From Candidatus Lucifugimonas marina (GTDB taxonomy: Bacteria; Chloroflexota; Dehalococcoidia; Lucifugimonadales; Lucifugimonadaceae): a stretch of DNA of 64,000 nt. Position numbers and translations under genes: made by a program. The notes below the pieces were generated by a model. It saw only the letters and a program-made list of their open reading frames with translations, did no database searches and was not told where the DNA came from. Positions 1 to 64,000 of this stretch are shown here, piece after piece (position 1 is the stretch's first letter; the number at the start of each line of letters is the position of its first letter). The stretch is taken from NCBI GenBank assembly GCA_029593915.1, contig CP046147.1:434001-498000 (forward strand), in the 5' to 3' direction.

Positions 1-2101
1 CAGAAGATGGAACCGGGAATGTGTAGCCAGCAATTACGATCCGACCGCCGTGGGGCATGGCGTCGACAGCATTGAGCACCAAGTTCGTTAGGGCTTCACG
101 TATCTCTGTGTCGATACCGGGGATCAGCGGAAGCACTCGTGCGAAATCTGTCGAGACCCAAATCGGGCGACCTGTTTCTGTCTCGCCGCGCCATCGTGGA
201 CGGGTGAGTTCTATTGTTTCTCGAACGAGCTGTCGTACGTCGACGGGTTCGAAACTCAAGCTGTCGGATTCTCGATCACGGTAGAGCTGGCGCATGCGTT
301 CGACAATTCTTGAAATGTCGAGAGCTGCGAGTCGAATTAGCTGTAGAAGCTTCTTGGAGTGATCGTCCATGCTCGTTGAGTTTTGTAGAAGCATGTCTGA
401 GAACCCGACAACTGGTGAGAGGGCATTGTTGATGTCGTGAGTGATACCGCTCGCCATCTGACCCAACGCTCTGAGTCGTTCCTGGCGCATGGCTTGCTGC
501 TGGGTTTCGACAAGTTCCGCGTTGATCAGCCTAAGGTTCTCGACCAGCTGTGCACCGTAGATCGCTTGAGCTACCGATGCGCCAACAGCGTTCATAAGTT
601 CGACTTCCGCGGAGCCGAGAGACCCGGATTTGGCTCGTGCAACTACGATTGCGCCGTAGGTTTCTCCGTTCGCTCGCAGCGTGTGACCAACGACCGAGTA
701 GAGCCCGGCAGCTGCAAACCTGTAGGCGAAATCGTCGAGATGGCCGCCAGTTTCTGACAGGTTGTGAGCACCAGTTTCATGGTTCGGATTCAGAATTATC
801 GAATCGAACACGGTCGAGTCTTTTGGAATGGGGGGCGGGTTGTGGGATCCGGCTACTGCGTTGACTTTGAATTCGCCTGATGTGGGGTCGAAAACGAGTC
901 CGAGTACCGAATCGGCGGGCAGTAAGTCGGCGAGTCGAGAGGTGACCACGTTCATTGTTGAATCGACATCATGAGTTTCGACGATGGCGGTGGTGATGAC
1001 GTTGAGCGTCGTGATTCGAGCCAGTCTGCGAAGTGCTTCAGATGCCTTTCGTTGGTCGGTGACGTCACGAAGGATTACCAGTCTTCCAGTTACCGCACCT
1101 TTGTCTCCATAATTCGAAAGTTCGGTGACCGTTGCCGAGAATGTGGATACTTCTAGATTATCTCCGGCTGTAAGCGTTAGATCTTCGATAGAAGATGCAG
1201 GGTCGCCGGTGCAGATTGTGTGGTCAGACTGATCACCGGGAAGCACATCACAAAGATGCCTACCAATTAGGTGACCATCGATTGGAAGCGCCAAGCGTTC
1301 AGCTGCTGGGTTGGTGTCGAGTATGTGACCCTCAGAATCGAGCACGAACATCGCATCAGGGATGTTTTCAACAAGTACATCAAGTGCAACAGGGACGAGT
1401 TCGAATAATCTGTGCCGCACGTATCCGTAGGCAACGATGACTCCTGACGCGGCGAAGGACATCGGCGTAGGGTCGAAGTCGCCGAGCGGATTAAGGTCAG
1501 TCAGAAATATCAGGTTTGCGCCAAGAGGAATTATTCCGGCTGCGATAGTGGCGATCATCTGGCTGCGGAACATCGATGTTTCGGTAAATGCTCGGTAAAG
1601 CAAGAATCCGAAACCACCGAAGAACGCCAAGTACGAGTAGACCCACGAAACCCAGAACCACACACCTCGGTCGAAAATTACCGAAACACTTCCGGTATCA
1701 CCAACGATTCGCGCGTCGTGCCACATGAGGTTGTGCGAGCCATTAGTTGCTGTGAGCGTTACCGTGATAGTCGGGATTACGAGCAACGACACCAGTAATC
1801 GGGCGGATACCGTGCGGACTCTTCCCGTTAAATGAGCAGCAGTGATGAACCAGAAGACCGGAACCGTAGAAATTCCTACGTATTCGAGCGGGACAAGAAG
1901 TAGTTTGTCGTCTATGTCTTCAAGGAGAACTTCGATTCCGTACGCACCCGACCATATAGCCGCGGCGATCATCAGCCATGCTACGGCTGCGGCGCCGGGG
2001 GCCTGACGACGATTCCACATTAGAGCAGTCATAACAAGCGCGATGATCGCGCCCGTAAATGTCGCTGATGCAACGAACGATGATGTTTCGAACATTGCCA
2101 T
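1..2101 (-). CDS. Sensor histidine kinase with 7TM, PAS and GAF regions (3' end off the window)
   Basis: The minus-strand frame is open from ATG 2101 (or ATG 2095) to the left edge, about 700 codons, with an in-frame stop upstream at 2180-2182. The first ~220 residues are hydrophobic with several membrane segments and resemble the N-terminal 7TM region of histidine kinases (N-L-M-W-H motif). A PAS domain follows (N-I-P-D-A-M-F-V-L-D), then a GAF-like region. The dimerisation H-box is G-I-T-H-D-I-N-N with His near residue 555, and an ATPase N-box (N-L-V-L-N-A-V-D-A-M) lies just before the edge, so the G-boxes are missing only because the window ends. It should be a membrane sensor that autophosphorylates on His and signals to a response regulator; none is adjacent. 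No good Shine-Dalgarno precedes the start. Confidence 0.85.
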   Translation of the reverse strand, partial: MAMFETSSFVASATFTGAIIALVMTALMWNRRQAPGAAAVAWLMIAAAIWSGAYGIEVLLEDIDDKLLLVPLEYVGISTVPVFWFITAAHLTGRVRTVSARLLVSLLVIPTITVTLTATNGSHNLMWHDARIVGDTGSVSVIFDRGVWFWVSWVYSYLAFFGGFGFLLYRAFTETSMFRSQMIATIAAGIIPLGANLIFLTDLNPLGDFDPTPMSFAASGVIVAYGYVRHRLFELVPVALDVLVENIPDAMFVLDSEGHILDTNPAAERLALPIDGHLIGRHLCDVLPGDQSDHTICTGDPASSIEDLTLTAGDNLEVSTFSATVTELSNYGDKGAVTGRLVILRDVTDQRKASEALRRLARITTLNVITTAIVETHDVDSTMNVVTSRLADLLPADSVLGLVFDPTSGEFKVNAVAGSHNPPPIPKDSTVFDSIILNPNHETGAHNLSETGGHLDDFAYRFAAAGLYSVVGHTLRANGETYGAIVVARAKSGSLGSAEVELMNAVGASVAQAIYGAQLVENLRLINAELVETQQQAMRQERLRALGQMASGITHDINNALSPVVGFSDMLLQNSTSMDDHSKKLLQLIRLAALDISRIVERMRQLYRDRESDSLSFEPVDVRQLVRETIELTRPRWRGETETGRPIWVSTDFARVLPLIPGIDTEIREALTNLVLNAVDAMPHGGRIVIAGYTFPVPSS

Positions 2102-2220
2102 GTGATAGGTGCCTAGTGGAGAGTCGTGGTGTGCGAGTATCGATAATGAAACTGCGGCTCTGAACGTTGTTCTCGATGCTCAAAGTCGTTTAGTGCAATT
2201 TCGATTATGAACAGATTACA

Positions 2221-2946
2221 TCAAGCGGTAGGTATTTCGATCAGCACAGTCGCACCCATGTCGAGGTATTTATTACGAAGCTCGGGTTGGTAGCTGCGGA
2301 TGCACAGTTTCGTGTCGGTCCCTTCGAGCAACTTCACGACGTGCTCGATGCAGTCGTCATCGGTCTTGAGCGGGTGGTCGGGATTTGCTTCTCTGTTGAA
2401 TGAGAGATCGGCAGGACCCCACGACAAGCAGTCGACACCGGGACGAGCGAAGGTTTTTGCTCGGGTGACTGCGCTCAGCGATTCGATCTGAAGCCATAGA
2501 ACGCCGTAGTCGTTCCAGAAATCGGCATATTCGTTGCGGTCGGTGTAATCGGCGCGCCAAGAGGTTGGCGGCCCGCCCCATGATCGCTTTCCGACCTGTG
2601 GGTAGTAGAAATAATCGAGTGCTTCTTGAGCTGTTTCTTCGGTTTCCGTTTGAGGGATCTCTACTCCAGCGGGGCCGAGATCGAGAATATTTCCGACCAA
2701 GTAAGAGTTTCTCGTGTGCTTGATTCTGAAGACTACTGGCACGCCGACTTGATCGGCAGATTCGCATAGTTCGACTAATGCTCGTTCATCGTACGCGTTG
2801 TGTTGGCTATCGACAGAGAGAAATGAGTAATCGCTCGACCCCATGATGTCTTCGATACGGCTTTTGGTGGCGGTTAGTGGCGTTGCCGCACCGACTGTAA
2901 TTTCACTGCTTCGGATTCGGTGCTTAAGGTTTGTCTTTAGGGTCAC
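2221..2946 (-). CDS. HpcH/HpaI-family aldolase
   Basis: A 241-aa TIM-barrel protein of the HpcH/HpaI aldolase/citrate lyase family. This family performs metal-dependent retro-aldol cleavage of 2-keto-3-deoxy sugar acids or 4-hydroxy-2-oxo acids to pyruvate and an aldehyde. The usual landmarks are visible: S-V-D-S-Q-H near residue 45 (family D-G-E-H), G-K-R-S-W-G-G near 120, the metal-ligand Glu in L-Q-I-E-S, and W-G-P-A-D-L-S with the metal-ligand Asp. The start is GTG 2946, with GGAG seven bases upstream. It lies downstream of a mannonate dehydratase on the same strand, so a role after sugar-acid dehydration is likely. The substrate is unknown. Confidence 0.85.
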   Translation of the reverse strand: MTLKTNLKHRIRSSEITVGAATPLTATKSRIEDIMGSSDYSFLSVDSQHNAYDERALVELCESADQVGVPVVFRIKHTRNSYLVGNILDLGPAGVEIPQTETEETAQEALDYFYYPQVGKRSWGGPPTSWRADYTDRNEYADFWNDYGVLWLQIESLSAVTRAKTFARPGVDCLSWGPADLSFNREANPDHPLKTDDDCIEHVVKLLEGTDTKLCIRSYQPELRNKYLDMGATVLIEIPTA

Positions 2947-3114
2947 GAGATTCTCCGTTGGACAGGTTTAGGAGCAGTTCGAAATCTGCTCGGTATCGCC
3001 GGATTAATTTCGAACTGGCTAACAGTATTGACTCGGTCGGGATGTTAGCCGATTTTTCGCTATTTGGCGCATCGGCAGAATGGCCTCAAGAGACACCAGT
3101 TCAGCATCGGCACA

Positions 3115-4095
3115 CTAGTCCTCGAGTGCGTCTATTGATTGGAGTACGGCTCGGATGTAGCCGTAGCAGTAAGAGAATGCGACCGTATCGGCATTTTCTC
3201 CTGAGATTTTTGGCGTGTGATCGGGCATGAGCATGCCCTTGTACCCAACCTCCTTATAGACCTTCGCTGCTTTGATCATGTCGACATCGCCTTCGTCAGG
3301 GAACGTCTCTTCGAACGCCAATTTCTTTCCAGCAATGTTGCGATAGTGCACGTTGAATATTTTTTTACGTTCACCAAACCAACGAATGACATCGAAAATT
3401 TCTTTACCGGGGTCATCGAGCATTTCTGAGACGGTTCCCTGGCAAAAATTCAGGCCGTGTACTGCGCTTTCATGCATTTGCACGAATTTTTTCATTCCAT
3501 CTACCGTGCCGAGAACGCGGCTCACACCCCGGTAGCCATCGGGCGTGTATGGATCGTGCGGGTGGCAGGCCAGATTCACGCCATATTCTTCAGCGACTGG
3601 GACTATACGTTCGAGGAAGTAATCGATTCGTTCCCAGTACTCGTCGGCTGATACCTCGCCCCACACGCCGGGAGCTTCCTGTTGGTCGATCTCGTCGTAT
3701 TGGAAGCTTGAACGTAGGGCTCCACCACGACCAATCCGTGGTTCGGTACGGGTTATTCCGATGATGAAGAGTCGATACTTAACTGCTGGAATGCCTGCTT
3801 CGCCACACGCCCGAATTATGTTCTGGCAGGTTTCAATTTCGCGGTCGCGGTCTGGCGAAATTCCGAGCGTGATGTTGGGCGATTGTCCATCGGAAGGCTT
3901 CGTTCCGATTGGCAGTGCGACCATGTCGACTTTTACGCCGTACTTTTCGACCTTCTCCCGATACTGAGTTAGAACCTGAGGAGTCCAAGTCTCGGGACTA
4001 CCTGGAGGATACCCGTTTATGTGGTTCACACCCAGTTGGGCGAGCACTTCGTAGTCAGTATCGCTCTTGATCAGATATTGAGTGCCTACGAGCAT
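3115..4095 (-). CDS. uxuA: Mannonate dehydratase family protein (UxuA-like)
   Basis: A 326-aa protein of the D-mannonate dehydratase (UxuA) TIM-barrel family, which converts D-mannonate to 2-keto-3-deoxy-D-gluconate in hexuronate catabolism. Recognisable motifs are C-H-P-H-D-P-Y near residue 200, N-F-C-Q-G-T near 240, F-N-V-H-Y-R-N-I near 270 and M-P-D-H-T-P near 300, which carry the metal-binding His, Cys and Asp residues of the family. It is shorter than the ~394-aa E. coli enzyme, as in many non-enterobacterial homologues. The start is ATG 4095, with GAGG six bases upstream. It is followed by the aldolase gene, forming a small sugar-acid unit. The exact substrate could be another aldonic acid. 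Confidence 0.85.
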   Translation of the reverse strand: MLVGTQYLIKSDTDYEVLAQLGVNHINGYPPGSPETWTPQVLTQYREKVEKYGVKVDMVALPIGTKPSDGQSPNITLGISPDRDREIETCQNIIRACGEAGIPAVKYRLFIIGITRTEPRIGRGGALRSSFQYDEIDQQEAPGVWGEVSADEYWERIDYFLERIVPVAEEYGVNLACHPHDPYTPDGYRGVSRVLGTVDGMKKFVQMHESAVHGLNFCQGTVSEMLDDPGKEIFDVIRWFGERKKIFNVHYRNIAGKKLAFEETFPDEGDVDMIKAAKVYKEVGYKGMLMPDHTPKISGENADTVAFSYCYGYIRAVLQSIDALED

Positions 4096-4476
4096 GAGTT
4101 CCTCAGTTTGTGAGTGCGGTCGTCAAATTGAGACGCAGGTTACATAGGAGTTATATTGCGAGCAAGGACGTTTCTCGATGCTTTTGATAAGGAGCGAGGT
4201 GTCTGTGTTGGTCCCGGGAAGAGTATTCCCGTACGAAATACAGCGAGTGATTGTGCGAGGTCAAAATGCTCCATTTTCGATTTCGAATTGAGCAGGACAC
4301 CTGTAGCAAAACTGTGGATTTTCGGTTGATTTAGTACTGGATATACAGGTTGGCAGGTTTAAATGTTAAAAAACCGTGTTTATATCTATGCGAATGGCTG
4401 ATAGCTTTGTCCTGAATCTAGACTACTCACGAGATCACGATCAACAATTGATCGTGTGTCACCGACCTGATAATTG
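4096..4476. other. Intergenic region between divergent genes
   Basis: This 381-base spacer separates the minus-strand mannonate dehydratase from the plus-strand kinase. The part before the kinase (about 4310-4400) is AT-rich and probably holds divergent promoters, but I cannot fix a -35/-10 pair with confidence. No gene, RNA or repeat is recognised. Confidence 0.4.
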
Positions 4477-6525
4477 ATGCCCGAATCGAATTTTCCTGAC
4501 GCGATAACAGCTTCCACACTACAAGCAATGCCCGATGCCGTTGTCGCCGTCGATTCCCGTGGGATTATTAGGTTTATCAACGGAAAAGCCGAAGAGCTAA
4601 ACGGCTATTCACCAGATGAACTCAAAGGTGAGCGCGTTGAAACATTGGTTCCAGCGTCGAGGCGCAGCAGTCACAAACGGAACATCGATGAATATCACAC
4701 TGCTCCGACCGCTCGTGAAATGGGCGACCGACGGGACTTAGGTCTTCGTAAAAAAGACGGAATCATCGTTCCGGTGGCGATCAGTCTGAGTCCATTGACT
4801 GATCAGAACGAGAGCATCGTTATTACGACGATTCGCGATGTGAGTGACCGAGAGCGTCGCTCCAAAGAAGACATTCTTCTTGCCGAAATTGGTGCTTTGT
4901 TGGGTGCGGAGAACGATGACAAGAAGCTTTACGAGTTGCTGGAATCGACTCTGCCGAGTTTGATCAAGTTCGATCAGATTGTGATTACTGCGAAGCATCC
5001 GGAACAGGATCGTATCGAGCGATTGTTCGTGGGTGGGATGAACGTGCTAGGGAATGAAGTAGGTACGATCATTCCCGTTCCTCCCGAATACAACACAGAT
5101 TCGTTTCATGTGGGTTCGATCCAATCGGGGATCCCTGAACGAGCAGTGGATGGGTCGGATTCTTCGGCGGCTCGACATGCGGCAGCGGGGCTAAATTCAT
5201 GGATTCGTGTACCGCTCGGAGATCCAGATAATCCGCTGGGAGATCTCAGTCTTCGTAGTAAAGCCGAGAATGCCTACGATGACGACGATCTTGCAATTTT
5301 GATGCGTGTGGCTGCTCGAATTTCGCCAGCGCTAGAAAATGCCCGTTTGTACGCCAAAATTCGTGAAGAAGCTCACACGAGAACTGTTCTTGCGGAGATT
5401 GGTAAGGCGGTTTCTTCGTCGATTCAGGTATCAGAATATTTCGATAGTTTCGCTGAATTAGCGAAACAGTGGATTCCGTTCGACGCAATGGTGTATTCCG
5501 ACGTCGATGTCAGTCAGGGTGTGATAACTCTGAGGTACTGGCACGGCTACGATTTGTCGTTGAGCAAGTCGTATCAGGGTATTTCGCTGAGTGGAACTCT
5601 CGCTGATGCTGCGATTCAAGAGAAGAAGGCTCTTCTTCTAGACGCGAACACTGGAAAGCCTGTTTCAGCTCATACTCAAGTAGTTCCTTCTGCAGCTGAC
5701 GATGAACTTGAGGAGACGATATGTGTTCCTCTGTTCTCACGAGGTGTGGCATTTGGGTGCCTGTATATGGGAAGTCGGACAGCTGGAACGCTTTCAGACG
5801 ATCACGTGGAACTGGCGTCATTGATCGTCGATCAGATTTCAGGTTCGATTGCCAACGTAGAACTGGTCGAACGGTTGCAACGTGAGATCGAGTTGCGAGA
5901 GGCACTGTCGGATGTAAGTCGGGCGGCAAATGAGCAGCTCCACATCGACCATATTTACGAGACTTTGGCGCAGTTGTTGGACAGATTAGTCGGATTTGAC
6001 CGGATGGTTATCACCACAATTTGCGATGACGAAGTATCTTTCGAACGCTCATTCGTGTCGGGAATTGAAGTTCAGAATGAAGCTAAAGGGTCGGAAGTCG
6101 TAAATCCAAGTTTAGGTAAAGTATTAGCTGGCGATATTAGCGGTGACGACATAGGAAGGTACACGAGCAGCACCCCAGCTCAAAATACTCGAATGAAGTC
6201 GGCAGGCTTGCGATCTTGGGTACAGGTGCCCTTGGGGGATCCTTCAAGTCCGAGCGGAACATTGAGTTTGCGTGATTTAAAGCCGCACCGTTACTCGTCG
6301 GGTGATGTCGATTTCCTCGAACGTGTTGCTTCGTTGATTTCGCCGGTGCTGCAAAACGCGAAGTTGCTTGCAAAAACTCAGGACGATGCTGAGACTCTCG
6401 CTGAGCTTACGGTCAGTCTTCAGGCTTCATCTGAGCGTAGGCAAACGCTAGCTGAGATTGGGCGAACCGTTTCTTCGAACCAAGATGTGGCTGAAATTTT
6501 TGATGAATTTGCCCGGTTATCTTAG
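4477..6525 (+). CDS. Sensor histidine kinase, N-terminal part (PAS plus GAF domains), ended by in-frame TAG
   Basis: The start is ATG 4477; a TTG one codon earlier is less likely. A PAS domain covers roughly residues 10-125 (P-D-A-V-V-A-V-D near the start). It is followed by GAF domains at about 130-300, 305-465 and 475-640, and by the beginning of a fourth. The reading frame stops at TAG 6523-6525 (codon 683), but the same frame continues without a shift into the rest of GAF4 and a complete kinase core (next entry). The second GAF domain has Lys where the stop falls, so one base change (AAG to TAG) explains it. Without the stop the protein would be about 1091 aa, soluble and cytoplasmic. As sequenced, this half is a sensor with no kinase. 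Confidence 0.75.
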   Translation: MPESNFPDAITASTLQAMPDAVVAVDSRGIIRFINGKAEELNGYSPDELKGERVETLVPASRRSSHKRNIDEYHTAPTAREMGDRRDLGLRKKDGIIVPVAISLSPLTDQNESIVITTIRDVSDRERRSKEDILLAEIGALLGAENDDKKLYELLESTLPSLIKFDQIVITAKHPEQDRIERLFVGGMNVLGNEVGTIIPVPPEYNTDSFHVGSIQSGIPERAVDGSDSSAARHAAAGLNSWIRVPLGDPDNPLGDLSLRSKAENAYDDDDLAILMRVAARISPALENARLYAKIREEAHTRTVLAEIGKAVSSSIQVSEYFDSFAELAKQWIPFDAMVYSDVDVSQGVITLRYWHGYDLSLSKSYQGISLSGTLADAAIQEKKALLLDANTGKPVSAHTQVVPSAADDELEETICVPLFSRGVAFGCLYMGSRTAGTLSDDHVELASLIVDQISGSIANVELVERLQREIELREALSDVSRAANEQLHIDHIYETLAQLLDRLVGFDRMVITTICDDEVSFERSFVSGIEVQNEAKGSEVVNPSLGKVLAGDISGDDIGRYTSSTPAQNTRMKSAGLRSWVQVPLGDPSSPSGTLSLRDLKPHRYSSGDVDFLERVASLISPVLQNAKLLAKTQDDAETLAELTVSLQASSERRQTLAEIGRTVSSNQDVAEIFDEFARLS

Positions 6526-6582
6526 AAGCTCGTTCCATGTGAAGCTGTCAGCTACGCCGACATCGATGTTGCCAATAGGACA

Positions 6583-7752
6583 TTGACCCTCCGGTACCTT
6601 CATGGAAAAAGGCGGCCGTTAGGCAGTTTTGATGTCCCCGAAGAGCTGACGGGAACCATTGCTGAGCAAGCAATCGACATCAGGCATCCTTTCGTTGTGA
6701 AGGGGACCAAAGACGAACCGATTTCTAAGTCAATCACGAGATTTCCAACGTCTGCCGACTCAGAGGTTGCTGAACTTGTTTGCGTTCCGGTGCATACACA
6801 GAGCGAGATTGCTGGCTGCTTATTCTTCACAACCAGCAAAATCGACACTTTTGACGTCAGTGATATCGAGATGATTGAGCTCATCACTGATCAGGTATCC
6901 GGCGCCATCGCCAATGCTCGGTTGAACGACGCACGGCTTCAGGCTGAAAGAGATCGGCTTGAGAGTGAGTCGCGTCGTCGTGAACTTACGAACCTGAATG
7001 CTCAAAAGAGTGAATTTCTTTCGACGGTTTCGCATGAACTTAAAACACCTCTTACAAGCCTGATGGCATTCGCCGATATTCTTTCGAAAAATGCGAGCTC
7101 GAACTTGTCGGATCGACAACTCAAGCAGCTGGAAGTAATGCAACGAAGTTCGCGCCGACTCGATGTTCTGATCAACGATTTAGTCGACGTGTCGCAGATC
7201 GATGGCGGCAAGCTCAAGATTGAAAAAGAGAAGTTCTCTGTCGACAGCCTGATTGAAGAGATCGAGCTTTCCTTCGACCCTATTCTCGATCCAAAACGGC
7301 AAACCTCGTCGGTTGACAACCGGGTGAACGGCTCGGCGATTGACGCTGACCGTCACCGAATAGCGCAACTGCTAACAAATCTCATTAGCAACGCGTCGAA
7401 GTACTCGCCTGAGGATACTGATATTTCCATAATCATCGATTCTGTAGATGATCAGCTAGAAATGATTGTTTCCGACAACGGAATCGGCATGGATAGCGTG
7501 ACTGTGGAGAATATGTTCACTCCGTTCTTCAGGTCGGACGACGAGAAGACTCAGTCGGTGGCTGGAACAGGATTAGGGTTGGCAATCGTTCAAAAGATCG
7601 TCGATCTGCACGGGGGGACGGTCACTGCAGCAAGTGAACTTGGAGTTGGGACAACGATCAGAGTTGTTCTTACGGGGTTAATTACCGGTTCGCAAGCCGC
7701 TGAGGGTATGAATCCTGCACCAACTAAACCCGTGTTTGGTTTCAACGACTAG
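6583..7752 (+). CDS. Sensor histidine kinase, C-terminal part (GAF4, HisKA, HATPase)
   Basis: This is the continuation of the 4477 frame after the TAG at 6523. The listed start is TTG 6583, but codons 6526-6582 also encode family-like GAF sequence, so this is probably not a natural start. After the GAF remainder (T-L-R-Y-L-H-G) and a helical linker comes the HisKA H-box F-L-S-T-V-S-H-E-L-K-T-P, with His at codon 853 counted from 4477. The ATPase domain follows: N-box L-I-S-N-A-S-K-Y-S, G1 D-N-G-I-G-M, F-box F-T-P-F-F and G2 G-T-G-L-G-L-A-I-V. All kinase motifs are intact, so decay, if real, is recent. A sequencing or assembly error is the main alternative. No response regulator is adjacent. 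Confidence 0.75.
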   Translation: MTLRYLHGKRRPLGSFDVPEELTGTIAEQAIDIRHPFVVKGTKDEPISKSITRFPTSADSEVAELVCVPVHTQSEIAGCLFFTTSKIDTFDVSDIEMIELITDQVSGAIANARLNDARLQAERDRLESESRRRELTNLNAQKSEFLSTVSHELKTPLTSLMAFADILSKNASSNLSDRQLKQLEVMQRSSRRLDVLINDLVDVSQIDGGKLKIEKEKFSVDSLIEEIELSFDPILDPKRQTSSVDNRVNGSAIDADRHRIAQLLTNLISNASKYSPEDTDISIIIDSVDDQLEMIVSDNGIGMDSVTVENMFTPFFRSDDEKTQSVAGTGLGLAIVQKIVDLHGGTVTAASELGVGTTIRVVLTGLITGSQAAEGMNPAPTKPVFGFND

Positions 7753-7804
7753 GTAACAGGGTGCGGGAGCGATTCTAGTTTCTTGAAACAGTGCGCTGTG
7801 AAAA

Positions 7805-7894
7805 TGGCGGAGGGGACAGGATTCGAACCTGCGATGGCGTTACCGCCATACTTGTTTTCAAGACAAGCGCATTCAACCGCTCTGCCACCCCTCC
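7805..7894 (-). tRNA. tRNA-Ser (anticodon UGA)
   Basis: The minus strand folds as a class II tRNA. The acceptor stem is GGAGGGG (7894-7888) against CCCCTCC (7815-7809). The discriminator is G and CCA is encoded at 7807-7805. The anticodon arm is CTTGT-CTTGAAA-ACAAG with anticodon TGA. There is a long variable arm (TGGCGGTAACGCCA) and a T-arm with GGTTCGAATCC. The 90-base length and long variable arm identify serine. It lies alone between the kinase and a small membrane protein gene. Confidence 0.97.
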
Positions 7895-8134
7895 GCAGAG
7901 GCACCAGGGTTTCTGTGAGAAACCGCACGGTAAACAAGTCTAATAGCAATACCGGCTTATCTGAAACTGTTAAACGCTACAAATTCCTCAGTGATCTGAT
8001 CTGGTTGCAGAGGCCCACAAAGCAGATACTGGTTCTAGAGAGAGCAAAGATCATTGATCGCAATCACGTTTTTTCGATTGCATCGACCTGAGACGTTGAG
8101 GCTTCGGATTATGTTGAAGCAAGGAGGATAGATC

Positions 8135-8359
8135 ATGACTAGGCTTTTAGAGCTTTCAGGAATGTGGGTCGTCCTTATTGGGATTATCGTTGCGGTTGCG
8201 GGGCTGATTGTGTTGATCGCCACTGAGGATTCTTGGATTCTGTATGCCGCAGGATATGTCGTGGCGCTGCTCGGTGCAGCGATGTTGCTTTGGGTGGCGT
8301 TGCGAGACAGACTGCGAGATCGGAAGACTGACGATCTCGACGATGTTGGGTTTAATTAG
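8135..8359 (+). CDS. Small two-helix membrane protein
   Basis: A 74-aa protein with two predicted membrane helices (about residues 8-28 and 36-57) and a charged, Asp/Arg-rich cytoplasmic tail. A strong Shine-Dalgarno, GGAGGAT, sits six bases before ATG 8135, which supports it as a real gene despite its size. I recognise no family. It stands alone between tRNA-Ser and the convergent mutM gene. Confidence 0.7.
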   Translation: MTRLLELSGMWVVLIGIIVAVAGLIVLIATEDSWILYAAGYVVALLGAAMLLWVALRDRLRDRKTDDLDDVGFN

Positions 8360-8415
8360 AGCTTGTCGAATGAGCGCGAGTGAACCGCGCCGATTGCGGT
8401 TCCTGTCGGGTTCAC

Positions 8416-8455
8416 TGATTGCCACGTCACTCATGCTTAGTTTCTCGCAATGGCA
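8416..8455. repeat. Solo arm of intergenic repeat family B
   Basis: About 40 bases running from TGATTGCCACG to TTTCTCGCAATGGCA. It closely matches the right arm of the full inverted element at 12513-12684 and a worn copy at 19457-19498. It sits in the convergent gap between the small membrane protein gene and mutM. Confidence 0.75.
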
Positions 8456-8484
8456 AAGGTCGACGATTAATGCATGGACGACGT

Positions 8485-9297
8485 CTACTTTTGGCAGTTT
8501 GAGCAGTAGTAGGCAGTGCGTCCGCCAAATTTGAGAGTGACTAGCGGAATTTCGCAACGTGGACAGAATGAACCCGGTTTGCGATGGAGCTGCATGCGAT
8601 CGTCGTAGGCATCGACGATATAGGGTCGTCCGCGATCGTCCGGATGATTCTTTATGAATTCGAGTGCACGCTCGAGAGATTCTCTGATCGCTATGAGCAG
8701 GCTTTCAAGTTTTTGGTTAGAGATTTTGTTCGCACGACGTGCGGGTGATATTTCGATTCGATGCAGTGCCTCGTCGGCGTAGATGTTGCCGACTCCCGCG
8801 ATGATCGATTGGTTCAGCAGCAGAGGTTTGATCTGAGCAGTTCTGATTTTCAACACGCTTGCAAAATTTGTGGCAGAGAAATCGGGGTCGAGCGCATCTG
8901 GGCCGAGTCCGGCGAATGCCTGGTCGGGCGAGTCGAAATATCGCAACTGTGCCCAGCGTCGCGGGTCGACCAGTGCCATTCTGAATCCGTTGCTCATGTT
9001 GAACAGAGCCCGTGTGAATCGTGGCGTGGGTTCGGTCGGCTCTAACACGTTTACCTGGCCTGTCATTCCCATGTGGAGGCCGAGCACGCCTTGATCGAGT
9101 ACGGCGGCGAGTTGTTTGCCGCGTCGTTCTAGCGTTTTTATCGATTTGCCTTGAACTTGGTTGATACCCGAGATGGCACCGGTTCCGGATTCAGGACTTG
9201 GTTTCGTTTCCAGCTCTATCTGTTCGAATGTGCGACCGAGGATGCCCTCACGAATAAGGTAGCGTCTGAGAGATTCGACTTCAGGTAGTTCTGGCAT
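8485..9297 (-). CDS. mutM: Formamidopyrimidine-DNA glycosylase
   Basis: A 270-aa Fpg/MutM enzyme. It excises oxidised purines such as 8-oxoguanine and cleaves the DNA backbone (AP lyase). The protein begins M-P-E-L-P-E-V, in which Pro after Met is the catalytic amine and the following Glu is essential. R-R-G-K-Q-L carries the conserved lysine region. The C-terminus is the family zinc finger, C-P-R-C then C-S-N-C 16 residues later. The frame is open upstream to 9369, but ATG 9297 is the true start because the N-terminal proline must be residue 2 and the extension is repeat sequence. It lies downstream of polA on the same strand. Confidence 0.96.
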   Translation of the reverse strand: MPELPEVESLRRYLIREGILGRTFEQIELETKPSPESGTGAISGINQVQGKSIKTLERRGKQLAAVLDQGVLGLHMGMTGQVNVLEPTEPTPRFTRALFNMSNGFRMALVDPRRWAQLRYFDSPDQAFAGLGPDALDPDFSATNFASVLKIRTAQIKPLLLNQSIIAGVGNIYADEALHRIEISPARRANKISNQKLESLLIAIRESLERALEFIKNHPDDRGRPYIVDAYDDRMQLHRKPGSFCPRCEIPLVTLKFGGRTAYYCSNCQK

Positions 9298-9327
9298 TTT
9301 TCGGTCTGTGGGAATCAGCTTAGAAAA

Positions 9328-9420
9328 TGTCATCCTGAGCTCCGTCGAAGGAGACACGATGGTGGTCACAAATGGATGATCTAGCCTGCCTGTCGTCCTT
9401 CGAGAGCCTCACGATGACAC
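9328..9420. repeat. Intergenic inverted repeat family A
   Basis: An element with imperfect inverted arms. The left arm begins TGTCATCCTGAG and reaches CGAAGGAGACACG; the right arm runs TGTCGTCCTTCGAGAGCCTC to ATGACAC. Related copies lie at 56371-56492, 57384-57513 and 58520-58592, with a worn copy at 17249-17331. Here it separates polA from mutM and may form a hairpin in the transcript. Confidence 0.8.
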
Positions 9421-9481
9421 TTGTATTGAGAGCCATTGGAATGCTTTTTTCGGCTCGTTGTAATCGCTCAGCGACTCTCCA

Positions 9482-12388
9482 CTAATCCACTGAATCCATG
9501 TCGCCCCAAGTTGGGCCGGTTTTGGCTTCGACTAGGAGGGGCACATCAAGATTCATAGCCGCGGGCATCATGGATGTGACCATCATCTGCATTTCCATCA
9601 GCTCGCCGGGAGCGATCTCGAAGATGAGTTCGTCGTGGACCTGAATCGACATTTTTGACCGCATCTTCTGAGTTTTCATCTCATTCGAAATATTGATCAT
9701 CGCCAGCTTGATCACGTCTGCTGCAGTTCCCTGAATAGGCATGTTCACCGACACTCGTTCGGCGGCGGCGCGGTGGCCGGGGTGCCCCGCGTTTATGTCG
9801 GGTAAGTAACGCCGACGGCCCGTAATCGTCTGAGCATAGCCGTTGTCGCGAGCCGACTGCTTTACTTCCTCGATGTAGTCTCGAATTCCCGGATATTTTC
9901 CGAAGTAAAGATCGATAAATTCTTGCCCCTGTTGCCGGGTTAGATCGGTCTGGCGTGCTACTCCGACAGGCCCGAGTCCGTAAATAACGCCAAAGTTCAA
10001 AATCTTGGCGATTCGTCGTTGATCGGCGTTCACGTCTTGTACGTCGTACATCGCACGGGCAGTTGCGGCGTGGATGTCTTCGCCCTTGTGGAATGCTTCG
10101 AGCAGTCCGGGCTCTTGCGAAAGGTGAGCCAAGATGCGAAGTTCGATCTGCGAGTAGTCGGCTGCCAAGAATTGCCAGCCGTTTGCAGCATCGGCAACGA
10201 AGGCTTTTCTCACACGCCTACCAAGCTCGGTGCGAACCGGAATGTTTTGCACGTTTGGATCGGTACTAGAGAGTCGACCCGTAGCTGATCCGACCTGGTT
10301 GAAGCTAGTGTGAACTCGACCAGTTTGGGGATTTACCAGCTCTGGCAATGCGTCGACATAAGTCGATTTAAGCTTTGTGAGTTCTCGGAATTTTAAGACA
10401 GCGTCGGCTACTTGATAAACACGGTCGTCGAGCCCAGTAGTTTCCGAAATTTTTTCGAGTGCATTCGCATCCATCGAGTAACCAGTTTTGGTCTTACGAG
10501 TCTTGGGAGCACCGAGCTCGTCGATCAGCAGGGCGGCTACTTGTTGATTCGATGCGAGATTGAGTTCTCGACCGCCGATAACGGCTGTCGCTGCTTGTTT
10601 GATTTGCTCTACATCCGCTCCAAGTTGTTCCGACATTTCAGCAAGTGCTGTCTTGTCGATGATCATCCCGTTTCTCTGCATTTCGATGAGCACTGGCAGC
10701 AAGGGAAGTTCGATTTCTTCATTTACATATCGCGATTCATGCTCGTCGATTTCTGGCTCGAAGTGCTCGTACAAGCGCCAGGTGAAATCGGCATCGGCAG
10801 CTGCGTATGGACCTGCCTGGTCGATTGGAACTGCCGCCATCGTTATCTGCTTTTTGCCTACGCCGATCAATGTCTTGATCTCGGTCATTTCGGCTTGGAA
10901 CAGCTCAAGTGCGAGTTGCTTTAGGCCAATAGCGCGCCGTCCGCATAAGGCGGCGGCGATCATCGTGTCGAACGACAGATTGTTCACGGAGATACCGGCA
11001 GCAGCGAGCACCATCATGTCGAAGTTGGCGTTGTGGGCGATCTTCTTTATTGATTCGTCTTCGAATATTGGTCGAAGGGCAGCTAGTCCTTCGGCGAATG
11101 GAACCTGATCTTTTACGCTCTCGCCATCGGTAGTGTGGCCCACCGCTACGTACCAGGCATGTTCCGATTTGATTGAGAACGAGAGACCAACCAGATCTGA
11201 TGTCATCGAATTTAGACCGGTCGTCTCGGTGTCGAACGCAAACTCACCTTTGGCTCGCAAAGCGTCGATCATAGTGTTGAGACCTGTCATGTCGGTCACA
11301 ACTTCGTACTCGCCGAGTGGCTTTGGTGGTTCAGGATCGACCAGCGCCTCAACCGGTGCACCCTCTCCCATCATGTCCATCTGTCCATCGGCGGTGATTG
11401 CGGGAGCTTCGTTAGGCTCCCAACCGGGTGCTGATTCGACATCTGGTGCCGACGATGGAGATGGTGCATCAGAGCCTGCTTTGGGAAGACGGTTGGCGAC
11501 GTTGCGCATCTCGTATTCCATCAATTTCTTGATAACCACTTCGCGGTCGAAATCGCCGAATTTTGAACCGTCGGCATCGAACTCGACTGGGACGTCTCGA
11601 ACGATTGTGGTTAGAACGAGCGCAGTTGCAGCTGTTTCGCGATGTTCTTCCAAGAGATTCATCGTGCGCTTGGCACCGCGCAGACCTTCGATTTTCTCGA
11701 CTTCTTCGAGTTGGCTGAATAGCGAAGGAAAGTGGCCGAGCTTCGTGAGTACGGCTCGTGCCGATTTCTTTCCGACTCCCGGAACGCCAGGAATGTTGTC
11801 GGATGAATCGCCTTCGAGGGCTTTGATCTCGGCTACGTATTCGGGTCCGAGCCCGTCGTATTTGTCGGCGACACCCGCTGGATCGTACGTTCGCATATCG
11901 CCGAAACCGGTGTACATGAGGAGAGACGTATCTTCATCAACCAGCTGTAGCTGGTCGGCATCACCAGTGAGGATCAGAGTTTTGATGCCCTGTTCCGTGG
12001 CCTGCTTAGAAAGAGTTCCTATCAGATCATCTGCTTCGAATCCTTCGTATTCGTATACCGGCACCCCCATTGGTTCGAGGATTTCTTTAAGGATCGGAAT
12101 CTGCTCGTGGAGGGCAGGGTCGACTTCTTGTCGCTGCGCCTTGTACTCAGGAAATAGTTCTTTGCGGAATGTGGGAGCCTTCGTATCGAACGTCACTGCG
12201 ATGTGAGTGGGGTTTTGCTCTCGAATCGTCTTCAAGAACATCGTCATGAATCCACTCGCCCCGGTCGTGTTCTGCCCAGAAGCGGTGATCAGATGATCAC
12301 GCATGGCGAACCACGCTCGGAACACGATTGCGTGACCGTCGATAAGGAGGAACATCTGGTCGTCAGTTTTAGCTTTGGAAGTGGTCAT
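9482..12388 (-). CDS. polA: DNA polymerase I
   Basis: A 968-aa, three-domain DNA polymerase I for gap filling, Okazaki primer removal and repair. Residues ~10-300 are the 5'-3' flap nuclease (starts F-L-L-I-D-G-H; helix-hairpin-helix G-V-P-G-V-G-K-K). A linker rich in Pro, Ala and Asp follows at about 300-355. The 3'-5' exonuclease domain (~360-560) keeps its metal-binding motif D-T-E-T-T-G, so proofreading should be active. The C-terminal polymerase has motif A Y-S-Q-I-E-L-R, motif B around R-R-I-A-K-I-L-N-F-G and motif C Q-V-H-D-E-L-I-F-E. ATG 12388 gives a natural N-terminus. No clear Shine-Dalgarno is present. mutM follows on the same strand. Confidence 0.97.
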   Translation of the reverse strand: MTTSKAKTDDQMFLLIDGHAIVFRAWFAMRDHLITASGQNTTGASGFMTMFLKTIREQNPTHIAVTFDTKAPTFRKELFPEYKAQRQEVDPALHEQIPILKEILEPMGVPVYEYEGFEADDLIGTLSKQATEQGIKTLILTGDADQLQLVDEDTSLLMYTGFGDMRTYDPAGVADKYDGLGPEYVAEIKALEGDSSDNIPGVPGVGKKSARAVLTKLGHFPSLFSQLEEVEKIEGLRGAKRTMNLLEEHRETAATALVLTTIVRDVPVEFDADGSKFGDFDREVVIKKLMEYEMRNVANRLPKAGSDAPSPSSAPDVESAPGWEPNEAPAITADGQMDMMGEGAPVEALVDPEPPKPLGEYEVVTDMTGLNTMIDALRAKGEFAFDTETTGLNSMTSDLVGLSFSIKSEHAWYVAVGHTTDGESVKDQVPFAEGLAALRPIFEDESIKKIAHNANFDMMVLAAAGISVNNLSFDTMIAAALCGRRAIGLKQLALELFQAEMTEIKTLIGVGKKQITMAAVPIDQAGPYAAADADFTWRLYEHFEPEIDEHESRYVNEEIELPLLPVLIEMQRNGMIIDKTALAEMSEQLGADVEQIKQAATAVIGGRELNLASNQQVAALLIDELGAPKTRKTKTGYSMDANALEKISETTGLDDRVYQVADAVLKFRELTKLKSTYVDALPELVNPQTGRVHTSFNQVGSATGRLSSTDPNVQNIPVRTELGRRVRKAFVADAANGWQFLAADYSQIELRILAHLSQEPGLLEAFHKGEDIHAATARAMYDVQDVNADQRRIAKILNFGVIYGLGPVGVARQTDLTRQQGQEFIDLYFGKYPGIRDYIEEVKQSARDNGYAQTITGRRRYLPDINAGHPGHRAAAERVSVNMPIQGTAADVIKLAMINISNEMKTQKMRSKMSIQVHDELIFEIAPGELMEMQMMVTSMMPAAMNLDVPLLVEAKTGPTWGDMDSVD

Positions 12389-12512
12389 AGATGGGAGGGA
12401 TTCGGAACTGGCACGGCGATGTGAGGACGAGCCGCTGATGAGTCTTGATCGGTAGTGTGCGGATTATAGCTTCCGGTGCAGCAGGCTGGACATGGATTGG
12501 GTCATTGGCTCT

Positions 12513-12684
12513 GTCATTGCGAGGAGGGACGACGTGGCAATCAGTGATCCTATGCCACGCTACTTTCGAGTGTAGATATGAAGTTGCTCAAGACCTTGGC
12601 TATTGGTCGTATCAACTGTGGTGAAAGGAGCGTTGGTCAGCCTGCTGATTGCCACGGCGCTCATTCTTCGTTTCTCGCAATGAC
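12513..12684. repeat. Intergenic inverted repeat family B (complete element)
   Basis: The left arm (about 12513-12544) begins GTCATTGCGAGGAGGGACG and ends GTGGCAATCA. The right arm (about 12646-12684) is its imperfect reverse complement, TGATTGCCACG to TCGCAATGAC. About 100 bases of unrelated sequence lie between the arms, and no coding potential was seen there. The element fills most of the 408-base gap between polA and the padR promoter. Confidence 0.8.
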
Positions 12685-12715
12685 AACTTCAGATCGGTGA
12701 TTCTACAGCCTGAGT

Positions 12716-12756
12716 TTGACATACCTATCCTGCCGATATATCGTTTAGCTAGGTAT
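12716..12756 (+). promoter_or_regulatory. padR promoter overlapped by a 36-bp palindromic operator
   Basis: A consensus -35 hexamer TTGACA lies at 12716-12721. A 36-bp palindrome covers 12721-12756. Its outer arms are ATACCTA and TAGGTAT, its core is CGATATATCG (12734-12743), all centred on 12738.5, and 13 of 18 positions pair. The core covers the expected -10 position (TATATC or TATCGT). This arrangement is typical of autorepression by a dimeric regulator, here probably the PadR protein encoded from 12797. Confidence 0.65.
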
Positions 12757-12796
12757 TGAAAAAGAAGCGAGCAAATCGCTGTTACAACGAACCAAA

Positions 12797-13216
12797 ATGA
12801 CCACATCAACGAAACCCGCAAATGATCTCGCCAGCGTCGACTATTGGCAGTCGCTGAATCGAAAAAGTCTTCTGAGATTTTTCATGCTTCAGCAGCTGAG
12901 TAATGGTCCGATGCACGGTTACGAGATCGGCACCCGAATCGCACTTTGCTGTGATGCACGACCGACTGACGCCATGATTTATCCGATGCTCAAAGAGTTG
13001 GAAACTGGCGGTTACGTAGAGCTGGAGTCAGTCGTGATCAACGGTCGAAAGCGCAAGAACTACTCGCTTTCGGCGTTGGGTGTTGAGGCGTACAGGGCTT
13101 CTGCTCAAGCGTGGTCGAACGTATTGCCGCAACTCGAAACTGCGGTGAAAGAGGCAGGCGTGGAGACAGCTTGCTGCACGACAACGGTTATCGATTCCAG
13201 CATTTTAGGAGACTGA
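12797..13216 (+). CDS. PadR-family transcriptional regulator, cysteine-rich
   Basis: A 139-aa winged-helix regulator of the PadR family. The signature is L-S-N-G-P-M-H-G-Y-E-I near residues 34-44, then a recognition region and wing (Y-P-M-L-K-E-L-E and G-R-K-R-K-N-Y-S-L-S), with a short C-terminal helix for dimerisation. Two vicinal cysteine pairs (C51-C52 at the end of helix 2, and C126-C127 near the C-terminus) are unusual for PadR and could bind As(III) or a soft metal. It is the first gene of a unit with arsM starting 4 bases after its stop, behind a promoter with a 36-bp palindrome. Inference: it represses its own operon and is released by arsenite. Confidence 0.85.
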   Translation: MTTSTKPANDLASVDYWQSLNRKSLLRFFMLQQLSNGPMHGYEIGTRIALCCDARPTDAMIYPMLKELETGGYVELESVVINGRKRKNYSLSALGVEAYRASAQAWSNVLPQLETAVKEAGVETACCTTTVIDSSILGD

Positions 13217-13220
13217 GAAA

Positions 13221-14048
13221 ATGACTAATAATCCCTTCGGAACATTGACCCCTATCGACGCTGATGCTGCCTGTTGTGGTGGCGATGTGAATGCCGAAAT
13301 TACCCACGCCCAGCTCGATTCGATTACTGCGGCTGTTCAGCACGAGTACGGTTCGATAGCCGAGCGAGCAAGTGAGCGAGCTTCGCAGACGAATAAAGCC
13401 ACTGATCGGCTCTACACTGAAGAGCAGCGATCTGTCCTTACGGACGAGGCAGCGGGTGCATCGGCGGGTTGCGGAAACCCTGTCGGAATTGCTGATGCTA
13501 AAACCGGTGAGACAGTTCTCGATCTTGGGTCTGGTGGTGGAATCGACTGTTTCTTGGCTGCGAAGGAAGTCGGTCCGACGGGCTCAGTCATAGGTATCGA
13601 TATGACGCCACGAATGCTCGAGCTGGCTCGTACCAATGCAGAAAAGCTTGAGACGACGAATGTCGTATTCAAGTTGGGACACATCGAGCAAATTCCTCAG
13701 GAAGACAACTCGGTTGATCTCGTAATTTCGAACTGTGTGATCGCTTTGTCGGAACAGAAGGAACGAGTTTTCTCGGAGATTATTCGTATTCTCAAACCGG
13801 GTGGACGGTTTGTAATTTCGGACATTGTTACCGATAAGCCATTGCCCGACGACGTTCGAAAATCGGCCGCCGAATGGGTTAGTTGTGTCGGTGGTGCGGC
13901 TGTGATGAGCGACTACCTTGCGATGGTCGAAGAGACAGGATTCGAAAACATCGAGATTCTTGAGAATCGACCAAGCACGGGCGGGAACGAAGAGTGGCGA
14001 TCATCGATGATCAATCTCACTCTTAGAGCATTCAAGCCTGCCGGGTAG
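13221..14048 (+). CDS. arsM: Arsenite S-adenosylmethionine methyltransferase
   Basis: A 275-aa class I methyltransferase of the ArsM/AS3MT family, which methylates As(III) using SAM and glutathione or thioredoxin. The SAM motif is V-L-D-L-G-S-G-G-G-I-D near residues 99-109, with G-I-D-M-T-P after strand 2. All three arsenic-binding cysteines of the family are present: C84 in G-C-G-N-P, C172 in I-S-N-C-V-I and C222 in W-V-S-C-V-G-G-A. There is also an N-terminal C18-C19 pair. It starts at ATG 13221, four bases after the padR stop, with AGGAGA upstream. The intact cysteines make real arsenic methylation activity likely. No arsR, arsB or arsC is in the window. Confidence 0.92.
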   Translation: MTNNPFGTLTPIDADAACCGGDVNAEITHAQLDSITAAVQHEYGSIAERASERASQTNKATDRLYTEEQRSVLTDEAAGASAGCGNPVGIADAKTGETVLDLGSGGGIDCFLAAKEVGPTGSVIGIDMTPRMLELARTNAEKLETTNVVFKLGHIEQIPQEDNSVDLVISNCVIALSEQKERVFSEIIRILKPGGRFVISDIVTDKPLPDDVRKSAAEWVSCVGGAAVMSDYLAMVEETGFENIEILENRPSTGGNEEWRSSMINLTLRAFKPAG

Positions 14049-14062
14049 TGCACAGTGCTCAA

Positions 14063-14089
14063 ACCTCCCTCCCTCACGGGGAGGGAGGT
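14063..14089. terminator. Perfect 11-bp hairpin between arsM and its paralogue
   Basis: ACCTCCCTCCC (14063-14073) pairs perfectly with GGGAGGGAGGT (14079-14089) around a TCACG loop. It begins 15 bases after the arsM stop. No T-tract follows on the plus strand, so it may be a partial terminator, an RNA-stability hairpin, or a small dispersed repeat rather than a classical terminator. Confidence 0.5.
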
Positions 14090-14133
14090 GAAGTACGATA
14101 GGTAGCAGTTTCAACTTGTTCGGAGATTAGCGG

Positions 14134-14991
14134 TTGGCGGAAGCTCGAAAATTCGTATTTGTATCGCCCGATTATGGTAGTTCTATTACCGAGAACGGGT
14201 GCTGCGGTTCAGGCTGCTGCGATTTCGAGGCGGTAGTTCTATCAGGCAATGCCAAGGACATTACGAACGCAGTGAAGCAGCGCTATGGTGCGCTTGCCGA
14301 ACGGGCTGGCAAACGAGGGCTTGAGGCTTCTGAAGATAAGTCGTCCGACAAGTTTTATTCTGATTCTGAGCGGGCGTTGATTAGCGATGAAGTTGCTGGA
14401 GCTTCCACAGGCGTCGGCAACCCCGTTAGGTTTGCTGAAATCAAGGCGGGAGAGATCGTTCTGGATCTCGGCTCAGGCGGTGGCATCGACTGTTTCATCG
14501 CTGCCAGTCAAGTCGGCTCTGAAGGTAAAGTTATCGGCGTCGACATGACCCCTCGCATGGCGTCTTCGGCTAGAGATAATGCCAAGAAACTCACAACCAC
14601 TAACGTTACGTTCAAGCGGGGTCACATCGAGCAAATTCCGCAGGACGAGACATCTGTCGATGTTGTTATCTCCAACAACGCAATCGCACTTTCTGAATGG
14701 AAGCACCTTGTGTTTTCAGAGATGTTTCGGGTGCTGAAACCCGGAGGACGTTTCGTTATTTCCGAACGAGTTGTGACTGAAGCACTTCCTGAATCTGTGC
14801 AAGATTCGACTCACGAGTGGGTTGAGGGAATTGCCGGTGCTTCGCTGAAGAACAAGTTCATCGAGACGATTGAAACTGCTGGATTTGTCGATGTTGAAGT
14901 TGTGGACGAGCAACCGAACAACGATGGCGACGAAGAGTGGCGATCGTCGCTGGTAACCTCGACGATAAGGGCCTTTAAGCCGGATCGATAA
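14134..14991 (+). CDS. ArsM-like methyltransferase paralogue lacking the arsenic-binding cysteines
   Basis: A 285-aa methyltransferase clearly related to the preceding arsM, with shared blocks such as V-L-D-L-G-S-G-G-G-I-D-C and G-H-I-E-Q-I-P-Q. The SAM site is intact. However, each arsenic-binding cysteine is replaced: V94 (G-V-G-N-P), N182 (I-S-N-N-A-I) and G232 (W-V-E-G-I-A-G-A). An N-terminal C-C-G-S-G-C-C cluster remains at 23-29. The start is TTG 14134, with GGAG ten bases upstream. It lies 85 bases after arsM, behind a strong hairpin. By family knowledge it should not methylate arsenite. It may use another substrate, act as a partner of ArsM, or be decaying, although the frame is intact. 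Confidence 0.85.
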   Translation: MAEARKFVFVSPDYGSSITENGCCGSGCCDFEAVVLSGNAKDITNAVKQRYGALAERAGKRGLEASEDKSSDKFYSDSERALISDEVAGASTGVGNPVRFAEIKAGEIVLDLGSGGGIDCFIAASQVGSEGKVIGVDMTPRMASSARDNAKKLTTTNVTFKRGHIEQIPQDETSVDVVISNNAIALSEWKHLVFSEMFRVLKPGGRFVISERVVTEALPESVQDSTHEWVEGIAGASLKNKFIETIETAGFVDVEVVDEQPNNDGDEEWRSSLVTSTIRAFKPDR

Positions 14992-15010
14992 TATCCCGTT
15001 CGCCTCGAAA

Positions 15011-15421
15011 TTAGGTCTCGTGAGACTTCATTCCTGGGCCAATCGAACGAGGGAATCCTAGTCTCAATCCCTTGGGCGGATCACCATATCTGTTGGTCCG
15101 TGGATTCCCTGGCATGAATATCAGTAGCAATTCGATCAGCCATCCAACTATTGGGATTAACACGAGTAACCCGTATATCGCAGGTTGATTGAAATCATGA
15201 AGCCGACGGATGCAAGCTGAAGTGGAGATCAGCATATTGGCAGCAAGAACCATGTACATGTCGAAGGTGTACATCTCTTGGTGATGTCTTACTCCTCACG
15301 TCGCGTAGTAGATGAAGAAGCTAAGCAACCCTAACTCGTCGATGGCAATCTGCAAGAAGTAAGTCTGGCGATTCAGTCTCCCGGCGAAACCAAACAGCCA
15401 GAACCTGTTGGAGAATATCAT
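15011..15421 (-). pseudogene. DUF805 membrane protein gene split by in-frame TGA
   Basis: One continuous minus-strand frame encodes a DUF805 protein if the TGA at 15296-15298 is ignored. The first part (ATG 15421) gives M-I-F-S-N then L-F-G-F-A-G-R-L-N-R-Q-T-Y, the family N-terminal signature. The second part, open from 15274, carries the family R-R-L-H-D, a hydrophobic helix with P-I-V-G-W, and N-R-Y-G-D-P-P. Joined length is about 136 codons, normal for DUF805, while the 87-aa downstream ORF alone lacks the first helix. A CGA-to-TGA change is the simplest explanation. The sequence after TGA does not fit a SECIS element. A short product could be made from 15274. Confidence 0.75.
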
Positions 15422-15559
15422 CGAAACTCGGTTGTACGCGTCTGTGGAATCATGAGGCGCCAAATTACTGGATAGGTCAAATAGTCAACATTGTTGATTT
15501 TGAAGATATGTTCTTGACCGTCCCTCACCGTTACCTCCTAGTTACACTAGTTTCTCACC

Positions 15560-16513
15560 ATGCTGATTAATCCCTGGGTTCGAAATTACGAGAAAGACGA
15601 TCACGCCGCGCTGGGTCGCGTCCGAGAATGGGCTGCCAACAAGCTTGGCAGCAATGTCGACTACGGGTTCGGATATGGCACGTGGGTTTTTATCGGCAAT
15701 GAAACCGTTATTAAGATCGATCCAGAAGTAGGCCGTTCCGAACGATTCAGCCACGAACTCGCTGTTAGCCAGATGGAGATTCCAGGTGTCGCCACGCCGC
15801 GTGTTCTCGAAACGGGTGCACTTGAGGGCAGGGCGTGGGTGATTTTGAATCGCCTTGATGGATCGAGCGGTTACAACGTTTGGCCGGGACTTGATCAGGG
15901 TGCTCGAAGCAAACTGACCACCCAATTGGCTGATGCGCTCGGGCATATGCAGCAGTTCAATCCGGATAGGGGCATGCTGCACGCTGAGACCGAGCACTGG
16001 GCACAACACATCAGATTGTCGTTCAATCGTGCTCTGCGCAAAGTAGACGCTATTGTGCCGGGTCGGGTGCTGACACAGTCGCAGGGTGCGTTCGCACAGT
16101 GGGCTGAGGCGTTGGAAGATCGACCTCAGGTTCTGTGCCATGGTGATCTGTGGTTCGGCAATATTTTGGTTCAGAACGATGGCTCGCTCGCGGGCATTCT
16201 CGATTTTGATCGAATGGCCATGGCGCCCGCCGACTACGAGCTAGATATGCTGCTGCGGTTCTGGCGATACCCGTGGAATTTTGTTCCCGAGCAGTTGGAG
16301 GCAACCTACGACGATCCGCTTAATATCGACCTGATGAAGCCGTTCGTCGAGCTTTGCCAAGGTGATCTTTCGGACGATGCGCTTTCGGCCAGACTTAGCA
16401 CGACGGAACTCATCTATCGGCTGAATTTGGTTAATCGCTTCGGCTGGAACGACGAGTCAGCCGAGATGTTCGAGACCGTGCTGGGTGGCAACTGGGCAGA
16501 CGGTCTGGTTTAG
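15560..16513 (+). CDS. Aminoglycoside phosphotransferase-family kinase (APH)
   Basis: A 317-aa protein with the protein-kinase-like APH/choline kinase fold. The catalytic loop is C-H-G-D-L-W-F-G-N-I-L-V near residue 195, with Asp as base and Asn as metal ligand. I-L-D-F-D-R-M follows as the metal-binding Asp motif. A nucleotide-binding Lys is probably in V-I-K-I-D near residue 55. These enzymes transfer phosphate from ATP to small hydroxylated molecules (amino sugars, homoserine, fructosamine, choline). The substrate cannot be read from the sequence, and resistance should not be assumed. A small inverted repeat CTAGT-TAC-ACTAG lies just upstream (about 15538-15550). The gene is convergent with the DUF3841 gene. 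Confidence 0.85.
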   Translation: MLINPWVRNYEKDDHAALGRVREWAANKLGSNVDYGFGYGTWVFIGNETVIKIDPEVGRSERFSHELAVSQMEIPGVATPRVLETGALEGRAWVILNRLDGSSGYNVWPGLDQGARSKLTTQLADALGHMQQFNPDRGMLHAETEHWAQHIRLSFNRALRKVDAIVPGRVLTQSQGAFAQWAEALEDRPQVLCHGDLWFGNILVQNDGSLAGILDFDRMAMAPADYELDMLLRFWRYPWNFVPEQLEATYDDPLNIDLMKPFVELCQGDLSDDALSARLSTTELIYRLNLVNRFGWNDESAEMFETVLGGNWADGLV

Positions 16514-16675
16514 GGGTTGTGGGTTGTCTGATCTTTACGGCTTGCGTCTGCCTGAGAACTTGGTGATCGAACGAACTGAATCCAAAGGCAATTCCCACAT
16601 TGTCGCTTGAATCGATTTATCTACTAAGGGCCGGTAGTAGTTCTCGCGAGAGAATTCGAGGTTGAGTATCAGGTC

Positions 16676-17161
16676 CTAACTTTCTTCAATGAGTCGATGG
16701 AGGTTCGGAACAGGAAGAGGGGGTTGGTCGTAGTAACTGACATCGTGATCCTGTTGCAATCGATCGAAATACTCATCATCGTCTTCATCTTTGCCCACAT
16801 ACCAGTAGTTCAATACAAAGTGCCACATATCGAAATCCGAGAGTAGAACGTGGCTGTTTGGCATTTCGAATTCAACACGTACGTATTCTTGTTCTGGAAG
16901 ATCGAATGCGATTTGCCTTAGATCCGGCTTGCGATTGTTGCTATCACGATGTTGATACCAGGCCCAAATCGGGTATGAATTCGGAGTTGGGGGTGGTCCA
17001 ATGCGTTCAGACATCTTCACCCTCATCCAATCGTAAGCACGTTTAAAATCTTCATCGCTGAATCGGTTGAAGTTCACCGATCTGAGCACACCATCGGATT
17101 CGGCAGATTGCCAGTCTTCGATGTGTTGGAGAGTCCAGAGGATCATTTTTTCTACAAACAA
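16676..17161 (-). CDS. DUF3841 family protein
   Basis: A 161-aa cytoplasmic protein matching DUF3841 by its ordered motifs: L-W-T-L-Q near residue 8, A-Y-D-W-M near 42, Y-P-I-W-A-W-Y near 63, K-P-D-L-R near 80, V-E-F-E-M and L-L-S-D-F-D-M-W-H near 108, then a final L-N-Y-W-Y. The family is common in Firmicutes and has no established function. The gene is isolated. A worn family A repeat lies between it and the upstream coiled-coil gene. Confidence 0.8.
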   Translation of the reverse strand: MFVEKMILWTLQHIEDWQSAESDGVLRSVNFNRFSDEDFKRAYDWMRVKMSERIGPPPTPNSYPIWAWYQHRDSNNRKPDLRQIAFDLPEQEYVRVEFEMPNSHVLLSDFDMWHFVLNYWYVGKDEDDDEYFDRLQQDHDVSYYDQPPLPVPNLHRLIEES

Positions 17162-17248
17162 CGCAACCCTGTGATCGCTCTAAAAGAAACGAGCACAGGG
17201 CTGTGGGTTGATTCTTTTCTGGCTGAACACCAGTTGTCGATTTCGCTT

Positions 17249-17331
17249 GAGACACGCCTTGCCTGTCGTCCATTGAACCCGTGAGTGCATTCGCACTTGG
17301 GGCGCTGTTGGTGAGAGCCTCAGGATGACAT
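17249..17331. repeat. Degenerate copy of repeat family A
   Basis: Remnants of both arms are visible: GAGACACGCCTTGCCTGTCG near the left and GAGAGCCTCAGGATGACA at the right end (about 17313-17330). The central part has diverged. It lies in the 199-base gap between two minus-strand genes. Confidence 0.6.
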
Positions 17332-17360
17332 TTCGGCGATAGATTCAGAAGACGAAAAAC

Positions 17361-17954
17361 TTAGTCGGCGACGTTTGCTGTTGGGCGGGCGTCTAGGAGA
17401 TCGATACCACCTCGGACCTGTCCAAGTGTGTCGGCAATTCGTTCTTCAAGCGTGAACAGGACCTCACGAGCGTAGTTGTCTGCGCCCTTGCGTCGCTGGT
17501 CAGCTGAGGTCTCTGCTTCGTTCAAAATTCCGTTTACACGGTTTTCAGCATCATCGATCAGCTTGCCAGCGCGCTTCTGTGCGTCGGCTTCGATTTCTGC
17601 TGCAGTTTCGTTCGCCACTCGGGTGATCTCAGTGTCCTGGACCATCTTTCGAGCCTCTTCCTGCGAAGTTGTAAGCAGTGTGTTCGACTGCTCTTCAGCC
17701 AGCTGACGGATAGTCGTGGCTTCTTCATCTGCGTATGCGCGAATTCGGCGGGCTTCTAGTTCAGCCTGCTTGATGATCGCGTCTTTCTGACGAACAACGC
17801 CTTCTGCTTCGGTCATCTGCGTAGGTGCCTCACCCTTCATCTCATCGATGAGAGCCGAGATTTTTTCTACGTTTACCAGCGTTCGTGCTGTTCCGGGTAC
17901 TCGACCTTTGACGATCATCGCCTCTAGGTCTTCGAGCTGCGACATAAATGTCAT
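17361..17954 (-). CDS. Coiled-coil protein (DivIVA / ATP-synthase-B-like)
   Basis: A 197-aa protein dominated by a long charged helix or coiled coil (about residues 55-175) rich in Ala, Glu, Arg and Gln. The short N-terminal section has an I-V-K-G-R-V-P-G-T motif. There is no signal peptide or membrane helix. The pattern resembles DivIVA-like or F-ATPase b/E-subunit-like helical proteins, but no catalytic motif exists. The start is 17954, or ATG 17945 three codons in. It lies downstream of coaD and rsmD on the same strand, with a 33-base gap to coaD. A role in the cell envelope or division is a guess from the fold only. Confidence 0.75.
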   Translation of the reverse strand: MTFMSQLEDLEAMIVKGRVPGTARTLVNVEKISALIDEMKGEAPTQMTEAEGVVRQKDAIIKQAELEARRIRAYADEEATTIRQLAEEQSNTLLTTSQEEARKMVQDTEITRVANETAAEIEADAQKRAGKLIDDAENRVNGILNEAETSADQRRKGADNYAREVLFTLEERIADTLGQVRGGIDLLDARPTANVAD

Positions 17955-17987
17955 TTCAGTGCCTCCATGCGTGTCGACTGACGCGTG

Positions 17988-18485
17988 CTAACTGTTGCTT
18001 GCTTTACGTTGTTCGAGCCTCTCAACCAGAGGCTTCCAAACGTTCTGTGGAACCAGATCCGACACATCAGCGCCGAATGCTGCCACTTCCTTCACTCTTG
18101 ATGAACTCAGGATCTGGTACTCCAGAGCGCTGAAGAGACAAATAGTTTCGATGTCTTCAGCCATCCTGCGGTTCATTAGTGCCATTTCACTTTCGTACTC
18201 GAAATCGCTGGTGATTCTTAGCCCACGAACGATTACTGTGGCGCCGAATTTTCGGGCCGCTTCGACCGTTAGGCCTGAGTACGGTTTCACCTCGACGTTT
18301 GGCAGGTGTGCCACCGCCTCGGAAAACATTTCGATTCGCTCGTCGACGTTGAACATAGTTCGTTTCAACGAGCCTTCAACAACACCCACCGTCAGATGAT
18401 CGACGGTGTGTGATGCTCTTTCGACAATATCTACGTGCCCGTTTGTTACGGGATCAAATGTGCCGGGATAGATTGCTCGCGCCAT
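17988..18485 (-). CDS. coaD: Pantetheine-phosphate adenylyltransferase
   Basis: A 165-aa enzyme of the fourth step of coenzyme A synthesis. It transfers AMP from ATP to 4'-phosphopantetheine, giving dephospho-CoA. The nucleotidyltransferase motif G-T-F-D-P-V-T-N-G-H starts at residue 8, and the second motif L-S-S-S-R-V-K-E is near 127. The length is normal. ATG 18485 directly abuts the rsmD stop, so the two genes are translationally coupled. The rsmD-coaD pairing is widespread in bacteria. Confidence 0.96.
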   Translation of the reverse strand: MARAIYPGTFDPVTNGHVDIVERASHTVDHLTVGVVEGSLKRTMFNVDERIEMFSEAVAHLPNVEVKPYSGLTVEAARKFGATVIVRGLRITSDFEYESEMALMNRRMAEDIETICLFSALEYQILSSSRVKEVAAFGADVSDLVPQNVWKPLVERLEQRKASNS

Positions 18486-19085
18486 CTATTCGCCCCTCGA
18501 TGTTGCTGATGATTCTGTTTGGGATTTGTAGACCGAAACTGCGGTATCGCCGTAGAGTCGGTGGGTAGATAACGTGAGCCCCGGAAGAGTGTCGGGTAGT
18601 TCTGTCATCTTGGAGTGTTCTGCAAATACGATCGCGTTTGGTGCGATTAGGTGTGCGTCATTGGCTTTCTGGAACAGTGCTTCGAATTCGATTAGGTCGT
18701 AAGGCGGGTCGGCAAAAATCAGGTCGAACTCACCCTTCAGTCTTCCAACTGCGTTGAGTGCGCTCCCTTTTTGAACCGAGCCTTGCATTCCTAGCCTGTG
18801 CTTTTCCAGAGTCTTTTTAATGTCTTCGCAACGACGTCCGTTTTGCTCGATGAACACGGCGGTTTCAGCGCCGCGTTGTAGAGCTTCTATTCCCAGAGCA
18901 CCGGTGCCAGCGTAGATGTCGAGAACTCGTAATCCACTCGCTCCGGCAGGACCCAGCATTGAAAAAATTGCTGATCTCACTTTGGATGTGGTTGGACGAA
19001 GTGAGCTTCCTGTGCCGGAAGTTCGCCTGGATTTGAATTCTGGCGATCCTCTGCGTTTTTTACTCATCGCATTTTCGATCCGCAC
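18486..19085 (-). CDS. rsmD: 16S rRNA (guanine(966)-N(2))-methyltransferase
   Basis: A 199-aa RsmD. It methylates G966 of 16S rRNA during 30S assembly using SAM. Visible motifs are L-R-P-T-T-S-K-V-R near residue 29, the SAM-binding V-L-D-I-Y-A-G-T-G-A-L-G near 54 and the catalytic D-P-P-Y-D-L near 127. The start is ATG 19085 or ATG 19067 (six codons later). The N-terminal section before L-R-P-T-T is more basic than usual. Its stop touches the coaD start. Confidence 0.93.
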   Translation of the reverse strand: MRIENAMSKKRRGSPEFKSRRTSGTGSSLRPTTSKVRSAIFSMLGPAGASGLRVLDIYAGTGALGIEALQRGAETAVFIEQNGRRCEDIKKTLEKHRLGMQGSVQKGSALNAVGRLKGEFDLIFADPPYDLIEFEALFQKANDAHLIAPNAIVFAEHSKMTELPDTLPGLTLSTHRLYGDTAVSVYKSQTESSATSRGE

Positions 19086-19616
19086 TTGAGACCCCTATTT
19101 TTTCCCCTGAGAAATTTTTGGGACGGAACCGATTATTCACGGCGCGCCGGTTTCTTCACCATCGTGAGTTGTTACGTGTTTTGGCGGTTTTACACGGAAG
19201 CGGTGCTAGTGGCGCTGTTTTGTTCTTGTTCCTCTCATGCGGGAAGAGGGCTTCTCAGGTGCAGCAACTTTCGTCCCACCCGCAGTGGAGGAACTGTTTT
19301 CAGATGCCCACAAGACAGCAATCTCGAAATTCACTCGATTTACGATGGAACCAATGACCCGCTGATTCATTAAGAATTCCGTGTTGGACGTTGGTCCCTC
19401 CGCTGCGCTTTGCGAGCTGTAGGTCGTGTCGACTACTTGGCCGGTGGCGGGGGGCGCTGATTGCGATGTCGCTTCGGGGCAGGCTTCTCTCAATGACAGG
19501 GGGGATTTGATGTCCGTTTGCTGAATTCGCAGGAGGGCTGGCTTAGAATGAATTGCTGTGCCGGTGAGGCAGCCTAAGAATCGAACAGACGCTGTAACTA
19601 ATTGCGCGAAAAATAT
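19086..19616. other. 531-base intergenic region upstream of lysS
   Basis: This gap lies between divergent rsmD and lysS. It contains a worn family B repeat at 19457-19498 and a fragment near 19393 (GGTCCCTCCGCTGCGCTTTG) resembling family C arms. Several short frames cross it but none has a good start or family signal. I looked for a T-box, SRP RNA and tmRNA and found no convincing core motif. Confidence 0.4.
19457..19498. repeat. Degenerate solo arm of repeat family B
   Basis: CTGATTGCGATGTCGCTTCG followed by a tail ending TCTCAATGACA resembles the right arm of the family B element at 12646-12684 with several mismatches. Confidence 0.55.
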
Positions 19617-21197
19617 ATGACCAACCAAGACCAACAAGAACAGTCGGCAAATTCGCCTGAAGAATCGAACGAAGAAGTTTCGGCAGCGGGTGAGCAGAAG
19701 CTCATCGAAGATCGCCTCGCCAAGGCTGCTCAGCTTCGCGATAAGGGCTTCGATCCCTACCCGCCTCGATTTGATCGCACGCATACTTCAGCCGAGGCCA
19801 CGAAACTGTTCGAGTACGTCGAAGTGATGGCGAGCAATGGTGTTGGTGATGATGCAGAACACCCTCGAACTGAGACTGTTCGGATTGCGGGTCGAGTGAT
19901 GGCTCGGCGCGGAATGGGTAAAGCTGCTTTCATCGACTTGAAAGATGGCTACGGTTCGATTCAGGCATTTGCTCGTCAAAATACGATGGGTGACGAAGCG
20001 TACGAAATCGTCAATTTGCTTGATATCGGCGACATTATCGGTGTCGAGGGTTCGGTGATTCGAACTCGTCGCGGTGAAATAAGTGTCGAAGCGCAGCAGG
20101 TTACTGTTCTGACGAAGGCGATTCGGCCTTTGCCGGACAAGTGGCATGGTCTTCAGGATCAGGAAATTCGATTCCGACAGCGTTATCTCGATCTCATCTC
20201 GAACGACAAAGCGATGAAGAACGCATTGCTGCGGTCCATGGTCGTGCAGTCGATGCGTTCGTTCATGCACGATCGGGGCTTTATCGAGGTTGAGACTCCG
20301 ATTCTGGTCCCTGTTGCTGCAGGAGCACAGGCGACCCCGTTTGAGACGCACCACAACCAGCTTGATCGTGATCTGTACTTGCGAATTGCTACCGAGCTTT
20401 ATTTGAAGAAGCTGATTGTTGGTGGCATTGAGCGAGTGTTTGAAATCGGTCGATTGTTCCGCAATGAAGGACTCGACCACGATCATAATCCTGAGTTCAC
20501 GACCATCGAGAGTTATCAGGCTTACGCCGACTACAACGACGTGATGTCGATGGTCGAAAACATGGTTTCCTACATTGCTAAAGAAACGACTGGGTCGATG
20601 GTGCTTCCAGCTGTCGAAGGTGTTCGACCCGAAATCGATCTGACACCTCCGTGGCCTCGTTTGGATCTGCGCGCTGAGATAAAGAAACAGACCGGTATCG
20701 ATTTTGTCGAAACTCGCGACGTGGAGTCACTTTCGGCTGCGATGCGTGAGCGCAACATTCACGTCGAAGCTGGATCGGCGTGGGGCAGATTGCTCGACAA
20801 AGTTATTTCTTCAGAAGTCGAGCCGAACTTGGTTCAGCCGCACTTCTTGGTCGACTATCCGGTCGAAATGTCACCGCTCGCCAAGCGCAAGCCAGACTCC
20901 GACGAAATCGTTGAGCGTTTCGAAGGATTCGTTATGGGGACAGAACTTTGCAATGCGTTTACGGAGTTGAACGACCCCGTTGATCAGCGTGATCGTTTTG
21001 AGCAGCAGGAAAAGCAGCGTCTAGATTTCGGCGACGATGAAGCTGATCGTTTGGACGAAGATTTCCTAGTCGCAATCGAGCACGGCATGCCGCCAACGGG
21101 TGGGCTTGGGCTCGGAATTGATCGACTTACGATGCTGATTGCTGGTGAAGAGTCGATTCGCGAAATCTTATTATTCCCTGCAATGCGCAACACGTGA
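19617..21197 (+). CDS. lysS: Lysine--tRNA ligase (class II)
   Basis: A 526-aa class II lysyl-tRNA synthetase. An OB-fold anticodon-binding domain occupies about residues 60-170. The catalytic core has motif 2 around F-R-N-E-G-L-D-H-D-H-N-P-E-F near 285 and motif 3 G-L-G-I-D-R-L-T-M near the C-terminus. The acidic, Gln/Glu-rich N-terminus (first ~30 residues) is an extension. ATG 19617 is preferred over the in-frame TTG 19602. serS follows after 55 bases on the same strand, forming an aminoacyl-tRNA synthetase pair. Confidence 0.96.
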   Translation: MTNQDQQEQSANSPEESNEEVSAAGEQKLIEDRLAKAAQLRDKGFDPYPPRFDRTHTSAEATKLFEYVEVMASNGVGDDAEHPRTETVRIAGRVMARRGMGKAAFIDLKDGYGSIQAFARQNTMGDEAYEIVNLLDIGDIIGVEGSVIRTRRGEISVEAQQVTVLTKAIRPLPDKWHGLQDQEIRFRQRYLDLISNDKAMKNALLRSMVVQSMRSFMHDRGFIEVETPILVPVAAGAQATPFETHHNQLDRDLYLRIATELYLKKLIVGGIERVFEIGRLFRNEGLDHDHNPEFTTIESYQAYADYNDVMSMVENMVSYIAKETTGSMVLPAVEGVRPEIDLTPPWPRLDLRAEIKKQTGIDFVETRDVESLSAAMRERNIHVEAGSAWGRLLDKVISSEVEPNLVQPHFLVDYPVEMSPLAKRKPDSDEIVERFEGFVMGTELCNAFTELNDPVDQRDRFEQQEKQRLDFGDDEADRLDEDFLVAIEHGMPPTGGLGLGIDRLTMLIAGEESIREILLFPAMRNT

Positions 21198-21252
21198 TCT
21201 AATCGTTCACGAGTCAACTTGTAATTACCGATCGAGCAAGCAAGAGTAAATA

Positions 21253-22515
21253 ATGCTTTCACTGGAACAGATAGTCCGAGATCCTGAGACATTCCGAGCC
21301 GCACTGGTTCGCCGCGGAGAAGATCCGCCAATCGACAGGATTCTCGAACTCGATTCCCGCCGAAAAGAATTGATTCAAGCTGCTGATATAGATCGGGCTA
21401 ACCGAAACAACGTCAGCAAGGCGATTGGAAACGAGAAGCGAAAGCCAACTCCCGAAGAGATCGCTGAAATGCGTGAGACGGGCGACCGAATCAAGGCAGT
21501 AGAGGCTGAGCTTGCGACTGTTCTTGAAGAGCTGAACGACACGCTTCTGCCTATTCCAAACACTCCATTGGATGACGTTCCGGATGGCCTCGATGAAGAA
21601 TCGAACGTCGTAGTTCGAACTTCAGAAGGTTCGACCGAATCGCACGGTAACGCACACTGGGATGTTGCAACCGAACTTGGGATTCTCGATCTTGAAGCTG
21701 GTGCGAGCATATCGGGCGCTCGTTTTTATGTGTTGAAGGGCAAGGGCGCGAAGCTCCAACGTGCACTTGCGGCTTGGATGCTAGACGTACAGACCGAAGA
21801 GCATGGGTACACCGAGATTGATCCGCCATTGTTGGTGCGTGGTGAGACCATGACCGGCTCAGGAAATCTTCCAAAGTTCAAAGACAATCTTTATAGAGAT
21901 GAAGAGACCGATTTGTGGTTGGTTCCTACTGCTGAGGTCGCTTTGAATGGTCTGCACCAGGGACGGATCATCGACCCCGGTGTTCTTCCGCTCAAGTATG
22001 TCGCTCAGACTCCAAGTTTCCGCAAAGAGCATGCTTCGGCAGGACGAGATGTTCGTGGTATCAAGCGCGTTCACCAGTTCGAAAAAGTCGAGATGTTCCG
22101 CTACGTTGAACCGGAAACTTCTGACGCTATGTTGGAACAGATGGTTGGCGAGGCTGAACGACTTTGTCAGTTGCTGGGTCTAACGTACCGAGTGTTGCAA
22201 CTTTGTGCTGGCGACATTGGTTTCCAGTCGGCAAAAACCTACGACATTGAGGTTTGGTCGCCGGGTTCAGCAGAGTGGCTTGAAGTAAGTTCGATTTCGA
22301 CTTGCACTGATTTCCAGGCACGTCGAAATGGCACTCGATACCGACCAGAGGTCGGCGCTTCGACGAAATTGCCGCACACGCTGAACGGTTCGGGATTGGC
22401 ATTGCCTCGTATCTGGATCGCCGTCATAGAAAACGGTCTTCAGGAAGACGGGTCGATCGTCATCCCTGAAGTGCTCGTGCCTTACACCGGCTGGGATCGC
22501 ATCGAGTCGAAGTAG
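21253..22515 (+). CDS. serS: Serine--tRNA ligase
   Basis: A 420-aa class II seryl-tRNA synthetase. The N-terminal ~100 residues form the antiparallel coiled coil that holds the long variable arm of tRNA-Ser. The core has motif 2 F-R-K-E-H-A-S-A-G-R-D near 258 and motif 3 N-G-S-G-L-A-L-P-R near 380. Its tRNA substrate with anticodon UGA is encoded at 7805-7894. It is probably co-transcribed with lysS and convergent with the metallopeptidase gene. Confidence 0.96.
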   Translation: MLSLEQIVRDPETFRAALVRRGEDPPIDRILELDSRRKELIQAADIDRANRNNVSKAIGNEKRKPTPEEIAEMRETGDRIKAVEAELATVLEELNDTLLPIPNTPLDDVPDGLDEESNVVVRTSEGSTESHGNAHWDVATELGILDLEAGASISGARFYVLKGKGAKLQRALAAWMLDVQTEEHGYTEIDPPLLVRGETMTGSGNLPKFKDNLYRDEETDLWLVPTAEVALNGLHQGRIIDPGVLPLKYVAQTPSFRKEHASAGRDVRGIKRVHQFEKVEMFRYVEPETSDAMLEQMVGEAERLCQLLGLTYRVLQLCAGDIGFQSAKTYDIEVWSPGSAEWLEVSSISTCTDFQARRNGTRYRPEVGASTKLPHTLNGSGLALPRIWIAVIENGLQEDGSIVIPEVLVPYTGWDRIESK

Positions 22516-22542
22516 GTCTCTCCACTTCGCTTTGCTTCGGTC
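22515..22542. repeat. 28-base repeat related to family C arms
   Basis: GGTCTCTCCACTTCGCTTTG followed by CTTCGGTC. It matches 32002-32029 with one mismatch and resembles the family C right arms. It starts at the last base of the serS stop codon. Confidence 0.6.
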
Positions 22543-22596
22543 AAGAAGTTGGGGCGCAGTTGGCGTGCAGTAGGGTGCAGGAACGTTTCGGTTCCA

Positions 22597-24726
22597 CTAC
22601 GGATCGATGGTTAGGGTGTAGTCGGTTGGGGTTGTCGAATTACGGGTTACGGCGCTGATTACCGCGACGACTAGATCGTCATCTCCGACGCCTTGAATTG
22701 TTAGTTGTCCTGTTGCATTGATGTCGATTGGCATCTGGTAAACGACCGGATCGCCGGCGTCTTTTTCGTGGATGACCTGAACGAGATATTGAGTTGGAAT
22801 CGTTTCTTCAACTTGGGCGAAACCATTCGATATCCAATCTCCGGCGCTTGAAGTGTCGTCGAACCATCCAATCTCTGGAATCTCGAAATCGTCGAAGCAC
22901 GCACCTTTCGAAAATACTGCATCGTCGGTGAGATATTCAAATCTCAGCAAAACTTCTTGCCCGGCATACTCTGAGATATCAACGAAATCTTGTACCCATC
23001 CGAGACTAGTGCCTGTGAGACCCGCACCGTAAGCATTGCCGTTCGGGTTGTAGTTGATAGCGCGGTTGGTGTCGAGGATGTCCCAAGTTGAGCCGTTATT
23101 GGTCGATACCATCACGTACGCGTAGTCCCAGAATTCTTCGATTTCGTAGTTGACCCAGTATTTGAGAGTCGCTTCGTCTACGGAGCGTAGGTCAACGGAT
23201 CGAGTGAGTGTTGAGTCGATGGAATCTCCATGATTCGCCCACCAGCATGTTTCACCTGAGAACGGTGCGTCGTTAAGCAGCGCAGTTTCAGGTTCACCCT
23301 GAAAGCCGACCGTCATCATTCCCGAACCGCTTGAGGTGACAATGTAGTTCGCACCGTACGATTTCACCGATCCTGAGAGCGTATCTGGGGCACGCTTGTA
23401 GATGTTTCTCACCGGTGGAACGGAATGTTCGTCGTAACCGTAGGCACCTTCGTTGGTGCTCAGGTAGTTGGCGATTAACCAGTCGGCGTATACGTCATCG
23501 GCAGTAACGTCATAGCCCTGTTGTGCAAGTGAACTATCGATGGAGGCGATACCGTCTTCTTGATTAGCTGCGATGGCGGCGAGCATATCGTTCCCGCCAT
23601 AGTGCGAGGCGAGGAATGCGAAGAAAAGATTCGCTGCACCATAGTTTGCCGCCGAGACTGTTATGTCTTGCGCCCACGCCGTGAGCGAAGTTGCTGGGGC
23701 ACGCACGAATGATGAAGCTGCCGAGCGAGCGAATCCGGCGATTTCAGCGGAAATTTCTGAAAGGCCTTCGTTGATCCATGAATCTTCGCTTGAGTCGGTT
23801 GCGAAGTGGGTCGCATGCTGGAGCTCGTGGGCGATGACACTGAGATATTCAGTGCTGGTTAGATTGACCCTGTTAGCTGACATGTACAGCGCTTCACGCT
23901 GGTTCGAGTGGGGGCGAATTTCCTTCGGGTATGAATCAGCGGCTGAGAAGTAACCTGCGACGCCGGTTCTGAGAACACTCGTGTAAACGACCATCCGATC
24001 GTCACCGTCGATTCCTGGGGTGAGGGGTAGACCGAATACGCCGGTCACAGAAGGCCAGACATCGGATTCAAATTTGCCAGCGACTTCAGCGATGTCGTCC
24101 GGGTCTGGTTCATAGCCGTTTTCGAACACCCAGTAGGCGTTGTCCGAGATGTACGACACCACACCGCTTACGAGTACACTGCCGCCGTCTCGCGATACCC
24201 AGAAATCGATCTGCTGACCGAGTATCAGTGGGTCAGAAGCCAGATCGGTTTTAGGTTCGGCGTAGCCGGGTACGAGTCGTTTTCCAAGATCTTGTAAATC
24301 ACGGTCTGGAGGGGCGGGAAGAATTGGTTCTGGTGGGGCGGGAATGATTGCCGGGGTTGCCGTTGGCGTAGGAGTGACCTTAGGAATTGTGATGGGCGTG
24401 ACTGGAACCCGAGTGCTTGTCGGAGTAGGGGCGACCGGTTCTGAATATTTAGTGGTGGGCGTGACTGTAGGTGGAGGAGTTGGCGTTGGGGCGCCAGGTT
24501 GTATTGGGGTGCTCGATGCGGCGGGTGCGGATGTTGCAGCTACGGTGACTACTGGAGTGTTTTGCGCCGGTGTCGTGGACGTGCTAGCAGCTGTGCGGGC
24601 TGTAGCGTCTTGACCACTGGATTCGTTTTGGCAGGCGCCAATGACTGCTACAAGCGCAACAAGAGTTAGAACAATGGCGTTCCTGCCTGTCACTATTCGA
24701 GTTGGTTTTCGAAACTGGCGTGGCAT
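22597..24726 (-). CDS. Secreted lipoprotein zinc metallopeptidase
   Basis: A 709-aa exported protein. The signal peptide ends in a lipobox V-I-G-A-C (Cys near residue 33), so it is anchored as a lipoprotein. A long Thr/Pro/Ala linker spans about 40-145. The zinc site is H-E-L-Q-H near residue 300, with N-E-G-L-S-E about 24 residues on supplying the third ligand. The C-terminal half resembles immune-inhibitor-A-type beta-sandwich modules (W-V-N-Y-E-I, S-T-N-N-G-S-T-W). It probably degrades extracellular protein. ATG 24726 overlaps the pth stop by one base (TGATG), indicating coupling. The TTG one codon earlier is less likely. Confidence 0.85.
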   Translation of the reverse strand: MPRQFRKPTRIVTGRNAIVLTLVALVAVIGACQNESSGQDATARTAASTSTTPAQNTPVVTVAATSAPAASSTPIQPGAPTPTPPPTVTPTTKYSEPVAPTPTSTRVPVTPITIPKVTPTPTATPAIIPAPPEPILPAPPDRDLQDLGKRLVPGYAEPKTDLASDPLILGQQIDFWVSRDGGSVLVSGVVSYISDNAYWVFENGYEPDPDDIAEVAGKFESDVWPSVTGVFGLPLTPGIDGDDRMVVYTSVLRTGVAGYFSAADSYPKEIRPHSNQREALYMSANRVNLTSTEYLSVIAHELQHATHFATDSSEDSWINEGLSEISAEIAGFARSAASSFVRAPATSLTAWAQDITVSAANYGAANLFFAFLASHYGGNDMLAAIAANQEDGIASIDSSLAQQGYDVTADDVYADWLIANYLSTNEGAYGYDEHSVPPVRNIYKRAPDTLSGSVKSYGANYIVTSSGSGMMTVGFQGEPETALLNDAPFSGETCWWANHGDSIDSTLTRSVDLRSVDEATLKYWVNYEIEEFWDYAYVMVSTNNGSTWDILDTNRAINYNPNGNAYGAGLTGTSLGWVQDFVDISEYAGQEVLLRFEYLTDDAVFSKGACFDDFEIPEIGWFDDTSSAGDWISNGFAQVEETIPTQYLVQVIHEKDAGDPVVYQMPIDINATGQLTIQGVGDDDLVVAVISAVTRNSTTPTDYTLTIDP

Positions 24727-25403
24727 CAATTTGGCTTTGGTGTTCCGCCGTCGTTCTTCTTTTTAGTTTGATTCGGTTTAGCGTTGTATATGTTCATTGC
24801 GTTGTCGAATTCGCCATTTACGATCATCGTTACTGCGTCGGCAGCTCGATTTGCCGCTGATCGAACCAGATCGCGTGTATCTGGATCAAACGTACCCAGC
24901 ACGTGGCTCACTTGCTCATCGGATGATTCGGGATTGCCTACGCCTATGCGGACTCGTGGGAATTCGTTTGTGCCCAATGCCGTGATTATCGACTTGAGTC
25001 CGTTGTGACCTCCTGGACCGCCCTTTTTCCTTATACGCACAGAACCGGGTTTGAGGTTTATGTCGTCGGTGACAACGAGAATTTGTTCAGGATTAGTCTT
25101 GAATCGGTTGGTGAGATAGCTGAGTGCTAGTCCTGATTTGTTCATGAACGTTCGCGGATAGGCGAGTATTGCGGGTGAACCGTTGAGTTCGACCTCAGCA
25201 TAACGAACTTCTTTTCGCTTGCGATTGAGTTCGGCGTTAGTGCGTTTCACGAGCTCGTCGATACTCCACCAGCCAACGTTGTGGCGGGTGTTTTTGTATT
25301 CGGCACCGGGGTTGCCGAGGCCGACAACGATCCACGGGGGACCTTCTGATCCACCGCCGCTGCCGCTAGGAAATAACTTGTCTAAGAGTGAGGAGACGCC
25401 CAA
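24726..25403 (-). CDS. pth: Peptidyl-tRNA hydrolase
   Basis: A 225-aa Pth that frees tRNA from peptidyl-tRNA dropped by ribosomes. Core motifs are V-V-G-L-G-N-P-G near residue 26, N-T-R-H-N-V-G-W with the catalytic His, F-M-N-K-S-G near 87, and G-G-P-G-G-H-N-G-L near 127. An N-terminal extension of about 22 Gly/Ser-rich residues and a basic C-terminal tail flank the core. Its start overlaps the end of the upstream unknown gene by about 22 bases, so the genes are likely one transcript. Confidence 0.94.
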   Translation of the reverse strand: MGVSSLLDKLFPSGSGGGSEGPPWIVVGLGNPGAEYKNTRHNVGWWSIDELVKRTNAELNRKRKEVRYAEVELNGSPAILAYPRTFMNKSGLALSYLTNRFKTNPEQILVVTDDINLKPGSVRIRKKGGPGGHNGLKSIITALGTNEFPRVRIGVGNPESSDEQVSHVLGTFDPDTRDLVRSAANRAADAVTMIVNGEFDNAMNIYNAKPNQTKKKNDGGTPKPN

Positions 25404-27457
25404 TCGCCTGAATTTCCGCCTGTGTTACCTGATTCACTAAACAATTCGTTCAGAAAGGATATGACCTTATCGTCAAGAACGTTTGCGAGGTCAGACAAAT
25501 CTCCAGCGGAATTCAGCCTGAATAGATTATTTAGTTTGTCGGGATTTTGGGATTTCATCACCAATTTCGATGTGACAGTGGCGAGCCTATCGCGATATTC
25601 GGTGAAGAGTGAATCAATCTCTGCAATCATGTCGGCGACGTCGGTGTGATTCGGTGGCTGACCGAGTCGTCCGCGGCAGCCTGAGCACACTGGCTCGTCG
25701 ATCAGAGAAATGCTCGCTCCGTCATGTTCGCACACGGTGCAGGAGCGAATAGTTTGACTCCACAGGTCGCTCAGTTCTCCGATTATTTCAGATCCGAGGC
25801 GTATCGCATCGATCTGCTCAAATTGCTCGATCTGTGCAACTAGTCTTGTTGTAGCAGTGATCTGTTGGTGCAGCTGGCGATTTCGTTCTTGTTTTTGTGC
25901 GTGATCTTCCAGATAAGCCCTTCGATAATCTTGACGCCACCGTTCAAATTCATCTCTGAGCGAGAGCCACTGGGTGGGACTCTCGACAATAGATTTCAGA
26001 TCGAACCTTGATCGTAATAGCTGTTTTTCAACCGATAGAGCGTGATCAAATCGTCCGAATTCGACCTGGTCGAGGAAGATGATCGCACGTTCGATTTCTG
26101 GTGCCGAATCGACCGCAGACCAGCGTAGTGCTGCACCCGATAACGCTGATCGCAAAGCCTTTACAGAGCCGAACACATTTCTCGCTTGGGCCGAAAATTC
26201 AAGCCACGAAAACGAGCCGAGCACGACTGATAAATCTTTGTCCTTTGCAGTCAGCGGACGGTCAGTCGCGCCAGCTGCTATTTCGAGAGCTTGCATCACC
26301 GGAGTGGTCGAATTTACCCGTTCACTGACGGTGGATAGCTGGAGATTAAATTCCTCGGCATCGCTGTTACGACCCCCACCGTATCTTGTCGAATTAGCAT
26401 GCGGCATGATGAGCTGTAAGAACGGCAATAGTGCGTCCCAGTCGCTCGATTTTTCTCGGCGTAAAAAATTGACACTGCTGATCTGTATGTCTGCAATCGA
26501 AAGCTCAGAGATATTGTCGGTTGATACAAAGTTTCGTTCACCAGATTCAGTAATTAGCTCGATTTCTGAATCGGTGCCGACGATGTAGCTCGCCAACCAT
26601 AAAGACGCCAATGCGGGCGGGTATGAGAGGTCGTGGATCAACAGATTGCGTAATTCGTCTCCGAGAATTTCTCGAGAACGATCTGCGATCATCGATTCGA
26701 TTAGGTCGAGCGGAGTTGCATCGCCAAGATGAATCCCACACATCTGACGGAGGTGGTCTTTTGCTGTTTTGACGTGACCAATCTGTAAGTCACTGAAGAT
26801 CGTCTCAACAACTGAATCTGCGGAGTGAAAATTGGCTGGTCCGTAGATGCTTGCGGCTGCAACTTCCACCCACGATTCGGGAGTGTCGAGCAAAAATATC
26901 TGGTTGGCGGTGGGTGCCAAGCTATTCGACTCTGAAGAAGTGATAATTTCTCCCTGTTTCCACAGCTCGTGAGCGTCTTCAGCAAATGATTCGTTGACCT
27001 TGGATTCGTATTCTTCGAGGGCTGAAGTTAGTCTGTCGAGTGCGGGATCGGATGCTGCAGCATAGTTTGCTCGGACCTCTCGAATGGATTTGATTTCCGC
27101 TTCGGCATTCCGCCTGGTTTCGTTGGGATTTGAGTCGATTACGTAGCTTGATCGACTCTCACCAATTCGATTCGGCTTTGCGGGACTGTTGGATTGAACT
27201 GCGACGAGGATTCGTTTGTCGAGAATGCCGGTCGGTGCTGTTCTGCCGCTCGTTTGAAGCAAAACGAGTCGGAACATATTCACGCTGTTTAGCTGTTCAC
27301 CAAATTCTGGTTCCCATGCATCGGCGACAATCACTTCACCCGGGTAGTCGAATCCGCCTATAACGGCGTTGACCGGTTGGGGCTGTCCGAGTGAGTCTTG
27401 GGCAAACGAAAACTGCGCAGCTCGAACCTGCGCTGAAGGATTTACGGACGTTACCAA
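25382..27457 (-). CDS. Unknown 691-aa protein with C-terminal zinc ribbon
   Basis: I do not recognise this gene. It encodes an acidic, soluble protein with no signal peptide, membrane helix, Walker motif or nuclease signature that I can see. A likely zinc ribbon (C-T-V-C then C-S-G-C about 17 residues on) lies near residue 585, preceded by a charged, helix-rich region (about 500-570) that could be coiled coil. The start is TTG 27457, chosen because a TAG stop lies seven codons upstream and CTGGAG precedes it at useful distance. It sits between ligA and pth, overlapping pth, which suggests a housekeeping operon. A DNA- or RNA-binding role is possible because of the zinc ribbon. Confidence 0.7.
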   Translation of the reverse strand: MVTSVNPSAQVRAAQFSFAQDSLGQPQPVNAVIGGFDYPGEVIVADAWEPEFGEQLNSVNMFRLVLLQTSGRTAPTGILDKRILVAVQSNSPAKPNRIGESRSSYVIDSNPNETRRNAEAEIKSIREVRANYAAASDPALDRLTSALEEYESKVNESFAEDAHELWKQGEIITSSESNSLAPTANQIFLLDTPESWVEVAAASIYGPANFHSADSVVETIFSDLQIGHVKTAKDHLRQMCGIHLGDATPLDLIESMIADRSREILGDELRNLLIHDLSYPPALASLWLASYIVGTDSEIELITESGERNFVSTDNISELSIADIQISSVNFLRREKSSDWDALLPFLQLIMPHANSTRYGGGRNSDAEEFNLQLSTVSERVNSTTPVMQALEIAAGATDRPLTAKDKDLSVVLGSFSWLEFSAQARNVFGSVKALRSALSGAALRWSAVDSAPEIERAIIFLDQVEFGRFDHALSVEKQLLRSRFDLKSIVESPTQWLSLRDEFERWRQDYRRAYLEDHAQKQERNRQLHQQITATTRLVAQIEQFEQIDAIRLGSEIIGELSDLWSQTIRSCTVCEHDGASISLIDEPVCSGCRGRLGQPPNHTDVADMIAEIDSLFTEYRDRLATVTSKLVMKSQNPDKLNNLFRLNSAGDLSDLANVLDDKVISFLNELFSESGNTGGNSGDWASPHS

Positions 27458-27514
27458 TGGGAGCTTCTCCAGCTACTTTAGTGAGTCGCTGAGAGAATGC
27501 GTTATTCGTCGGCT

Positions 27515-29710
<2,196 letters not shown>

Positions 29711-29878
29711 TCAAAAAGGGGTGTGCCGAGTATAACAACGCCCCACGAAATCAACTCGATCGAGATAAACGTGGATTTTGCTCATGCTGAGTATGCAGAT
29801 CACTTGCTCAAGTAGGTCTATACTCGTTCGTCTAGTTGCGTTTATTTTTACGATTTAGCACGCTAATTCCGAACACAT

Positions 29879-31174
29879 ATGGCAGAAATTCAGCCCTTTA
29901 GGGCGGTACGTTACAACCCTGATGTCGCTGGCGACGTGAGCCTGAACGTGTGCCCACCGTTCGATGTAATCACACCCCAGCTTCAGCAGGAGCTATACGC
30001 TCGTTCGAAATACAACATCGTGCGGCTTGAGTTGGCGCGCCGCGGGTTGACGATGGATCCGTACGACTCGGCTGCCGAAACAGCCCAGAACTGGATGAAT
30101 TCGGGCGCCCTGAAACACGAAGAAGCACCTTCGATTTATGTAACTGAGGAAGAGTTTGAGTATCAGGGCCAAACGCTGCTGCGCCGAGGGTTCGTTGCTG
30201 CGGTTCGATTGGAAGATTACGACCAAAAGGTAATTCTTCCGCATGAGGGAACCCGATCTGAATGGGTTGCCGACCGTGTGAAGCTGATGGGGGCTGCTCA
30301 ATCAAACTATAGCCCATTGCTATCGATATTCCGGGATGATCTACGTTCGAGCGTTGGCAATCTTGTTCGAGCCATTGCCGGTGGTGAACCGACCGCAGTG
30401 TTTACACCACCCGACATGCCACAACTCCGTTTGTGGAGGGTTTCGGATCCCGGAACAATTGGTGTTCTTCAAGAAGCACTGAAAGATTCCGAAGTATTTA
30501 TCGCAGACGGACATCACCGATACGAAGCAGCGCTTCGATATCGAGGCAGTGTGCGTGCCGAACGTGAAGTCGAGCACGACGAATCGATCAACTTCAGGAT
30601 AATGATGCTGGTTTCGTTCGATGAACCGGGCTTGATCACACGCGGCTACCACCGATTGATTGAGTCGGCGACTGATGCGGAATTCGCGGGGATCGTCTCT
30701 TCAGTTGAAAAGTCATGCGATCTTGAGGAATGGCTGCCTAGTGATGGTCTTTCCACCACCGAACAGATTGAAGAGTTTTCGGTTGCGCTTGGAGAACGCG
30801 AGGGCGATGAGGTCGTCTTTGGATTGTTCGCCAAAGAGCCAGGAAAGTTCCACATAGCTCGAATGACATCTCCGCCGCCTGCGGAAAACGCTCTAGAGAA
30901 TTCAGAGTATTCGCAGCTACACACACACATTCTCAGTTCTGTGATTTCCGAAGAACGAGAAGAGGCTGTGATTAGTCCGCATCACGACGCTGGACTAATA
31001 GCTCGTCAGATTGAAAGCGGTGAAGCTCGCATGACGTTCATCATGCGACCGGTGCCGTTGGACGAGTTTGTGTCGATAGTCACTCGGGGTTGGCGATTGC
31101 CGGCAAAGGCAACGAACTTCTACCCGAAGCCACCAGCTGGAGCCGTTATTCAACGATTCGGTGACGAGCTCTAA
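29879..31174 (+). CDS. DUF1015 family protein
   Basis: A 431-aa cytoplasmic protein of the DUF1015 family. It opens with the family signature I-Q-P-F-R-A-V-R-Y, then C-P-P-F-D-V-I, and later contains I-A-D-G-H-H-R-Y-E-A near residue 205. These proteins are common in anaerobes, Chloroflexota and Thermotogae, and their enzymatic role is not established; the conserved D-G-H-H-R-Y segment looks like an active or phosphate-binding site. The start is ATG 29879 and the length is normal. It is divergent from ligA and convergent with the lipoprotein gene at 31206. Confidence 0.88.
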   Translation: MAEIQPFRAVRYNPDVAGDVSLNVCPPFDVITPQLQQELYARSKYNIVRLELARRGLTMDPYDSAAETAQNWMNSGALKHEEAPSIYVTEEEFEYQGQTLLRRGFVAAVRLEDYDQKVILPHEGTRSEWVADRVKLMGAAQSNYSPLLSIFRDDLRSSVGNLVRAIAGGEPTAVFTPPDMPQLRLWRVSDPGTIGVLQEALKDSEVFIADGHHRYEAALRYRGSVRAEREVEHDESINFRIMMLVSFDEPGLITRGYHRLIESATDAEFAGIVSSVEKSCDLEEWLPSDGLSTTEQIEEFSVALGEREGDEVVFGLFAKEPGKFHIARMTSPPPAENALENSEYSQLHTHILSSVISEEREEAVISPHHDAGLIARQIESGEARMTFIMRPVPLDEFVSIVTRGWRLPAKATNFYPKPPAGAVIQRFGDEL

Positions 31175-31205
31175 GTTTGCTTGCTGTCGTATTTGAAACG
31201 GCGGT

Positions 31206-31850
31206 TCAAGCAGTGCCCGATTTGAGTGATTCTTGAATTGCGTGAAGCACTTCGTTTATCGATGGTCGGTCTGCTGGCTCGGAAGCGACTAGTCGGGCAA
31301 TCAGACTACCGTGGGCGTCGAACACAAAACTAGCCGGGCTGGTATTGCCATCGTTGTCGAGATCGAGCACTTGCCAATCGCTAGCGACTACGTGAAGCGG
31401 GTCGGCGATCAGTGCGAACTCCAGTCCTAGTTCATCCCGCATATCGATCACCCGCGTTGGAAGATCGGCGACAATCACTACGACTTCAGCTTCGGATTTT
31501 TCGAACCGCTGGAGATTTGCCTGGATGTTTTTTAGCTGGCTGATGTCGAGTTCGTCGGTCGTGCTGGGTATGAACAATAGGTAGACCGGGACTGTTCCAA
31601 GAAGGTTTTCGAGTCGTACTTCTTCGTCGTCAATCGAAGCTACTGAGAACACAGGGGCGAGAGGTAATTTTTCGTATTCGGACGCTTCTGATGTTCCGAC
31701 CGTAGCGGAGGGACCTTCGGCGGTTGGGCTTGGGATTGGCGAAGGGGTGGGAGTTGGAGCTTGAGCAGAGGAATTTGAGCACGCGACTGCAGTCGCCAAC
31801 AGCGAAATAGCGATGATCAGCAGGGAGTATTTTCGAGAGAGTTCGTTCAA
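31206..31850 (-). CDS. Peroxiredoxin-fold lipoprotein without active-site cysteines
   Basis: A 214-aa exported lipoprotein: signal peptide with lipobox A-T-A-V-A-C near residue 24, a short Thr/Pro/Ser linker, then an AhpC/TSA-thioredoxin-like domain (about 65-205). The position where relatives carry the catalytic Cys reads F-I-P-S-T-T-D, and the mature domain has no cysteine at all, so it cannot be a thiol peroxidase. It retains the late family strand S-P-A-S-F-V-F-D. The gene lies downstream of the selenoprotein gene on the same strand, separated by a repeat. It may be a structural or binding partner, or a paralogue that lost catalysis. Confidence 0.75.
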   Translation of the reverse strand: MNELSRKYSLLIIAISLLATAVACSNSSAQAPTPTPSPIPSPTAEGPSATVGTSEASEYEKLPLAPVFSVASIDDEEVRLENLLGTVPVYLLFIPSTTDELDISQLKNIQANLQRFEKSEAEVVVIVADLPTRVIDMRDELGLEFALIADPLHVVASDWQVLDLDNDGNTSPASFVFDAHGSLIARLVASEPADRPSINEVLHAIQESLKSGTA

Positions 31851-31935
31851 GCTTGGGTTATCGATTCAGATTCGAATTGTCGTAGGTATTTTTGATTTAT
31901 TTGGCAGTTTTTTAATTGCCAGTTGGGTATTTCCT

Positions 31936-32029
31936 AAGCGTAGCCAAGAGGAGCCGAGGGATCTTGGAGTAGTGTTCTGGCAGGGCGATTGTTGGCGTCG
32001 AGGTCTCTCCACTTAGCTTTGCTTCGGTC
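31936..32029. repeat. Degenerate repeat family C element
   Basis: The left remnant (about 31936-31963) reads GCGTAGCCAAGAGGAGCCGA then GGGATCTT. The right remnant (32002-32029) reads GGTCTCTCCACTTAGCTTTG then CTTCGGTC. Together they resemble the arms of the intact element at 34345-34507. The right part nearly duplicates 22515-22542. Confidence 0.55.
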
Positions 32030-32075
32030 GACAAGTTGATTCTTGGCTATCGACTGATTAGTCGCCTCAGGGGAT

Positions 32076-32903
32076 TTATTTGAGTTTTTCGACTTGTTCG
32101 ATTATCTCTGAAGCTTCGACCTGATGCGTGTAGTTGAGTCCGACGCTTTTCCAGACGATTTCGCCATTGGTGTCGATCAAAAATACCGACGCCGAAGCTA
32201 GGCCATCGCCAAACAAGTTGAATACGCCGTACTGCTCGGGAATCGAAGTGTCGAGTGCTGTGAACAGCACCGGGAATTCATAGCCCTGCTGCTCGTACAG
32301 GCCGGCAGGACCGTTCAGGTTATCTGTGCTTATGGCAAGAATCTGAACACCTGCATCATCGAGTGCTGCTTGTTCTCTTTGCAGCTTCCCGAGCTGCCTT
32401 CTGCAGAATGTTCACCAGTAGGCGCGGTAGAACACAACAGCTACCGGTTTGTCGCCACGGAACTGTGAGAGGGTGTATTCATCGCCCTGAACAGATGGAA
32501 GCGTGAAATCTGGCGCGAGGTTCATCACAGGCGAAGGTGTGTTGATGAGAGGAGGTTCGGTCGGTTCGGCAGCCGCCTCTTGAGACGGTTTTTCGGTCGC
32601 TGTTGGATCGGGCGCAGGTATCGGAGTGTCAGAGACCTCTTCGATGTTGGACCCTGTCGGCTCTCGGCGGGGAGCAATTGCCATGGGCTCCGGCGATATG
32701 CTGTCAATTAGTTCGGGAGGATCGTTAGCGACCGTGGCAGGCGGTAGTGTCGGGCGTGCAGTTGCTTCCGTGGCTGGTGCCGTGTCTGGGCTGCTTGCCG
32801 CTGGTGTGCCGTCATCTGAACCGCACGCGACGACTAACGCGAACATCGCAAGCATCGATGCAAAAGTGATAAACCTTTTTGTTCGCAAAATCCTTGAACC
32901 CAT
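32076..32903 (-). CDS. Peroxiredoxin-like lipoprotein, probable selenoprotein (Sec at TGA 32412-32414)
   Basis: Read with TGA 32412-32414 as selenocysteine, this is a 275-aa lipoprotein. A signal peptide ends in lipobox A-L-V-V-A-C (Cys near residue 27), a Pro/Thr/Glu-rich linker follows to about 130, then a complete AhpC/TSA peroxiredoxin-like domain. The active site reads F-Y-R-A-Y-W-U-T-F-C-R-R-Q-L, with U at residue 164 exactly where relatives have the first Cys of W-C-x-F-C. Downstream the fold continues without another stop (I-L-A-I-S-T-D; A-S-V-F-L-I-D-T-N-G). A SECIS-like hairpin follows the TGA. Taken as two ORFs, the upstream one ends just before its catalytic residue and the downstream one is a headless fragment. 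It is probably an extracytoplasmic peroxide- or thiol-handling enzyme. selA, selB, selC and selD are not in this window. Confidence 0.85.
32381..32414 (-). promoter_or_regulatory. Sec TGA codon and candidate bacterial SECIS hairpin
   Basis: On the minus strand TGA (32414-32412) is followed after 14 bases by GCAGCT (32397-32392), loop CGGGA (32391-32387) and AGCTGC (32386-32381), a perfect 6-bp stem. The apical loop starts 20 bases after TGA, and a G is among its first two bases. These fit the published bacterial SECIS pattern (spacing about 16-37, short upper stem, early loop G). An outer TTCT/AGAA pairing extends it. Confidence 0.75.
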
Positions 32904-32961
32904 CGGTTCATCGTCCCAAATTTGTAGCCACGCTCTACTGCTTAAATCGAAAAGATATAAA

Positions 32962-32991
32962 GAAAAGCGCAGCCAATTGACTGCGCTTTTC
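32962..32991 (-). terminator. Rho-independent terminator after the aminotransferase gene
   Basis: GAAAAGCGCAG (32962-32972) and CTGCGCTTTTC (32981-32991) form a perfect 11-bp stem with an 8-base loop. On the minus strand it is followed by a T-rich run (TTTATATCTTTT), so it ends the aminotransferase transcript and insulates the selenoprotein gene's promoter. Confidence 0.85.
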
Positions 32992-33039
32992 TGATTCTTG
33001 CAATTGGATGCGACCGTTTGAAATAGGTCGCTATCTAAC

Positions 33040-34140
33040 TTACGAAGTCATCGCCTTGAGGGTTTCTTCTGCTGCCTTCAAAGCTTCGTCGATGTGGTCG
33101 GTTTCGACCCATCCCATGTGACCAACTCGGAAGATTTTTCCGACTAGCGATTTCTGCCCACCACCGAGAACCACGTTGTAGTTCTTGTTCACTTCACTGA
33201 GGAACGCTTTTCCGTCGAGACCTTCCGGCAATCGGATGGCGGTAACAGTGTTTGAAGCGTACTGCGGGTCTGGAAGCAGATCGAGTCCGAGAGCCTTCGC
33301 ACCGTCACGGGTGTGCTGTGCAATCTCGTGGTGGCGAGCAAAGACGTTTTCGATGCCTTCGTCGACCATCGACTGCAAGGCAACTTCGAGGGTGAACATT
33401 GCTGGCAGACACGGAGTGAACGGCGGTTGGCCGATTTTCAAATAATCTTCGTACTGCTGAACATCGAGGTAGTACTTCGGCGAGGTTGAAGTAGCGTGCG
33501 CCTTCCAAGCCTTGTCGGAGAACGTAACCATCGAGATTCCAGGGGGCGAAATCCAGCTCTTCTGGGAAGCGGTGGCAACAACGTCGATGCCCCATGCGTC
33601 GACAGCGATTGGAACTCCACCGGCACTGGATACAGCGTCGACGAGAATCAGGGCATCGGACTCTTCGTGGATTACCTGACACAGCTCTTCCAGCGGGTTA
33701 GATACACCAGTTGAGCTTTCGTTGTGGGTGAAGATCACAGCCTTCACATCGTTCATGCCTTTGAGGGTCTCGCGCACCTTGTCGAGATCGGCAGCCTGTC
33801 CGAGATCGAAGTTGAGTGTGGTGACGTCTCCGCCATATGCCTCAGCGATTTCAGCGAATCGTTCGCCGAATACACCGATGATGATCGACAGAACTTTGTC
33901 GCCGGGAGAAATCGTGTTCACGATGGCGGTTTCCATCGCACCGGTTCCCGACGAAGTGATGAAGTACGCATCGTTCTTAGTCATGAACACGGTCTTCAGA
34001 TTCTTGGTCATTCGATCAAGCATGTCGGCGTACTCTGGGCCGCGGTGGTTGATCATCTGCGATCCGGCGAGTTCTAGGACGTCGTCGGGCAGAGGTACTG
34101 GACCTGGGATTCGAAGGTTTGGCTGGTTCTGGCTGCTCAC
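33040..34140 (-). CDS. Class V aminotransferase (serine/alanine--glyoxylate type)
   Basis: A 366-aa PLP enzyme of the alanine-glyoxylate/serine-glyoxylate aminotransferase group. It starts with the family-like L-R-I-P-G-P-V-P-L-P, has T-S-S-G-T-G-A-M-E near 60-70 for PLP phosphate binding, V-D-A-V-S-S near 165 and the PLP lysine in A-S-Q-K-S-W near 190. The frame is open to TTG 34236, but GTG 34140 is chosen because the extra 32 residues match nothing in the family. Likely substrates are glyoxylate with Ala or Ser, as in glycine/serine metabolism or photorespiration-like salvage. The exact pair is not determined. Confidence 0.88.
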   Translation of the reverse strand: MSSQNQPNLRIPGPVPLPDDVLELAGSQMINHRGPEYADMLDRMTKNLKTVFMTKNDAYFITSSGTGAMETAIVNTISPGDKVLSIIIGVFGERFAEIAEAYGGDVTTLNFDLGQAADLDKVRETLKGMNDVKAVIFTHNESSTGVSNPLEELCQVIHEESDALILVDAVSSAGGVPIAVDAWGIDVVATASQKSWISPPGISMVTFSDKAWKAHATSTSPKYYLDVQQYEDYLKIGQPPFTPCLPAMFTLEVALQSMVDEGIENVFARHHEIAQHTRDGAKALGLDLLPDPQYASNTVTAIRLPEGLDGKAFLSEVNKNYNVVLGGGQKSLVGKIFRVGHMGWVETDHIDEALKAAEETLKAMTS

Positions 34141-34344
34141 CGGAGTGCTCGTTTCGTACGTGTACTGACTAAGTTTTTTGTGATTATCGGTCGTTCGTTG
34201 ATTCGCTTTATTGGGCGATTCGAAAATGACCAACAAGAATTCTACCGCTCAGTTTGTAAAACGGCAGTAAATTCTGCGAAAGGAGTTAGTGAGGAGTTTT
34301 TGTGGGGGCGGAATTCAGAAAGTTATTGCGGAAAAGCCGACAAT

Positions 34345-34507
34345 CTCCTCGTCTCGACGGAAGGGATAGCGGAGCGGAGAGATCTTGGACATTGCAGGAA
34401 GGTCGTGTTTACTCATGCTGAACCATCGACTCGGCTGCGGGTGATATTGGCTAGGCAGTTGACCGAGATCCCTCCGCTCCGCTATCGCTTCGGTCGGGAC
34501 GAGGGGT
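34345..34507. repeat. Intergenic inverted repeat family C (intact)
   Basis: The left arm (about 34345-34386) contains CTCGTCTCGACGGAAGGGAT then AGCGGAGCGGAGAGATCT. The right arm (about 34466-34507) is nearly its reverse complement, GAGATCCCTCCGCTCCGCTA then TCGCTTCGGTCGGGACGAG. The rest of the 373-base gap 34141-34513 shows no gene. The element ends a few bases from the tyrS stop and could act as its terminator hairpin. Confidence 0.8.
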
Positions 34508-34513
34508 AGTTGC

Positions 34514-35827
34514 CTACTCAGCCAACTTCACTAGTGAGTAGTTTTTGCGGCCTCGCCTAATGACGAGGAGGCGGCCTTCTACTAGGTCTTCGATTCCGAC
34601 AGTTCGGTCGGCGTCGGAGATTTGTTCGCCGTTGAGGTACATGCCGCCTTGGTCGATAGTGCGTTTTACGTCACCACCCGATTTTCCAGCTCCAGCTGAA
34701 ACGGCAAGTTCGGAGAATTTTAAACCTTCGCCCGAAAGCTGATCCTTGGTGACTTCGGTTACCGAAGAACCATCGAGAACATCTTCCATCTGATCGGCAG
34801 AAAGGTTTGAAAGATCGCCGCCGAAGAACGCTTGCGTGACTTTCAGAGCCTGATCTAACCCGCTCTGGCCGTGAATCCGGCGCGTTACATCTTCAGCAAG
34901 TGCCTTTTGAGCGGCTCGCTTGAACGGCTCTTCAGCCACAGCTTCCGCAAGTCCGCCAATCTGAACCTGATTCAACATCGTGAACAGCTTTACGTACGGC
35001 ACAGCGTCGGCGTCAGCCACGTTCAGGAAGAACTGGTAGAGCTTGTAAGGCGAAGTCTGCTTTGGATCGAGCGTGGGTGCTCCGCCAATCGACTTGCCGA
35101 ACTTTTCGCCGTTGGAATTTACGACAAGCGGGTAGGCCATTCCGTGCGCACGTGGTCGACCTTCAGAGTCGGCTCCGTGAATGCGTCGAATCAGATCGAC
35201 TCCACCAAGAATGTTGCCCCACTGGTCGGATCCACCGGCTTGGAAGCCAACGTTGTCAGTTTCGTACAGCTTCAAGAAGTCGTATGCCTGCAGTAGCTGG
35301 TAGCTGAACTCGGTGAAAGAAATTCCACTATCACGGCTGAATCGGTCTTTCACAGAGTCACGACTCATCATCGTGTTCACCGTGAAGTGCTTTCCTACGT
35401 CACGCAAGAAGGTTAGGAGATCGGTAGTACGCAGCCAGTCGGCATTGTTGACTACTTTTGCCGGGTTGGATTTAGCTTCGAAATCGAGGAAGGGCTCAAG
35501 CTGCGCTCGAATCGCTTCGACGTTGTAGTCGATATCAGCGACTGAGAGCAGCGTTCGTTCGTCGGCGCGACCTGATGGGTCGCCGATCATGCCCGTTCCG
35601 CCACCAACCAGAGCAACGGGCGTGTGACCGTACTGCTGGAGTCGGACGAGTCCCATGATTGCAACGAGGTTGCCGATGTGGAGACTGCTCGCCGTGGGGT
35701 CGAAGCCGTTGTAGGCAGTGATTTTTTCAGTTGCCAGAGTGTGCTCGGCACCAGGGGTGGCATCGAATAGGGCACCACGCCACTTGAGGTCTTCAGCGAC
35801 GTTTGAAAATTCTGTGTTGGTGGTCAT
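34514..35827 (-). CDS. tyrS: Tyrosine--tRNA ligase
   Basis: A 437-aa class I tyrosyl-tRNA synthetase. The HIGH-type motif is L-H-I-G-N near residue 52, the tyrosine pocket includes Y-Q-L-L-Q-A-Y-D near 185 and Q-W-G-N near 205, and the KMSKS-type loop reads K-F-G-K-S near 245. A C-terminal S4 RNA-binding domain (about 370-435) is present. It is the last gene of a minus-strand run trpA-aroH-DAHP synthase-ribF-tyrS, linking tyrosine use with aromatic synthesis. Confidence 0.96.
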   Translation of the reverse strand: MTTNTEFSNVAEDLKWRGALFDATPGAEHTLATEKITAYNGFDPTASSLHIGNLVAIMGLVRLQQYGHTPVALVGGGTGMIGDPSGRADERTLLSVADIDYNVEAIRAQLEPFLDFEAKSNPAKVVNNADWLRTTDLLTFLRDVGKHFTVNTMMSRDSVKDRFSRDSGISFTEFSYQLLQAYDFLKLYETDNVGFQAGGSDQWGNILGGVDLIRRIHGADSEGRPRAHGMAYPLVVNSNGEKFGKSIGGAPTLDPKQTSPYKLYQFFLNVADADAVPYVKLFTMLNQVQIGGLAEAVAEEPFKRAAQKALAEDVTRRIHGQSGLDQALKVTQAFFGGDLSNLSADQMEDVLDGSSVTEVTKDQLSGEGLKFSELAVSAGAGKSGGDVKRTIDQGGMYLNGEQISDADRTVGIEDLVEGRLLVIRRGRKNYSLVKLAE

Positions 35828-35881
35828 CGGAATGTCCTGACCGGCTTACCGGTGTTTTCGGGATCTTTGTAGGGCGCAGAA

Positions 35882-36808
35882 CTAATTGTTTGCCAGAATT
35901 TGGCGGGTTTGCTCTACGTCTTTGTTCATTTGTTCAACGAGTTGTTCGACTGAATCGAATGCGACCTCTGCCCTGAGCCTTGTGACGAACTCAAGCCGAA
36001 GTCGCTTGGTATAAAGATCCCCATCGAAGTCTAGAAGGTACGCTTCGATCGTGCGACCGCCGTCGGTTTCGAAGGTAGGGCGAACGCCGATGCTGGTAGC
36101 CGATTTGTGCGTTTCACCATCGACTTCAACCAGCGTGGCGTATATGCCGTTCTCGGGTACGGTTGCAGGGAATTTTGGTTCGATATTAGCGGTTGGAAAT
36201 CCGATTTCGCGCCCACGCTTTTCACCATCGGCAACAATGCCCGAAATCGAGTAGTTTCGACCCAGCATTTTCGAAGCCAGTTCACAGTTGCCGCTGACGA
36301 TAGCGATTCTAATTACCGAGCTCGAAACGGCTTCGCCATCGACGACTATCGCTGGAACTCCGATGAAATCGATATCGGTGTGTTCGCTGGTTGCCGACAG
36401 TTGTTCGACTCCAGCACGATCGGAACCGATCATCGCTCCCGGACCCAAAATCAGCGACACAAGTCCGATTCGATCACGCAGTGCGCCCACGAATTCGTCC
36501 GACGAAAGTTTTTGGATCGCCGAGCTAAATTCAAGTTCGATAACGTGGTCGATACCGATCTTGGTTAGGATTTCTCTGCGTGTTTCGAAATCACTCAGGT
36601 AGGTGACTTGCGTGCTCGGTTTGATGAACGCTCGTGGCTGTTCTTTGAACACAAATGCCACCGACTTAGCGCCGCGTTTGGCTGCTTCATCCTGAACTCG
36701 TTGAAGTAGCGCTTGATGCCCAAGATGAACACCGTCGAAGGTCCCAATGGTAGCGACCGTTGGGCCTTCAAGCGGTTCTATGGAAGCGAACAGATCGGAA
36801 ATCGACAT
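35882..36808 (-). CDS. ribF: Bifunctional riboflavin kinase / FAD synthetase
   Basis: A 308-aa RibF that makes FMN from riboflavin and then FAD. The N-terminal FAD synthetase half has G-T-F-D-G-V-H-L-G-H near residue 22 and I-S-S-type S-S-V-I-R near 165. The C-terminal kinase half has G-R-E-I-G-F-P-T-A-N near 202 and the E-A-Y-L-L-D-F-D-G-D-L-Y strand near 250. The length is normal. It lies 54 bases upstream of tyrS on the same strand. Confidence 0.95.
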   Translation of the reverse strand: MSISDLFASIEPLEGPTVATIGTFDGVHLGHQALLQRVQDEAAKRGAKSVAFVFKEQPRAFIKPSTQVTYLSDFETRREILTKIGIDHVIELEFSSAIQKLSSDEFVGALRDRIGLVSLILGPGAMIGSDRAGVEQLSATSEHTDIDFIGVPAIVVDGEAVSSSVIRIAIVSGNCELASKMLGRNYSISGIVADGEKRGREIGFPTANIEPKFPATVPENGIYATLVEVDGETHKSATSIGVRPTFETDGGRTIEAYLLDFDGDLYTKRLRLEFVTRLRAEVAFDSVEQLVEQMNKDVEQTRQILANN

Positions 36809-36869
36809 GATCGTCGTTGCTGAAATCTAGCGGATCGACTTTGAGTGAACCGCTAGATTCTGAGCTGTC

Positions 36870-37904
36870 CTACAGGGTTGAGTGAGCCTCGCGAAGAAGT
36901 TCTTCGGTTGTCTCCCAGTTGATGCACGCATCGGTTATGGAGACACCGTACTTCAAATCGGCAGGATCGCCCAACGACTGGTTGCCTTCGTTCAGGTGGC
37001 TTTCCAGCATGACACCGATCACACCTGCGTTTCCAGCAGATCGCTGTCGCAACGCGTCTCGGAACACGATCGGCTGTCGGTTGTGATCCTTGTTGCTGTT
37101 GGCGTGTGAGCAGTCGATAACCACGTTTGGCTTTAGACCAGCACTTGAGAGAAGGGTTCCTGCTTTAGCAACGGTTTCTTCGTCGTAGTTTGGACCTGAA
37201 GCTCCGCCACGAAGAATGAGGTGTTGTGCCTTGTTTCCTGCAGTGTTGACCACAGCAGCTCGACCATCGAGGTCGATGCCGAGAAATGCGTGTGGTGACC
37301 GAGCTGCCATCATCGCGTCGACAGCGATCTGGAGGCTTCCACCGGTTCCGTTCTTGTAGCCAATAGGCATTGAAAGACCACTCGCCATCTGTCGGTGAGT
37401 CTGGCTTTCGGTTGTGCGAGCACCAATAGCACCCCACGAAATGAGATCGGCAAGGTATTGCGGAGTGAACGGGTCGAGGAACTCTGTTCCGGCTGGAAGG
37501 CCGAGTTTGAGAACTTCAAGCAAGAACGCACGTGCGCGCTTGAGTCCGGCAGGCATATCGAACGTGCCGTCGAGATTGGGGTCGTTGATCAAACCCTTCC
37601 AACCGACAGTAGTTCGTGGCTTTTCGAAGTAGACCCGCATTACAACGAGGATCTTGTCTTTTACTTCTTCAGCTAGAACAGCGAGTTTCTTTGCGTATTC
37701 GAGTCCGGCTTTTTCGTCATGAATCGAACATGGGCCTACGAGCATGACCATACGGTCGTCTCGTCCCTGTTCAATATCTTCGATTGCTGATCGGGCGTCG
37801 GTGACTACCTTCGCAATTTCAGGAGTGATCGGCTGCGAGTCGATGAATGATCGTGGTGAGCTGAGTGGCTGAAGATCGGTGACTCGGACGTTTGACGTAG
37901 ACAT
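36870..37904 (-). CDS. aroF: 3-deoxy-7-phosphoheptulonate synthase (type I DAHP synthase)
   Basis: A 344-aa type I-alpha DAHP synthase, the first enzyme of the shikimate pathway, joining PEP and erythrose-4-phosphate. Signatures are V-G-P-C-S-I-H-D near residue 56, K-P-R-T-T-V-G-W-K-G-L near 92, G-A-R-T-T-E-S-Q near 160 and I-D-C-S-H-A-N-S-N-K near 262 with metal ligands. The length matches the feedback-regulated AroF/G/H group, and which isozyme type it is cannot be told. It follows aroH and trpA on the same strand. Confidence 0.95.
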   Translation of the reverse strand: MSTSNVRVTDLQPLSSPRSFIDSQPITPEIAKVVTDARSAIEDIEQGRDDRMVMLVGPCSIHDEKAGLEYAKKLAVLAEEVKDKILVVMRVYFEKPRTTVGWKGLINDPNLDGTFDMPAGLKRARAFLLEVLKLGLPAGTEFLDPFTPQYLADLISWGAIGARTTESQTHRQMASGLSMPIGYKNGTGGSLQIAVDAMMAARSPHAFLGIDLDGRAAVVNTAGNKAQHLILRGGASGPNYDEETVAKAGTLLSSAGLKPNVVIDCSHANSNKDHNRQPIVFRDALRQRSAGNAGVIGVMLESHLNEGNQSLGDPADLKYGVSITDACINWETTEELLREAHSTL

Positions 37905-38204
37905 GATTTGTTTTGGTTTCTAGTAACTAGTGAGTGAATGAAAATATGGTGATCGTGATTCATTCGGTCGAACCGGCACAGTTGCATGCTGTGGGAGGGA
38001 AAGCTTCGTGAATCCAGAGGGGCTGCGGACGGTCAGGGCAGGTCTAGCTGCGATATGAACGTCCGTACGTAAACAGCCCGCCGGTATAGCTATAGCCAGG
38101 ATAGGAGCTATACGTTGCTGAACGCGTAAAGACGAAACCAAACGAGCGGGAGTCGCTTCGGTTTGAGAGTTTATTCGTCTGTGTACTGCGTTCGGACATG
38201 TCTA
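37905..38204. other. 300-base gap upstream of the DAHP synthase gene
   Basis: This region lies between the chorismate mutase stop and the DAHP synthase start, both on the minus strand. It contains short inverted repeats, for example CACAG...CTGTG, and AAACC...GGTTT around 38132-38165. A 73-codon minus-strand frame is present, but it lacks a good ribosome site and is not enriched for aromatic codons. It may be an untranslated leader with its own promoter. No known riboswitch was recognised. Confidence 0.35.
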
Positions 38205-38585
38205 TTAATTGCTTGCCGTTGAAAGGTCGGGGCGAAGTTTAGCAGCTTCATTCAAGTAAGCGTGCCTGACTTCGTTCTGAGCTTTATCGGTGTTCCAGAA
38301 TATAAGTATACGTATGCATTGGCTTAGCGCACCGGGCCGAGCCATTTCGTGACCACACATGAGCGGTACATCGTTCCATCCGAGCCGTTCTCGAGCGGCA
38401 ACGGCTGGGAATTCTGCGACAAGATCGGGACTGGTGGTGAACTGAACCGCGGCAACATCGTCTTGATCAATGCTGTTTGCTTCGATCAATGTTGAGAGCA
38501 GCTGTTCGGTGGCCGAGAGAACATCCTCTGCGGTTGTGCCGTGTGTGGTTGTTGCGCCTTTGACGCCTCGAACCTTCGTTGCCAA
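38205..38585 (-). CDS. aroH: Chorismate mutase (AroH class)
   Basis: A 126-aa monofunctional chorismate mutase of the Bacillus AroH fold, converting chorismate to prephenate. It begins V-R-G-V-K-G-A-T-T (active-site Arg near residue 6), and has D-V-A-A-V-Q-F-T-T near 45, P-L-M-C-G-H-E-M near 73 and the key Arg in C-I-R-I-L-I-F-W-N-T near 90, then Y-L-N-E-A-A-K-L-R-P-D. The start is TTG 38585, with GAGG six bases upstream. It is placed between trpA and DAHP synthase, consistent with aromatic amino-acid synthesis. Confidence 0.93.
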   Translation of the reverse strand: MATKVRGVKGATTTHGTTAEDVLSATEQLLSTLIEANSIDQDDVAAVQFTTSPDLVAEFPAVAARERLGWNDVPLMCGHEMARPGALSQCIRILIFWNTDKAQNEVRHAYLNEAAKLRPDLSTASN

Positions 38586-38658
38586 TCTTTACCTCGTGGT
38601 TGGAGCTTTTGGGGTGAGAGCTATCTCAGCCCGCGAATGTGATCGTGATTGTGGCGAC

Positions 38659-39477
38659 CTAGTTTGCCACGACTTTTCGTGGTGTGCCGGGAGTTAAGGA
38701 TTTTATATATGCGCCACCACGTTCAGCGGCAAGTTCTGGATCGCCATCGGCGAGAGTATTGATCAGTGCGCTGCCCACTACGGCGGCATCGGCGAATTCA
38801 GCTACTTCAGCGACGTGTTCGGGTGTTGAAATCCCGAATCCGATGGCAACTGGCAGATCAGTGAAGTTGCGAACTTTGTTCGCAAGGCCTTCGACTCGTG
38901 AGGACATCGTAGCTCGTGCGCCGGTGACACCCAATACGGAGATGCAGTAGATGAAACCGCCTGCGCGCTTACAGGCATGTTCGATGGAATCGTCGGTCGA
39001 GGTGAGTGCGATCAACGGTATGAGTGCCAGACCGGCTTTGTCGCAAGCGTCTTGGAGTGGTCCTGCTTCAGCTGCAGGTAGATCGGCAGCAATGAGTCCA
39101 TCGACGCCCGCAGCAACTGCCGTAGTGCAGTACTCGTCTATGCCCATCTTGAGGATAGTGTTGTAGTAGCCCATGAAGACGATAGGCACGCCGATTCCGG
39201 CTGCCCTGATGTCTCGGACTGCTTCCATACAGAAGTCGGGAGTGACGCCGTTTTGAAGCGCACGGTGCCCTGATGCCTGAATTGTGGGACCGTCTCCGAG
39301 TGGATCGCTGAAGGGAACTCCCAGTTCGACAACATCGGCACCTTCGTCGACGAGCGATTTCACGATATCGGTTGTGAAACCAAGCTCTGGAAATCCGACG
39401 GTGACATAAGGCACCAGCGCAATTCGTCCTTCGGACTTTGCGTTTTCGAATGCTGCGCGAATTCTGTCGGTTGCCAT
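38659..39477 (-). CDS. trpA: Tryptophan synthase alpha chain
   Basis: A 272-aa TrpA, which cleaves indole-3-glycerol phosphate to indole and passes it to TrpB. The catalytic Glu and Asp lie in V-V-E-L-G-V-P-F-S-D-P-L-G-D-G-P near residues 46-61. G-V-T-G-A-R and G-F-G-I-S bind phosphate. The frame is open to 39618, but ATG 39477 gives the family N-terminus and the extension matches nothing. trpB is not in the window, so trp genes are split in this genome or lie elsewhere. It heads the aromatic cluster on the minus strand. Confidence 0.95.
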   Translation of the reverse strand: MATDRIRAAFENAKSEGRIALVPYVTVGFPELGFTTDIVKSLVDEGADVVELGVPFSDPLGDGPTIQASGHRALQNGVTPDFCMEAVRDIRAAGIGVPIVFMGYYNTILKMGIDEYCTTAVAAGVDGLIAADLPAAEAGPLQDACDKAGLALIPLIALTSTDDSIEHACKRAGGFIYCISVLGVTGARATMSSRVEGLANKVRNFTDLPVAIGFGISTPEHVAEVAEFADAAVVGSALINTLADGDPELAAERGGAYIKSLTPGTPRKVVAN

Positions 39478-39542
39478 GTGGCTGATTAGTTCCTTTTCAA
39501 GATCGGCTAACAAGGCTCGATCACAGTTATTTTCGATTTTAC

Positions 39543-40475
39543 TCAGGCGACCGAAACGTATTTGGCAATAAGCACTGCAACTGTATTGTGCAGACCGTGC
39601 GCAAACATCGCTGGCCAAATCGAACCGGTTTTAAGGTACACCCAGCCGAGAGCCAATCCTAATGCGAAAGTCGGCACTATAGCTCCGAGGTCGATGTGAA
39701 ATAGCCCGAACATTACTGAGGATAAGAGAAGAGCCCAGCCAATCCCGAATTTTTTTACAAGACCGGGTAGAACGTATCCGCGGAAGAATATTTCTTCGGC
39801 GATGGGGCCGAGGATTCCGACTAGCACTATGGTTACGACTATGCTTCCACCGGCTTCGTCGAGAGCTTTTTTGGCGGTGTCGGGCGGTACGAGAGAATCG
39901 ACACCGAACCAGTAGAGCGCTTGCACCCAGAACATCAGAACGCTTAGGCCAACTAACCACATTGCCACTGCGAACAAGTACGGCTTGATGCCATTTGTTT
40001 TTACGAAGCCAAGTGCGGCGAAAGGTTCTCTATAACGAACCACGGAGAACGCTATTCCGGTTGCTGCAAATGCGCCTGACATCGCCGTTGCGGCGATGAT
40101 TCCAACAGGCACGCCGATGAATTCTGCTGTTCCGTTTCCAATATCAGTTCCGAACTGGTAGCTGATCGCCGTGATACCAACGCCTGCCGTAAGCGCGGCA
40201 ATAATCGGCCAAAGCGGATAGCGGAAAAGGCGGAGCAGAACGAGCGATAGAGCAGTGGCGAGCAAGCCAACGTAGTAGCCGACAGGCGAGGTGACAGTAG
40301 TGTCGTAGCCGACAGATGTACCAAAGGCACCGCTCAAACTCAGGATGGATATCACAACCAACATCGTGACGATGACTGCAATGACGACATCGAGTGGTCC
40401 CCAATTTACGGTTGGAAGATCGATGCCTTGCCAGCGTTCGTTATTTGTTGGTGTTGGTGGTTGAGGTGGCAGCAA
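39543..40475 (-). CDS. CPBP-family intramembrane glutamic endopeptidase
   Basis: A 310-aa integral membrane protein with about eight helices. The CPBP (Abi/Rce1-like) motifs are in order: E-E-I-F-F-R-G near residue 225, F-G-L-F-H near 258 and H-G-L-H-N near 296. These proteases cleave within or near the membrane; bacterial roles include prenyl-protein-like processing, bacteriocin immunity and signalling. The listed start is TTG 40475; a later start within the Pro-rich head is possible. It lies downstream of the MBL hydrolase and ftsH. Confidence 0.88.
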   Translation of the reverse strand: MLPPQPPTPTNNERWQGIDLPTVNWGPLDVVIAVIVTMLVVISILSLSGAFGTSVGYDTTVTSPVGYYVGLLATALSLVLLRLFRYPLWPIIAALTAGVGITAISYQFGTDIGNGTAEFIGVPVGIIAATAMSGAFAATGIAFSVVRYREPFAALGFVKTNGIKPYLFAVAMWLVGLSVLMFWVQALYWFGVDSLVPPDTAKKALDEAGGSIVVTIVLVGILGPIAEEIFFRGYVLPGLVKKFGIGWALLLSSVMFGLFHIDLGAIVPTFALGLALGWVYLKTGSIWPAMFAHGLHNTVAVLIAKYVSVA

Positions 40476-40509
40476 GTTTTATTAAGAGATTACGGGGCGA
40501 CTGTAGGCG

Positions 40510-41178
40510 TTAGACCCAGGTCACATCGCCAGAGAGGTTTTCATCGAACGGCTTTGATTTGAAGATTTCGAGCTCTTTTTTCGATTCACCGATTGTCGTG
40601 AATTCCCCGTGACCGGGCAGAACTACGGTTGATTCAGGTAGTACGAATATGTGGGATTCAAGGGATGAAATTATCTGTTTCAGGGCGATGTTTGAAGACG
40701 ATCTACCGGGGCCACCAGGGAAGAGGGTATCGCCCGTGAACACGTGTGAAGGTTCGTTTGCCGCTATAGATTCAGGCGATTCGAGCAGGTAGCAGGTAGA
40801 ACCAGGGGTGTGCCCGGGAGTTTCCATAGGTCTGAGCGAAATATCGCCAACGTTTATTTGCTGGTTCGTTGATACATCGACCGTTGTTGGTGCTGAAGCA
40901 GGCAATGAGGTTCGGTCGGATTTTCCTATTCCAACAATAGGTGTCTCGTCGCTGCCGACGCTGCGGTAGCCCTCGACATGATCACGATGTCCGTGGGTGA
41001 TCAAGATCATCTGCAAGTTCGTTGTCGAAGCAGCAGCAACGAGTTCGTTCGGCTGGTCGGGCGTATCGATCACGACCGAGTTGTTGGTGCGATTGCATGT
41101 GATCAAGTAGGCATTGTTTGCGAAGCCAGAAACGAAGTTCTGAATCGACCAGTATTTGCCTGTGAAAACTTTGCTCAT
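40510..41178 (-). CDS. MBL-fold metallo-hydrolase (glyoxalase II-like)
   Basis: A 222-aa metallo-beta-lactamase-fold hydrolase. The metal motif is T-H-G-H-R-D-H near residue 62, followed by P-G-H-T-P-G-S near 118, F-T-G-D-T-L-F-P-G-G near 148 and the final P-G-H-G near 193. This set matches the hydroxyacylglutathione hydrolase/persulfide dioxygenase group of small MBL proteins. Thioester hydrolysis is the usual activity but the substrate is unknown. It is cytoplasmic. It follows ftsH with a strong terminator between, so it probably has its own promoter. Confidence 0.88.
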   Translation of the reverse strand: MSKVFTGKYWSIQNFVSGFANNAYLITCNRTNNSVVIDTPDQPNELVAAASTTNLQMILITHGHRDHVEGYRSVGSDETPIVGIGKSDRTSLPASAPTTVDVSTNQQINVGDISLRPMETPGHTPGSTCYLLESPESIAANEPSHVFTGDTLFPGGPGRSSSNIALKQIISSLESHIFVLPESTVVLPGHGEFTTIGESKKELEIFKSKPFDENLSGDVTWV

Positions 41179-41212
41179 TTTGTTCGTCGATGAGATTAGA
41201 AAAGACTAAAAA

Positions 41213-41237
41213 GAAACGGCGCATAAAGCGCCGTTTC
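41213..41237 (-). terminator. Rho-independent terminator after ftsH
   Basis: GAAACGGCGC (41213-41222) and GCGCCGTTTC (41228-41237) form a perfect 10-bp stem around ATAAA. On the minus strand the hairpin is followed by TTTTTAG. It lies 34 bases after the ftsH stop. Confidence 0.93.
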
Positions 41238-41270
41238 AGAGTTTCGTGATTGTAGATCCAACCGTGGTTA

Positions 41271-43211
41271 CTAAGTCGCCTGTGGTTCAGGGTCGGTAGC
41301 TTCACCAAGTTCTTCTTCGGATTCGTCCTGCGGCGATGCCGGTGGCTCGTCCGAAGATGCCGGTTCATCTGTTGCCAACTGGCTTGCCAATAGTGGGTCG
41401 CGACCTTCGATGATTGCCACGAACTGATCTGAATCGATCGTCTCGTGTTCGAGCAAGAATTCAGCGATACCTTCCAACTCCTTGTCGTGATCGGTGAGGA
41501 GCTTGTTGGCTCGGTCTTCGCCCTCTTCTAGGAGTCGGTTGATTTCATCGTCGATGATGCTTTCGGTCTTGAGCGAGTAGTCGCGTTCTTCGGACATTTC
41601 ACGTCCCAAGAAAACGGCTCCACCCTGACGCTTACCGAACGAACGGTTCGACAGCTTTTCGCTCATTCCGAGTCGCATGACCATTTCGCGCGCAATGCCG
41701 GTAGCCTGCTCGAAGTCGTTCGATGCACCTGTAGTGACATCACCAACTTTGAGAACTTCCGCTGCTCGGCCACCCATCGCTGCTGCGATCTGAGCTTCGA
41801 GGTGTTCCTGTGAAGCGTACGACTTATCTTCCTGTTGCCAACGAGTGAATCCACCAGCTTGGCCTCGAGCAATGATCGAGATTTTGCCAATAGGTGATCC
41901 ACCGGGCATCAGGTGCGCTACTAGCGCGTGACCGGCTTCGTGATAGGCAGTTATCTTCCGTTCTTTTTCGCTGATGACTTTGCTCTTTCGGGCAGGTCCC
42001 ATCGAAACTCGGTCGATAGCTTCAGTCAGATTTTCGTAGTTGATCAGCTTTTGATTCGCTCGTGCAGCGAGAAGGGCTGCCTCGTTAATCAAGTTTGCAA
42101 GATCGGCACCTGAGAATCCCGGTGTCTGCTTCGCTACATTCGCAAGATCAACATTCTTCTCGATTGGCTTGCCCTTGGCGTGCACGTCAAGAATTGCTGT
42201 TCGGCCACGAATGTCTGGGCTGTCCAGAATTACGCGGCGGTCGAAACGGCCGGGACGGAGCAGGGCAGGGTCGAGAATGTCGGGGCGGTTTGTAGCCGCG
42301 ATGACGATAACGTTGGTGGTCGAATCGAATCCATCCATCTCAACGAGGATCTGGTTCAGGGTCTGCTCACGTTCGTCGTGACCACCACCAACACCAGCGC
42401 CACGGTGTCGACCAACTGCGTCGATTTCGTCTACGAAGATGATGCAGGGCGAGTGTCGACGAGCCTGTTCAAACAGGTCACGCACGCGGGAGGCACCAAC
42501 ACCAACGAACATCTCAACGAACTCGGATCCTGAGATCGAGAAGAACGGAACGCCAGCTTCACCGGCAACTGCGCGGGCTAGCAGGGTTTTACCTGTTCCG
42601 GGAGGTCCTACTAAAAGAACACCGGCAGGGATTTTTGCGCCCAGAGCCTGGAAGCGTTCTGGGTACTTTAGAAATTCAACAACTTCTTCGAGTTCTTCTT
42701 TGGCTTCAGGAACACCAGCAACATCGAAGAATGTAACGGTGGCTTTCGTGCCAACGAACATTCGAGCCTTGCTGCGACCGAATCCCATCTGCTGGTTACT
42801 GTTGCCTTGAGCCTGTCGCATCATGAACAACAAGATTCCACCGAAGAGGATCAATGGTAGGAAGCCGATGAGAATTCCAAATATGCTTCCGAACCCGCCG
42901 CCGGAATTGACCTTGAGTGAGTAGTTGGCACTCGGAACTTCAGCATTACTGAGAAGTTCGGCAACGCTAGAACCTGCTTCCTTAACCGAAGTGAAGGTGT
43001 TCAATCCGTCGGTGATAGTCAGTGAATCTCCTTTGACCTCGATTTCGAGTTTGGAAGATCCGCTGCTGTTTTTCGCCAGCTCGACAACTTCGTTGATGCC
43101 GATTTCTTGCGAATTGCTAAGCGGCTGATCGACGAACATAAAGAAGATAGTCATCACTGCGACGATGATCACGAGGTAGACAAGGCTATTCCTCATCCAG
43201 CGGTTGTTCAT
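41271..43211 (-). CDS. ftsH: ATP-dependent zinc metalloprotease FtsH
   Basis: A 646-aa membrane AAA+ protease. Two membrane helices (about 9-27 and 110-130) flank an extracytoplasmic domain. The AAA module has Walker A G-P-P-G-T-G-K-T near 207, Walker B I-I-F-V-D-E-I-D near 263 and the [11 protein letters not shown]. The zinc protease site is H-E-A-G-H near 428, with the downstream Asp ligand region D-F-E-Q-A-T. A Glu/Asp/Pro-rich tail ends the protein. It degrades misassembled membrane proteins and unstable regulators. It is divergent from the infC operon. Confidence 0.97.
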
Positions 43212-43604
43212 TTGTCCTGGCCGTCCTATTGCTACTACTAAATCGGGCTATTGAAATCGGAACGCACACCCTTAATTGGATGTATTTTCGGTAACTACGA
43301 TTCAACCCGTAAATTCAAGACAATTTTGGCGTTCTGCAAACACCGCGCCACAGTTCACCAACTAGGGAGTAATCGTAGCACAGCGGTCGTTTTACGCCGC
43401 ATTGGAGTATGCCTGTATTACGTGGAGAAAGCGTGTGAAGATTCGTACTGCTACCCAATTGAGTATCGGGCGTATGGTTGGTATATTGGAAGTTCGACCA
43501 ATTCGACATTGGCAAGAAGTGCGCGCCAAACAGGTGTTTTAGTAGCGCATATTCGGTGAGTTCAACTCACTTTGTGAAATGGCAATGTCATAGGGAGTGC
43601 GAAC
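43212..43604. other. 393-base divergent region between ftsH and infC
   Basis: This should hold the ftsH promoter and a long infC leader. A hairpin GTGAGTT-C-AACTCAC (43556-43570) lies 35 bases before infC. In many bacteria this leader carries L20 or IF3 autoregulatory RNA, but I could not match a known consensus. No gene was recognised. Confidence 0.4.
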
Positions 43605-43607
43605 ATA
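43592..43607 (+). promoter_or_regulatory. Shine-Dalgarno and ATA start codon of infC
   Basis: AGGGAG (43592-43597) stands seven bases before ATA 43605-43607. A TGA at 43575 closes the frame upstream, and no ATG, GTG or TTG occurs between that stop and ATA. The next candidate, GTG 43623, has no Shine-Dalgarno at a workable distance. Confidence 0.75.
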
Positions 43608-44210
43608 GCAAAAGAATTTAGGGTGAATCGCCGAATTCGAGCCGATGAGGTTCGTGTAATTCGTGGCGAAGATTCTTCCGTATCAACAGTGATGCACATC
43701 CGTGACGCGCTGGAGATGGCAGAGGATGAAGGCCTCGATCTTGTTGAGGTTGGCCCTAACCAGAATCCACCTGTGTGTCGTTTGCTTGATTACGGTCGAT
43801 TCAAATTTATTCAAGGGAAGAAGCAGCGAGAGGCTCGAAAAGTTTCTCGAAGCGCGAGCAAGCAAAAAGAAGTTCGCCTGAGCCCCGTGATGTCGGATAA
43901 CGACATCGAAACGAAAATTAAAATGACTAAGAACCTTCTTTCTGAAGGTGCGAAGGTCAGAGTGTTTGTTCGGTTCCGTGGTAGGCAGCGTGCTCACCCC
44001 GAAATCGCAATGAAAGTGCTACGAAAAGTCGCAGAAGGTGTTGCATCGGTTGCGAAGCTTGAGAAACCGCCAGGTATGGAAGGCCGAGTGTTGAGCATAT
44101 TGCTTGCACCATCGTCCACCAGCAAAGAGCGGGATCGACAGGAAAAAGCAGCACCAGTAACGGCTGCAAGTGCCGCACCTGCAGATGGCGACACTGCAAA
44201 AGAAGAATAG
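43605..44210 (+). CDS. infC: Translation initiation factor IF-3
   Basis: A 201-aa IF-3 if started at ATA 43605. The N-domain shows K-E-F-R-V-N-R-R-I-R-A-D-E-V and L-D-L-V-E-V-G-P with P-P-V-C-R-L-L-D-Y-G. The C-domain shows K-E-V-R-L-S-P, the F-R-G-R-Q region and a late basic helix. An Ala/Glu-rich tail of about 25 residues follows the normal end. IF-3 blocks early 50S joining and rejects poor start codons. In E. coli its own gene uses AUU, so that IF-3 represses itself; an AUA start here would allow the same control. It is first in the infC-rpmI-rplT operon. The conventional alternative start is GTG 43623. Confidence 0.92.
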   Translation: MAKEFRVNRRIRADEVRVIRGEDSSVSTVMHIRDALEMAEDEGLDLVEVGPNQNPPVCRLLDYGRFKFIQGKKQREARKVSRSASKQKEVRLSPVMSDNDIETKIKMTKNLLSEGAKVRVFVRFRGRQRAHPEIAMKVLRKVAEGVASVAKLEKPPGMEGRVLSILLAPSSTSKERDRQEKAAPVTAASAAPADGDTAKEE

Positions 44211-44233
44211 GTTCAGGTCAATTTCGCCTGAAC
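44211..44233 (+). promoter_or_regulatory. Hairpin between infC and rpmI
   Basis: GTTCAGG (44211-44217) pairs with CCTGAAC (44227-44233) immediately after the infC stop. No T-tract follows, so it is probably not a terminator. A role in operon control by L20 or in mRNA processing is possible but unproven. Confidence 0.45.
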
Positions 44234-44262
44234 ACAAGAATTGAGAACGGAAACTACCTGAT

Positions 44263-44466
44263 ATGCCGAAGATGAAGACCCATAAGGGCGCCAAGAAGCG
44301 GTTCCACATTAGTGGTACTGGCAAGGTGCTGCGATCGAAGGGTCCTAAGAGTCACTTCCGCCGACGTAAGGCAGCGCGTGTTAAGCGCTTGTTCGGTGGC
44401 AAGGTCGCTCTCGATTCAACAAAGTTCTCACGAACCATCAAGCAGTCAATTAGCGCACTTCGCTAA
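44263..44466 (+). CDS. rpmI: 50S ribosomal protein L35
   Basis: A 67-aa, highly basic ribosomal protein L35. It begins M-P-K-M-K-T-H-K-G-A-K-K-R-F, the family signature, followed by K-V-L-R-S-K-G-P-K-S-H and a Lys/Arg-rich tail. The length and place between infC and rplT are typical. The start is ATG 44263. Confidence 0.97.
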   Translation: MPKMKTHKGAKKRFHISGTGKVLRSKGPKSHFRRRKAARVKRLFGGKVALDSTKFSRTIKQSISALR

Positions 44467-44542
44467 TTCTGCTCTCAACATCTGAATTCATCGTTTGGGG
44501 CTACATCGGATGCTCCGCGATTGACTGCCAAGGAGATTTCAA

Positions 44543-44902
44543 TTGGCCAGAGTAAAAGCCGGTAAAACTACACGACGACGGCATAAAGCCGTGATGAAAG
44601 CTACGCGAGGCCACCGAGCCGCGCGTAGTCGACGCTTCCGCGTTGCTAGAGAGTCGCTGACTCACGCACAGGCATATTCAACGGCTCACCGCCGACTGAA
44701 GAAGCGTACGAACCGATCATTGCAGATCGTTCGAATCAACGCTGCAGCACGTGCACTCGGAATCAACTACGCAAGCCTTATTCACGGCATGGCTTTGGCG
44801 GGTATTGAACTCGACCGAAAGTCACTTGCTGACTTGGCAGTACTCGAGCCTGAAGGCTTCGAAGTTGTTGTAAAGCAAGCGCAGGCTGCACTGCCTGCTT
44901 AG
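44543..44902 (+). CDS. rplT: 50S ribosomal protein L20
   Basis: A 119-aa L20, an early 23S rRNA-binding assembly protein. It begins M-A-R-V-K-A-G-K-T-T-R-R-R-H-K and has the usual R-G-H-R-A-A-R-S-R-R-F segment and Y-A-S-L-I-H-G-M-A-L motif. The start is TTG 44543, with AAGGAG seven bases upstream. It is last in the infC-rpmI-rplT operon. Its stop overlaps the end of the convergent hydrolase gene by four bases. In other bacteria L20 represses this operon. Confidence 0.97.
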   Translation: MARVKAGKTTRRRHKAVMKATRGHRAARSRRFRVARESLTHAQAYSTAHRRLKKRTNRSLQIVRINAAARALGINYASLIHGMALAGIELDRKSLADLAVLEPEGFEVVVKQAQAALPA

Positions 44903-45909
44903 TTCTCTGAACCTTCTGGTTCGCCAGGAGTTTCAGGTAACGATTGATGTGAAATATGAGGCGCACCCAGGTGCGCCTCATAAAATTTAACCAGCTTTTC
45001 TATATATAGCTTTGGCTGGGTTCTGAACGATCCGGTGTGCCCTGCGCCGGGGACTATCCACACCGTTTCTTCGCCGCCTTCGATTTCGTCGAAGCTGGCA
45101 CCAATGGCTCTGCCCAACAGTCGGGCGTGTTCGACTGGTATAACAGCGTCGTCTTCGCCGTGAATCACCAATACTGGTGTGTCGGAACGGGCGATTGATC
45201 GGGCGGGAGAGACGTCTTTGATGTCGATACCGTAAATCGACTTTGCCATGAATTCCATTCCCGGAAACCAGAGCGTGAGCGGGCGTTTGATTCCGGTCAT
45301 TTCGTTTCTTAAAACGAGTGAAAGATCGGCAAATGAGCTGTCGGATACTACCGCTCCGAAGTTGTTGGGATTCGAGCCTGCCATGAGTGCTACTGCGCCA
45401 CCAAGTGCAAATCCAAGCACGCCAATGCGGCTGCGGTCGGCGCCTTTGCTCACCAGATAGTCGGACGCCCCTTGTAGGTCAAGTCGTTCGAAGTAGCCGG
45501 ATGACGACATCGCCGAGGGGGAATCGCCTCTACCGCGTAGGTCGAACATCAGGATTCCGAATCCGCGTCGATTCAGAGCACGAGCAATTCCAAGCATTCC
45601 GGTTTTAGGGTCGCTGCGGTTCGTGTTGTCCCCGTGAACCATGATTACCCATGAAGTGCCTCTGGCAGTAGTCTGTGGGGAGTCTGCACCAGATTCCGGC
45701 GGGATGATCCATCCCGACAATCGGGCGTCTCCACCTCGACTTGTGAAGCTTACGTCACGATATTCAAGACCAATCGATTCGGGAGTTTCTTCTGATCGGA
45801 CTCTGGGCGTGCGCGTGAGGCCGGCTGCCATTGCCGACGAAATGCCGACATAGCTGCCGCCTGCAAGGCCGAGCAGAGTGAATGTTGTTTTGATGAATCC
45901 CACGCCCAC
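44899..45909 (-). CDS. Alpha/beta hydrolase-fold protein with Ala at the nucleophile position
   Basis: A 336-aa alpha/beta hydrolase-fold protein with an N-terminal hydrophobic segment (about residues 5-30) that may be a signal anchor. The oxyanion strand reads V-I-M-V-H-G-D near 90, and M-F-D-L-R-G-R-G-D-S is near 122. The nucleophile elbow is G-F-A-L-G-G near 168, where active relatives have G-F-S-x-G-G, so the catalytic Ser is Ala (codon GCA; one base from TCA). The Asp (H-G-E-D-D-A-V) and His (G-A-G-H-T) partners remain. It may be non-catalytic. It is convergent with rplT. Confidence 0.85.
   Translation of the reverse strand: MGVGFIKTTFTLLGLAGGSYVGISSAMAAGLTRTPRVRSEETPESIGLEYRDVSFTSRGGDARLSGWIIPPESGADSPQTTARGTSWVIMVHGDNTNRSDPKTGMLGIARALNRRGFGILMFDLRGRGDSPSAMSSSGYFERLDLQGASDYLVSKGADRSRIGVLGFALGGAVALMAGSNPNNFGAVVSDSSFADLSLVLRNEMTGIKRPLTLWFPGMEFMAKSIYGIDIKDVSPARSIARSDTPVLVIHGEDDAVIPVEHARLLGRAIGASFDEIEGGEETVWIVPGAGHTGSFRTQPKLYIEKLVKFYEAHLGAPHISHQSLPETPGEPEGSEN
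44956..44981. terminator. Perfect 12-bp palindrome serving the rplT end, inside the hydrolase gene
   Basis: ATGAGGCGCACC (44956-44967) and GGTGCGCCTCAT (44970-44981) are separated by two bases. It lies 54 bases after the rplT stop, within the coding 3' end of the minus-strand hydrolase. Only short T/A runs flank it, so termination may be bidirectional but not classical. Confidence 0.65.
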
Positions 45910-46014
45910 ATCGTAACGCTGAAATACAGTGCGAGGCGATGCGAACTAACTTCGTTCAGTCGGAATTGGTGAGTTAGCAGGCGGATTTAGCTCGGCAGAC
46001 GTTAGTTTGAAACG

Positions 46015-46914
46015 CTACGCGAGTACTGAATCGACCATCACAAGCACGAAGAAAAGTGCGAGGAACAGGAGTGAGTACTTGTAGAGGCTGGTTGCAGCCG
46101 GGCGATCAGGTGCTTTGATCAGCTTGTAGGCGTACCAGAAAAACGCCAAGCAGAGCAGGGCGGCACCAATCATGTACGTCCAGCTAAGGGCGTCGGATAC
46201 GACACCGAACAGAATCGTTAGCGCCGAGAGGATCAACGTGTAGAGCATGATCTGAACGCTGGTGTGTTCGACACCTTTTACAACTGGCAGCATTGGGATA
46301 TCTGCCTTGGCGTAGTCGTCTTTGATCATAATCGCCAGAGCCCAGAAATGAGGTGGGGTCCAGAAGAAGATGATGATAAACAGGTACCAGGCAGCAAGAT
46401 CGAGCATGCCAGATGCCGCTGCGTAGCCAACCAACGGTGGTACGGCTCCAGCAGCGCCACCGAGAACGATATTCTGGGTAGTTGTTCGCTTGAGAACGAC
46501 AGTGTAGAGCCCGAAGTAGAGAACGGTTCCGACAAGCGCAAGAACGGCTGCTAGAACGTTCGTCATCAGGGCGAGAATCAGAAATGCGCCAACGTTTAGT
46601 ACTAGTCCGAAAAGTACCGCGGTTAAGGGCGAGATACGGCCTTCAGCAACCGGGCGGTTCTTAGTACGGCCCATGCGCTGGTCGAGCTCACTTTCGTAAG
46701 CCATGTTAAGTGATGCAGCACCACCCGAAGCCAGAGCGCCTCCAACCAGAACCGCGATAAGCACTTCGAGGGTAGGAGTTGATCCTGCTCCCAAGAAAGC
46801 TCCGGCAACAGCCGAAACCAGCAAGAGTGACATTACACGCGGCTTTGTAAGAGCGATGAAATCGTTCAATAACGTCATCGCCGATCCGCGCTCGACTGTT
46901 TCTCTGGTTGCCAT
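46015..46914 (-). CDS. ctaB: Protoheme IX farnesyltransferase (heme O synthase)
   Basis: A 300-aa UbiA-family membrane prenyltransferase that adds a farnesyl group to heme B, giving heme O. It has about nine helices. The prenyl-diphosphate motifs are N-M-A-Y-E-S-E-L-D near residue 75 with R-T-K-N-R-P, and a later D-D-Y-A-K-A-D. T-K-P-R-V-M near the N-terminus is typical. The frame is open to 47034, but ATG 46914 is chosen because the longer head overlaps ctaA and matches nothing; ATG 46878 is also possible. It is directly downstream of ctaA, together supplying heme A for an aa3-type oxidase. Confidence 0.94.
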   Translation of the reverse strand: MATRETVERGSAMTLLNDFIALTKPRVMSLLLVSAVAGAFLGAGSTPTLEVLIAVLVGGALASGGAASLNMAYESELDQRMGRTKNRPVAEGRISPLTAVLFGLVLNVGAFLILALMTNVLAAVLALVGTVLYFGLYTVVLKRTTTQNIVLGGAAGAVPPLVGYAAASGMLDLAAWYLFIIIFFWTPPHFWALAIMIKDDYAKADIPMLPVVKGVEHTSVQIMLYTLILSALTILFGVVSDALSWTYMIGAALLCLAFFWYAYKLIKAPDRPAATSLYKYSLLFLALFFVLVMVDSVLA

Positions 46915-46939
46915 AGGTGAAATGTTAGCCGTTTTGGGC

Positions 46940-47998
46940 TTAACTTGCGCTTTCGTCTTTTGAATTTGCGAGTTCTCGCCCGGGAGTCGGTCGAAGCAGA
47001 AGTGCGACGACGAACACCATATCGACCCATACAAGGGTGGCTAGGCTGAGGTGCCCCGCACGCGCCCATTCTGAGAATGTTGTCCATGGATTGGCAGCAC
47101 CCATCAGCATTTGAGCAAAGATGATAATCGCAGAGGCAAGCGCTGCGAATTGGAGAGCGCCAGAGATGTTTGGAAGTCGCCATACGCGGTGACCCGCAAG
47201 TAGCACCAGAACGATAGATACAAACGACAGAACTCTGTGGGTCATGTGGATCCACGCTAATGTCGATTGCGGGATGAAGTCGCCACCACACAGTGGCCAG
47301 GAAGCACACACGGCTCCTGCGTCTTTCCACACTGCGTAAGAACCTGTCAGAAGGGCTACTAGAGCGAATACTGCAGCGGCAGCCGCAAGGTTCAGGGCGC
47401 TTCGGTGTTCGTCGCTCACCTTGCCCCATATCCATGGCGAACTCGGTTTATCCGAGCTCGATCTGTCATAAGACGCGGCTACCAACGCCATGATCGCTAA
47501 GAACGCGACGATTTCGGCGAGGAACAGGTGCAGAGTTCGAATTGCAGGGTCGAGATCGTTCAGAACGACAGCTCCTCCGAGCATCCCGACTATGAAAATT
47601 AATCCAAGTTCAGCTGTAGCTAACCATGCGACAACTTTGCTCGATCGGTGCTTCATCCAAACACGAATCACAGCTGCAATGATTGCGAGACCAAGCAGTG
47701 TGCCAACAGAGCGGTGGCTGTATTCGAGCAGCACGTTGTGCGGTCGTGGGGTGGTGGGACGTGGTCCGTCGTACAAGCGGTCAATAGTTGGCTGGTCGAG
47801 TGGCGGGAACGCCTGACCGAAACAGGTTGGCCAATCGGGGCAGCCATCACCGGAACCGGTGACTCGAACGACACCCCCGAGGGTGATCTGAAGAATTACG
47901 CCGATAACTGCTATTGAAAGCAGTATTAGCAGTGCCTTGTCTTTCCAGATAGGAGCACTTGTTGCAGTTACTTGCGAGGCGCGTTCAGAGGAATCCAT
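46940..47998 (-). CDS. ctaA: Heme A synthase
   Basis: A 352-aa CtaA/COX15 protein with eight membrane helices. It oxidises the heme O methyl group to make heme A. Heme-ligand histidines occur in E-Y-S-H-R-S-V-G near 95, T-L-H-L-F-L-A-E near 160 and M-T-H-R-V-L-S-F near 250. An extracytoplasmic Cys pair appears in S-G-D-G-C-P-D-W-P-T-C-F near 55, as in B. subtilis CtaA. It precedes ctaB on the same strand. The presence of both implies aerobic respiration. Confidence 0.94.
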   Translation of the reverse strand: MDSSERASQVTATSAPIWKDKALLILLSIAVIGVILQITLGGVVRVTGSGDGCPDWPTCFGQAFPPLDQPTIDRLYDGPRPTTPRPHNVLLEYSHRSVGTLLGLAIIAAVIRVWMKHRSSKVVAWLATAELGLIFIVGMLGGAVVLNDLDPAIRTLHLFLAEIVAFLAIMALVAASYDRSSSDKPSSPWIWGKVSDEHRSALNLAAAAAVFALVALLTGSYAVWKDAGAVCASWPLCGGDFIPQSTLAWIHMTHRVLSFVSIVLVLLAGHRVWRLPNISGALQFAALASAIIIFAQMLMGAANPWTTFSEWARAGHLSLATLVWVDMVFVVALLLRPTPGRELANSKDESAS

Positions 47999-48204
47999 TG
48001 TTATCCAGTTTCGAGAATAAGAAATATCGAGCTGTGTTTGCGGAGTAATCGACGTTCGTGCAAGTTACCGCGATTACCCCTTGTTTAGAGCCGGGGTTAA
48101 TGATCGCGCAAAAAACGCCAAATCGGGAGTGTTATTCGGCTCGTGATTTTGTGCGATCAGAGTGTGGGTCGAGTTCACCCTGCTAAGTTCGATCCAAACT
48201 GTGA

Positions 48205-49107
48205 CTAAAGCGGGCGGTACGCGATGAGGGTTGCGTCGACCAAAACTCGTTGGTCGTACACCCGGGGTGGCCAGCAGGTTACGAGCGTAATTTGGGCATC
48301 TTCAGCGCTGGTCAGGTGTAGATCGTCCTGATGAACTTGACTGGTTCCGGTTACTCGATAGATGAACTCAGCATCGGGAGTTTCGAGATAAACATCGACC
48401 GGATCTTGTTTAATCATTTCGGTGATCTCGGGAAGGTGCCGAAATATATTGCCTTCTCGTGCCACAAAACTTTCCAGATGAGCGAAGAACCAACCGCTCC
48501 CTTGTTGTCCTGGTGCCGATGTTTCTGGGATGTGCCCTACGGTGTTATCTGGCGTTTGATAGGCCTGCTGGCTGCCGAGATCAACAATTTCCAACTCTGC
48601 CACAGTTGAATCAACGTTGATTGCTGGAATTCTGATTCGAGTAGCGTCGGCCGTCGGATCGAAATCTCGGAACAAGTCGGTCGATAGGACTGCGACGAAA
48701 TCATCAGGAATCGTTGGGCCGCCGAACGGATCAGAGCCTGCCCACTCAGGTTCCGACCAGTATTTAGGGTTCAGCTGATCGCCAGGATAGAGGCTTGCGA
48801 ACTGTGCCACATCGGGAGCCTTTAGCTCAAGTGGAATTGGCGCTTCGCCAGTAGTTGGCGATTCGGGGGCCGGAGATATCGACTTCCCTAGATGGCTGTC
48901 TAGGTCTTCATCGGGCACGGAGTACGTGTATTCAACTGCGTCGGAACCCGATTGCGAACGTGAGTAGAAGTAGATTCCTGACGCGACAATAAGCAAAACG
49001 CCAACGACCGCCACTGAGTAAGCGACGACCGTTGTTGCTGTAAAACTTTTGCTAGTTGTGTTGTGATCCTGCTCGGCAAGATCAGGCGATTGAGAATGAT
49101 TAGCCAT
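48205..49107 (-). CDS. Sortase family protein
   Basis: A 300-aa membrane-anchored sortase. A single helix lies at about 26-50, followed by a linker of roughly 90 residues. The catalytic domain has I-R-I-P-A-I-N-V near 160, the His in F-F-A-H-L-E-S near 210, and the nucleophile in T-L-V-T-C-W-P-P-R near 278 with Arg close behind. It resembles single-domain class E/F-type sortases that attach or process surface proteins. No LPxTG-type sorting signal was seen in proteins of this window, so its targets lie elsewhere. Confidence 0.88.
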   Translation of the reverse strand: MANHSQSPDLAEQDHNTTSKSFTATTVVAYSVAVVGVLLIVASGIYFYSRSQSGSDAVEYTYSVPDEDLDSHLGKSISPAPESPTTGEAPIPLELKAPDVAQFASLYPGDQLNPKYWSEPEWAGSDPFGGPTIPDDFVAVLSTDLFRDFDPTADATRIRIPAINVDSTVAELEIVDLGSQQAYQTPDNTVGHIPETSAPGQQGSGWFFAHLESFVAREGNIFRHLPEITEMIKQDPVDVYLETPDAEFIYRVTGTSQVHQDDLHLTSAEDAQITLVTCWPPRVYDQRVLVDATLIAYRPL

Positions 49108-49156
49108 GTCTAATTCAGTACGACTATTGAGTCGGTACGGATTGAATGGCTAAATG

Positions 49157-49357
49157 CTATCTGACGCGAGCGCCTCGGATGATTGGCTCGTTGATGTGGA
49201 TTTCACCGTTTCGAATCTTCAAGTTAAATTCGCAATCGGGATTAGTGCATACCCACGCCTTGTAGTGAACTGCTGCTCCTTGCGCCCCGAAGTCAGATAG
49301 AGGAACGAGTACGCCGTCGTCGCAGCTCATACAATCAGGGAAGTTATTCGAATCCAT
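49157..49357 (-). CDS. Small zinc-ribbon-like protein
   Basis: A 66-aa protein with two cysteine pairs, C-M-S-C near residue 9 and C-T-N-P-D-C near 37, spaced like a zinc ribbon. It is soluble and acidic. ATG 49357 begins M-D-S-N-N-F-P. It lies 50 bases downstream of the sortase stop and is divergent from tsaD. The family is not recognised. Confidence 0.7.
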   Translation of the reverse strand: MDSNNFPDCMSCDDGVLVPLSDFGAQGAAVHYKAWVCTNPDCEFNLKIRNGEIHINEPIIRGARVR

Positions 49358-49531
49358 TTCTATTACGCTCCACCACTCATACCGGTAGTCACTGAAGTAA
49401 TTGAAAATTCTTGCCCGATTGCGAGTGAATTTTCACCATTGCTCTATTGAGTCTATTCTTGATCATGCCGAATAGTACTGGCAGAACATAGGGATTTTCA
49501 CCGACTTGAGCGTTACATTGAACGTATAGAT

Positions 49532-50590
49532 ATGAAAATTTTAGGTATTGAAACAAGTTGTGATGAGACGTCGATAGGCGTTGTCGATGGTGACGGCATG
49601 GTGCTGGCGAACGTGATTGCGACTCAGGTCGACATTCACGCACGTTACGGTGGGATCGTTCCCGAGGTGGCATCGCGTCAGCATGTGTTAGATATTCGGC
49701 CGGTTTGCGAACAGGCTGTTGCTGACGCCGGAATCGACTGGGGCGACATCGACGCTGTTGCTGCCACGCATGGTCCCGGGCTTGCCGGATCGCTAATTGT
49801 GGGTCTTAATTTTTCTAAGGGGCTGGCAGCTACTCTGGGCGTGCCTCTGGTTGGCGTGAATCACATGGATGGTCATGTGTACGGTGCCTGGGCTCGTACT
49901 GAAGATCGGGATTTGGAGCCGTTTCAGGAACTTGTTGGCGAACAGCCGATCATGTGCCTTGTCGTTTCGGGAGGGCACACGGAATTAGTGCTTCTCGAAG
50001 GTCACGGAAAATTCCGCTTGCTGGGCGAAACTCGAGACGATGCTGCGGGAGAGGCCTTCGATAAAGCCGCTCGTGTGCTTGGGCTTGGTTATCCAGGTGG
50101 GCCTGAAATCCAGCGTGTCGCAGAGAATGCTCCCGAGGCTGAGCCTCTGCCGAGAGCATGGATGCGAGGTACTGACGAATTTTCGTTCAGTGGCCTGAAA
50201 ACTGCAGTTCTAAATCGAGCCCGAAAGCTGGGAATATATCCGCCTGATCCATCAGGCGAACCTGTCGATACTGATGTTGTAGCCGGCATTGCGAAGGCAT
50301 TTCAGGATTCAGTCGTCGATGTGCTGGTTACGAAAACGATTGCGGCTGCGAAGCGAGAGAATTGTGCGGGAATCGTGCTAGTCGGTGGTGTTGCTGCCAA
50401 CGGTCCGCTTCGCGAAACGCTGGTCAAGAAGTCACCATTGCCGGTCTCGATTCCACCGTTCAAGTTGTGCACAGACAACGGAGCGATGATCGCTATGAGC
50501 GGGTTGGTGAACTATCGAAATGGTCGTCGTGACGATTTCGATCTGGACGTAATTCCAAGTTTGAGAATCGGGACCAGCACGCTCGTTTAG
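49532..50590 (+). CDS. tsaD: tRNA N6-adenosine threonylcarbamoyltransferase
   Basis: A 352-aa TsaD (Gcp/Kae1 family), the catalytic subunit that transfers threonylcarbamoyl to A37 of ANN-decoding tRNAs with TsaB and TsaE. It begins I-L-G-I-E-T-S-C-D-E-T-S and has the metal-binding H-M-D-G-H-V near 110, V-S-G-G-H-T-E-L near 145, G-R-D/G-L-G-Y-P-G-G-P near 190 and D-N-G-A-M-I-A near 315. The length and start (ATG 49532) are normal. It is a stand-alone gene, with tsaB and tsaE not in the window. Confidence 0.96.
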   Translation: MKILGIETSCDETSIGVVDGDGMVLANVIATQVDIHARYGGIVPEVASRQHVLDIRPVCEQAVADAGIDWGDIDAVAATHGPGLAGSLIVGLNFSKGLAATLGVPLVGVNHMDGHVYGAWARTEDRDLEPFQELVGEQPIMCLVVSGGHTELVLLEGHGKFRLLGETRDDAAGEAFDKAARVLGLGYPGGPEIQRVAENAPEAEPLPRAWMRGTDEFSFSGLKTAVLNRARKLGIYPPDPSGEPVDTDVVAGIAKAFQDSVVDVLVTKTIAAAKRENCAGIVLVGGVAANGPLRETLVKKSPLPVSIPPFKLCTDNGAMIAMSGLVNYRNGRRDDFDLDVIPSLRIGTSTLV

Positions 50591-50632
50591 GCGTTCCGAG
50601 ACCGAGCGAAAAACTGTAGATACGGTGAGCGA

Positions 50633-51196
50633 CTATCTACCCGATGGGTAGTTTCTGAACGGCGAGCTGATTCGACTTGGAACCAGACGTCGTTTAGCGT
50701 CTTCTACGTCTCGGGTGAACTGCATCGCCGACGCCTGTTTGCCGCCGACTTCTCCGCCGATAGCGCTTCCACCTGAAGTGTGGAATTCGAGATGAACCCC
50801 TGATGGGCGAATCCAGTAGTCAGCCATCATGATGAGCGAGACTACTGCCACCGCGATGGCTGAGATTATTCCTACGCTGGAGTCAGGCGTAACTTGCCAG
50901 ACACCTATCGCAGCGAACAGTCCGACGACTCCCCAAGCTGCACTTCGACGAGCACGAGGGCGGCGTGAAACCTGGATAGATGTGATGTCTTTGAGTTGAG
51001 CTGATGCGTAGACGTGTTTAGATTCAGAACCGCCGCGGTAGATCACTCGGGAGTGGGTGAGTCGAAAATTACTCCGGTCGTTGGATGAGAGTTCTGCTAC
51101 GACGCGCTCACCCGGAAGAAGCCCGTCTTTGGCTGAGGTGCTGCTTACTGGTCGGGGGGTGGTCGTTATGCGTTCTGAGCTGGTTTCAACTGCCAT
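50633..51196 (-). CDS. Membrane protein with two central helices (PH-like)
   Basis: A 187-aa protein. The N-terminal part (about 25-85) has a beta-rich, PH-like pattern (L-T-H-S-R-V-I-Y-R-G-G). Two adjacent membrane helices follow at about 88-105 and 110-128, then a beta-rich, Gly-containing segment and a basic tail. This layout resembles bacterial membrane proteins with split PH-like domains. The function is unknown. It is convergent with tsaD. Confidence 0.65.
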   Translation of the reverse strand: MAVETSSERITTTPRPVSSTSAKDGLLPGERVVAELSSNDRSNFRLTHSRVIYRGGSESKHVYASAQLKDITSIQVSRRPRARRSAAWGVVGLFAAIGVWQVTPDSSVGIISAIAVAVVSLIMMADYWIRPSGVHLEFHTSGGSAIGGEVGGKQASAMQFTRDVEDAKRRLVPSRISSPFRNYPSGR

Positions 51197-51263
51197 ACAT
51201 GTAATCGTAACGGGTTAGCGGGTGCTTTGGCTGTTTCGTATCTAGACATTCATCACACACTCT

Positions 51264-52691
51264 CTAGACACCGGGTAGCCTCGGCTGGCGCGGACGTATG
51301 CCGTGTCGGAACATTTCTCGGTAGAGCGATATGAGCCCTTGCTGATCGCAAGCTGACGATATTTTTGGCAGTTTGTGATCGACACTCAGAGCGACTACGG
51401 CTTCTTTGGTGACGGAGTTTTCGGCAAGTTTTGGATGGGCTGTGTAGAGATTCAGGACTTTGTTTTTTAGATGAGTTGAATCTTGTTGCTGTCCGGCAGT
51501 TTGGGTAGTCATTGCGAATACGGCAGGAAGCAAGACATTTACAACTATTTCGGAAGCACGGGCTGCTCCTAGAACTGTTATCTCCTTGTTCGCTATCAAC
51601 TCGTTCGGTCGAAACATTGTCTGGAGGTGTTTCGCACTTTCGACTGATTGGATCAAGTTCGTTGCAAACTTAGCGATGCCACCTGAGTTCGACCACATTG
51701 GCACAAGTGTCGATATAGCTTTGATTCGCACTTGAGGAGAGTTGGCTGGTCGACCAAATGGTCTTACCCACTTTGGCGGGCTGCTCTTTATCAGTGTAGG
51801 CGAACGTCTTGACCGATTCTCATCGGTTGGCTGGGCGAGCCCTGAAACGTGCAACAGTAGTTCTTCGGCATCACTTGAGTTTCTACATGCCGAGATAACC
51901 GCCCACGTAGCGTGAGTGCCAACAGAACGAAATGCTCGTTTGTTTCGTGGATAACCGAGCGCACCCAACACGCCGAGCCACAAGGCTTGATCGGCACCGA
52001 ACGCTTCAATATCGAGGGCTATTCCCGCTGCTTGTGAGTGAAATCGTTCGATACCCGCCGAGGCGAGGTCGAGTTGGAGTTTTATTTTGGAAGGCGCTTC
52101 AGGAGCAGGATTTTGCTGGAAATTACCGGCATCGTTCGAACTGCGTTTGGAGGGCTTAATCTGGCCGTTCGGTCGTTTCCAGTTGAGGGCCAGTAGTGGG
52201 ATAGAAGATCCGGTCGCCTTTAGAGCTGGCTTGCCTTCAGACTCAGCAGCTACGACGTGAAGCACGACTCCGTTGTAACGTGGGTCGGTGTGGTGGCCGT
52301 GGGCACGCCAGTCTGACTCGCGAACATGAATTTCGATGTCGCCACGGAACATGACACCGTCGTCACGTTCGACCACGGCATCGGTGAAATCAGGGCCGAG
52401 CGAACCACCGGGTTTGCCGCCGTAAACGATGCTGTAGATATGACCGTCTCTGCCACGCACTTTGGCCTTTTCAAGCCCGGCATTGCGCCATGCTTTGTGC
52501 AGTATTGCTTCAGGTCCTAGAGGGCGTTTGGGCTTGCCGTACGCAGAAGACGATTCACGAATTCTTCGTCTAAGGAGCAGGTCATCATCAGATTTTCCGT
52601 AGGTGAAGCCCCCTGAATCTTTAACCACAAATGCCGACAACCCAGAATTATGGACCGCCGGCATTTGATTATTCAGAACTGCGTACTTCAA
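51264..52691 (-). CDS. DUF2851 family protein
   Basis: A 475-aa cytoplasmic protein matching DUF2851. Near residue 95 it has the block S-L-G-P-D-F-T-D-A, then G-D-I-E-I-H, D-W-R-A-H-G-H-H-T-D and V-V-L-H-V-V. The D-A / E-I-H / H-V-V spacing is reminiscent of a PD-(D/E)xK nuclease core, but this is a guess. The rest is helical and family-like (R-N-K-R-A-F near 255; A-R-P-A-N-x-P-type F-G-R-P-A-N-S-P-Q-V-R near 325). The listed start is TTG 52691; ATG 52664 is an alternative. Its function is not established. Confidence 0.83.
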   Translation of the reverse strand: MKYAVLNNQMPAVHNSGLSAFVVKDSGGFTYGKSDDDLLLRRRIRESSSAYGKPKRPLGPEAILHKAWRNAGLEKAKVRGRDGHIYSIVYGGKPGGSLGPDFTDAVVERDDGVMFRGDIEIHVRESDWRAHGHHTDPRYNGVVLHVVAAESEGKPALKATGSSIPLLALNWKRPNGQIKPSKRSSNDAGNFQQNPAPEAPSKIKLQLDLASAGIERFHSQAAGIALDIEAFGADQALWLGVLGALGYPRNKRAFRSVGTHATWAVISACRNSSDAEELLLHVSGLAQPTDENRSRRSPTLIKSSPPKWVRPFGRPANSPQVRIKAISTLVPMWSNSGGIAKFATNLIQSVESAKHLQTMFRPNELIANKEITVLGAARASEIVVNVLLPAVFAMTTQTAGQQQDSTHLKNKVLNLYTAHPKLAENSVTKEAVVALSVDHKLPKISSACDQQGLISLYREMFRHGIRPRQPRLPGV

Positions 52692-52769
52692 TCGCCAACC
52701 CGCTTGTGTGATTTGCTCGGAAGCGCTAAACGCACCAAGTAACTGCAGGTTACGACGAAGGGTTAGCTA

Positions 52770-53522
52770 CTACGAACCCAGCTTGTCATTCTTGTGCGCT
52801 GCAACGAAAGCACGTGCTTCACCAAGCATGAGTTCTGCGATACCGATTCCCGAAGTAAGGTCGCCACCTGCGGTCTTACCTGCCGCTCGAGCGCGGGTTT
52901 CTACATCGAGCGTCGCTGCAACTCGGTCTGGGTGGTTTGGCTCTCCAGGGTGACCGAGCGACTGTGCGAAGTCGTGTGGTCCGCCAGTTACACCTGTTAG
53001 ACCAGGAACCGCGAGGATATCGTCGAGGTTGTCCCATGCCTTCTTGTCTTCGATCTGCGCAACTACAAGCATGTTGGCGTTCGACCATTTTGCGAATCCG
53101 AGCTTGCCGCCGTACTTTTCATCGAGAACGGTCTGGTCATTGAACTCGGTTCCTCGACCGCCACCCCAGGATCGCTTTCCTTCAACCGGGAACAGGCATG
53201 CGTCGGCAAGTGCCTGCGCCTCTGCTCCAGAGTTGATGTGTGGACCAGTTACGCCCTGAACTCCCCGGTCGAGGTAAAGGTTGATCTGGTACGCAGCATT
53301 GTCGGGAACTCGAGCGATAACACTCATGCCGAATCCGTTTGCTGTTCGGCAAATATCGTCGATAGCTTCTTCGCCGAATCCACCGTGCTCTCCGTCGATT
53401 GAAATGGCGTCGAAGCCAACGTGGGCAGCCATTTCAATCATGTAGAGCGCCGGGTGAGCGAGTGCGAAGACTGTGCCTTTACGGCCTTCTTTGTTCGCCT
53501 CAAGAATCGAATTGTTAATCAT
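52770..53522 (-). CDS. HpcH/HpaI-family aldolase
   Basis: A 250-aa metal-dependent class II aldolase of the HpcH/HpaI family. Motifs are S-I-D-G-E-H-G near residue 42, the substrate Arg region V-I-A-R-V near 69, G-K-R-S-W-G-G-G-R-G near 114, the metal Glu in V-A-Q-I-E-D near 155 and the metal Asp in G-G-P-H-D-F near 181. It is more canonical than the aldolase at 2221. The start is ATG 53522, with GGAG eight bases upstream. It is immediately downstream of an enolase-superfamily dehydratase, so it probably cleaves the 2-keto-3-deoxy acid that enzyme produces. Confidence 0.9.
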   Translation of the reverse strand: MINNSILEANKEGRKGTVFALAHPALYMIEMAAHVGFDAISIDGEHGGFGEEAIDDICRTANGFGMSVIARVPDNAAYQINLYLDRGVQGVTGPHINSGAEAQALADACLFPVEGKRSWGGGRGTEFNDQTVLDEKYGGKLGFAKWSNANMLVVAQIEDKKAWDNLDDILAVPGLTGVTGGPHDFAQSLGHPGEPNHPDRVAATLDVETRARAAGKTAGGDLTSGIGIAELMLGEARAFVAAHKNDKLGS

Positions 53523-53612
53523 TATTTTTCTCCTGTTTTTTCTCTTGCCTTTTCGTGAGGCATTGATCGCCCGGTGTGGGCGGTTTGTTGGTTTATTTTT
53601 GTGGAGTTTTGT

Positions 53613-54770
53613 CTAGATTCCTCGGACAGTGCCTCCTGCTGAGGACACTTTCTTCAAAGGTGGGTGCGCAGCAATCTCAGCTTCGTTGAGTTCGAGTCCG
53701 AGTCCCGGCGCATCTGAAAGTTCCACGTAGCCGTCTTTCTGGCGTGTGAAGCCGTCGAGGACGGTGAAGTAGTGCTCGGTGTAAAACTCTGCGTGATATT
53801 CCTGAATTTCGAAGTTGATGATCGATGCGTCGAGGTGCATCTCGGCCATTGCGCCTACGGGTGAGCAGACGTTGTGGGGGGCCATCGTGATGTGCTTTGC
53901 TTCGGCGATGATGGCGATCTTCTTGAGTTCGGTAATTCCACCGGCATTTGCAATATCGGGCTGCAACACGTCGACTACGTGGCGGTCGACGATTTCGGCA
54001 AATGGGAATTTTGTGTAGAGACGTTCGCCTGTGGCGATTGGAATGTTTACCTTGTTTCGAACTTCCAAGAGCTCTGAAACTCGTTCCTGAGAAACGGGTT
54101 CTTCGTAGAAGAGAGGTCGGTACTCTTCGAGTCGCTTTCCGATCTGTATAGCGTTCATCACGTCGAACTTTGCGTGAGCTTCGACAAGAATATCTACGTA
54201 CGGTCCAACGGCTTCTCGTACTGCCGCCACTCGGTCTTCTGCGAGTTGTGCTTCTTTTAGAGACAACTTGTAGTAGTTGTGCTGGCCGAACGGATCGAAC
54301 TTGAGGGCGGTGTAACCCATGTCGACAACGACTTTGGCTTCTTCTGCGTTCTGCTCTGGAGTGCCCGGATTTGTGTACCAACCATTGGCGTAGACCCTGA
54401 TGCTCTTGCGGTGTGCACCGCCGAGTAGCTTCCACACAGGTTGACCCAGAATTTTACCTTTGAGGTCCCAGAGTGCGATGTCGATTCCCGAAAGGGCTGT
54501 CGATGCGATTCGACCTCCTCGTGCCTGGAAGTCTTGATATAGCGTGGTCCAGAGGACTTCGGATTCGAGCGGATCTTTCCCGACGAGGTGTTTTTCTACC
54601 ATCGACTCGATCATGCCCATCACGAGGTTGTCGTTCTCCATCGGAGAGGCATCGCCGATCCCGTATACGTTCGGATCGTCGGTGTTCAGCTTCACCAGCA
54701 GCCAGTTGCGCTGGGCGTTGTGGTGGTTTGCTGAAAACTGTCGAAATTCAACACTGGTAATTGCTGGCAT
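53613..54770 (-). CDS. Enolase-superfamily sugar-acid dehydratase (MR/MLE)
   Basis: A 385-aa mandelate racemase/muconate lactonizing enzyme family protein. The capping domain covers about 1-120 and the barrel follows. Metal and acid/base residues are in I-L-V-E-A-H near 200 (E-x-H, as in galactonate/mannonate dehydratases), F-Y-E-E-P-V near 222, A-T-G-E-R-L near 248 and M-A-P-H-N-V near 302 with the catalytic His. These suggest dehydration of an aldonic acid to a 2-keto-3-deoxy acid. It lies 90 bases upstream of the aldolase on the same strand, giving a two-step pathway. Confidence 0.9.
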   Translation of the reverse strand: MPAITSVEFRQFSANHHNAQRNWLLVKLNTDDPNVYGIGDASPMENDNLVMGMIESMVEKHLVGKDPLESEVLWTTLYQDFQARGGRIASTALSGIDIALWDLKGKILGQPVWKLLGGAHRKSIRVYANGWYTNPGTPEQNAEEAKVVVDMGYTALKFDPFGQHNYYKLSLKEAQLAEDRVAAVREAVGPYVDILVEAHAKFDVMNAIQIGKRLEEYRPLFYEEPVSQERVSELLEVRNKVNIPIATGERLYTKFPFAEIVDRHVVDVLQPDIANAGGITELKKIAIIAEAKHITMAPHNVCSPVGAMAEMHLDASIINFEIQEYHAEFYTEHYFTVLDGFTRQKDGYVELSDAPGLGLELNEAEIAAHPPLKKVSSAGGTVRGI

Positions 54771-54956
54771 TGGTTCTCTTATCTCTCAGAATTTTTTCTG
54801 CCTGAGAAGGTCGGTTCGGTTGATAGCCCGAAGTAAAAAGGCGTTCGCGGCGGGAGTATACGCCGGTTTGGGGCGAATGTTGGGGTTTGTGGTTACTTCG
54901 TTGGTAAAACGTCTGCGCTGAATTGTCTGGCACCTGGGGCAATACTCGCGAAGAAC

Positions 54957-55150
54957 TGTCGTCATCCCGACCGTAACGTTAGCGGAGCGGAGGGATCTGG
55001 TTCGTTACGTAGGAAACGAATGTGCAAGCGGGACAAATCCCTCTCCTATTCTGAACGTGTCTCCACTTTGGTTGAGAGGTTGTGTGGGCTGTTGGCGGAT
55101 GGGGTCAGCTAAGGCATCTCAGATCCCTCCGCTGGCGGTCGGGATGACGA
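54957..55150. repeat. Intergenic inverted repeat family C (large copy)
   Basis: The left arm (about 54957-54998) runs GTCATCCCGACCGTAACGTT then AGCGGAGCGGAGGGATCT. The right arm (about 55119-55150) runs AGATCCCTCCGCTGGCGGTC then GGGATGACGA. It occupies the middle of the 527-base gap 54771-55297 between two divergent genes. No gene was seen in the remainder. Confidence 0.8.
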
Positions 55151-55297
55151 TATTGGCTATTGGGGTTTGATTTGCTCAGTTGATGCTGCCACTCGGGTTT
55201 CTGTTGCGGCTATGATGCGGGTCGATCGAAAAATTTTGTCTTCATCTGCCTCCCTATGTGAACAGCTGAGGAATCCGTTACTTAAGGATCAAGAACT

Positions 55298-56338
55298 TTG
55301 GCTCGTGAATTTCGCCTTTGGGCGCTGTCGGATACGCACGTTGGAACCGAAATAAAGTTTGGTCGACGGTCGTTAGAAGAAGTCATTCAGCATGCTGAGG
55401 CATGGGAAGGGCACCCCAAAGGATTCGATATCGCTGTGAATCTTGGAGACTTTTCTGGATCTCAACTTCCTCCCGACGATGAAGAGGGCGAGTTAGTTGT
55501 TTCGCAGTACGCATCGGCAAAGCATCACGGTCGTGAGCATTTCTACGATGTGATCGGGAACCACGATGCCTCAGGTGTCGATGAACCGACTCAGTGGTGG
55601 TTCAAGAAGTGGATCGATCCGACCGGCGAAAGCACTGAGTTTTCGGGAATCGACAATTCGAAACGCCCGTATCCGACCACTGGCACATGGGAGAACTATT
55701 CGTTCGAGGTTGGCAACGTCGTCTTCTTGATGATGGCCGACAGAAACGATGGCGGTGCTCCGATAGGTCGTGGCGAGTTCGGCGGATATCCGGCGGGAGC
55801 TATCTCGGAAGAGACGTTCCTGTGGTGGACGAAGAAAGTGGCTGAGAACAAGGACAAGATCGTCATCTCAGCGCACCACCACATGATTAAAGAGACAACG
55901 GTTGCGTCTGGGCTAAACGAAGGTTGCGACGATGGCTACCACGGTCGGATGCCGGACGGTGGTGCGCCGGGATCATCGTTCATCTACTGGGTAGGTGGGC
56001 AAAAGGACTCAGGACGCATCGAGAATTTTCTCGAAGATAACAATCCGGCGATTGATTTGTGGCTCGGAGCACACACTCACACTCACCCGGACGACACGAC
56101 CGGTGGGCGGTCGCACGTCGAGCAGAAGTGGGGTGCGAACTTCGTGAATGTGTCGGCAGTTACTCGTTATCACGGGAAGCGGAATTCGATTCCTATGAGT
56201 CGTTTGTTTACGTTCACTGAGGGCTCGAACGAAGTGCGTGTTCAGTGCTATCTGCACACCGATCAATATGACGATCAGGGTTGGTATGCGCCTTCAGAGC
56301 GGACGATAAAGCTTCGCCACAATTTTGAGATGCCCTAA
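55298..56338 (+). CDS. Calcineurin-like metallophosphoesterase
   Basis: A 346-aa metallophosphoesterase. The five motifs appear in order: S-D-T-H-V-G near residue 11, N-L-G-D-F-S-G near 50, I-G-N-H-D-A near 87, S-A-H-H-H-M near 192 and G-A-H-T-H-T-H near 254. It binds two metals and cleaves phosphomono- or diesters; the substrate is unknown. The start is TTG 55298, with AAGGA upstream. No signal peptide is present. It opens the plus-strand part of the sugar-acid region. Confidence 0.88.
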   Translation: MAREFRLWALSDTHVGTEIKFGRRSLEEVIQHAEAWEGHPKGFDIAVNLGDFSGSQLPPDDEEGELVVSQYASAKHHGREHFYDVIGNHDASGVDEPTQWWFKKWIDPTGESTEFSGIDNSKRPYPTTGTWENYSFEVGNVVFLMMADRNDGGAPIGRGEFGGYPAGAISEETFLWWTKKVAENKDKIVISAHHHMIKETTVASGLNEGCDDGYHGRMPDGGAPGSSFIYWVGGQKDSGRIENFLEDNNPAIDLWLGAHTHTHPDDTTGGRSHVEQKWGANFVNVSAVTRYHGKRNSIPMSRLFTFTEGSNEVRVQCYLHTDQYDDQGWYAPSERTIKLRHNFEMP

Positions 56339-56370
56339 AGACGCTTTGCTACTGGCTAGTGCGAGCCAGA

Positions 56371-56492
56371 TGTCATCCTGAGGTTCTCGAAGGAGACACG
56401 TCGACGGACCCATACGCGCTTGTTCGATCTAGTTAATTAATTTGTGACGATTCTTGGCATCCTGTCGTCCTTCGAGAGCCTCAGGATGACAC
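56371..56492. repeat. Intergenic inverted repeat family A
   Basis: The left arm is TGTCATCCTGAGGTTCTCGA then AGGAGACACG (56371-56400). The right arm is CCTGTCGTCCTTCGAGAGCC then TCAGGATGACA (56461-56491). It lies between the metallophosphoesterase stop and the SDR start. The SDR frame reads back through the right arm, creating a false N-terminal extension. Confidence 0.85.
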
Positions 56493-56539
56493 TTTTGAAA
56501 CCGGTCTGTTGTTCGAAATTCACACTGGAACTAAAAATT

Positions 56540-57331
56540 ATGACTAAAACTATTCAGGAACTTTTTGATCTGACGGGTCGCACGGCGATAGTTACCGGTG
56601 GCGGCACGCATCTGGGTACGGCGTTTACTGAGGCTCTGACTGATCTTGGGGCGAAGGTTTATATCGCTTCGAGACGGGCGGAACTTTGTGAGGAAGTCGC
56701 TGAAAGGCTAAGTGGTGAAGGCAGGGACGTCACTGCGATGGGATGCGACGTTACCGAGGAATCGCAGGTCGATGCGTTAGTTGATCGGGTGATGAACGAG
56801 ACCGGTCGACTGGATATTGCTGTGTGCAACGCAGGTGGTTCGTTCACAACGAGCTATCCGCCAGATGGTGATGTCGACGAGTTCAAACGAACGCTTGATG
56901 TGAATCTGACAGGGACGTACATAACGGCACAGTCGGCAGGACGTGCGATGATTCCGGCGAAGAGCGGCTCTATCATCACGCTTGGTTCGATTGGTGCGAC
57001 GCTTGCGATGGATACCCGTATCTACAACTCTGAGTTTCAGCGCTCAGGACCACCTTATCTTGCCGCCAAAGGAGGGGTGCTGAACCTGACCAGAGCACTT
57101 GCCGCCGAATATGGCGAGTACGGCGTAACTGCGAACTGCATTTCGCCTGGGCAGATCCCTCGAATCGATACGAATGCCGATCAGGTCGAGACATTCCGCA
57201 AGATGATTCCGCTTCAGCGGACTGGTTTATCTCAGGACTTGAAAGGGACTGTAGCGCTGTTGGCTTCCGATGCGGGAGCGTGGATTACCGGCCAGGAATT
57301 TCGGGTCGATGGTGGTTGGTCGATCTGGTAA
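56540..57331 (+). CDS. SDR-family oxidoreductase
   Basis: A 263-aa classical short-chain dehydrogenase/reductase. The NAD(P)-binding motif is T-G-G-G-T-H-L-G near residue 17, N-A-G-G near 95, the catalytic Ser in L-G-S-I-G near 145 and Tyr/Lys in Y-L-A-A-K near 172. The C-terminus G-Q-E-F-R-V-D-G-G-W is typical. ATG 56540 is chosen; the frame extends to 56444 only by translating repeat family A. Its setting suggests oxidation of a sugar or hydroxy-acid. The exact substrate is unknown. Confidence 0.92.
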   Translation: MTKTIQELFDLTGRTAIVTGGGTHLGTAFTEALTDLGAKVYIASRRAELCEEVAERLSGEGRDVTAMGCDVTEESQVDALVDRVMNETGRLDIAVCNAGGSFTTSYPPDGDVDEFKRTLDVNLTGTYITAQSAGRAMIPAKSGSIITLGSIGATLAMDTRIYNSEFQRSGPPYLAAKGGVLNLTRALAAEYGEYGVTANCISPGQIPRIDTNADQVETFRKMIPLQRTGLSQDLKGTVALLASDAGAWITGQEFRVDGGWSIW

Positions 57332-57383
57332 GCGTGCCAGCGGTCTAGTCGCGTCGAACGATTCGGAGCGAGTTAAAGCCAAG

Positions 57384-57513
57384 TGTCATCCTGAGGTTCT
57401 CGAAGGAGGCAGGAAGGCACACGACTTCGAACCCTTCATTACTAGAAGGCGCGTCCATGGCAGGGCCGAGCGGCGTGTCTCCTTCGAGAGCCTAAGGATG
57501 ACATTTTCTAGGA
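57384..57513. repeat. Intergenic inverted repeat family A
   Basis: The left arm starts TGTCATCCTGAGGTTCTCGA (57384) and the right arm ends CTTCGAGAGCCTAAGGATGA (about 57513). It fills the convergent gap between the SDR and DapA-like genes, a suitable place for a bidirectional terminator. Confidence 0.85.
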
Positions 57514-57553
57514 TGTTGGGTTTGGCGAGAATTTTCTCCGGGTCTGGATAGAC

Positions 57554-58447
57554 CTAGATCAATTTCGCCTGTTGCATCGCTGTTCGAATGATTTCTCGTT
57601 CGGCGTCGGAGACTGGTGCGTTTGGTGAGCGTGGTGCACCGCCGTCGTATCCAAGCAGATCGAGCGCAGCTTTGATTCCGGCGGCTCCACGGTCAAGAAT
57701 CTGGTAGTCGGCTTCGATGATTCGAGTTTGAATCTCTTGAGCAGCTGCCAGATCGCCGTTCATAACGTTTGAGATGATCTGATGAACCTCACCCGGTCCT
57801 ACGTTTCCAAACATCAGGCACGCACCGTTCGCTCCGATGGCACTCATAGCGAGAACGATCAGTCCGTTGCCAAGCCAGAATGGCTTGTCGGTGGTTACGA
57901 AATTACGAACGCGAGCTTCGAATCGCACGTTGCCCGAGGCGATGTAGCCGAAGACGTTATCGAGATCGATTAGGTCGCCGATAACCTCTGCTGGTGCTCC
58001 AACTGGTGCATCTCCACCGGCGAACTGACCGGGCGCCATCTGGTGGATGATCATCACCGGGGCAGGCACACGAGGTACCACCTGCTCGAAGTAGCTGGTC
58101 ACGTCTTTAGCGAGGCGTGGGATTCGGATTCGAATCATCTCCGCACCGGCTTCAACGAGGTCTTCCGACATGCGGATGGTTTCAGTCACCGACGAAGTGT
58201 CGACTCCACCAACGATGAACTTTTCGCCATTACGAGCGGCGTTTACGGTGCGGACGATGTCGAGTCGTTCGGTTTCAGATAGAAATTGTTCCTCACCGTT
58301 TTCCGAGTTCAGAACGAATCCCGAGAGCGGCGTCTTCAGCCACTTCTCGACATTGCGTTCAATCGCTGCGTGGTCGACTGAATCATCGGCCTTGAACGGA
58401 GTAGGGCTAGGGGCGACAACGATTGGGTTGGAAGTTGGGATTGGCAT
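57554..58447 (-). CDS. DapA/NanA-family protein lacking the Schiff-base lysine
   Basis: A 297-aa protein of the dihydrodipicolinate synthase/N-acetylneuraminate lyase family (N-terminal P-S-P-T-P-F-K, then N-S-E-N-G-E near residue 48, where active enzymes have G-T-T-G-E). The usual catalytic Tyr (Y-N-x-P) is replaced in I-I-H-Q-M-A-P, and the Schiff-base Lys of G-I-K-E is absent in F-G-Y-I-A-S-G-N. The barrel is otherwise complete. It may be an aldolase with altered chemistry or non-catalytic. ATG 58447 is chosen over the open frame to 58540. It is surrounded by dehydratase genes. Confidence 0.82.
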   Translation of the reverse strand: MPIPTSNPIVVAPSPTPFKADDSVDHAAIERNVEKWLKTPLSGFVLNSENGEEQFLSETERLDIVRTVNAARNGEKFIVGGVDTSSVTETIRMSEDLVEAGAEMIRIRIPRLAKDVTSYFEQVVPRVPAPVMIIHQMAPGQFAGGDAPVGAPAEVIGDLIDLDNVFGYIASGNVRFEARVRNFVTTDKPFWLGNGLIVLAMSAIGANGACLMFGNVGPGEVHQIISNVMNGDLAAAQEIQTRIIEADYQILDRGAAGIKAALDLLGYDGGAPRSPNAPVSDAEREIIRTAMQQAKLI

Positions 58448-58519
58448 TTTTCTGAAAGTTCTTAGTTGATCGAGATTTTTAGTTCGCATGAAATTGTGAT
58501 TCATACGGGATAGCAAAAT

Positions 58520-58592
58520 CGTCATCCTGAGTTCGTACAAGGATCGATGATACGTGCTTCGATGTCTCCTTCGAGAGCCTCAGGATGGCATT
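58520..58592. repeat. Intergenic inverted repeat family A (short copy)
   Basis: The left arm is GTCATCCTGAGTTCGTACAA then GGA, from about 58521. The right arm is TCTCCTTCGAGAGCCTCAGG then ATGGCA, to 58590. The interior is shorter than in the other copies. It lies upstream of the DapA-like gene. Confidence 0.8.
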
Positions 58593-58638
58593 GTGTGGTT
58601 GGTTTCTGGTCGGATCGTACCCTGCGAATTGAGACCGG

Positions 58639-59781
58639 CTACTGATCGATCACGCTACCGTCGGCGTGAAGTCGGGTTATGACTTCTCGAGGGGTTTCTG
58701 GGCAGTTTTCTATTGCACCTGGTTTTAGTTCGAGTCCGATACCTGGTGCATCCGAGATCGTTAGATAGCCGTTGCCGTCGTGCTCTGCCATGCCGGTAAC
58801 CATGTTCGACTTTGGCGGCACATCTTCGCCGATTGGGTACTCCTGAAGAGCAAAGTTCGGTGCAGTGGCTGCGATCTGCAGACATGCTGCGGTTGAAACA
58901 GGTGAAAGCGGGTTATGCGGAACGACTCCAACGTGACGAGCTTCGGCAAGTGCTGCGATTTTTCGACCTCCGGAAATACCACCAACGAGACAAACGTCCG
59001 GGCGAACGTACTGCACGGCGTTTTTCGATAGAGCCATCTCGAACTCCCAGATCGACGAATAGCGCTCGCCGGTTGCGATTGGGATGTTGATTTTGCTTGC
59101 CACGTACTCCATCTCGTCGAAATTGTCTGGAGTAACAGGGTCTTCGAAGAAGTAAGGGTGGAACTCTTCGATACCGAGGCCAAGCTGAACCGCTTCGGTC
59201 GGGGTCATTCGTCGATGGATTTCGATACAGAGATCGACTCCCGTGCCTACGGCTTCTCGGTAGCCTCGAACTGTTTCGATAGCGTCGCCGATTTTGTCGG
59301 CATGCGTCTTGAAATATGGAACGTCGCGATCTTCGTCCAAGAACGGTGTCAGGTGGCCCACCGCTGTGAATCCACGCTCTTTCGCATCGACGATTCCTTC
59401 AGTGAGAACCTCCGTGGTGTCGCCAAAAACGTGGTAGTAGACACGGGCCTTATCACGAACTTTTCCGCCGAGAAGCTGGTGGACTGGAGTATCGAAGTGC
59501 TTGCCCATGATGTCCCACAGGGCGATATCGATTGCACTTAGCGCACCCATGATTGCGGCACCGCGGAAGTGAGAGAAGCGGTACATGTATTGCCAGTGAT
59601 GTTCGATACGAAGAGGGTCTTCACCTACAAGATATCGGCCAAATTTTTCGATAGCCGATTTTGAAGCTTCGAGAAAGCCCCATGCACCCGATTCTCCAAG
59701 TCCGGTAATGCCGGCATCGGTTTCGACCTGCACAAGTAGGTATCGGTCGAGCATTAGCGGGGTAACTTTTGTAATTTTCAT
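58639..59781 (-). CDS. Enolase-superfamily sugar-acid dehydratase (MR/MLE), second copy
   Basis: A 380-aa MR/MLE-family protein, clearly divergent from the one at 53613. The active-site set is L-C-I-E-I-H near residue 190 (E-x-H), F-F-E-D-P-V near 218, A-T-G-E-R-Y near 244 and V-V-P-H-N-P near 297. Aldonic-acid dehydration is the likely reaction. The N-terminal capping domain differs, so a different substrate is expected. It lies upstream of the DapA-like gene on the same strand and divergent from the PIG-L deacetylase. Confidence 0.9.
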   Translation of the reverse strand: MKITKVTPLMLDRYLLVQVETDAGITGLGESGAWGFLEASKSAIEKFGRYLVGEDPLRIEHHWQYMYRFSHFRGAAIMGALSAIDIALWDIMGKHFDTPVHQLLGGKVRDKARVYYHVFGDTTEVLTEGIVDAKERGFTAVGHLTPFLDEDRDVPYFKTHADKIGDAIETVRGYREAVGTGVDLCIEIHRRMTPTEAVQLGLGIEEFHPYFFEDPVTPDNFDEMEYVASKINIPIATGERYSSIWEFEMALSKNAVQYVRPDVCLVGGISGGRKIAALAEARHVGVVPHNPLSPVSTAACLQIAATAPNFALQEYPIGEDVPPKSNMVTGMAEHDGNGYLTISDAPGIGLELKPGAIENCPETPREVITRLHADGSVIDQ

Positions 59782-59960
59782 TAGGAAGCCAGCTTCGTTT
59801 TTCTAGTCGATTTTCGCTAAATGCGATTCGGCAAGATTTGTTTTGGTTATGACGGGGGCGATAGTAAGCTCGAAGCGGCGATTCCGCTACGGTGTATCGT
59901 TGATACGTTTGGGATTGATCGACGAATGGTCAGGTTCGAGAAAATTAGTTGGGGGCTTTT

Positions 59961-60830
59961 GTGGCATCAGATAGCAAGACCGTGAATTCAGAACGAAGAT
60001 TACTGTGCGTCGTGGCTCATCCTGATGACGAAACGTTCGGTTCTGGGTCTACGCTTATCAAGTATGCCGCCGAAGGTGCATCGGTATTCACCTCTTGCGC
60101 CACCCGTGGTGATGTTGGTGAGATTGCTGATCGTTCCGACGCGACTCCCGAGACTCTTTCAGCAGTTCGTGAGCAGGAGTACTACGACGCTGGCAAGGTG
60201 ATGGGCGTCAAGCAGAGCATTCTGTATGGATTCCGCGATTCAGGCATGGCTGGATCGCCCGACAACGATCATCCTAATGCTTACATCAAAGTGCCTATGG
60301 ATGAAGTGGTGGCGAAAGTGGTCGATACCATTCGCGAGCTGAAGCCTCAGGTGGTTTTCACGTTCGATGAGGGTGGCGGCTACGGGCACCCGGATCACAT
60401 TCATGCTTCTGAGGCAACGAAGCTTGCATACTTTGCTGCTGGCGATCCTTCCTATGAAGGTTCAACCCTTGAACCGTGGAAGCCTTCGAAGCTGTATTAC
60501 CACGGCTTTCCTCGTTCGATGATGAGAAAGTGGTTCGCCGCTTTTGCAGAGGCTGATCCCGACTCGGATTTGGCGAAACTTGATCCGGAGGAGATGGGGG
60601 TTCCAGACGAAACGCTGACTACCGAACTCGACATCTCTGCGCACGCTGAAACCAGACGGAAGGCGATCGAGGTTCATCAAACGCAGTATTCGCCGCTAGA
60701 CCGGATGCCGAGTCCAGAGCTGGAGGCTGATTTCTTGAATACCGACTTCTTTATTCGAGTCGATCCGCCATTGGCAGATGGCGAATCAGGGATTGTCGAG
60801 ACTGATCTGTTTGAAGGGCTTGGAATTTAG
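59961..60830 (+). CDS. PIG-L family deacetylase (LmbE-like)
   Basis: A 289-aa zinc-dependent N-acetyl hydrolase of the LmbE/PIG-L family. The metal site is A-H-P-D-D-E near residue 21, and the third ligand lies in G-H-P-D-H-I-H near 137. Family members remove acetyl groups from N-acetylglucosamine conjugates (mycothiol, bacillithiol, GPI) or other amino sugars. The start is GTG 59961, with GGGGG five bases upstream, preferred to TTG 59949. Its end overlaps the convergent MFS gene by four bases. Confidence 0.9.
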   Translation: MASDSKTVNSERRLLCVVAHPDDETFGSGSTLIKYAAEGASVFTSCATRGDVGEIADRSDATPETLSAVREQEYYDAGKVMGVKQSILYGFRDSGMAGSPDNDHPNAYIKVPMDEVVAKVVDTIRELKPQVVFTFDEGGGYGHPDHIHASEATKLAYFAAGDPSYEGSTLEPWKPSKLYYHGFPRSMMRKWFAAFAEADPDSDLAKLDPEEMGVPDETLTTELDISAHAETRRKAIEVHQTQYSPLDRMPSPELEADFLNTDFFIRVDPPLADGESGIVETDLFEGLGI

Positions 60831-62068
60831 GCTTTTCGAAGCTCTTTCGAGAGCAGTAACGCGATTACAGCCACCGGAGTTCCTAGTAGCGCGCTTGTAA
60901 CGAGTGCTTCTTCGTTGCCGATCCATTCCGCAACGGCTCCACCGAATAGCCAACCTACTGAGAATAGTCCCATCGAGGTTACGAACAGGCTCATAACTCT
61001 GGCGCGCATTTCTTTCTGAGCAGCCTGCTGGAACATGGTTAGCACCGATGTCACCCAGGGCATGGAAATCAGTCCCATAGCGAATAGTGCAGCAAGGCTT
61101 ACAGGGACCGAACGTGAGTACCCGAACACGACCATGCCTATGTCCCAAACCAGCCCCATTGAGACCATCACATAGGCGCGCCGTCTGTGGATTCCTGTAA
61201 TTGAAATTACGATGGCTCCGATCAGAGTTCCGGCACCGAAGACGCCTCCCATCAGACCGAATCCTGTTGGTCCGATTTCAAGGATTTCTTCGGCGTAGAT
61301 TGGCATGAGAGGGAAAATCGCTACACCGAATATGTTCTGCGCAGCCACAAGCACTGTTAGCCAGCGGAGAGGCGGTGTGTTACGGGCGTAGCGGAGACCG
61401 GCAGAAAACTGGTTTGTGAACGAAGTTTTCTCAAGCGGATCAGCTGAGTCTGTTTCGACCGGAGCTGTTCGTTCTGGCTCTCGGATTCGAAATAGCAGCG
61501 TGACGCCGATGAGATTTCCTACGACCACCAGCCAATATGCCGTGTGAGTTCCCGACGAGGCGATTACTACTCCTGTGATTACAGGACCGATCATTTCACC
61601 GGTAGTTTGTGCCACTGACAGGATTCCGTTCGCGTTCGACAATCGTTCAGATGGAACGATATCGGCGATTAGCGCGTAGTAAGCGGGGCTGTAGAGCGAA
61701 TATGAGATCCCTCCGAATATCGCCAGTGCGACCATGTGCCACGGCACCAGCGTATCGGTGACGATTAGCAACCCCGTTGCACCAGATGCCGCTGCCGTTA
61801 GCAGTCCGGCTGCGAACATCAGCTTTCGTCTATCGAATCGATCAGCGATCACCCCGCCGAACATCGGCAGGATGAGGATGGGGATTGCTCGCACACCGGC
61901 CACCAGTCCGATCCATAGTGGTGAGTGTGTGAGTTCGAGAACTACCCAGGATGCGGCGGCTCCGCGTATAAAAATTCCAAGATCGAATATCGCCTGACTC
62001 AGGATCAGGGCGCGGAACTGGGCATCGGCAAGAACTTCAAGCGATTTTGGGCGGAATTTCGAACGCAT
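60827..62068 (-). CDS. MFS transporter
   Basis: A 413-aa major facilitator with about 12 helices. Motif A appears between helices 2 and 3 as G-V-I-A-D-R-F-D-R-R-K near residue 75. The general pattern (enterobactin-exporter EntS-like, with a long central loop) suggests a drug or metabolite exporter. ATG 62068 immediately follows the HAD gene stop at 62069, so the genes are coupled. The substrate is not known. Confidence 0.9.
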   Translation of the reverse strand: MRSKFRPKSLEVLADAQFRALILSQAIFDLGIFIRGAAASWVVLELTHSPLWIGLVAGVRAIPILILPMFGGVIADRFDRRKLMFAAGLLTAAASGATGLLIVTDTLVPWHMVALAIFGGISYSLYSPAYYALIADIVPSERLSNANGILSVAQTTGEMIGPVITGVVIASSGTHTAYWLVVVGNLIGVTLLFRIREPERTAPVETDSADPLEKTSFTNQFSAGLRYARNTPPLRWLTVLVAAQNIFGVAIFPLMPIYAEEILEIGPTGFGLMGGVFGAGTLIGAIVISITGIHRRRAYVMVSMGLVWDIGMVVFGYSRSVPVSLAALFAMGLISMPWVTSVLTMFQQAAQKEMRARVMSLFVTSMGLFSVGWLFGGAVAEWIGNEEALVTSALLGTPVAVIALLLSKELRKA

Positions 62069-62908
62069 TTATTTGACTGCTGTAATCAGATTTTCGAGAA
62101 CTATTGCAACGCCGTGGTGATTGTTCGATGCAGTTTGAAACCGCGCCAGCGATTTGATCTCAGGAATAGCGTTTTCGACCGCTACCGGCCAACCGCAATC
62201 GCGAATTAGATCGATATCTACGTAGTCGTCACCAAACGAGAGAACGTCAGAAAGCGGTATGCCTGCAGACTCGAGTAGATCGGCAACTGCGCCTGACTTA
62301 CTCGCGTCTGATGGCACGATGTTCAGGAACTGTTCCTCGGATGCCCTGAACACTACGCTGTTCTTAGTTAATCTCTCTTCGAGTAAAACTGCTGTTTCTT
62401 CGAGATTCGTGCCGACACCGTTTACCGAAACCTTGACGGGTTGACACTGCATGGCTTCTTCGAATCCTAGAACCATGGTCGGGGTTGCAGCGTTGAATGC
62501 CCATAGTTCGTTTATGTCATCGTCATGATTCACAGCGAACTGCGTTCCGTCGATTTCGAGCGTCATTCGCGCCCATGGTGCGTGCTCGTTGACCAGCGCC
62601 CAGCAGTTGCGGGCGTCTGACTGATTCATCGTGCGTTTTAGTGAACCTGTCAGTCCCACTTTGCCTTCAGCTATCGTGCCGTTCATCTGTACCAGTGAGG
62701 TGATTTCCAGAATGTCGTCGCCAACCAATATTGGCAGCACCCGTTCGGGGCGGGATGTTGCGATGACGATCGGGAGCCCGAGTTTGTGAACATTGTGAAT
62801 GGCGGCGCGAGTGCGGTCGTCTAATCGAGAATCAGAATTTAGCGTGGTTTCGTCGAGATCCATCGCCACGGCTCTGGGCGTTTTTGTCGAGAAATCTGGG
62901 AGGTTCAA
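62069..62908 (-). CDS. HAD-family hydrolase (Cof type)
   Basis: A 279-aa HAD phosphatase. Motif 1 is M-D-L-D-E-T-T-L-N near residue 16 (nucleophile Asp), motif 2 A-T-S-R-P near 55, motif 3 Lys in D-A-S-K-S-G near 210 and motif 4 S-F-G-D-D-Y-V-D near 237. A type II cap domain makes it a Cof-type sugar-phosphate or nucleotide phosphatase. The start is TTG 62908, overlapping the upstream MFS stop by four bases (TTGA). It sits in a tight three-gene run between two MFS genes. Confidence 0.9.
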   Translation of the reverse strand: MNLPDFSTKTPRAVAMDLDETTLNSDSRLDDRTRAAIHNVHKLGLPIVIATSRPERVLPILVGDDILEITSLVQMNGTIAEGKVGLTGSLKRTMNQSDARNCWALVNEHAPWARMTLEIDGTQFAVNHDDDINELWAFNAATPTMVLGFEEAMQCQPVKVSVNGVGTNLEETAVLLEERLTKNSVVFRASEEQFLNIVPSDASKSGAVADLLESAGIPLSDVLSFGDDYVDIDLIRDCGWPVAVENAIPEIKSLARFQTASNNHHGVAIVLENLITAVK

Positions 62909-64000
62909 CTTGTGGATTCTTCCGATTTGTTTTTGGCAGATTTACTGAGCAGGCTGGGCCAGACCAGTGCCGCTACGACTGTTGATACAAGACCTAGAGC
63001 ACCGAGAGTGCCTATCATGGCGGCAGAACCAATCTCTTCAGATATCCAGCCTCCCAGTAGTAGTCCTAACGGTAGGCCGTATATTCCGAGAGAGCGAATT
63101 CCCATCACTCGACCCCGGGTTTCGGCAGGGGCGGCCCTGAGCAGCCCGACGACCATCACTACAAACGTGGTGCCTCCGCTGAATCCCCAGAGCAGGAGGA
63201 TTAGTGCGAATACCCAGAGTGGTGGAGTCAGGGCGAGTAGCAGCATGAGCGCATGCCAGATGATCGACCCGATAATCATGATTCGACTGGGGTTACCGAT
63301 ATTTTGTCGTACGCCGAGAGTGAGTGCGCCAGATAAAGCTCCAAGGGAGGCTGCAGCAGCGAGGAGTCCGATACCCGTTCCGCCGAGATCGTATAGCTCG
63401 TCGCCGACGACAGTCATTAGCCCATTAACGATTGGGAAGGCAGTGAATTCGATCAAGAACGAGAAGAAGATCAATCCCGGCAGCAGGTCGCTTTTCCTTA
63501 CATAACGAAACCCTTCGCTCAGTCCTGCTCGGATGCTTTCAGTGTTCACTTTGGCTCTGACGACGCGAGAACTGACCTTGAGTGCTGCCAATGTCGAGAG
63601 TAGGTAGAGGATTGTGATCGTTACGTACGCCCAATCGAGTCCGACCAACTCGAAGATCGTTCCACCTGCTATCGATCCGAGCACTCTTGCTCCATCGAGA
63701 GTCGAACGTGAAAGTCCTATCGCACCGTGCAGCGAATGAGCTGGTACGGCATCGGTTGTTAGTGCCTGAACCAGTACGAGATCGAGCATTCTGACCATGC
63801 TGCCTGCGGTGACGATTGCGTAGGCGTGCCACAGAACGAGAGTATCGGTAATTATCAGAGCAGTAAGGATTACTGCCAGCACTACACCGAATACACGGAC
63901 GAATACCTGCAGCCATTTTCGATTGAACCTGTCGACCATCAGTCCGTAGAGAGGTCCGAGCAGTGTTCCTGCGAATTTGAGAGCGCCGACTAGTCCTACA
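62905..64000 (-). CDS. MFS transporter (5' end off the window)
   Basis: The frame is open past the ATG at 63939 to the right edge. The extra codons read into a membrane helix and motif A (G-L-M-V-D-R-F-N-R-K), which normally lies between helices 2 and 3. So about 50 residues are missing and 63939 is not the start. The visible ~365 residues show roughly ten more helices and resemble the neighbouring MFS protein in type. A second arginine-rich loop (G-R-V-M-G-I-R) follows helix 10. It is probably an exporter and is coupled to the HAD gene. Confidence 0.88.
   Translation of the reverse strand, partial: VGLVGALKFAGTLLGPLYGLMVDRFNRKWLQVFVRVFGVVLAVILTALIITDTLVLWHAYAIVTAGSMVRMLDLVLVQALTTDAVPAHSLHGAIGLSRSTLDGARVLGSIAGGTIFELVGLDWAYVTITILYLLSTLAALKVSSRVVRAKVNTESIRAGLSEGFRYVRKSDLLPGLIFFSFLIEFTAFPIVNGLMTVVGDELYDLGGTGIGLLAAAASLGALSGALTLGVRQNIGNPSRIMIIGSIIWHALMLLLALTPPLWVFALILLLWGFSGGTTFVVMVVGLLRAAPAETRGRVMGIRSLGIYGLPLGLLLGGWISEEIGSAAMIGTLGALGLVSTVVAALVWPSLLSKSAKNKSEESTS

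Follow-up and report, generated by a model that had tools for sequence, protein, structure and literature searches.

A probable selenocysteine-containing, peroxiredoxin-like lipoprotein gene in Candidatus Lucifugimonas marina and its relatives in Chloroflexota

Within the 64,000 nucleotides of Candidatus Lucifugimonas marina DNA that we analysed (the window), a gene with a peroxiredoxin (Prx)-like domain on the minus strand is divided by an in-frame TGA, which raises the question of whether this codon ends the gene or is read as selenocysteine (Sec). The ORF starts with ATG and runs for 163 codons to TGA 32412-32414 (upper ORF, 32412-32903), and past this codon the same frame continues for 111 further codons before it ends at TAA 32076-32078. 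An earlier note on this DNA had described two same-frame ORFs split by this TGA within 32076-32903, and a Y-W-U-T-F-C active site on read-through. The coordinates are correct, with the strand (minus) to be added, and the site reads AYW-U-TFC with U164 and C167; the 46 open codons that it counted after the TGA are in fact 47 sense codons before the first in-frame GTG. It had also predicted that gene callers would split the gene, and a standard ORF call does stop at the TGA and yields 163 aa. With positions 3-123 of its 124, the AhpC-TSA profile PF00578 covers residues 128-251 (81.3 bits against a cut-off of 26), in agreement with the claim of a fold that is complete on either side, and the TGA lies within the domain. 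The explanation that we favour is a selenoprotein that acts as an exported UxxC reductase or peroxidase, to which as a whole we give a probability of roughly 0.88. For its first part, a gene that encodes a selenoprotein with TGA 32412-32414 as Sec, the sequence evidence leaves us more confident still, and the call is sound because relatives share the in-frame TGA. The selenoprotein proposed by the earlier note is supported, among other things, by the Sec machinery of the genome, the shared TGA, a hairpin behind it and selection downstream of it.

Table 1 Coordinates of the gene, its parts and its neighbours in the window.
Feature	Position	Strand	Remarks
DUF1015 protein, convergent downstream neighbour	29879..31174	+	also in L098, L111
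AhpC/TSA lipoprotein paralogue, DxxD for UxxC	31206..31850	-	adjoins Sec gene in much of the genus
Sec-containing Prx-like predicted lipoprotein gene (Sec gene)	32076..32903	-	275 aa with TGA as Sec; TAA 32076-32078
AhpC-TSA (PF00578) domain	32151..32522	-	profile match, AlphaFold2 model and peroxiredoxin fold
SECIS-like hairpin GCAGCU-CGGGA-AGCUGC	32381..32397	-	6 bp, 5-nt loop, 20 nt from UGA to loop
C167, second residue of the U-x-x-C pair	32403..32405	-	invariant in alignments A2 (18 rows) and A4 (28 rows)
Probable Sec codon, in-frame TGA (U164)	32412..32414	-	TGA in 46/47 loci and 87/98 distinct copies
Pro/Thr/Ala/Glu-rich linker, ~100 residues	32523..32822	-	poorly conserved
Predicted signal sequence with lipobox-like LVVAC (C27)	32823..32903	-	sequence and Cys column conservation
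Terminator-like hairpin in the gap between aminotransferase and Sec gene	32961..32992	-	1 found in region, 2.3 expected in shuffles
Class-V aminotransferase, upstream neighbour	33040..34236	-	upstream of Sec gene(s) also in L098, L111, L114, L115

Read through, the gene would give a product that is exported and lipid-anchored via C27, and the motifs suggest that the Pro-rich linker would hold the domain off the membrane. The lipobox column has Cys in 16 of the 18 rows of A2 (in one of these, L055, probably through misalignment), and by this conserved lipobox-like motif, the one basis for the call, the product is probably a lipoprotein. An AlphaFold2 model of residues 118-275 has a mean pLDDT of 90.6 and places U164, its residue 47, directly before the helix 48-59. 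A fold search with the model returned peroxiredoxins at ranks 1 to 35 (Bcp4, PrxA, AhpE and others), and the AhpE/Bcp chains listed share the fold at TM-scores of 0.81-0.86 by query length. ResA, of the ResA/TlpA type, is matched in sequence as well as in fold but is first met at rank 36, below these 35 peroxiredoxins. Canonical peroxiredoxin sites include a catalytic Arg. In the AhpE alignment, the Pro is replaced by R160, the Thr by U164 and Arg116 by A238 (the number 116 comes from the title of 4xih, and the 5id2 row has R), and C167 falls on the Cys of FTGIC; we take this Cys to be the peroxidatic one and the Pro, Thr and Arg to be its helpers. The PxxxT/SxxC motif with Arg (PxxxTxxC in AhpE/Bcp) is therefore replaced at R160, U164 and A238, and membership in the canonical family was rejected. 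In the thioredoxin family protein 3kcm, U164 falls on the first Cys of WCxxC. Hence, the protein is Prx-like and not a peroxiredoxin: set against true peroxiredoxins, U occupies the place of the Thr in TxxC, C167 aligns with the peroxidatic Cys, and the site residues are replaced. The earlier note had put U at the first Cys of the family motif, which holds for the thioredoxin-like CxxC but not for true peroxiredoxins; its label of peroxiredoxin-like stands as far as the AhpC/TSA domain and the fold go, but does not extend to the canonical site residues.

We read the site as a U-x-x-C pair of the thioredoxin kind within a peroxiredoxin scaffold. In the predicted structure this U164-x-x-C167 pair would stand at the start of the active-site helix in a thioredoxin/peroxiredoxin-fold domain. 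The U164 selenolate would attack a disulfide or a hydroperoxide, C167 would resolve U164 as a selenenylsulfide, and an extracytoplasmic thiol donor would reset the pair. Such a cycle would make the product a cell-surface reductase or peroxidase and not a classical peroxiredoxin, and we consider an extracytoplasmic UxxC thiol/disulfide or peroxide reductase the likely function. The alternative that survives best keeps the selenoprotein but makes it a true peroxidase, with C167 as the peroxidatic and U164 as the resolving residue. It draws on the alignment of C167 with the peroxidatic Cys of AhpE and on the peroxiredoxins at the top of the fold search, but would have to work without the Pro, Thr and Arg of the AhpE site and sits poorly with a homologue (L084) that keeps U and has Asp for C167, so we hold it to be unlikely.

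The pair with U164 as the attacking residue presupposes that the TGA is translated. Compared with the 71% identical copy L029, dN/dS is 0.042 upstream of the TGA (46 domain codons) and 0.051 downstream of it (110 codons), and the corresponding values against L030 are 0.078 and 0.063. For L033 and L035, downstream dS is saturated and pN is 0.10 and 0.12. The part downstream of the TGA is under purifying selection, with constraint much as in the upstream half.

Relatives carry the same codon. Matches at E <= 1e-10 were found in 61 of 100 related genomes (own genome included), in which every listed match above 65 bits contains exactly one TGA and no other stop; across loci L029-L057, the best match at the codon is TGA in 29 of 29. 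A scan that was independent of the site took its query patterns from 26 Sec copies (A3), in each case from the part that follows C167, and covered one genome per species for approximately 85,000 species. It returned TGA in 46 of 47 loci and Cys (TGT) in one Anaerolineae record, figures that favour the Sec branch because the patterns were derived from Sec copies and would miss diverged Cys relatives. By record title, 45 of the 47 are Chloroflexota (Chloroflexi, Dehalococcoidia, SAR202 and Anaerolineae), one is Spirochaetaceae and one Alphaproteobacteria. The last (L101) is a 4,325-base contig; the tree places its Sec gene among the copies of the window's genus, and the contig is probably misbinned.

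Of 400 genomes drawn from across the phylum, 83 gave a match at E <= 1e-12, and the matches included TGA copies as well as stop-free ones; here the codon was read in the fetched loci L058-L086. Cys occupies the site in L076, L078, L079, L085 and L086 of this draw and in L132, and Ser occupies it in the Bcp-like L024 and L082. Pooling of all fetched loci at E <= 1e-12, with duplicates removed by the DNA around the site (loci from the whole-genome and contig collections overlap in genomes), leaves 98 distinct copies, and 87 of them have TGA at this codon, which excludes chance or read error. The earlier note had itself raised a read error as a danger to its claim, and the TGA proved common to many independent genomes. 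A further concern, homologues with neither Cys nor Sec at the site, dissolves for the closest non-Sec homologues, which have Cys, and applies to distant paralogues with Ser, Asp, Asn or Gly; these belong to other subfamilies and hence do not refute Sec. It had also proposed to ask whether close relatives share the TGA and whether most homologues have Cys; the TGA is shared, and Cys is found in few. In the tree, 82 Sec copies form one group (99/87) and L084 stands among redox-dead neighbours (91/79); given a long-branch warning and unsettled bootstrap values, we draw no argument on the origin or loss of Sec from it. The 96 plasmid records yielded only distant relatives, and in no record does a single place span 80% of the query.

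Behind the codon lies a SECIS-like hairpin (Table 1). Its core has an energy of -7.6 kcal/mol, and it is the minimum of a 48-nt stretch at -9.8 kcal/mol; in 81-nt and 57-nt folds of the window RNA other pairings are preferred over it. The bacterial SECIS model in the accessible text of a 2026 review consists of a loop of 3-9 nt, a stem of 4-16 bp, a G in the first two loop positions, a distance of 16-37 nt from the UGA and a minimum free energy of -7.5 kcal/mol or lower (PMC13188914), and the window hairpin falls within all of these limits. For the hairpin work, one set of TGA copies was used (E <= 1e-9), without L023, which duplicates the window locus, and without copies that have identical downstream DNA. 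When 41 copies are aligned without gaps, pairing between columns 18-23 and columns 29-34 is present in 96.3% of 246 cells, and 14 cells carry changes on both sides; neither value was reached in any of 500 shuffles, in a test for which the stem had been read off the same sequences. Sliding the partner by one column lowers pairing in these copies to approximately 32%. Of the five measures taken, the two coarser ones set the stem less apart: two pairs show double changes and three further pair types occur, counts also reached in 157 of the 500 shuffles. The most informative pair is that of column 21, the third base of a Gln codon, with column 31, at which a Leu codon begins. Both bases can change silently, and they are A-U in 25 copies, G-C in 11, G-U in 5 and A-C in none (Fisher p 1.4e-6, relatedness not corrected).

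A control by synonymous recoding, with the genes' own codon usage and 500 trials, covered 86 of the 87 TGA copies (one is cut by a contig end). All six pairs are formed in 61 of the 86, whereas the recoded genes average 5.7% and peak at 12.8%, so that no trial was as high. At least one of the six pairs is missing in 25 of the copies, and 13 have cores weaker than -4 kcal/mol. A G is present within the first two loop positions in all 86; in 85 position 2 is G and the base after it G or U, and the loop starts 20 nt after the UGA in the TGA copies. None of the 11 non-TGA copies has a stem with all six pairs. RNAalifold keeps four of the six pairs, and a search with Rfam over the 64-kb window gave one tRNA and no SECIS family. 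The hairpin is conserved beyond coding need. Together with the low dN/dS downstream (~0.05 against L029) and the TGA shared by most copies and nearly all scanned loci, this makes it very improbable that translation truly ends at the TGA, or that the codon is an error of sequencing, in a pseudogene or a gene for a truncated 163-residue protein, as the standard ORF call would suggest.

If the UGA at 32412-32414 is decoded as Sec, the source genome should hold the means. This genome is a single contig of 3,094,136 bases and 93% complete, and the complete set of selA, selB, selC and selD, which the earlier note had proposed to look for, is present. There is one tRNA-Sec gene (selC), which has the anticodon TCA and scores 66.4 bits where the cut-off is 47, and SelA (513.6 bits), SelB (343.9 bits, plus a wing domain) and SelD (365.5 bits) are matched, the last with an in-frame TGA of its own in CAG-U-AGK. 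RF01852 also matched L002 above its cut-off, and this locus turned out to be tRNA-Ser(GCT). AhpC-TSA is matched 13 times in the genome, and five of these genes have an in-frame TGA, in the contexts FTGGU, FSRGU, YWUTFC (the Sec gene), GWUGYC and YCUINC. The genome thus has several more probable selenoproteins, since further in-frame TGA codons occur in three Prx or Prx-like genes, the YCUINC protein and SelD (L136, L138, L140, L144 and L016).

SelB scores over its cut-off in 84 of the 100 related genomes (own genome included). A TGA homologue of at least 60 bits, a line of our own choice, occurs in 49 genomes, all 49 with SelB, and in none of the 16 genomes in which SelB stays below the cut-off; the remaining 35 possess SelB and lack a homologue of that score (Fisher p 7.8e-6, relatedness not corrected). 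The exception, at lower scores, is G086 (74% complete), with TGA matches of approximately 44 bits and no SelB over the cut-off. From sequence, covariation and genome content taken together, ribosomes would very probably insert Sec at this UGA by means of tRNA-Sec, SelB and the hairpin that lies 20 nt behind it.

The 46 long ORFs of the window (>= 150 aa) end in TAG (28), TAA (12) and TGA (6, the Sec codon included). The preferred stop among these ORFs is TAG, and TGA is the rarest. This rarity of TGA would suit a Sec-independent reassignment or read-through of the codon as one of the standard amino acids, for example Trp, but wholesale reassignment is rejected because TGA still ends five other long window ORFs, among them the neighbouring gene 31206-31850, for which 10 of 11 relatives have TAA or TAG there or within two codons and the eleventh has TGA. 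With the site aligned to Cys in the closest non-Sec homologues, tRNA-Sec, SelA, SelB and SelD in the genome, and in-frame TGA at redox positions of other Prx-like genes and of SelD, we regard such a reassignment as just as remote as a true stop.

Copies read as Sec genes also occur in rows. Three lie between the aminotransferase and DUF1015 genes in L111, and three copies are likewise present in L103, L105, L107, L108, L112 and L114. Adjacent TGA copies form 34 pairs in 20 loci, and five of these pairs are in frame without a stop. Because L045 and L115 come from the same genome, the five are three distinct joints in two proteins: L045/L115 with three domains in one frame, each with its own TGA and with no other stop between them, and L057 with two. 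The predicted products are probable multi-Sec fusion proteins. Such proteins are known in prokaryotes, with Table 1 rows of up to three Sec in the review (PMC13188914); its accessible text has none of the make of L045 or L057.

Between the Sec gene and DUF1015 in the window lies the paralogue 31206-31850. With matches kept at E <= 1e-20 and at least 45% identity, it is found in the Sec locus of 12 genomes of the genus, own genome included, and the other 11 copies are 48-65% identical to that of the window. The position of C167 holds Asp in all 12, and that of U164 holds Asp in nine and Ser, Asn and Gly in one each; no Cys occurs beyond the first 40 residues of the match in these genomes. The Sec loci L041, L043 and L044 of the genus have no match to the paralogue. 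The copy in L036 has an internal TAA near its start. L084 (G290, reverse strand) reads U-G-P-D, that is, it keeps the TGA and has Asp for the partner Cys. It may link the Sec copies with the redox-dead copies, for which its tree grouping (91/79) comes with the long-branch warning noted above.

The window gene belongs to an already published class, the Prx-like UxxC selenoproteins with PF00578, which the 2026 review lists among those 'predicted with high confidence' and for which it also quotes a PxxxTxxU motif among peroxiredoxin-type sites (PMC13188914). Earlier, 22 Prx-like selenoprotein sequences were reported from the Sargasso Sea (PMC1088965), and the 'Prx-like 1' family of the GOS survey had 225 Sec and 2,740 Cys sequences (PMC2398784). 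The likeness to these families, as far as their accessible texts go, lies in PF00578 and in UxxC (also UxxU) for TxxC/TxxU (PMC13188914, PMC1088965, PMC2398784), whereas the window gene differs as a predicted lipoprotein with a long linker. The excess of Cys in the GOS family contrasts with Sec in 46 of 47 loci of the window's branch, a comparison that is only rough because the samplings differ and the scan patterns came from Sec copies. In the open-access literature, as far as its accessible text goes, we found no report of an exported Chloroflexota branch with few Cys forms, rows, fusions and a redox-dead partner; one paper does mention Chloroflexi (PMC1794560). The Prx-like sequences from GOS or the Sargasso Sea may include unnamed members of the branch.

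Two curated families come closest in name and were rejected, as both stay below their score cut-offs. The SelL-related redox proteins (NF040769) give a weak match in 18 of 18 members scanned, and the window gene reaches 47.7 bits against a cut-off of 120 over profile positions 3-76 of 173 only; these proteins are presumably kin of SelL and SelU. The Rcas_1661 family (NF041057), a (seleno)lipoprotein with a thioredoxin-like fold by its name alone, is matched at 22.1 bits against 190. No NCBIfam model reaches its cut-off for the Sec gene, and therefore the C-terminal part, C167 included, may be lost in automated annotation.

SAR202- and Dehalococcoidia-type Chloroflexota are mostly uncultured, and a correct reading of the gene adds a probable exported Sec-dependent redox step to what their genomes encode. 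The less expected features are the few Cys forms near the branch, the relatives with several Sec domains, and the conserved paralogue with Asp for the redox Cys. With some hesitation, we suggest that SAR202-type and related Chloroflexota have a cell-surface Sec-dependent redox system. Its Prx-like lipoproteins would retain Sec across families with very few Cys forms, have been duplicated to form rows of up to three genes and, in at least two genomes, have been joined into single proteins that carry two or three Sec domains; in the window's genus they would be paired with the conserved DxxD paralogue, which may be a docking or regulatory partner. The few Cys forms near the branch make it a natural case for asking why Sec persists outside the membrane.

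The surroundings of the Sec gene are themselves partly conserved. L098 and L111 show the same order of aminotransferase, Sec gene and DUF1015, and in L098 no other ORF of at least 120 aa stands between the last two. The more distant L123 and L126 have another gene upstream of it.
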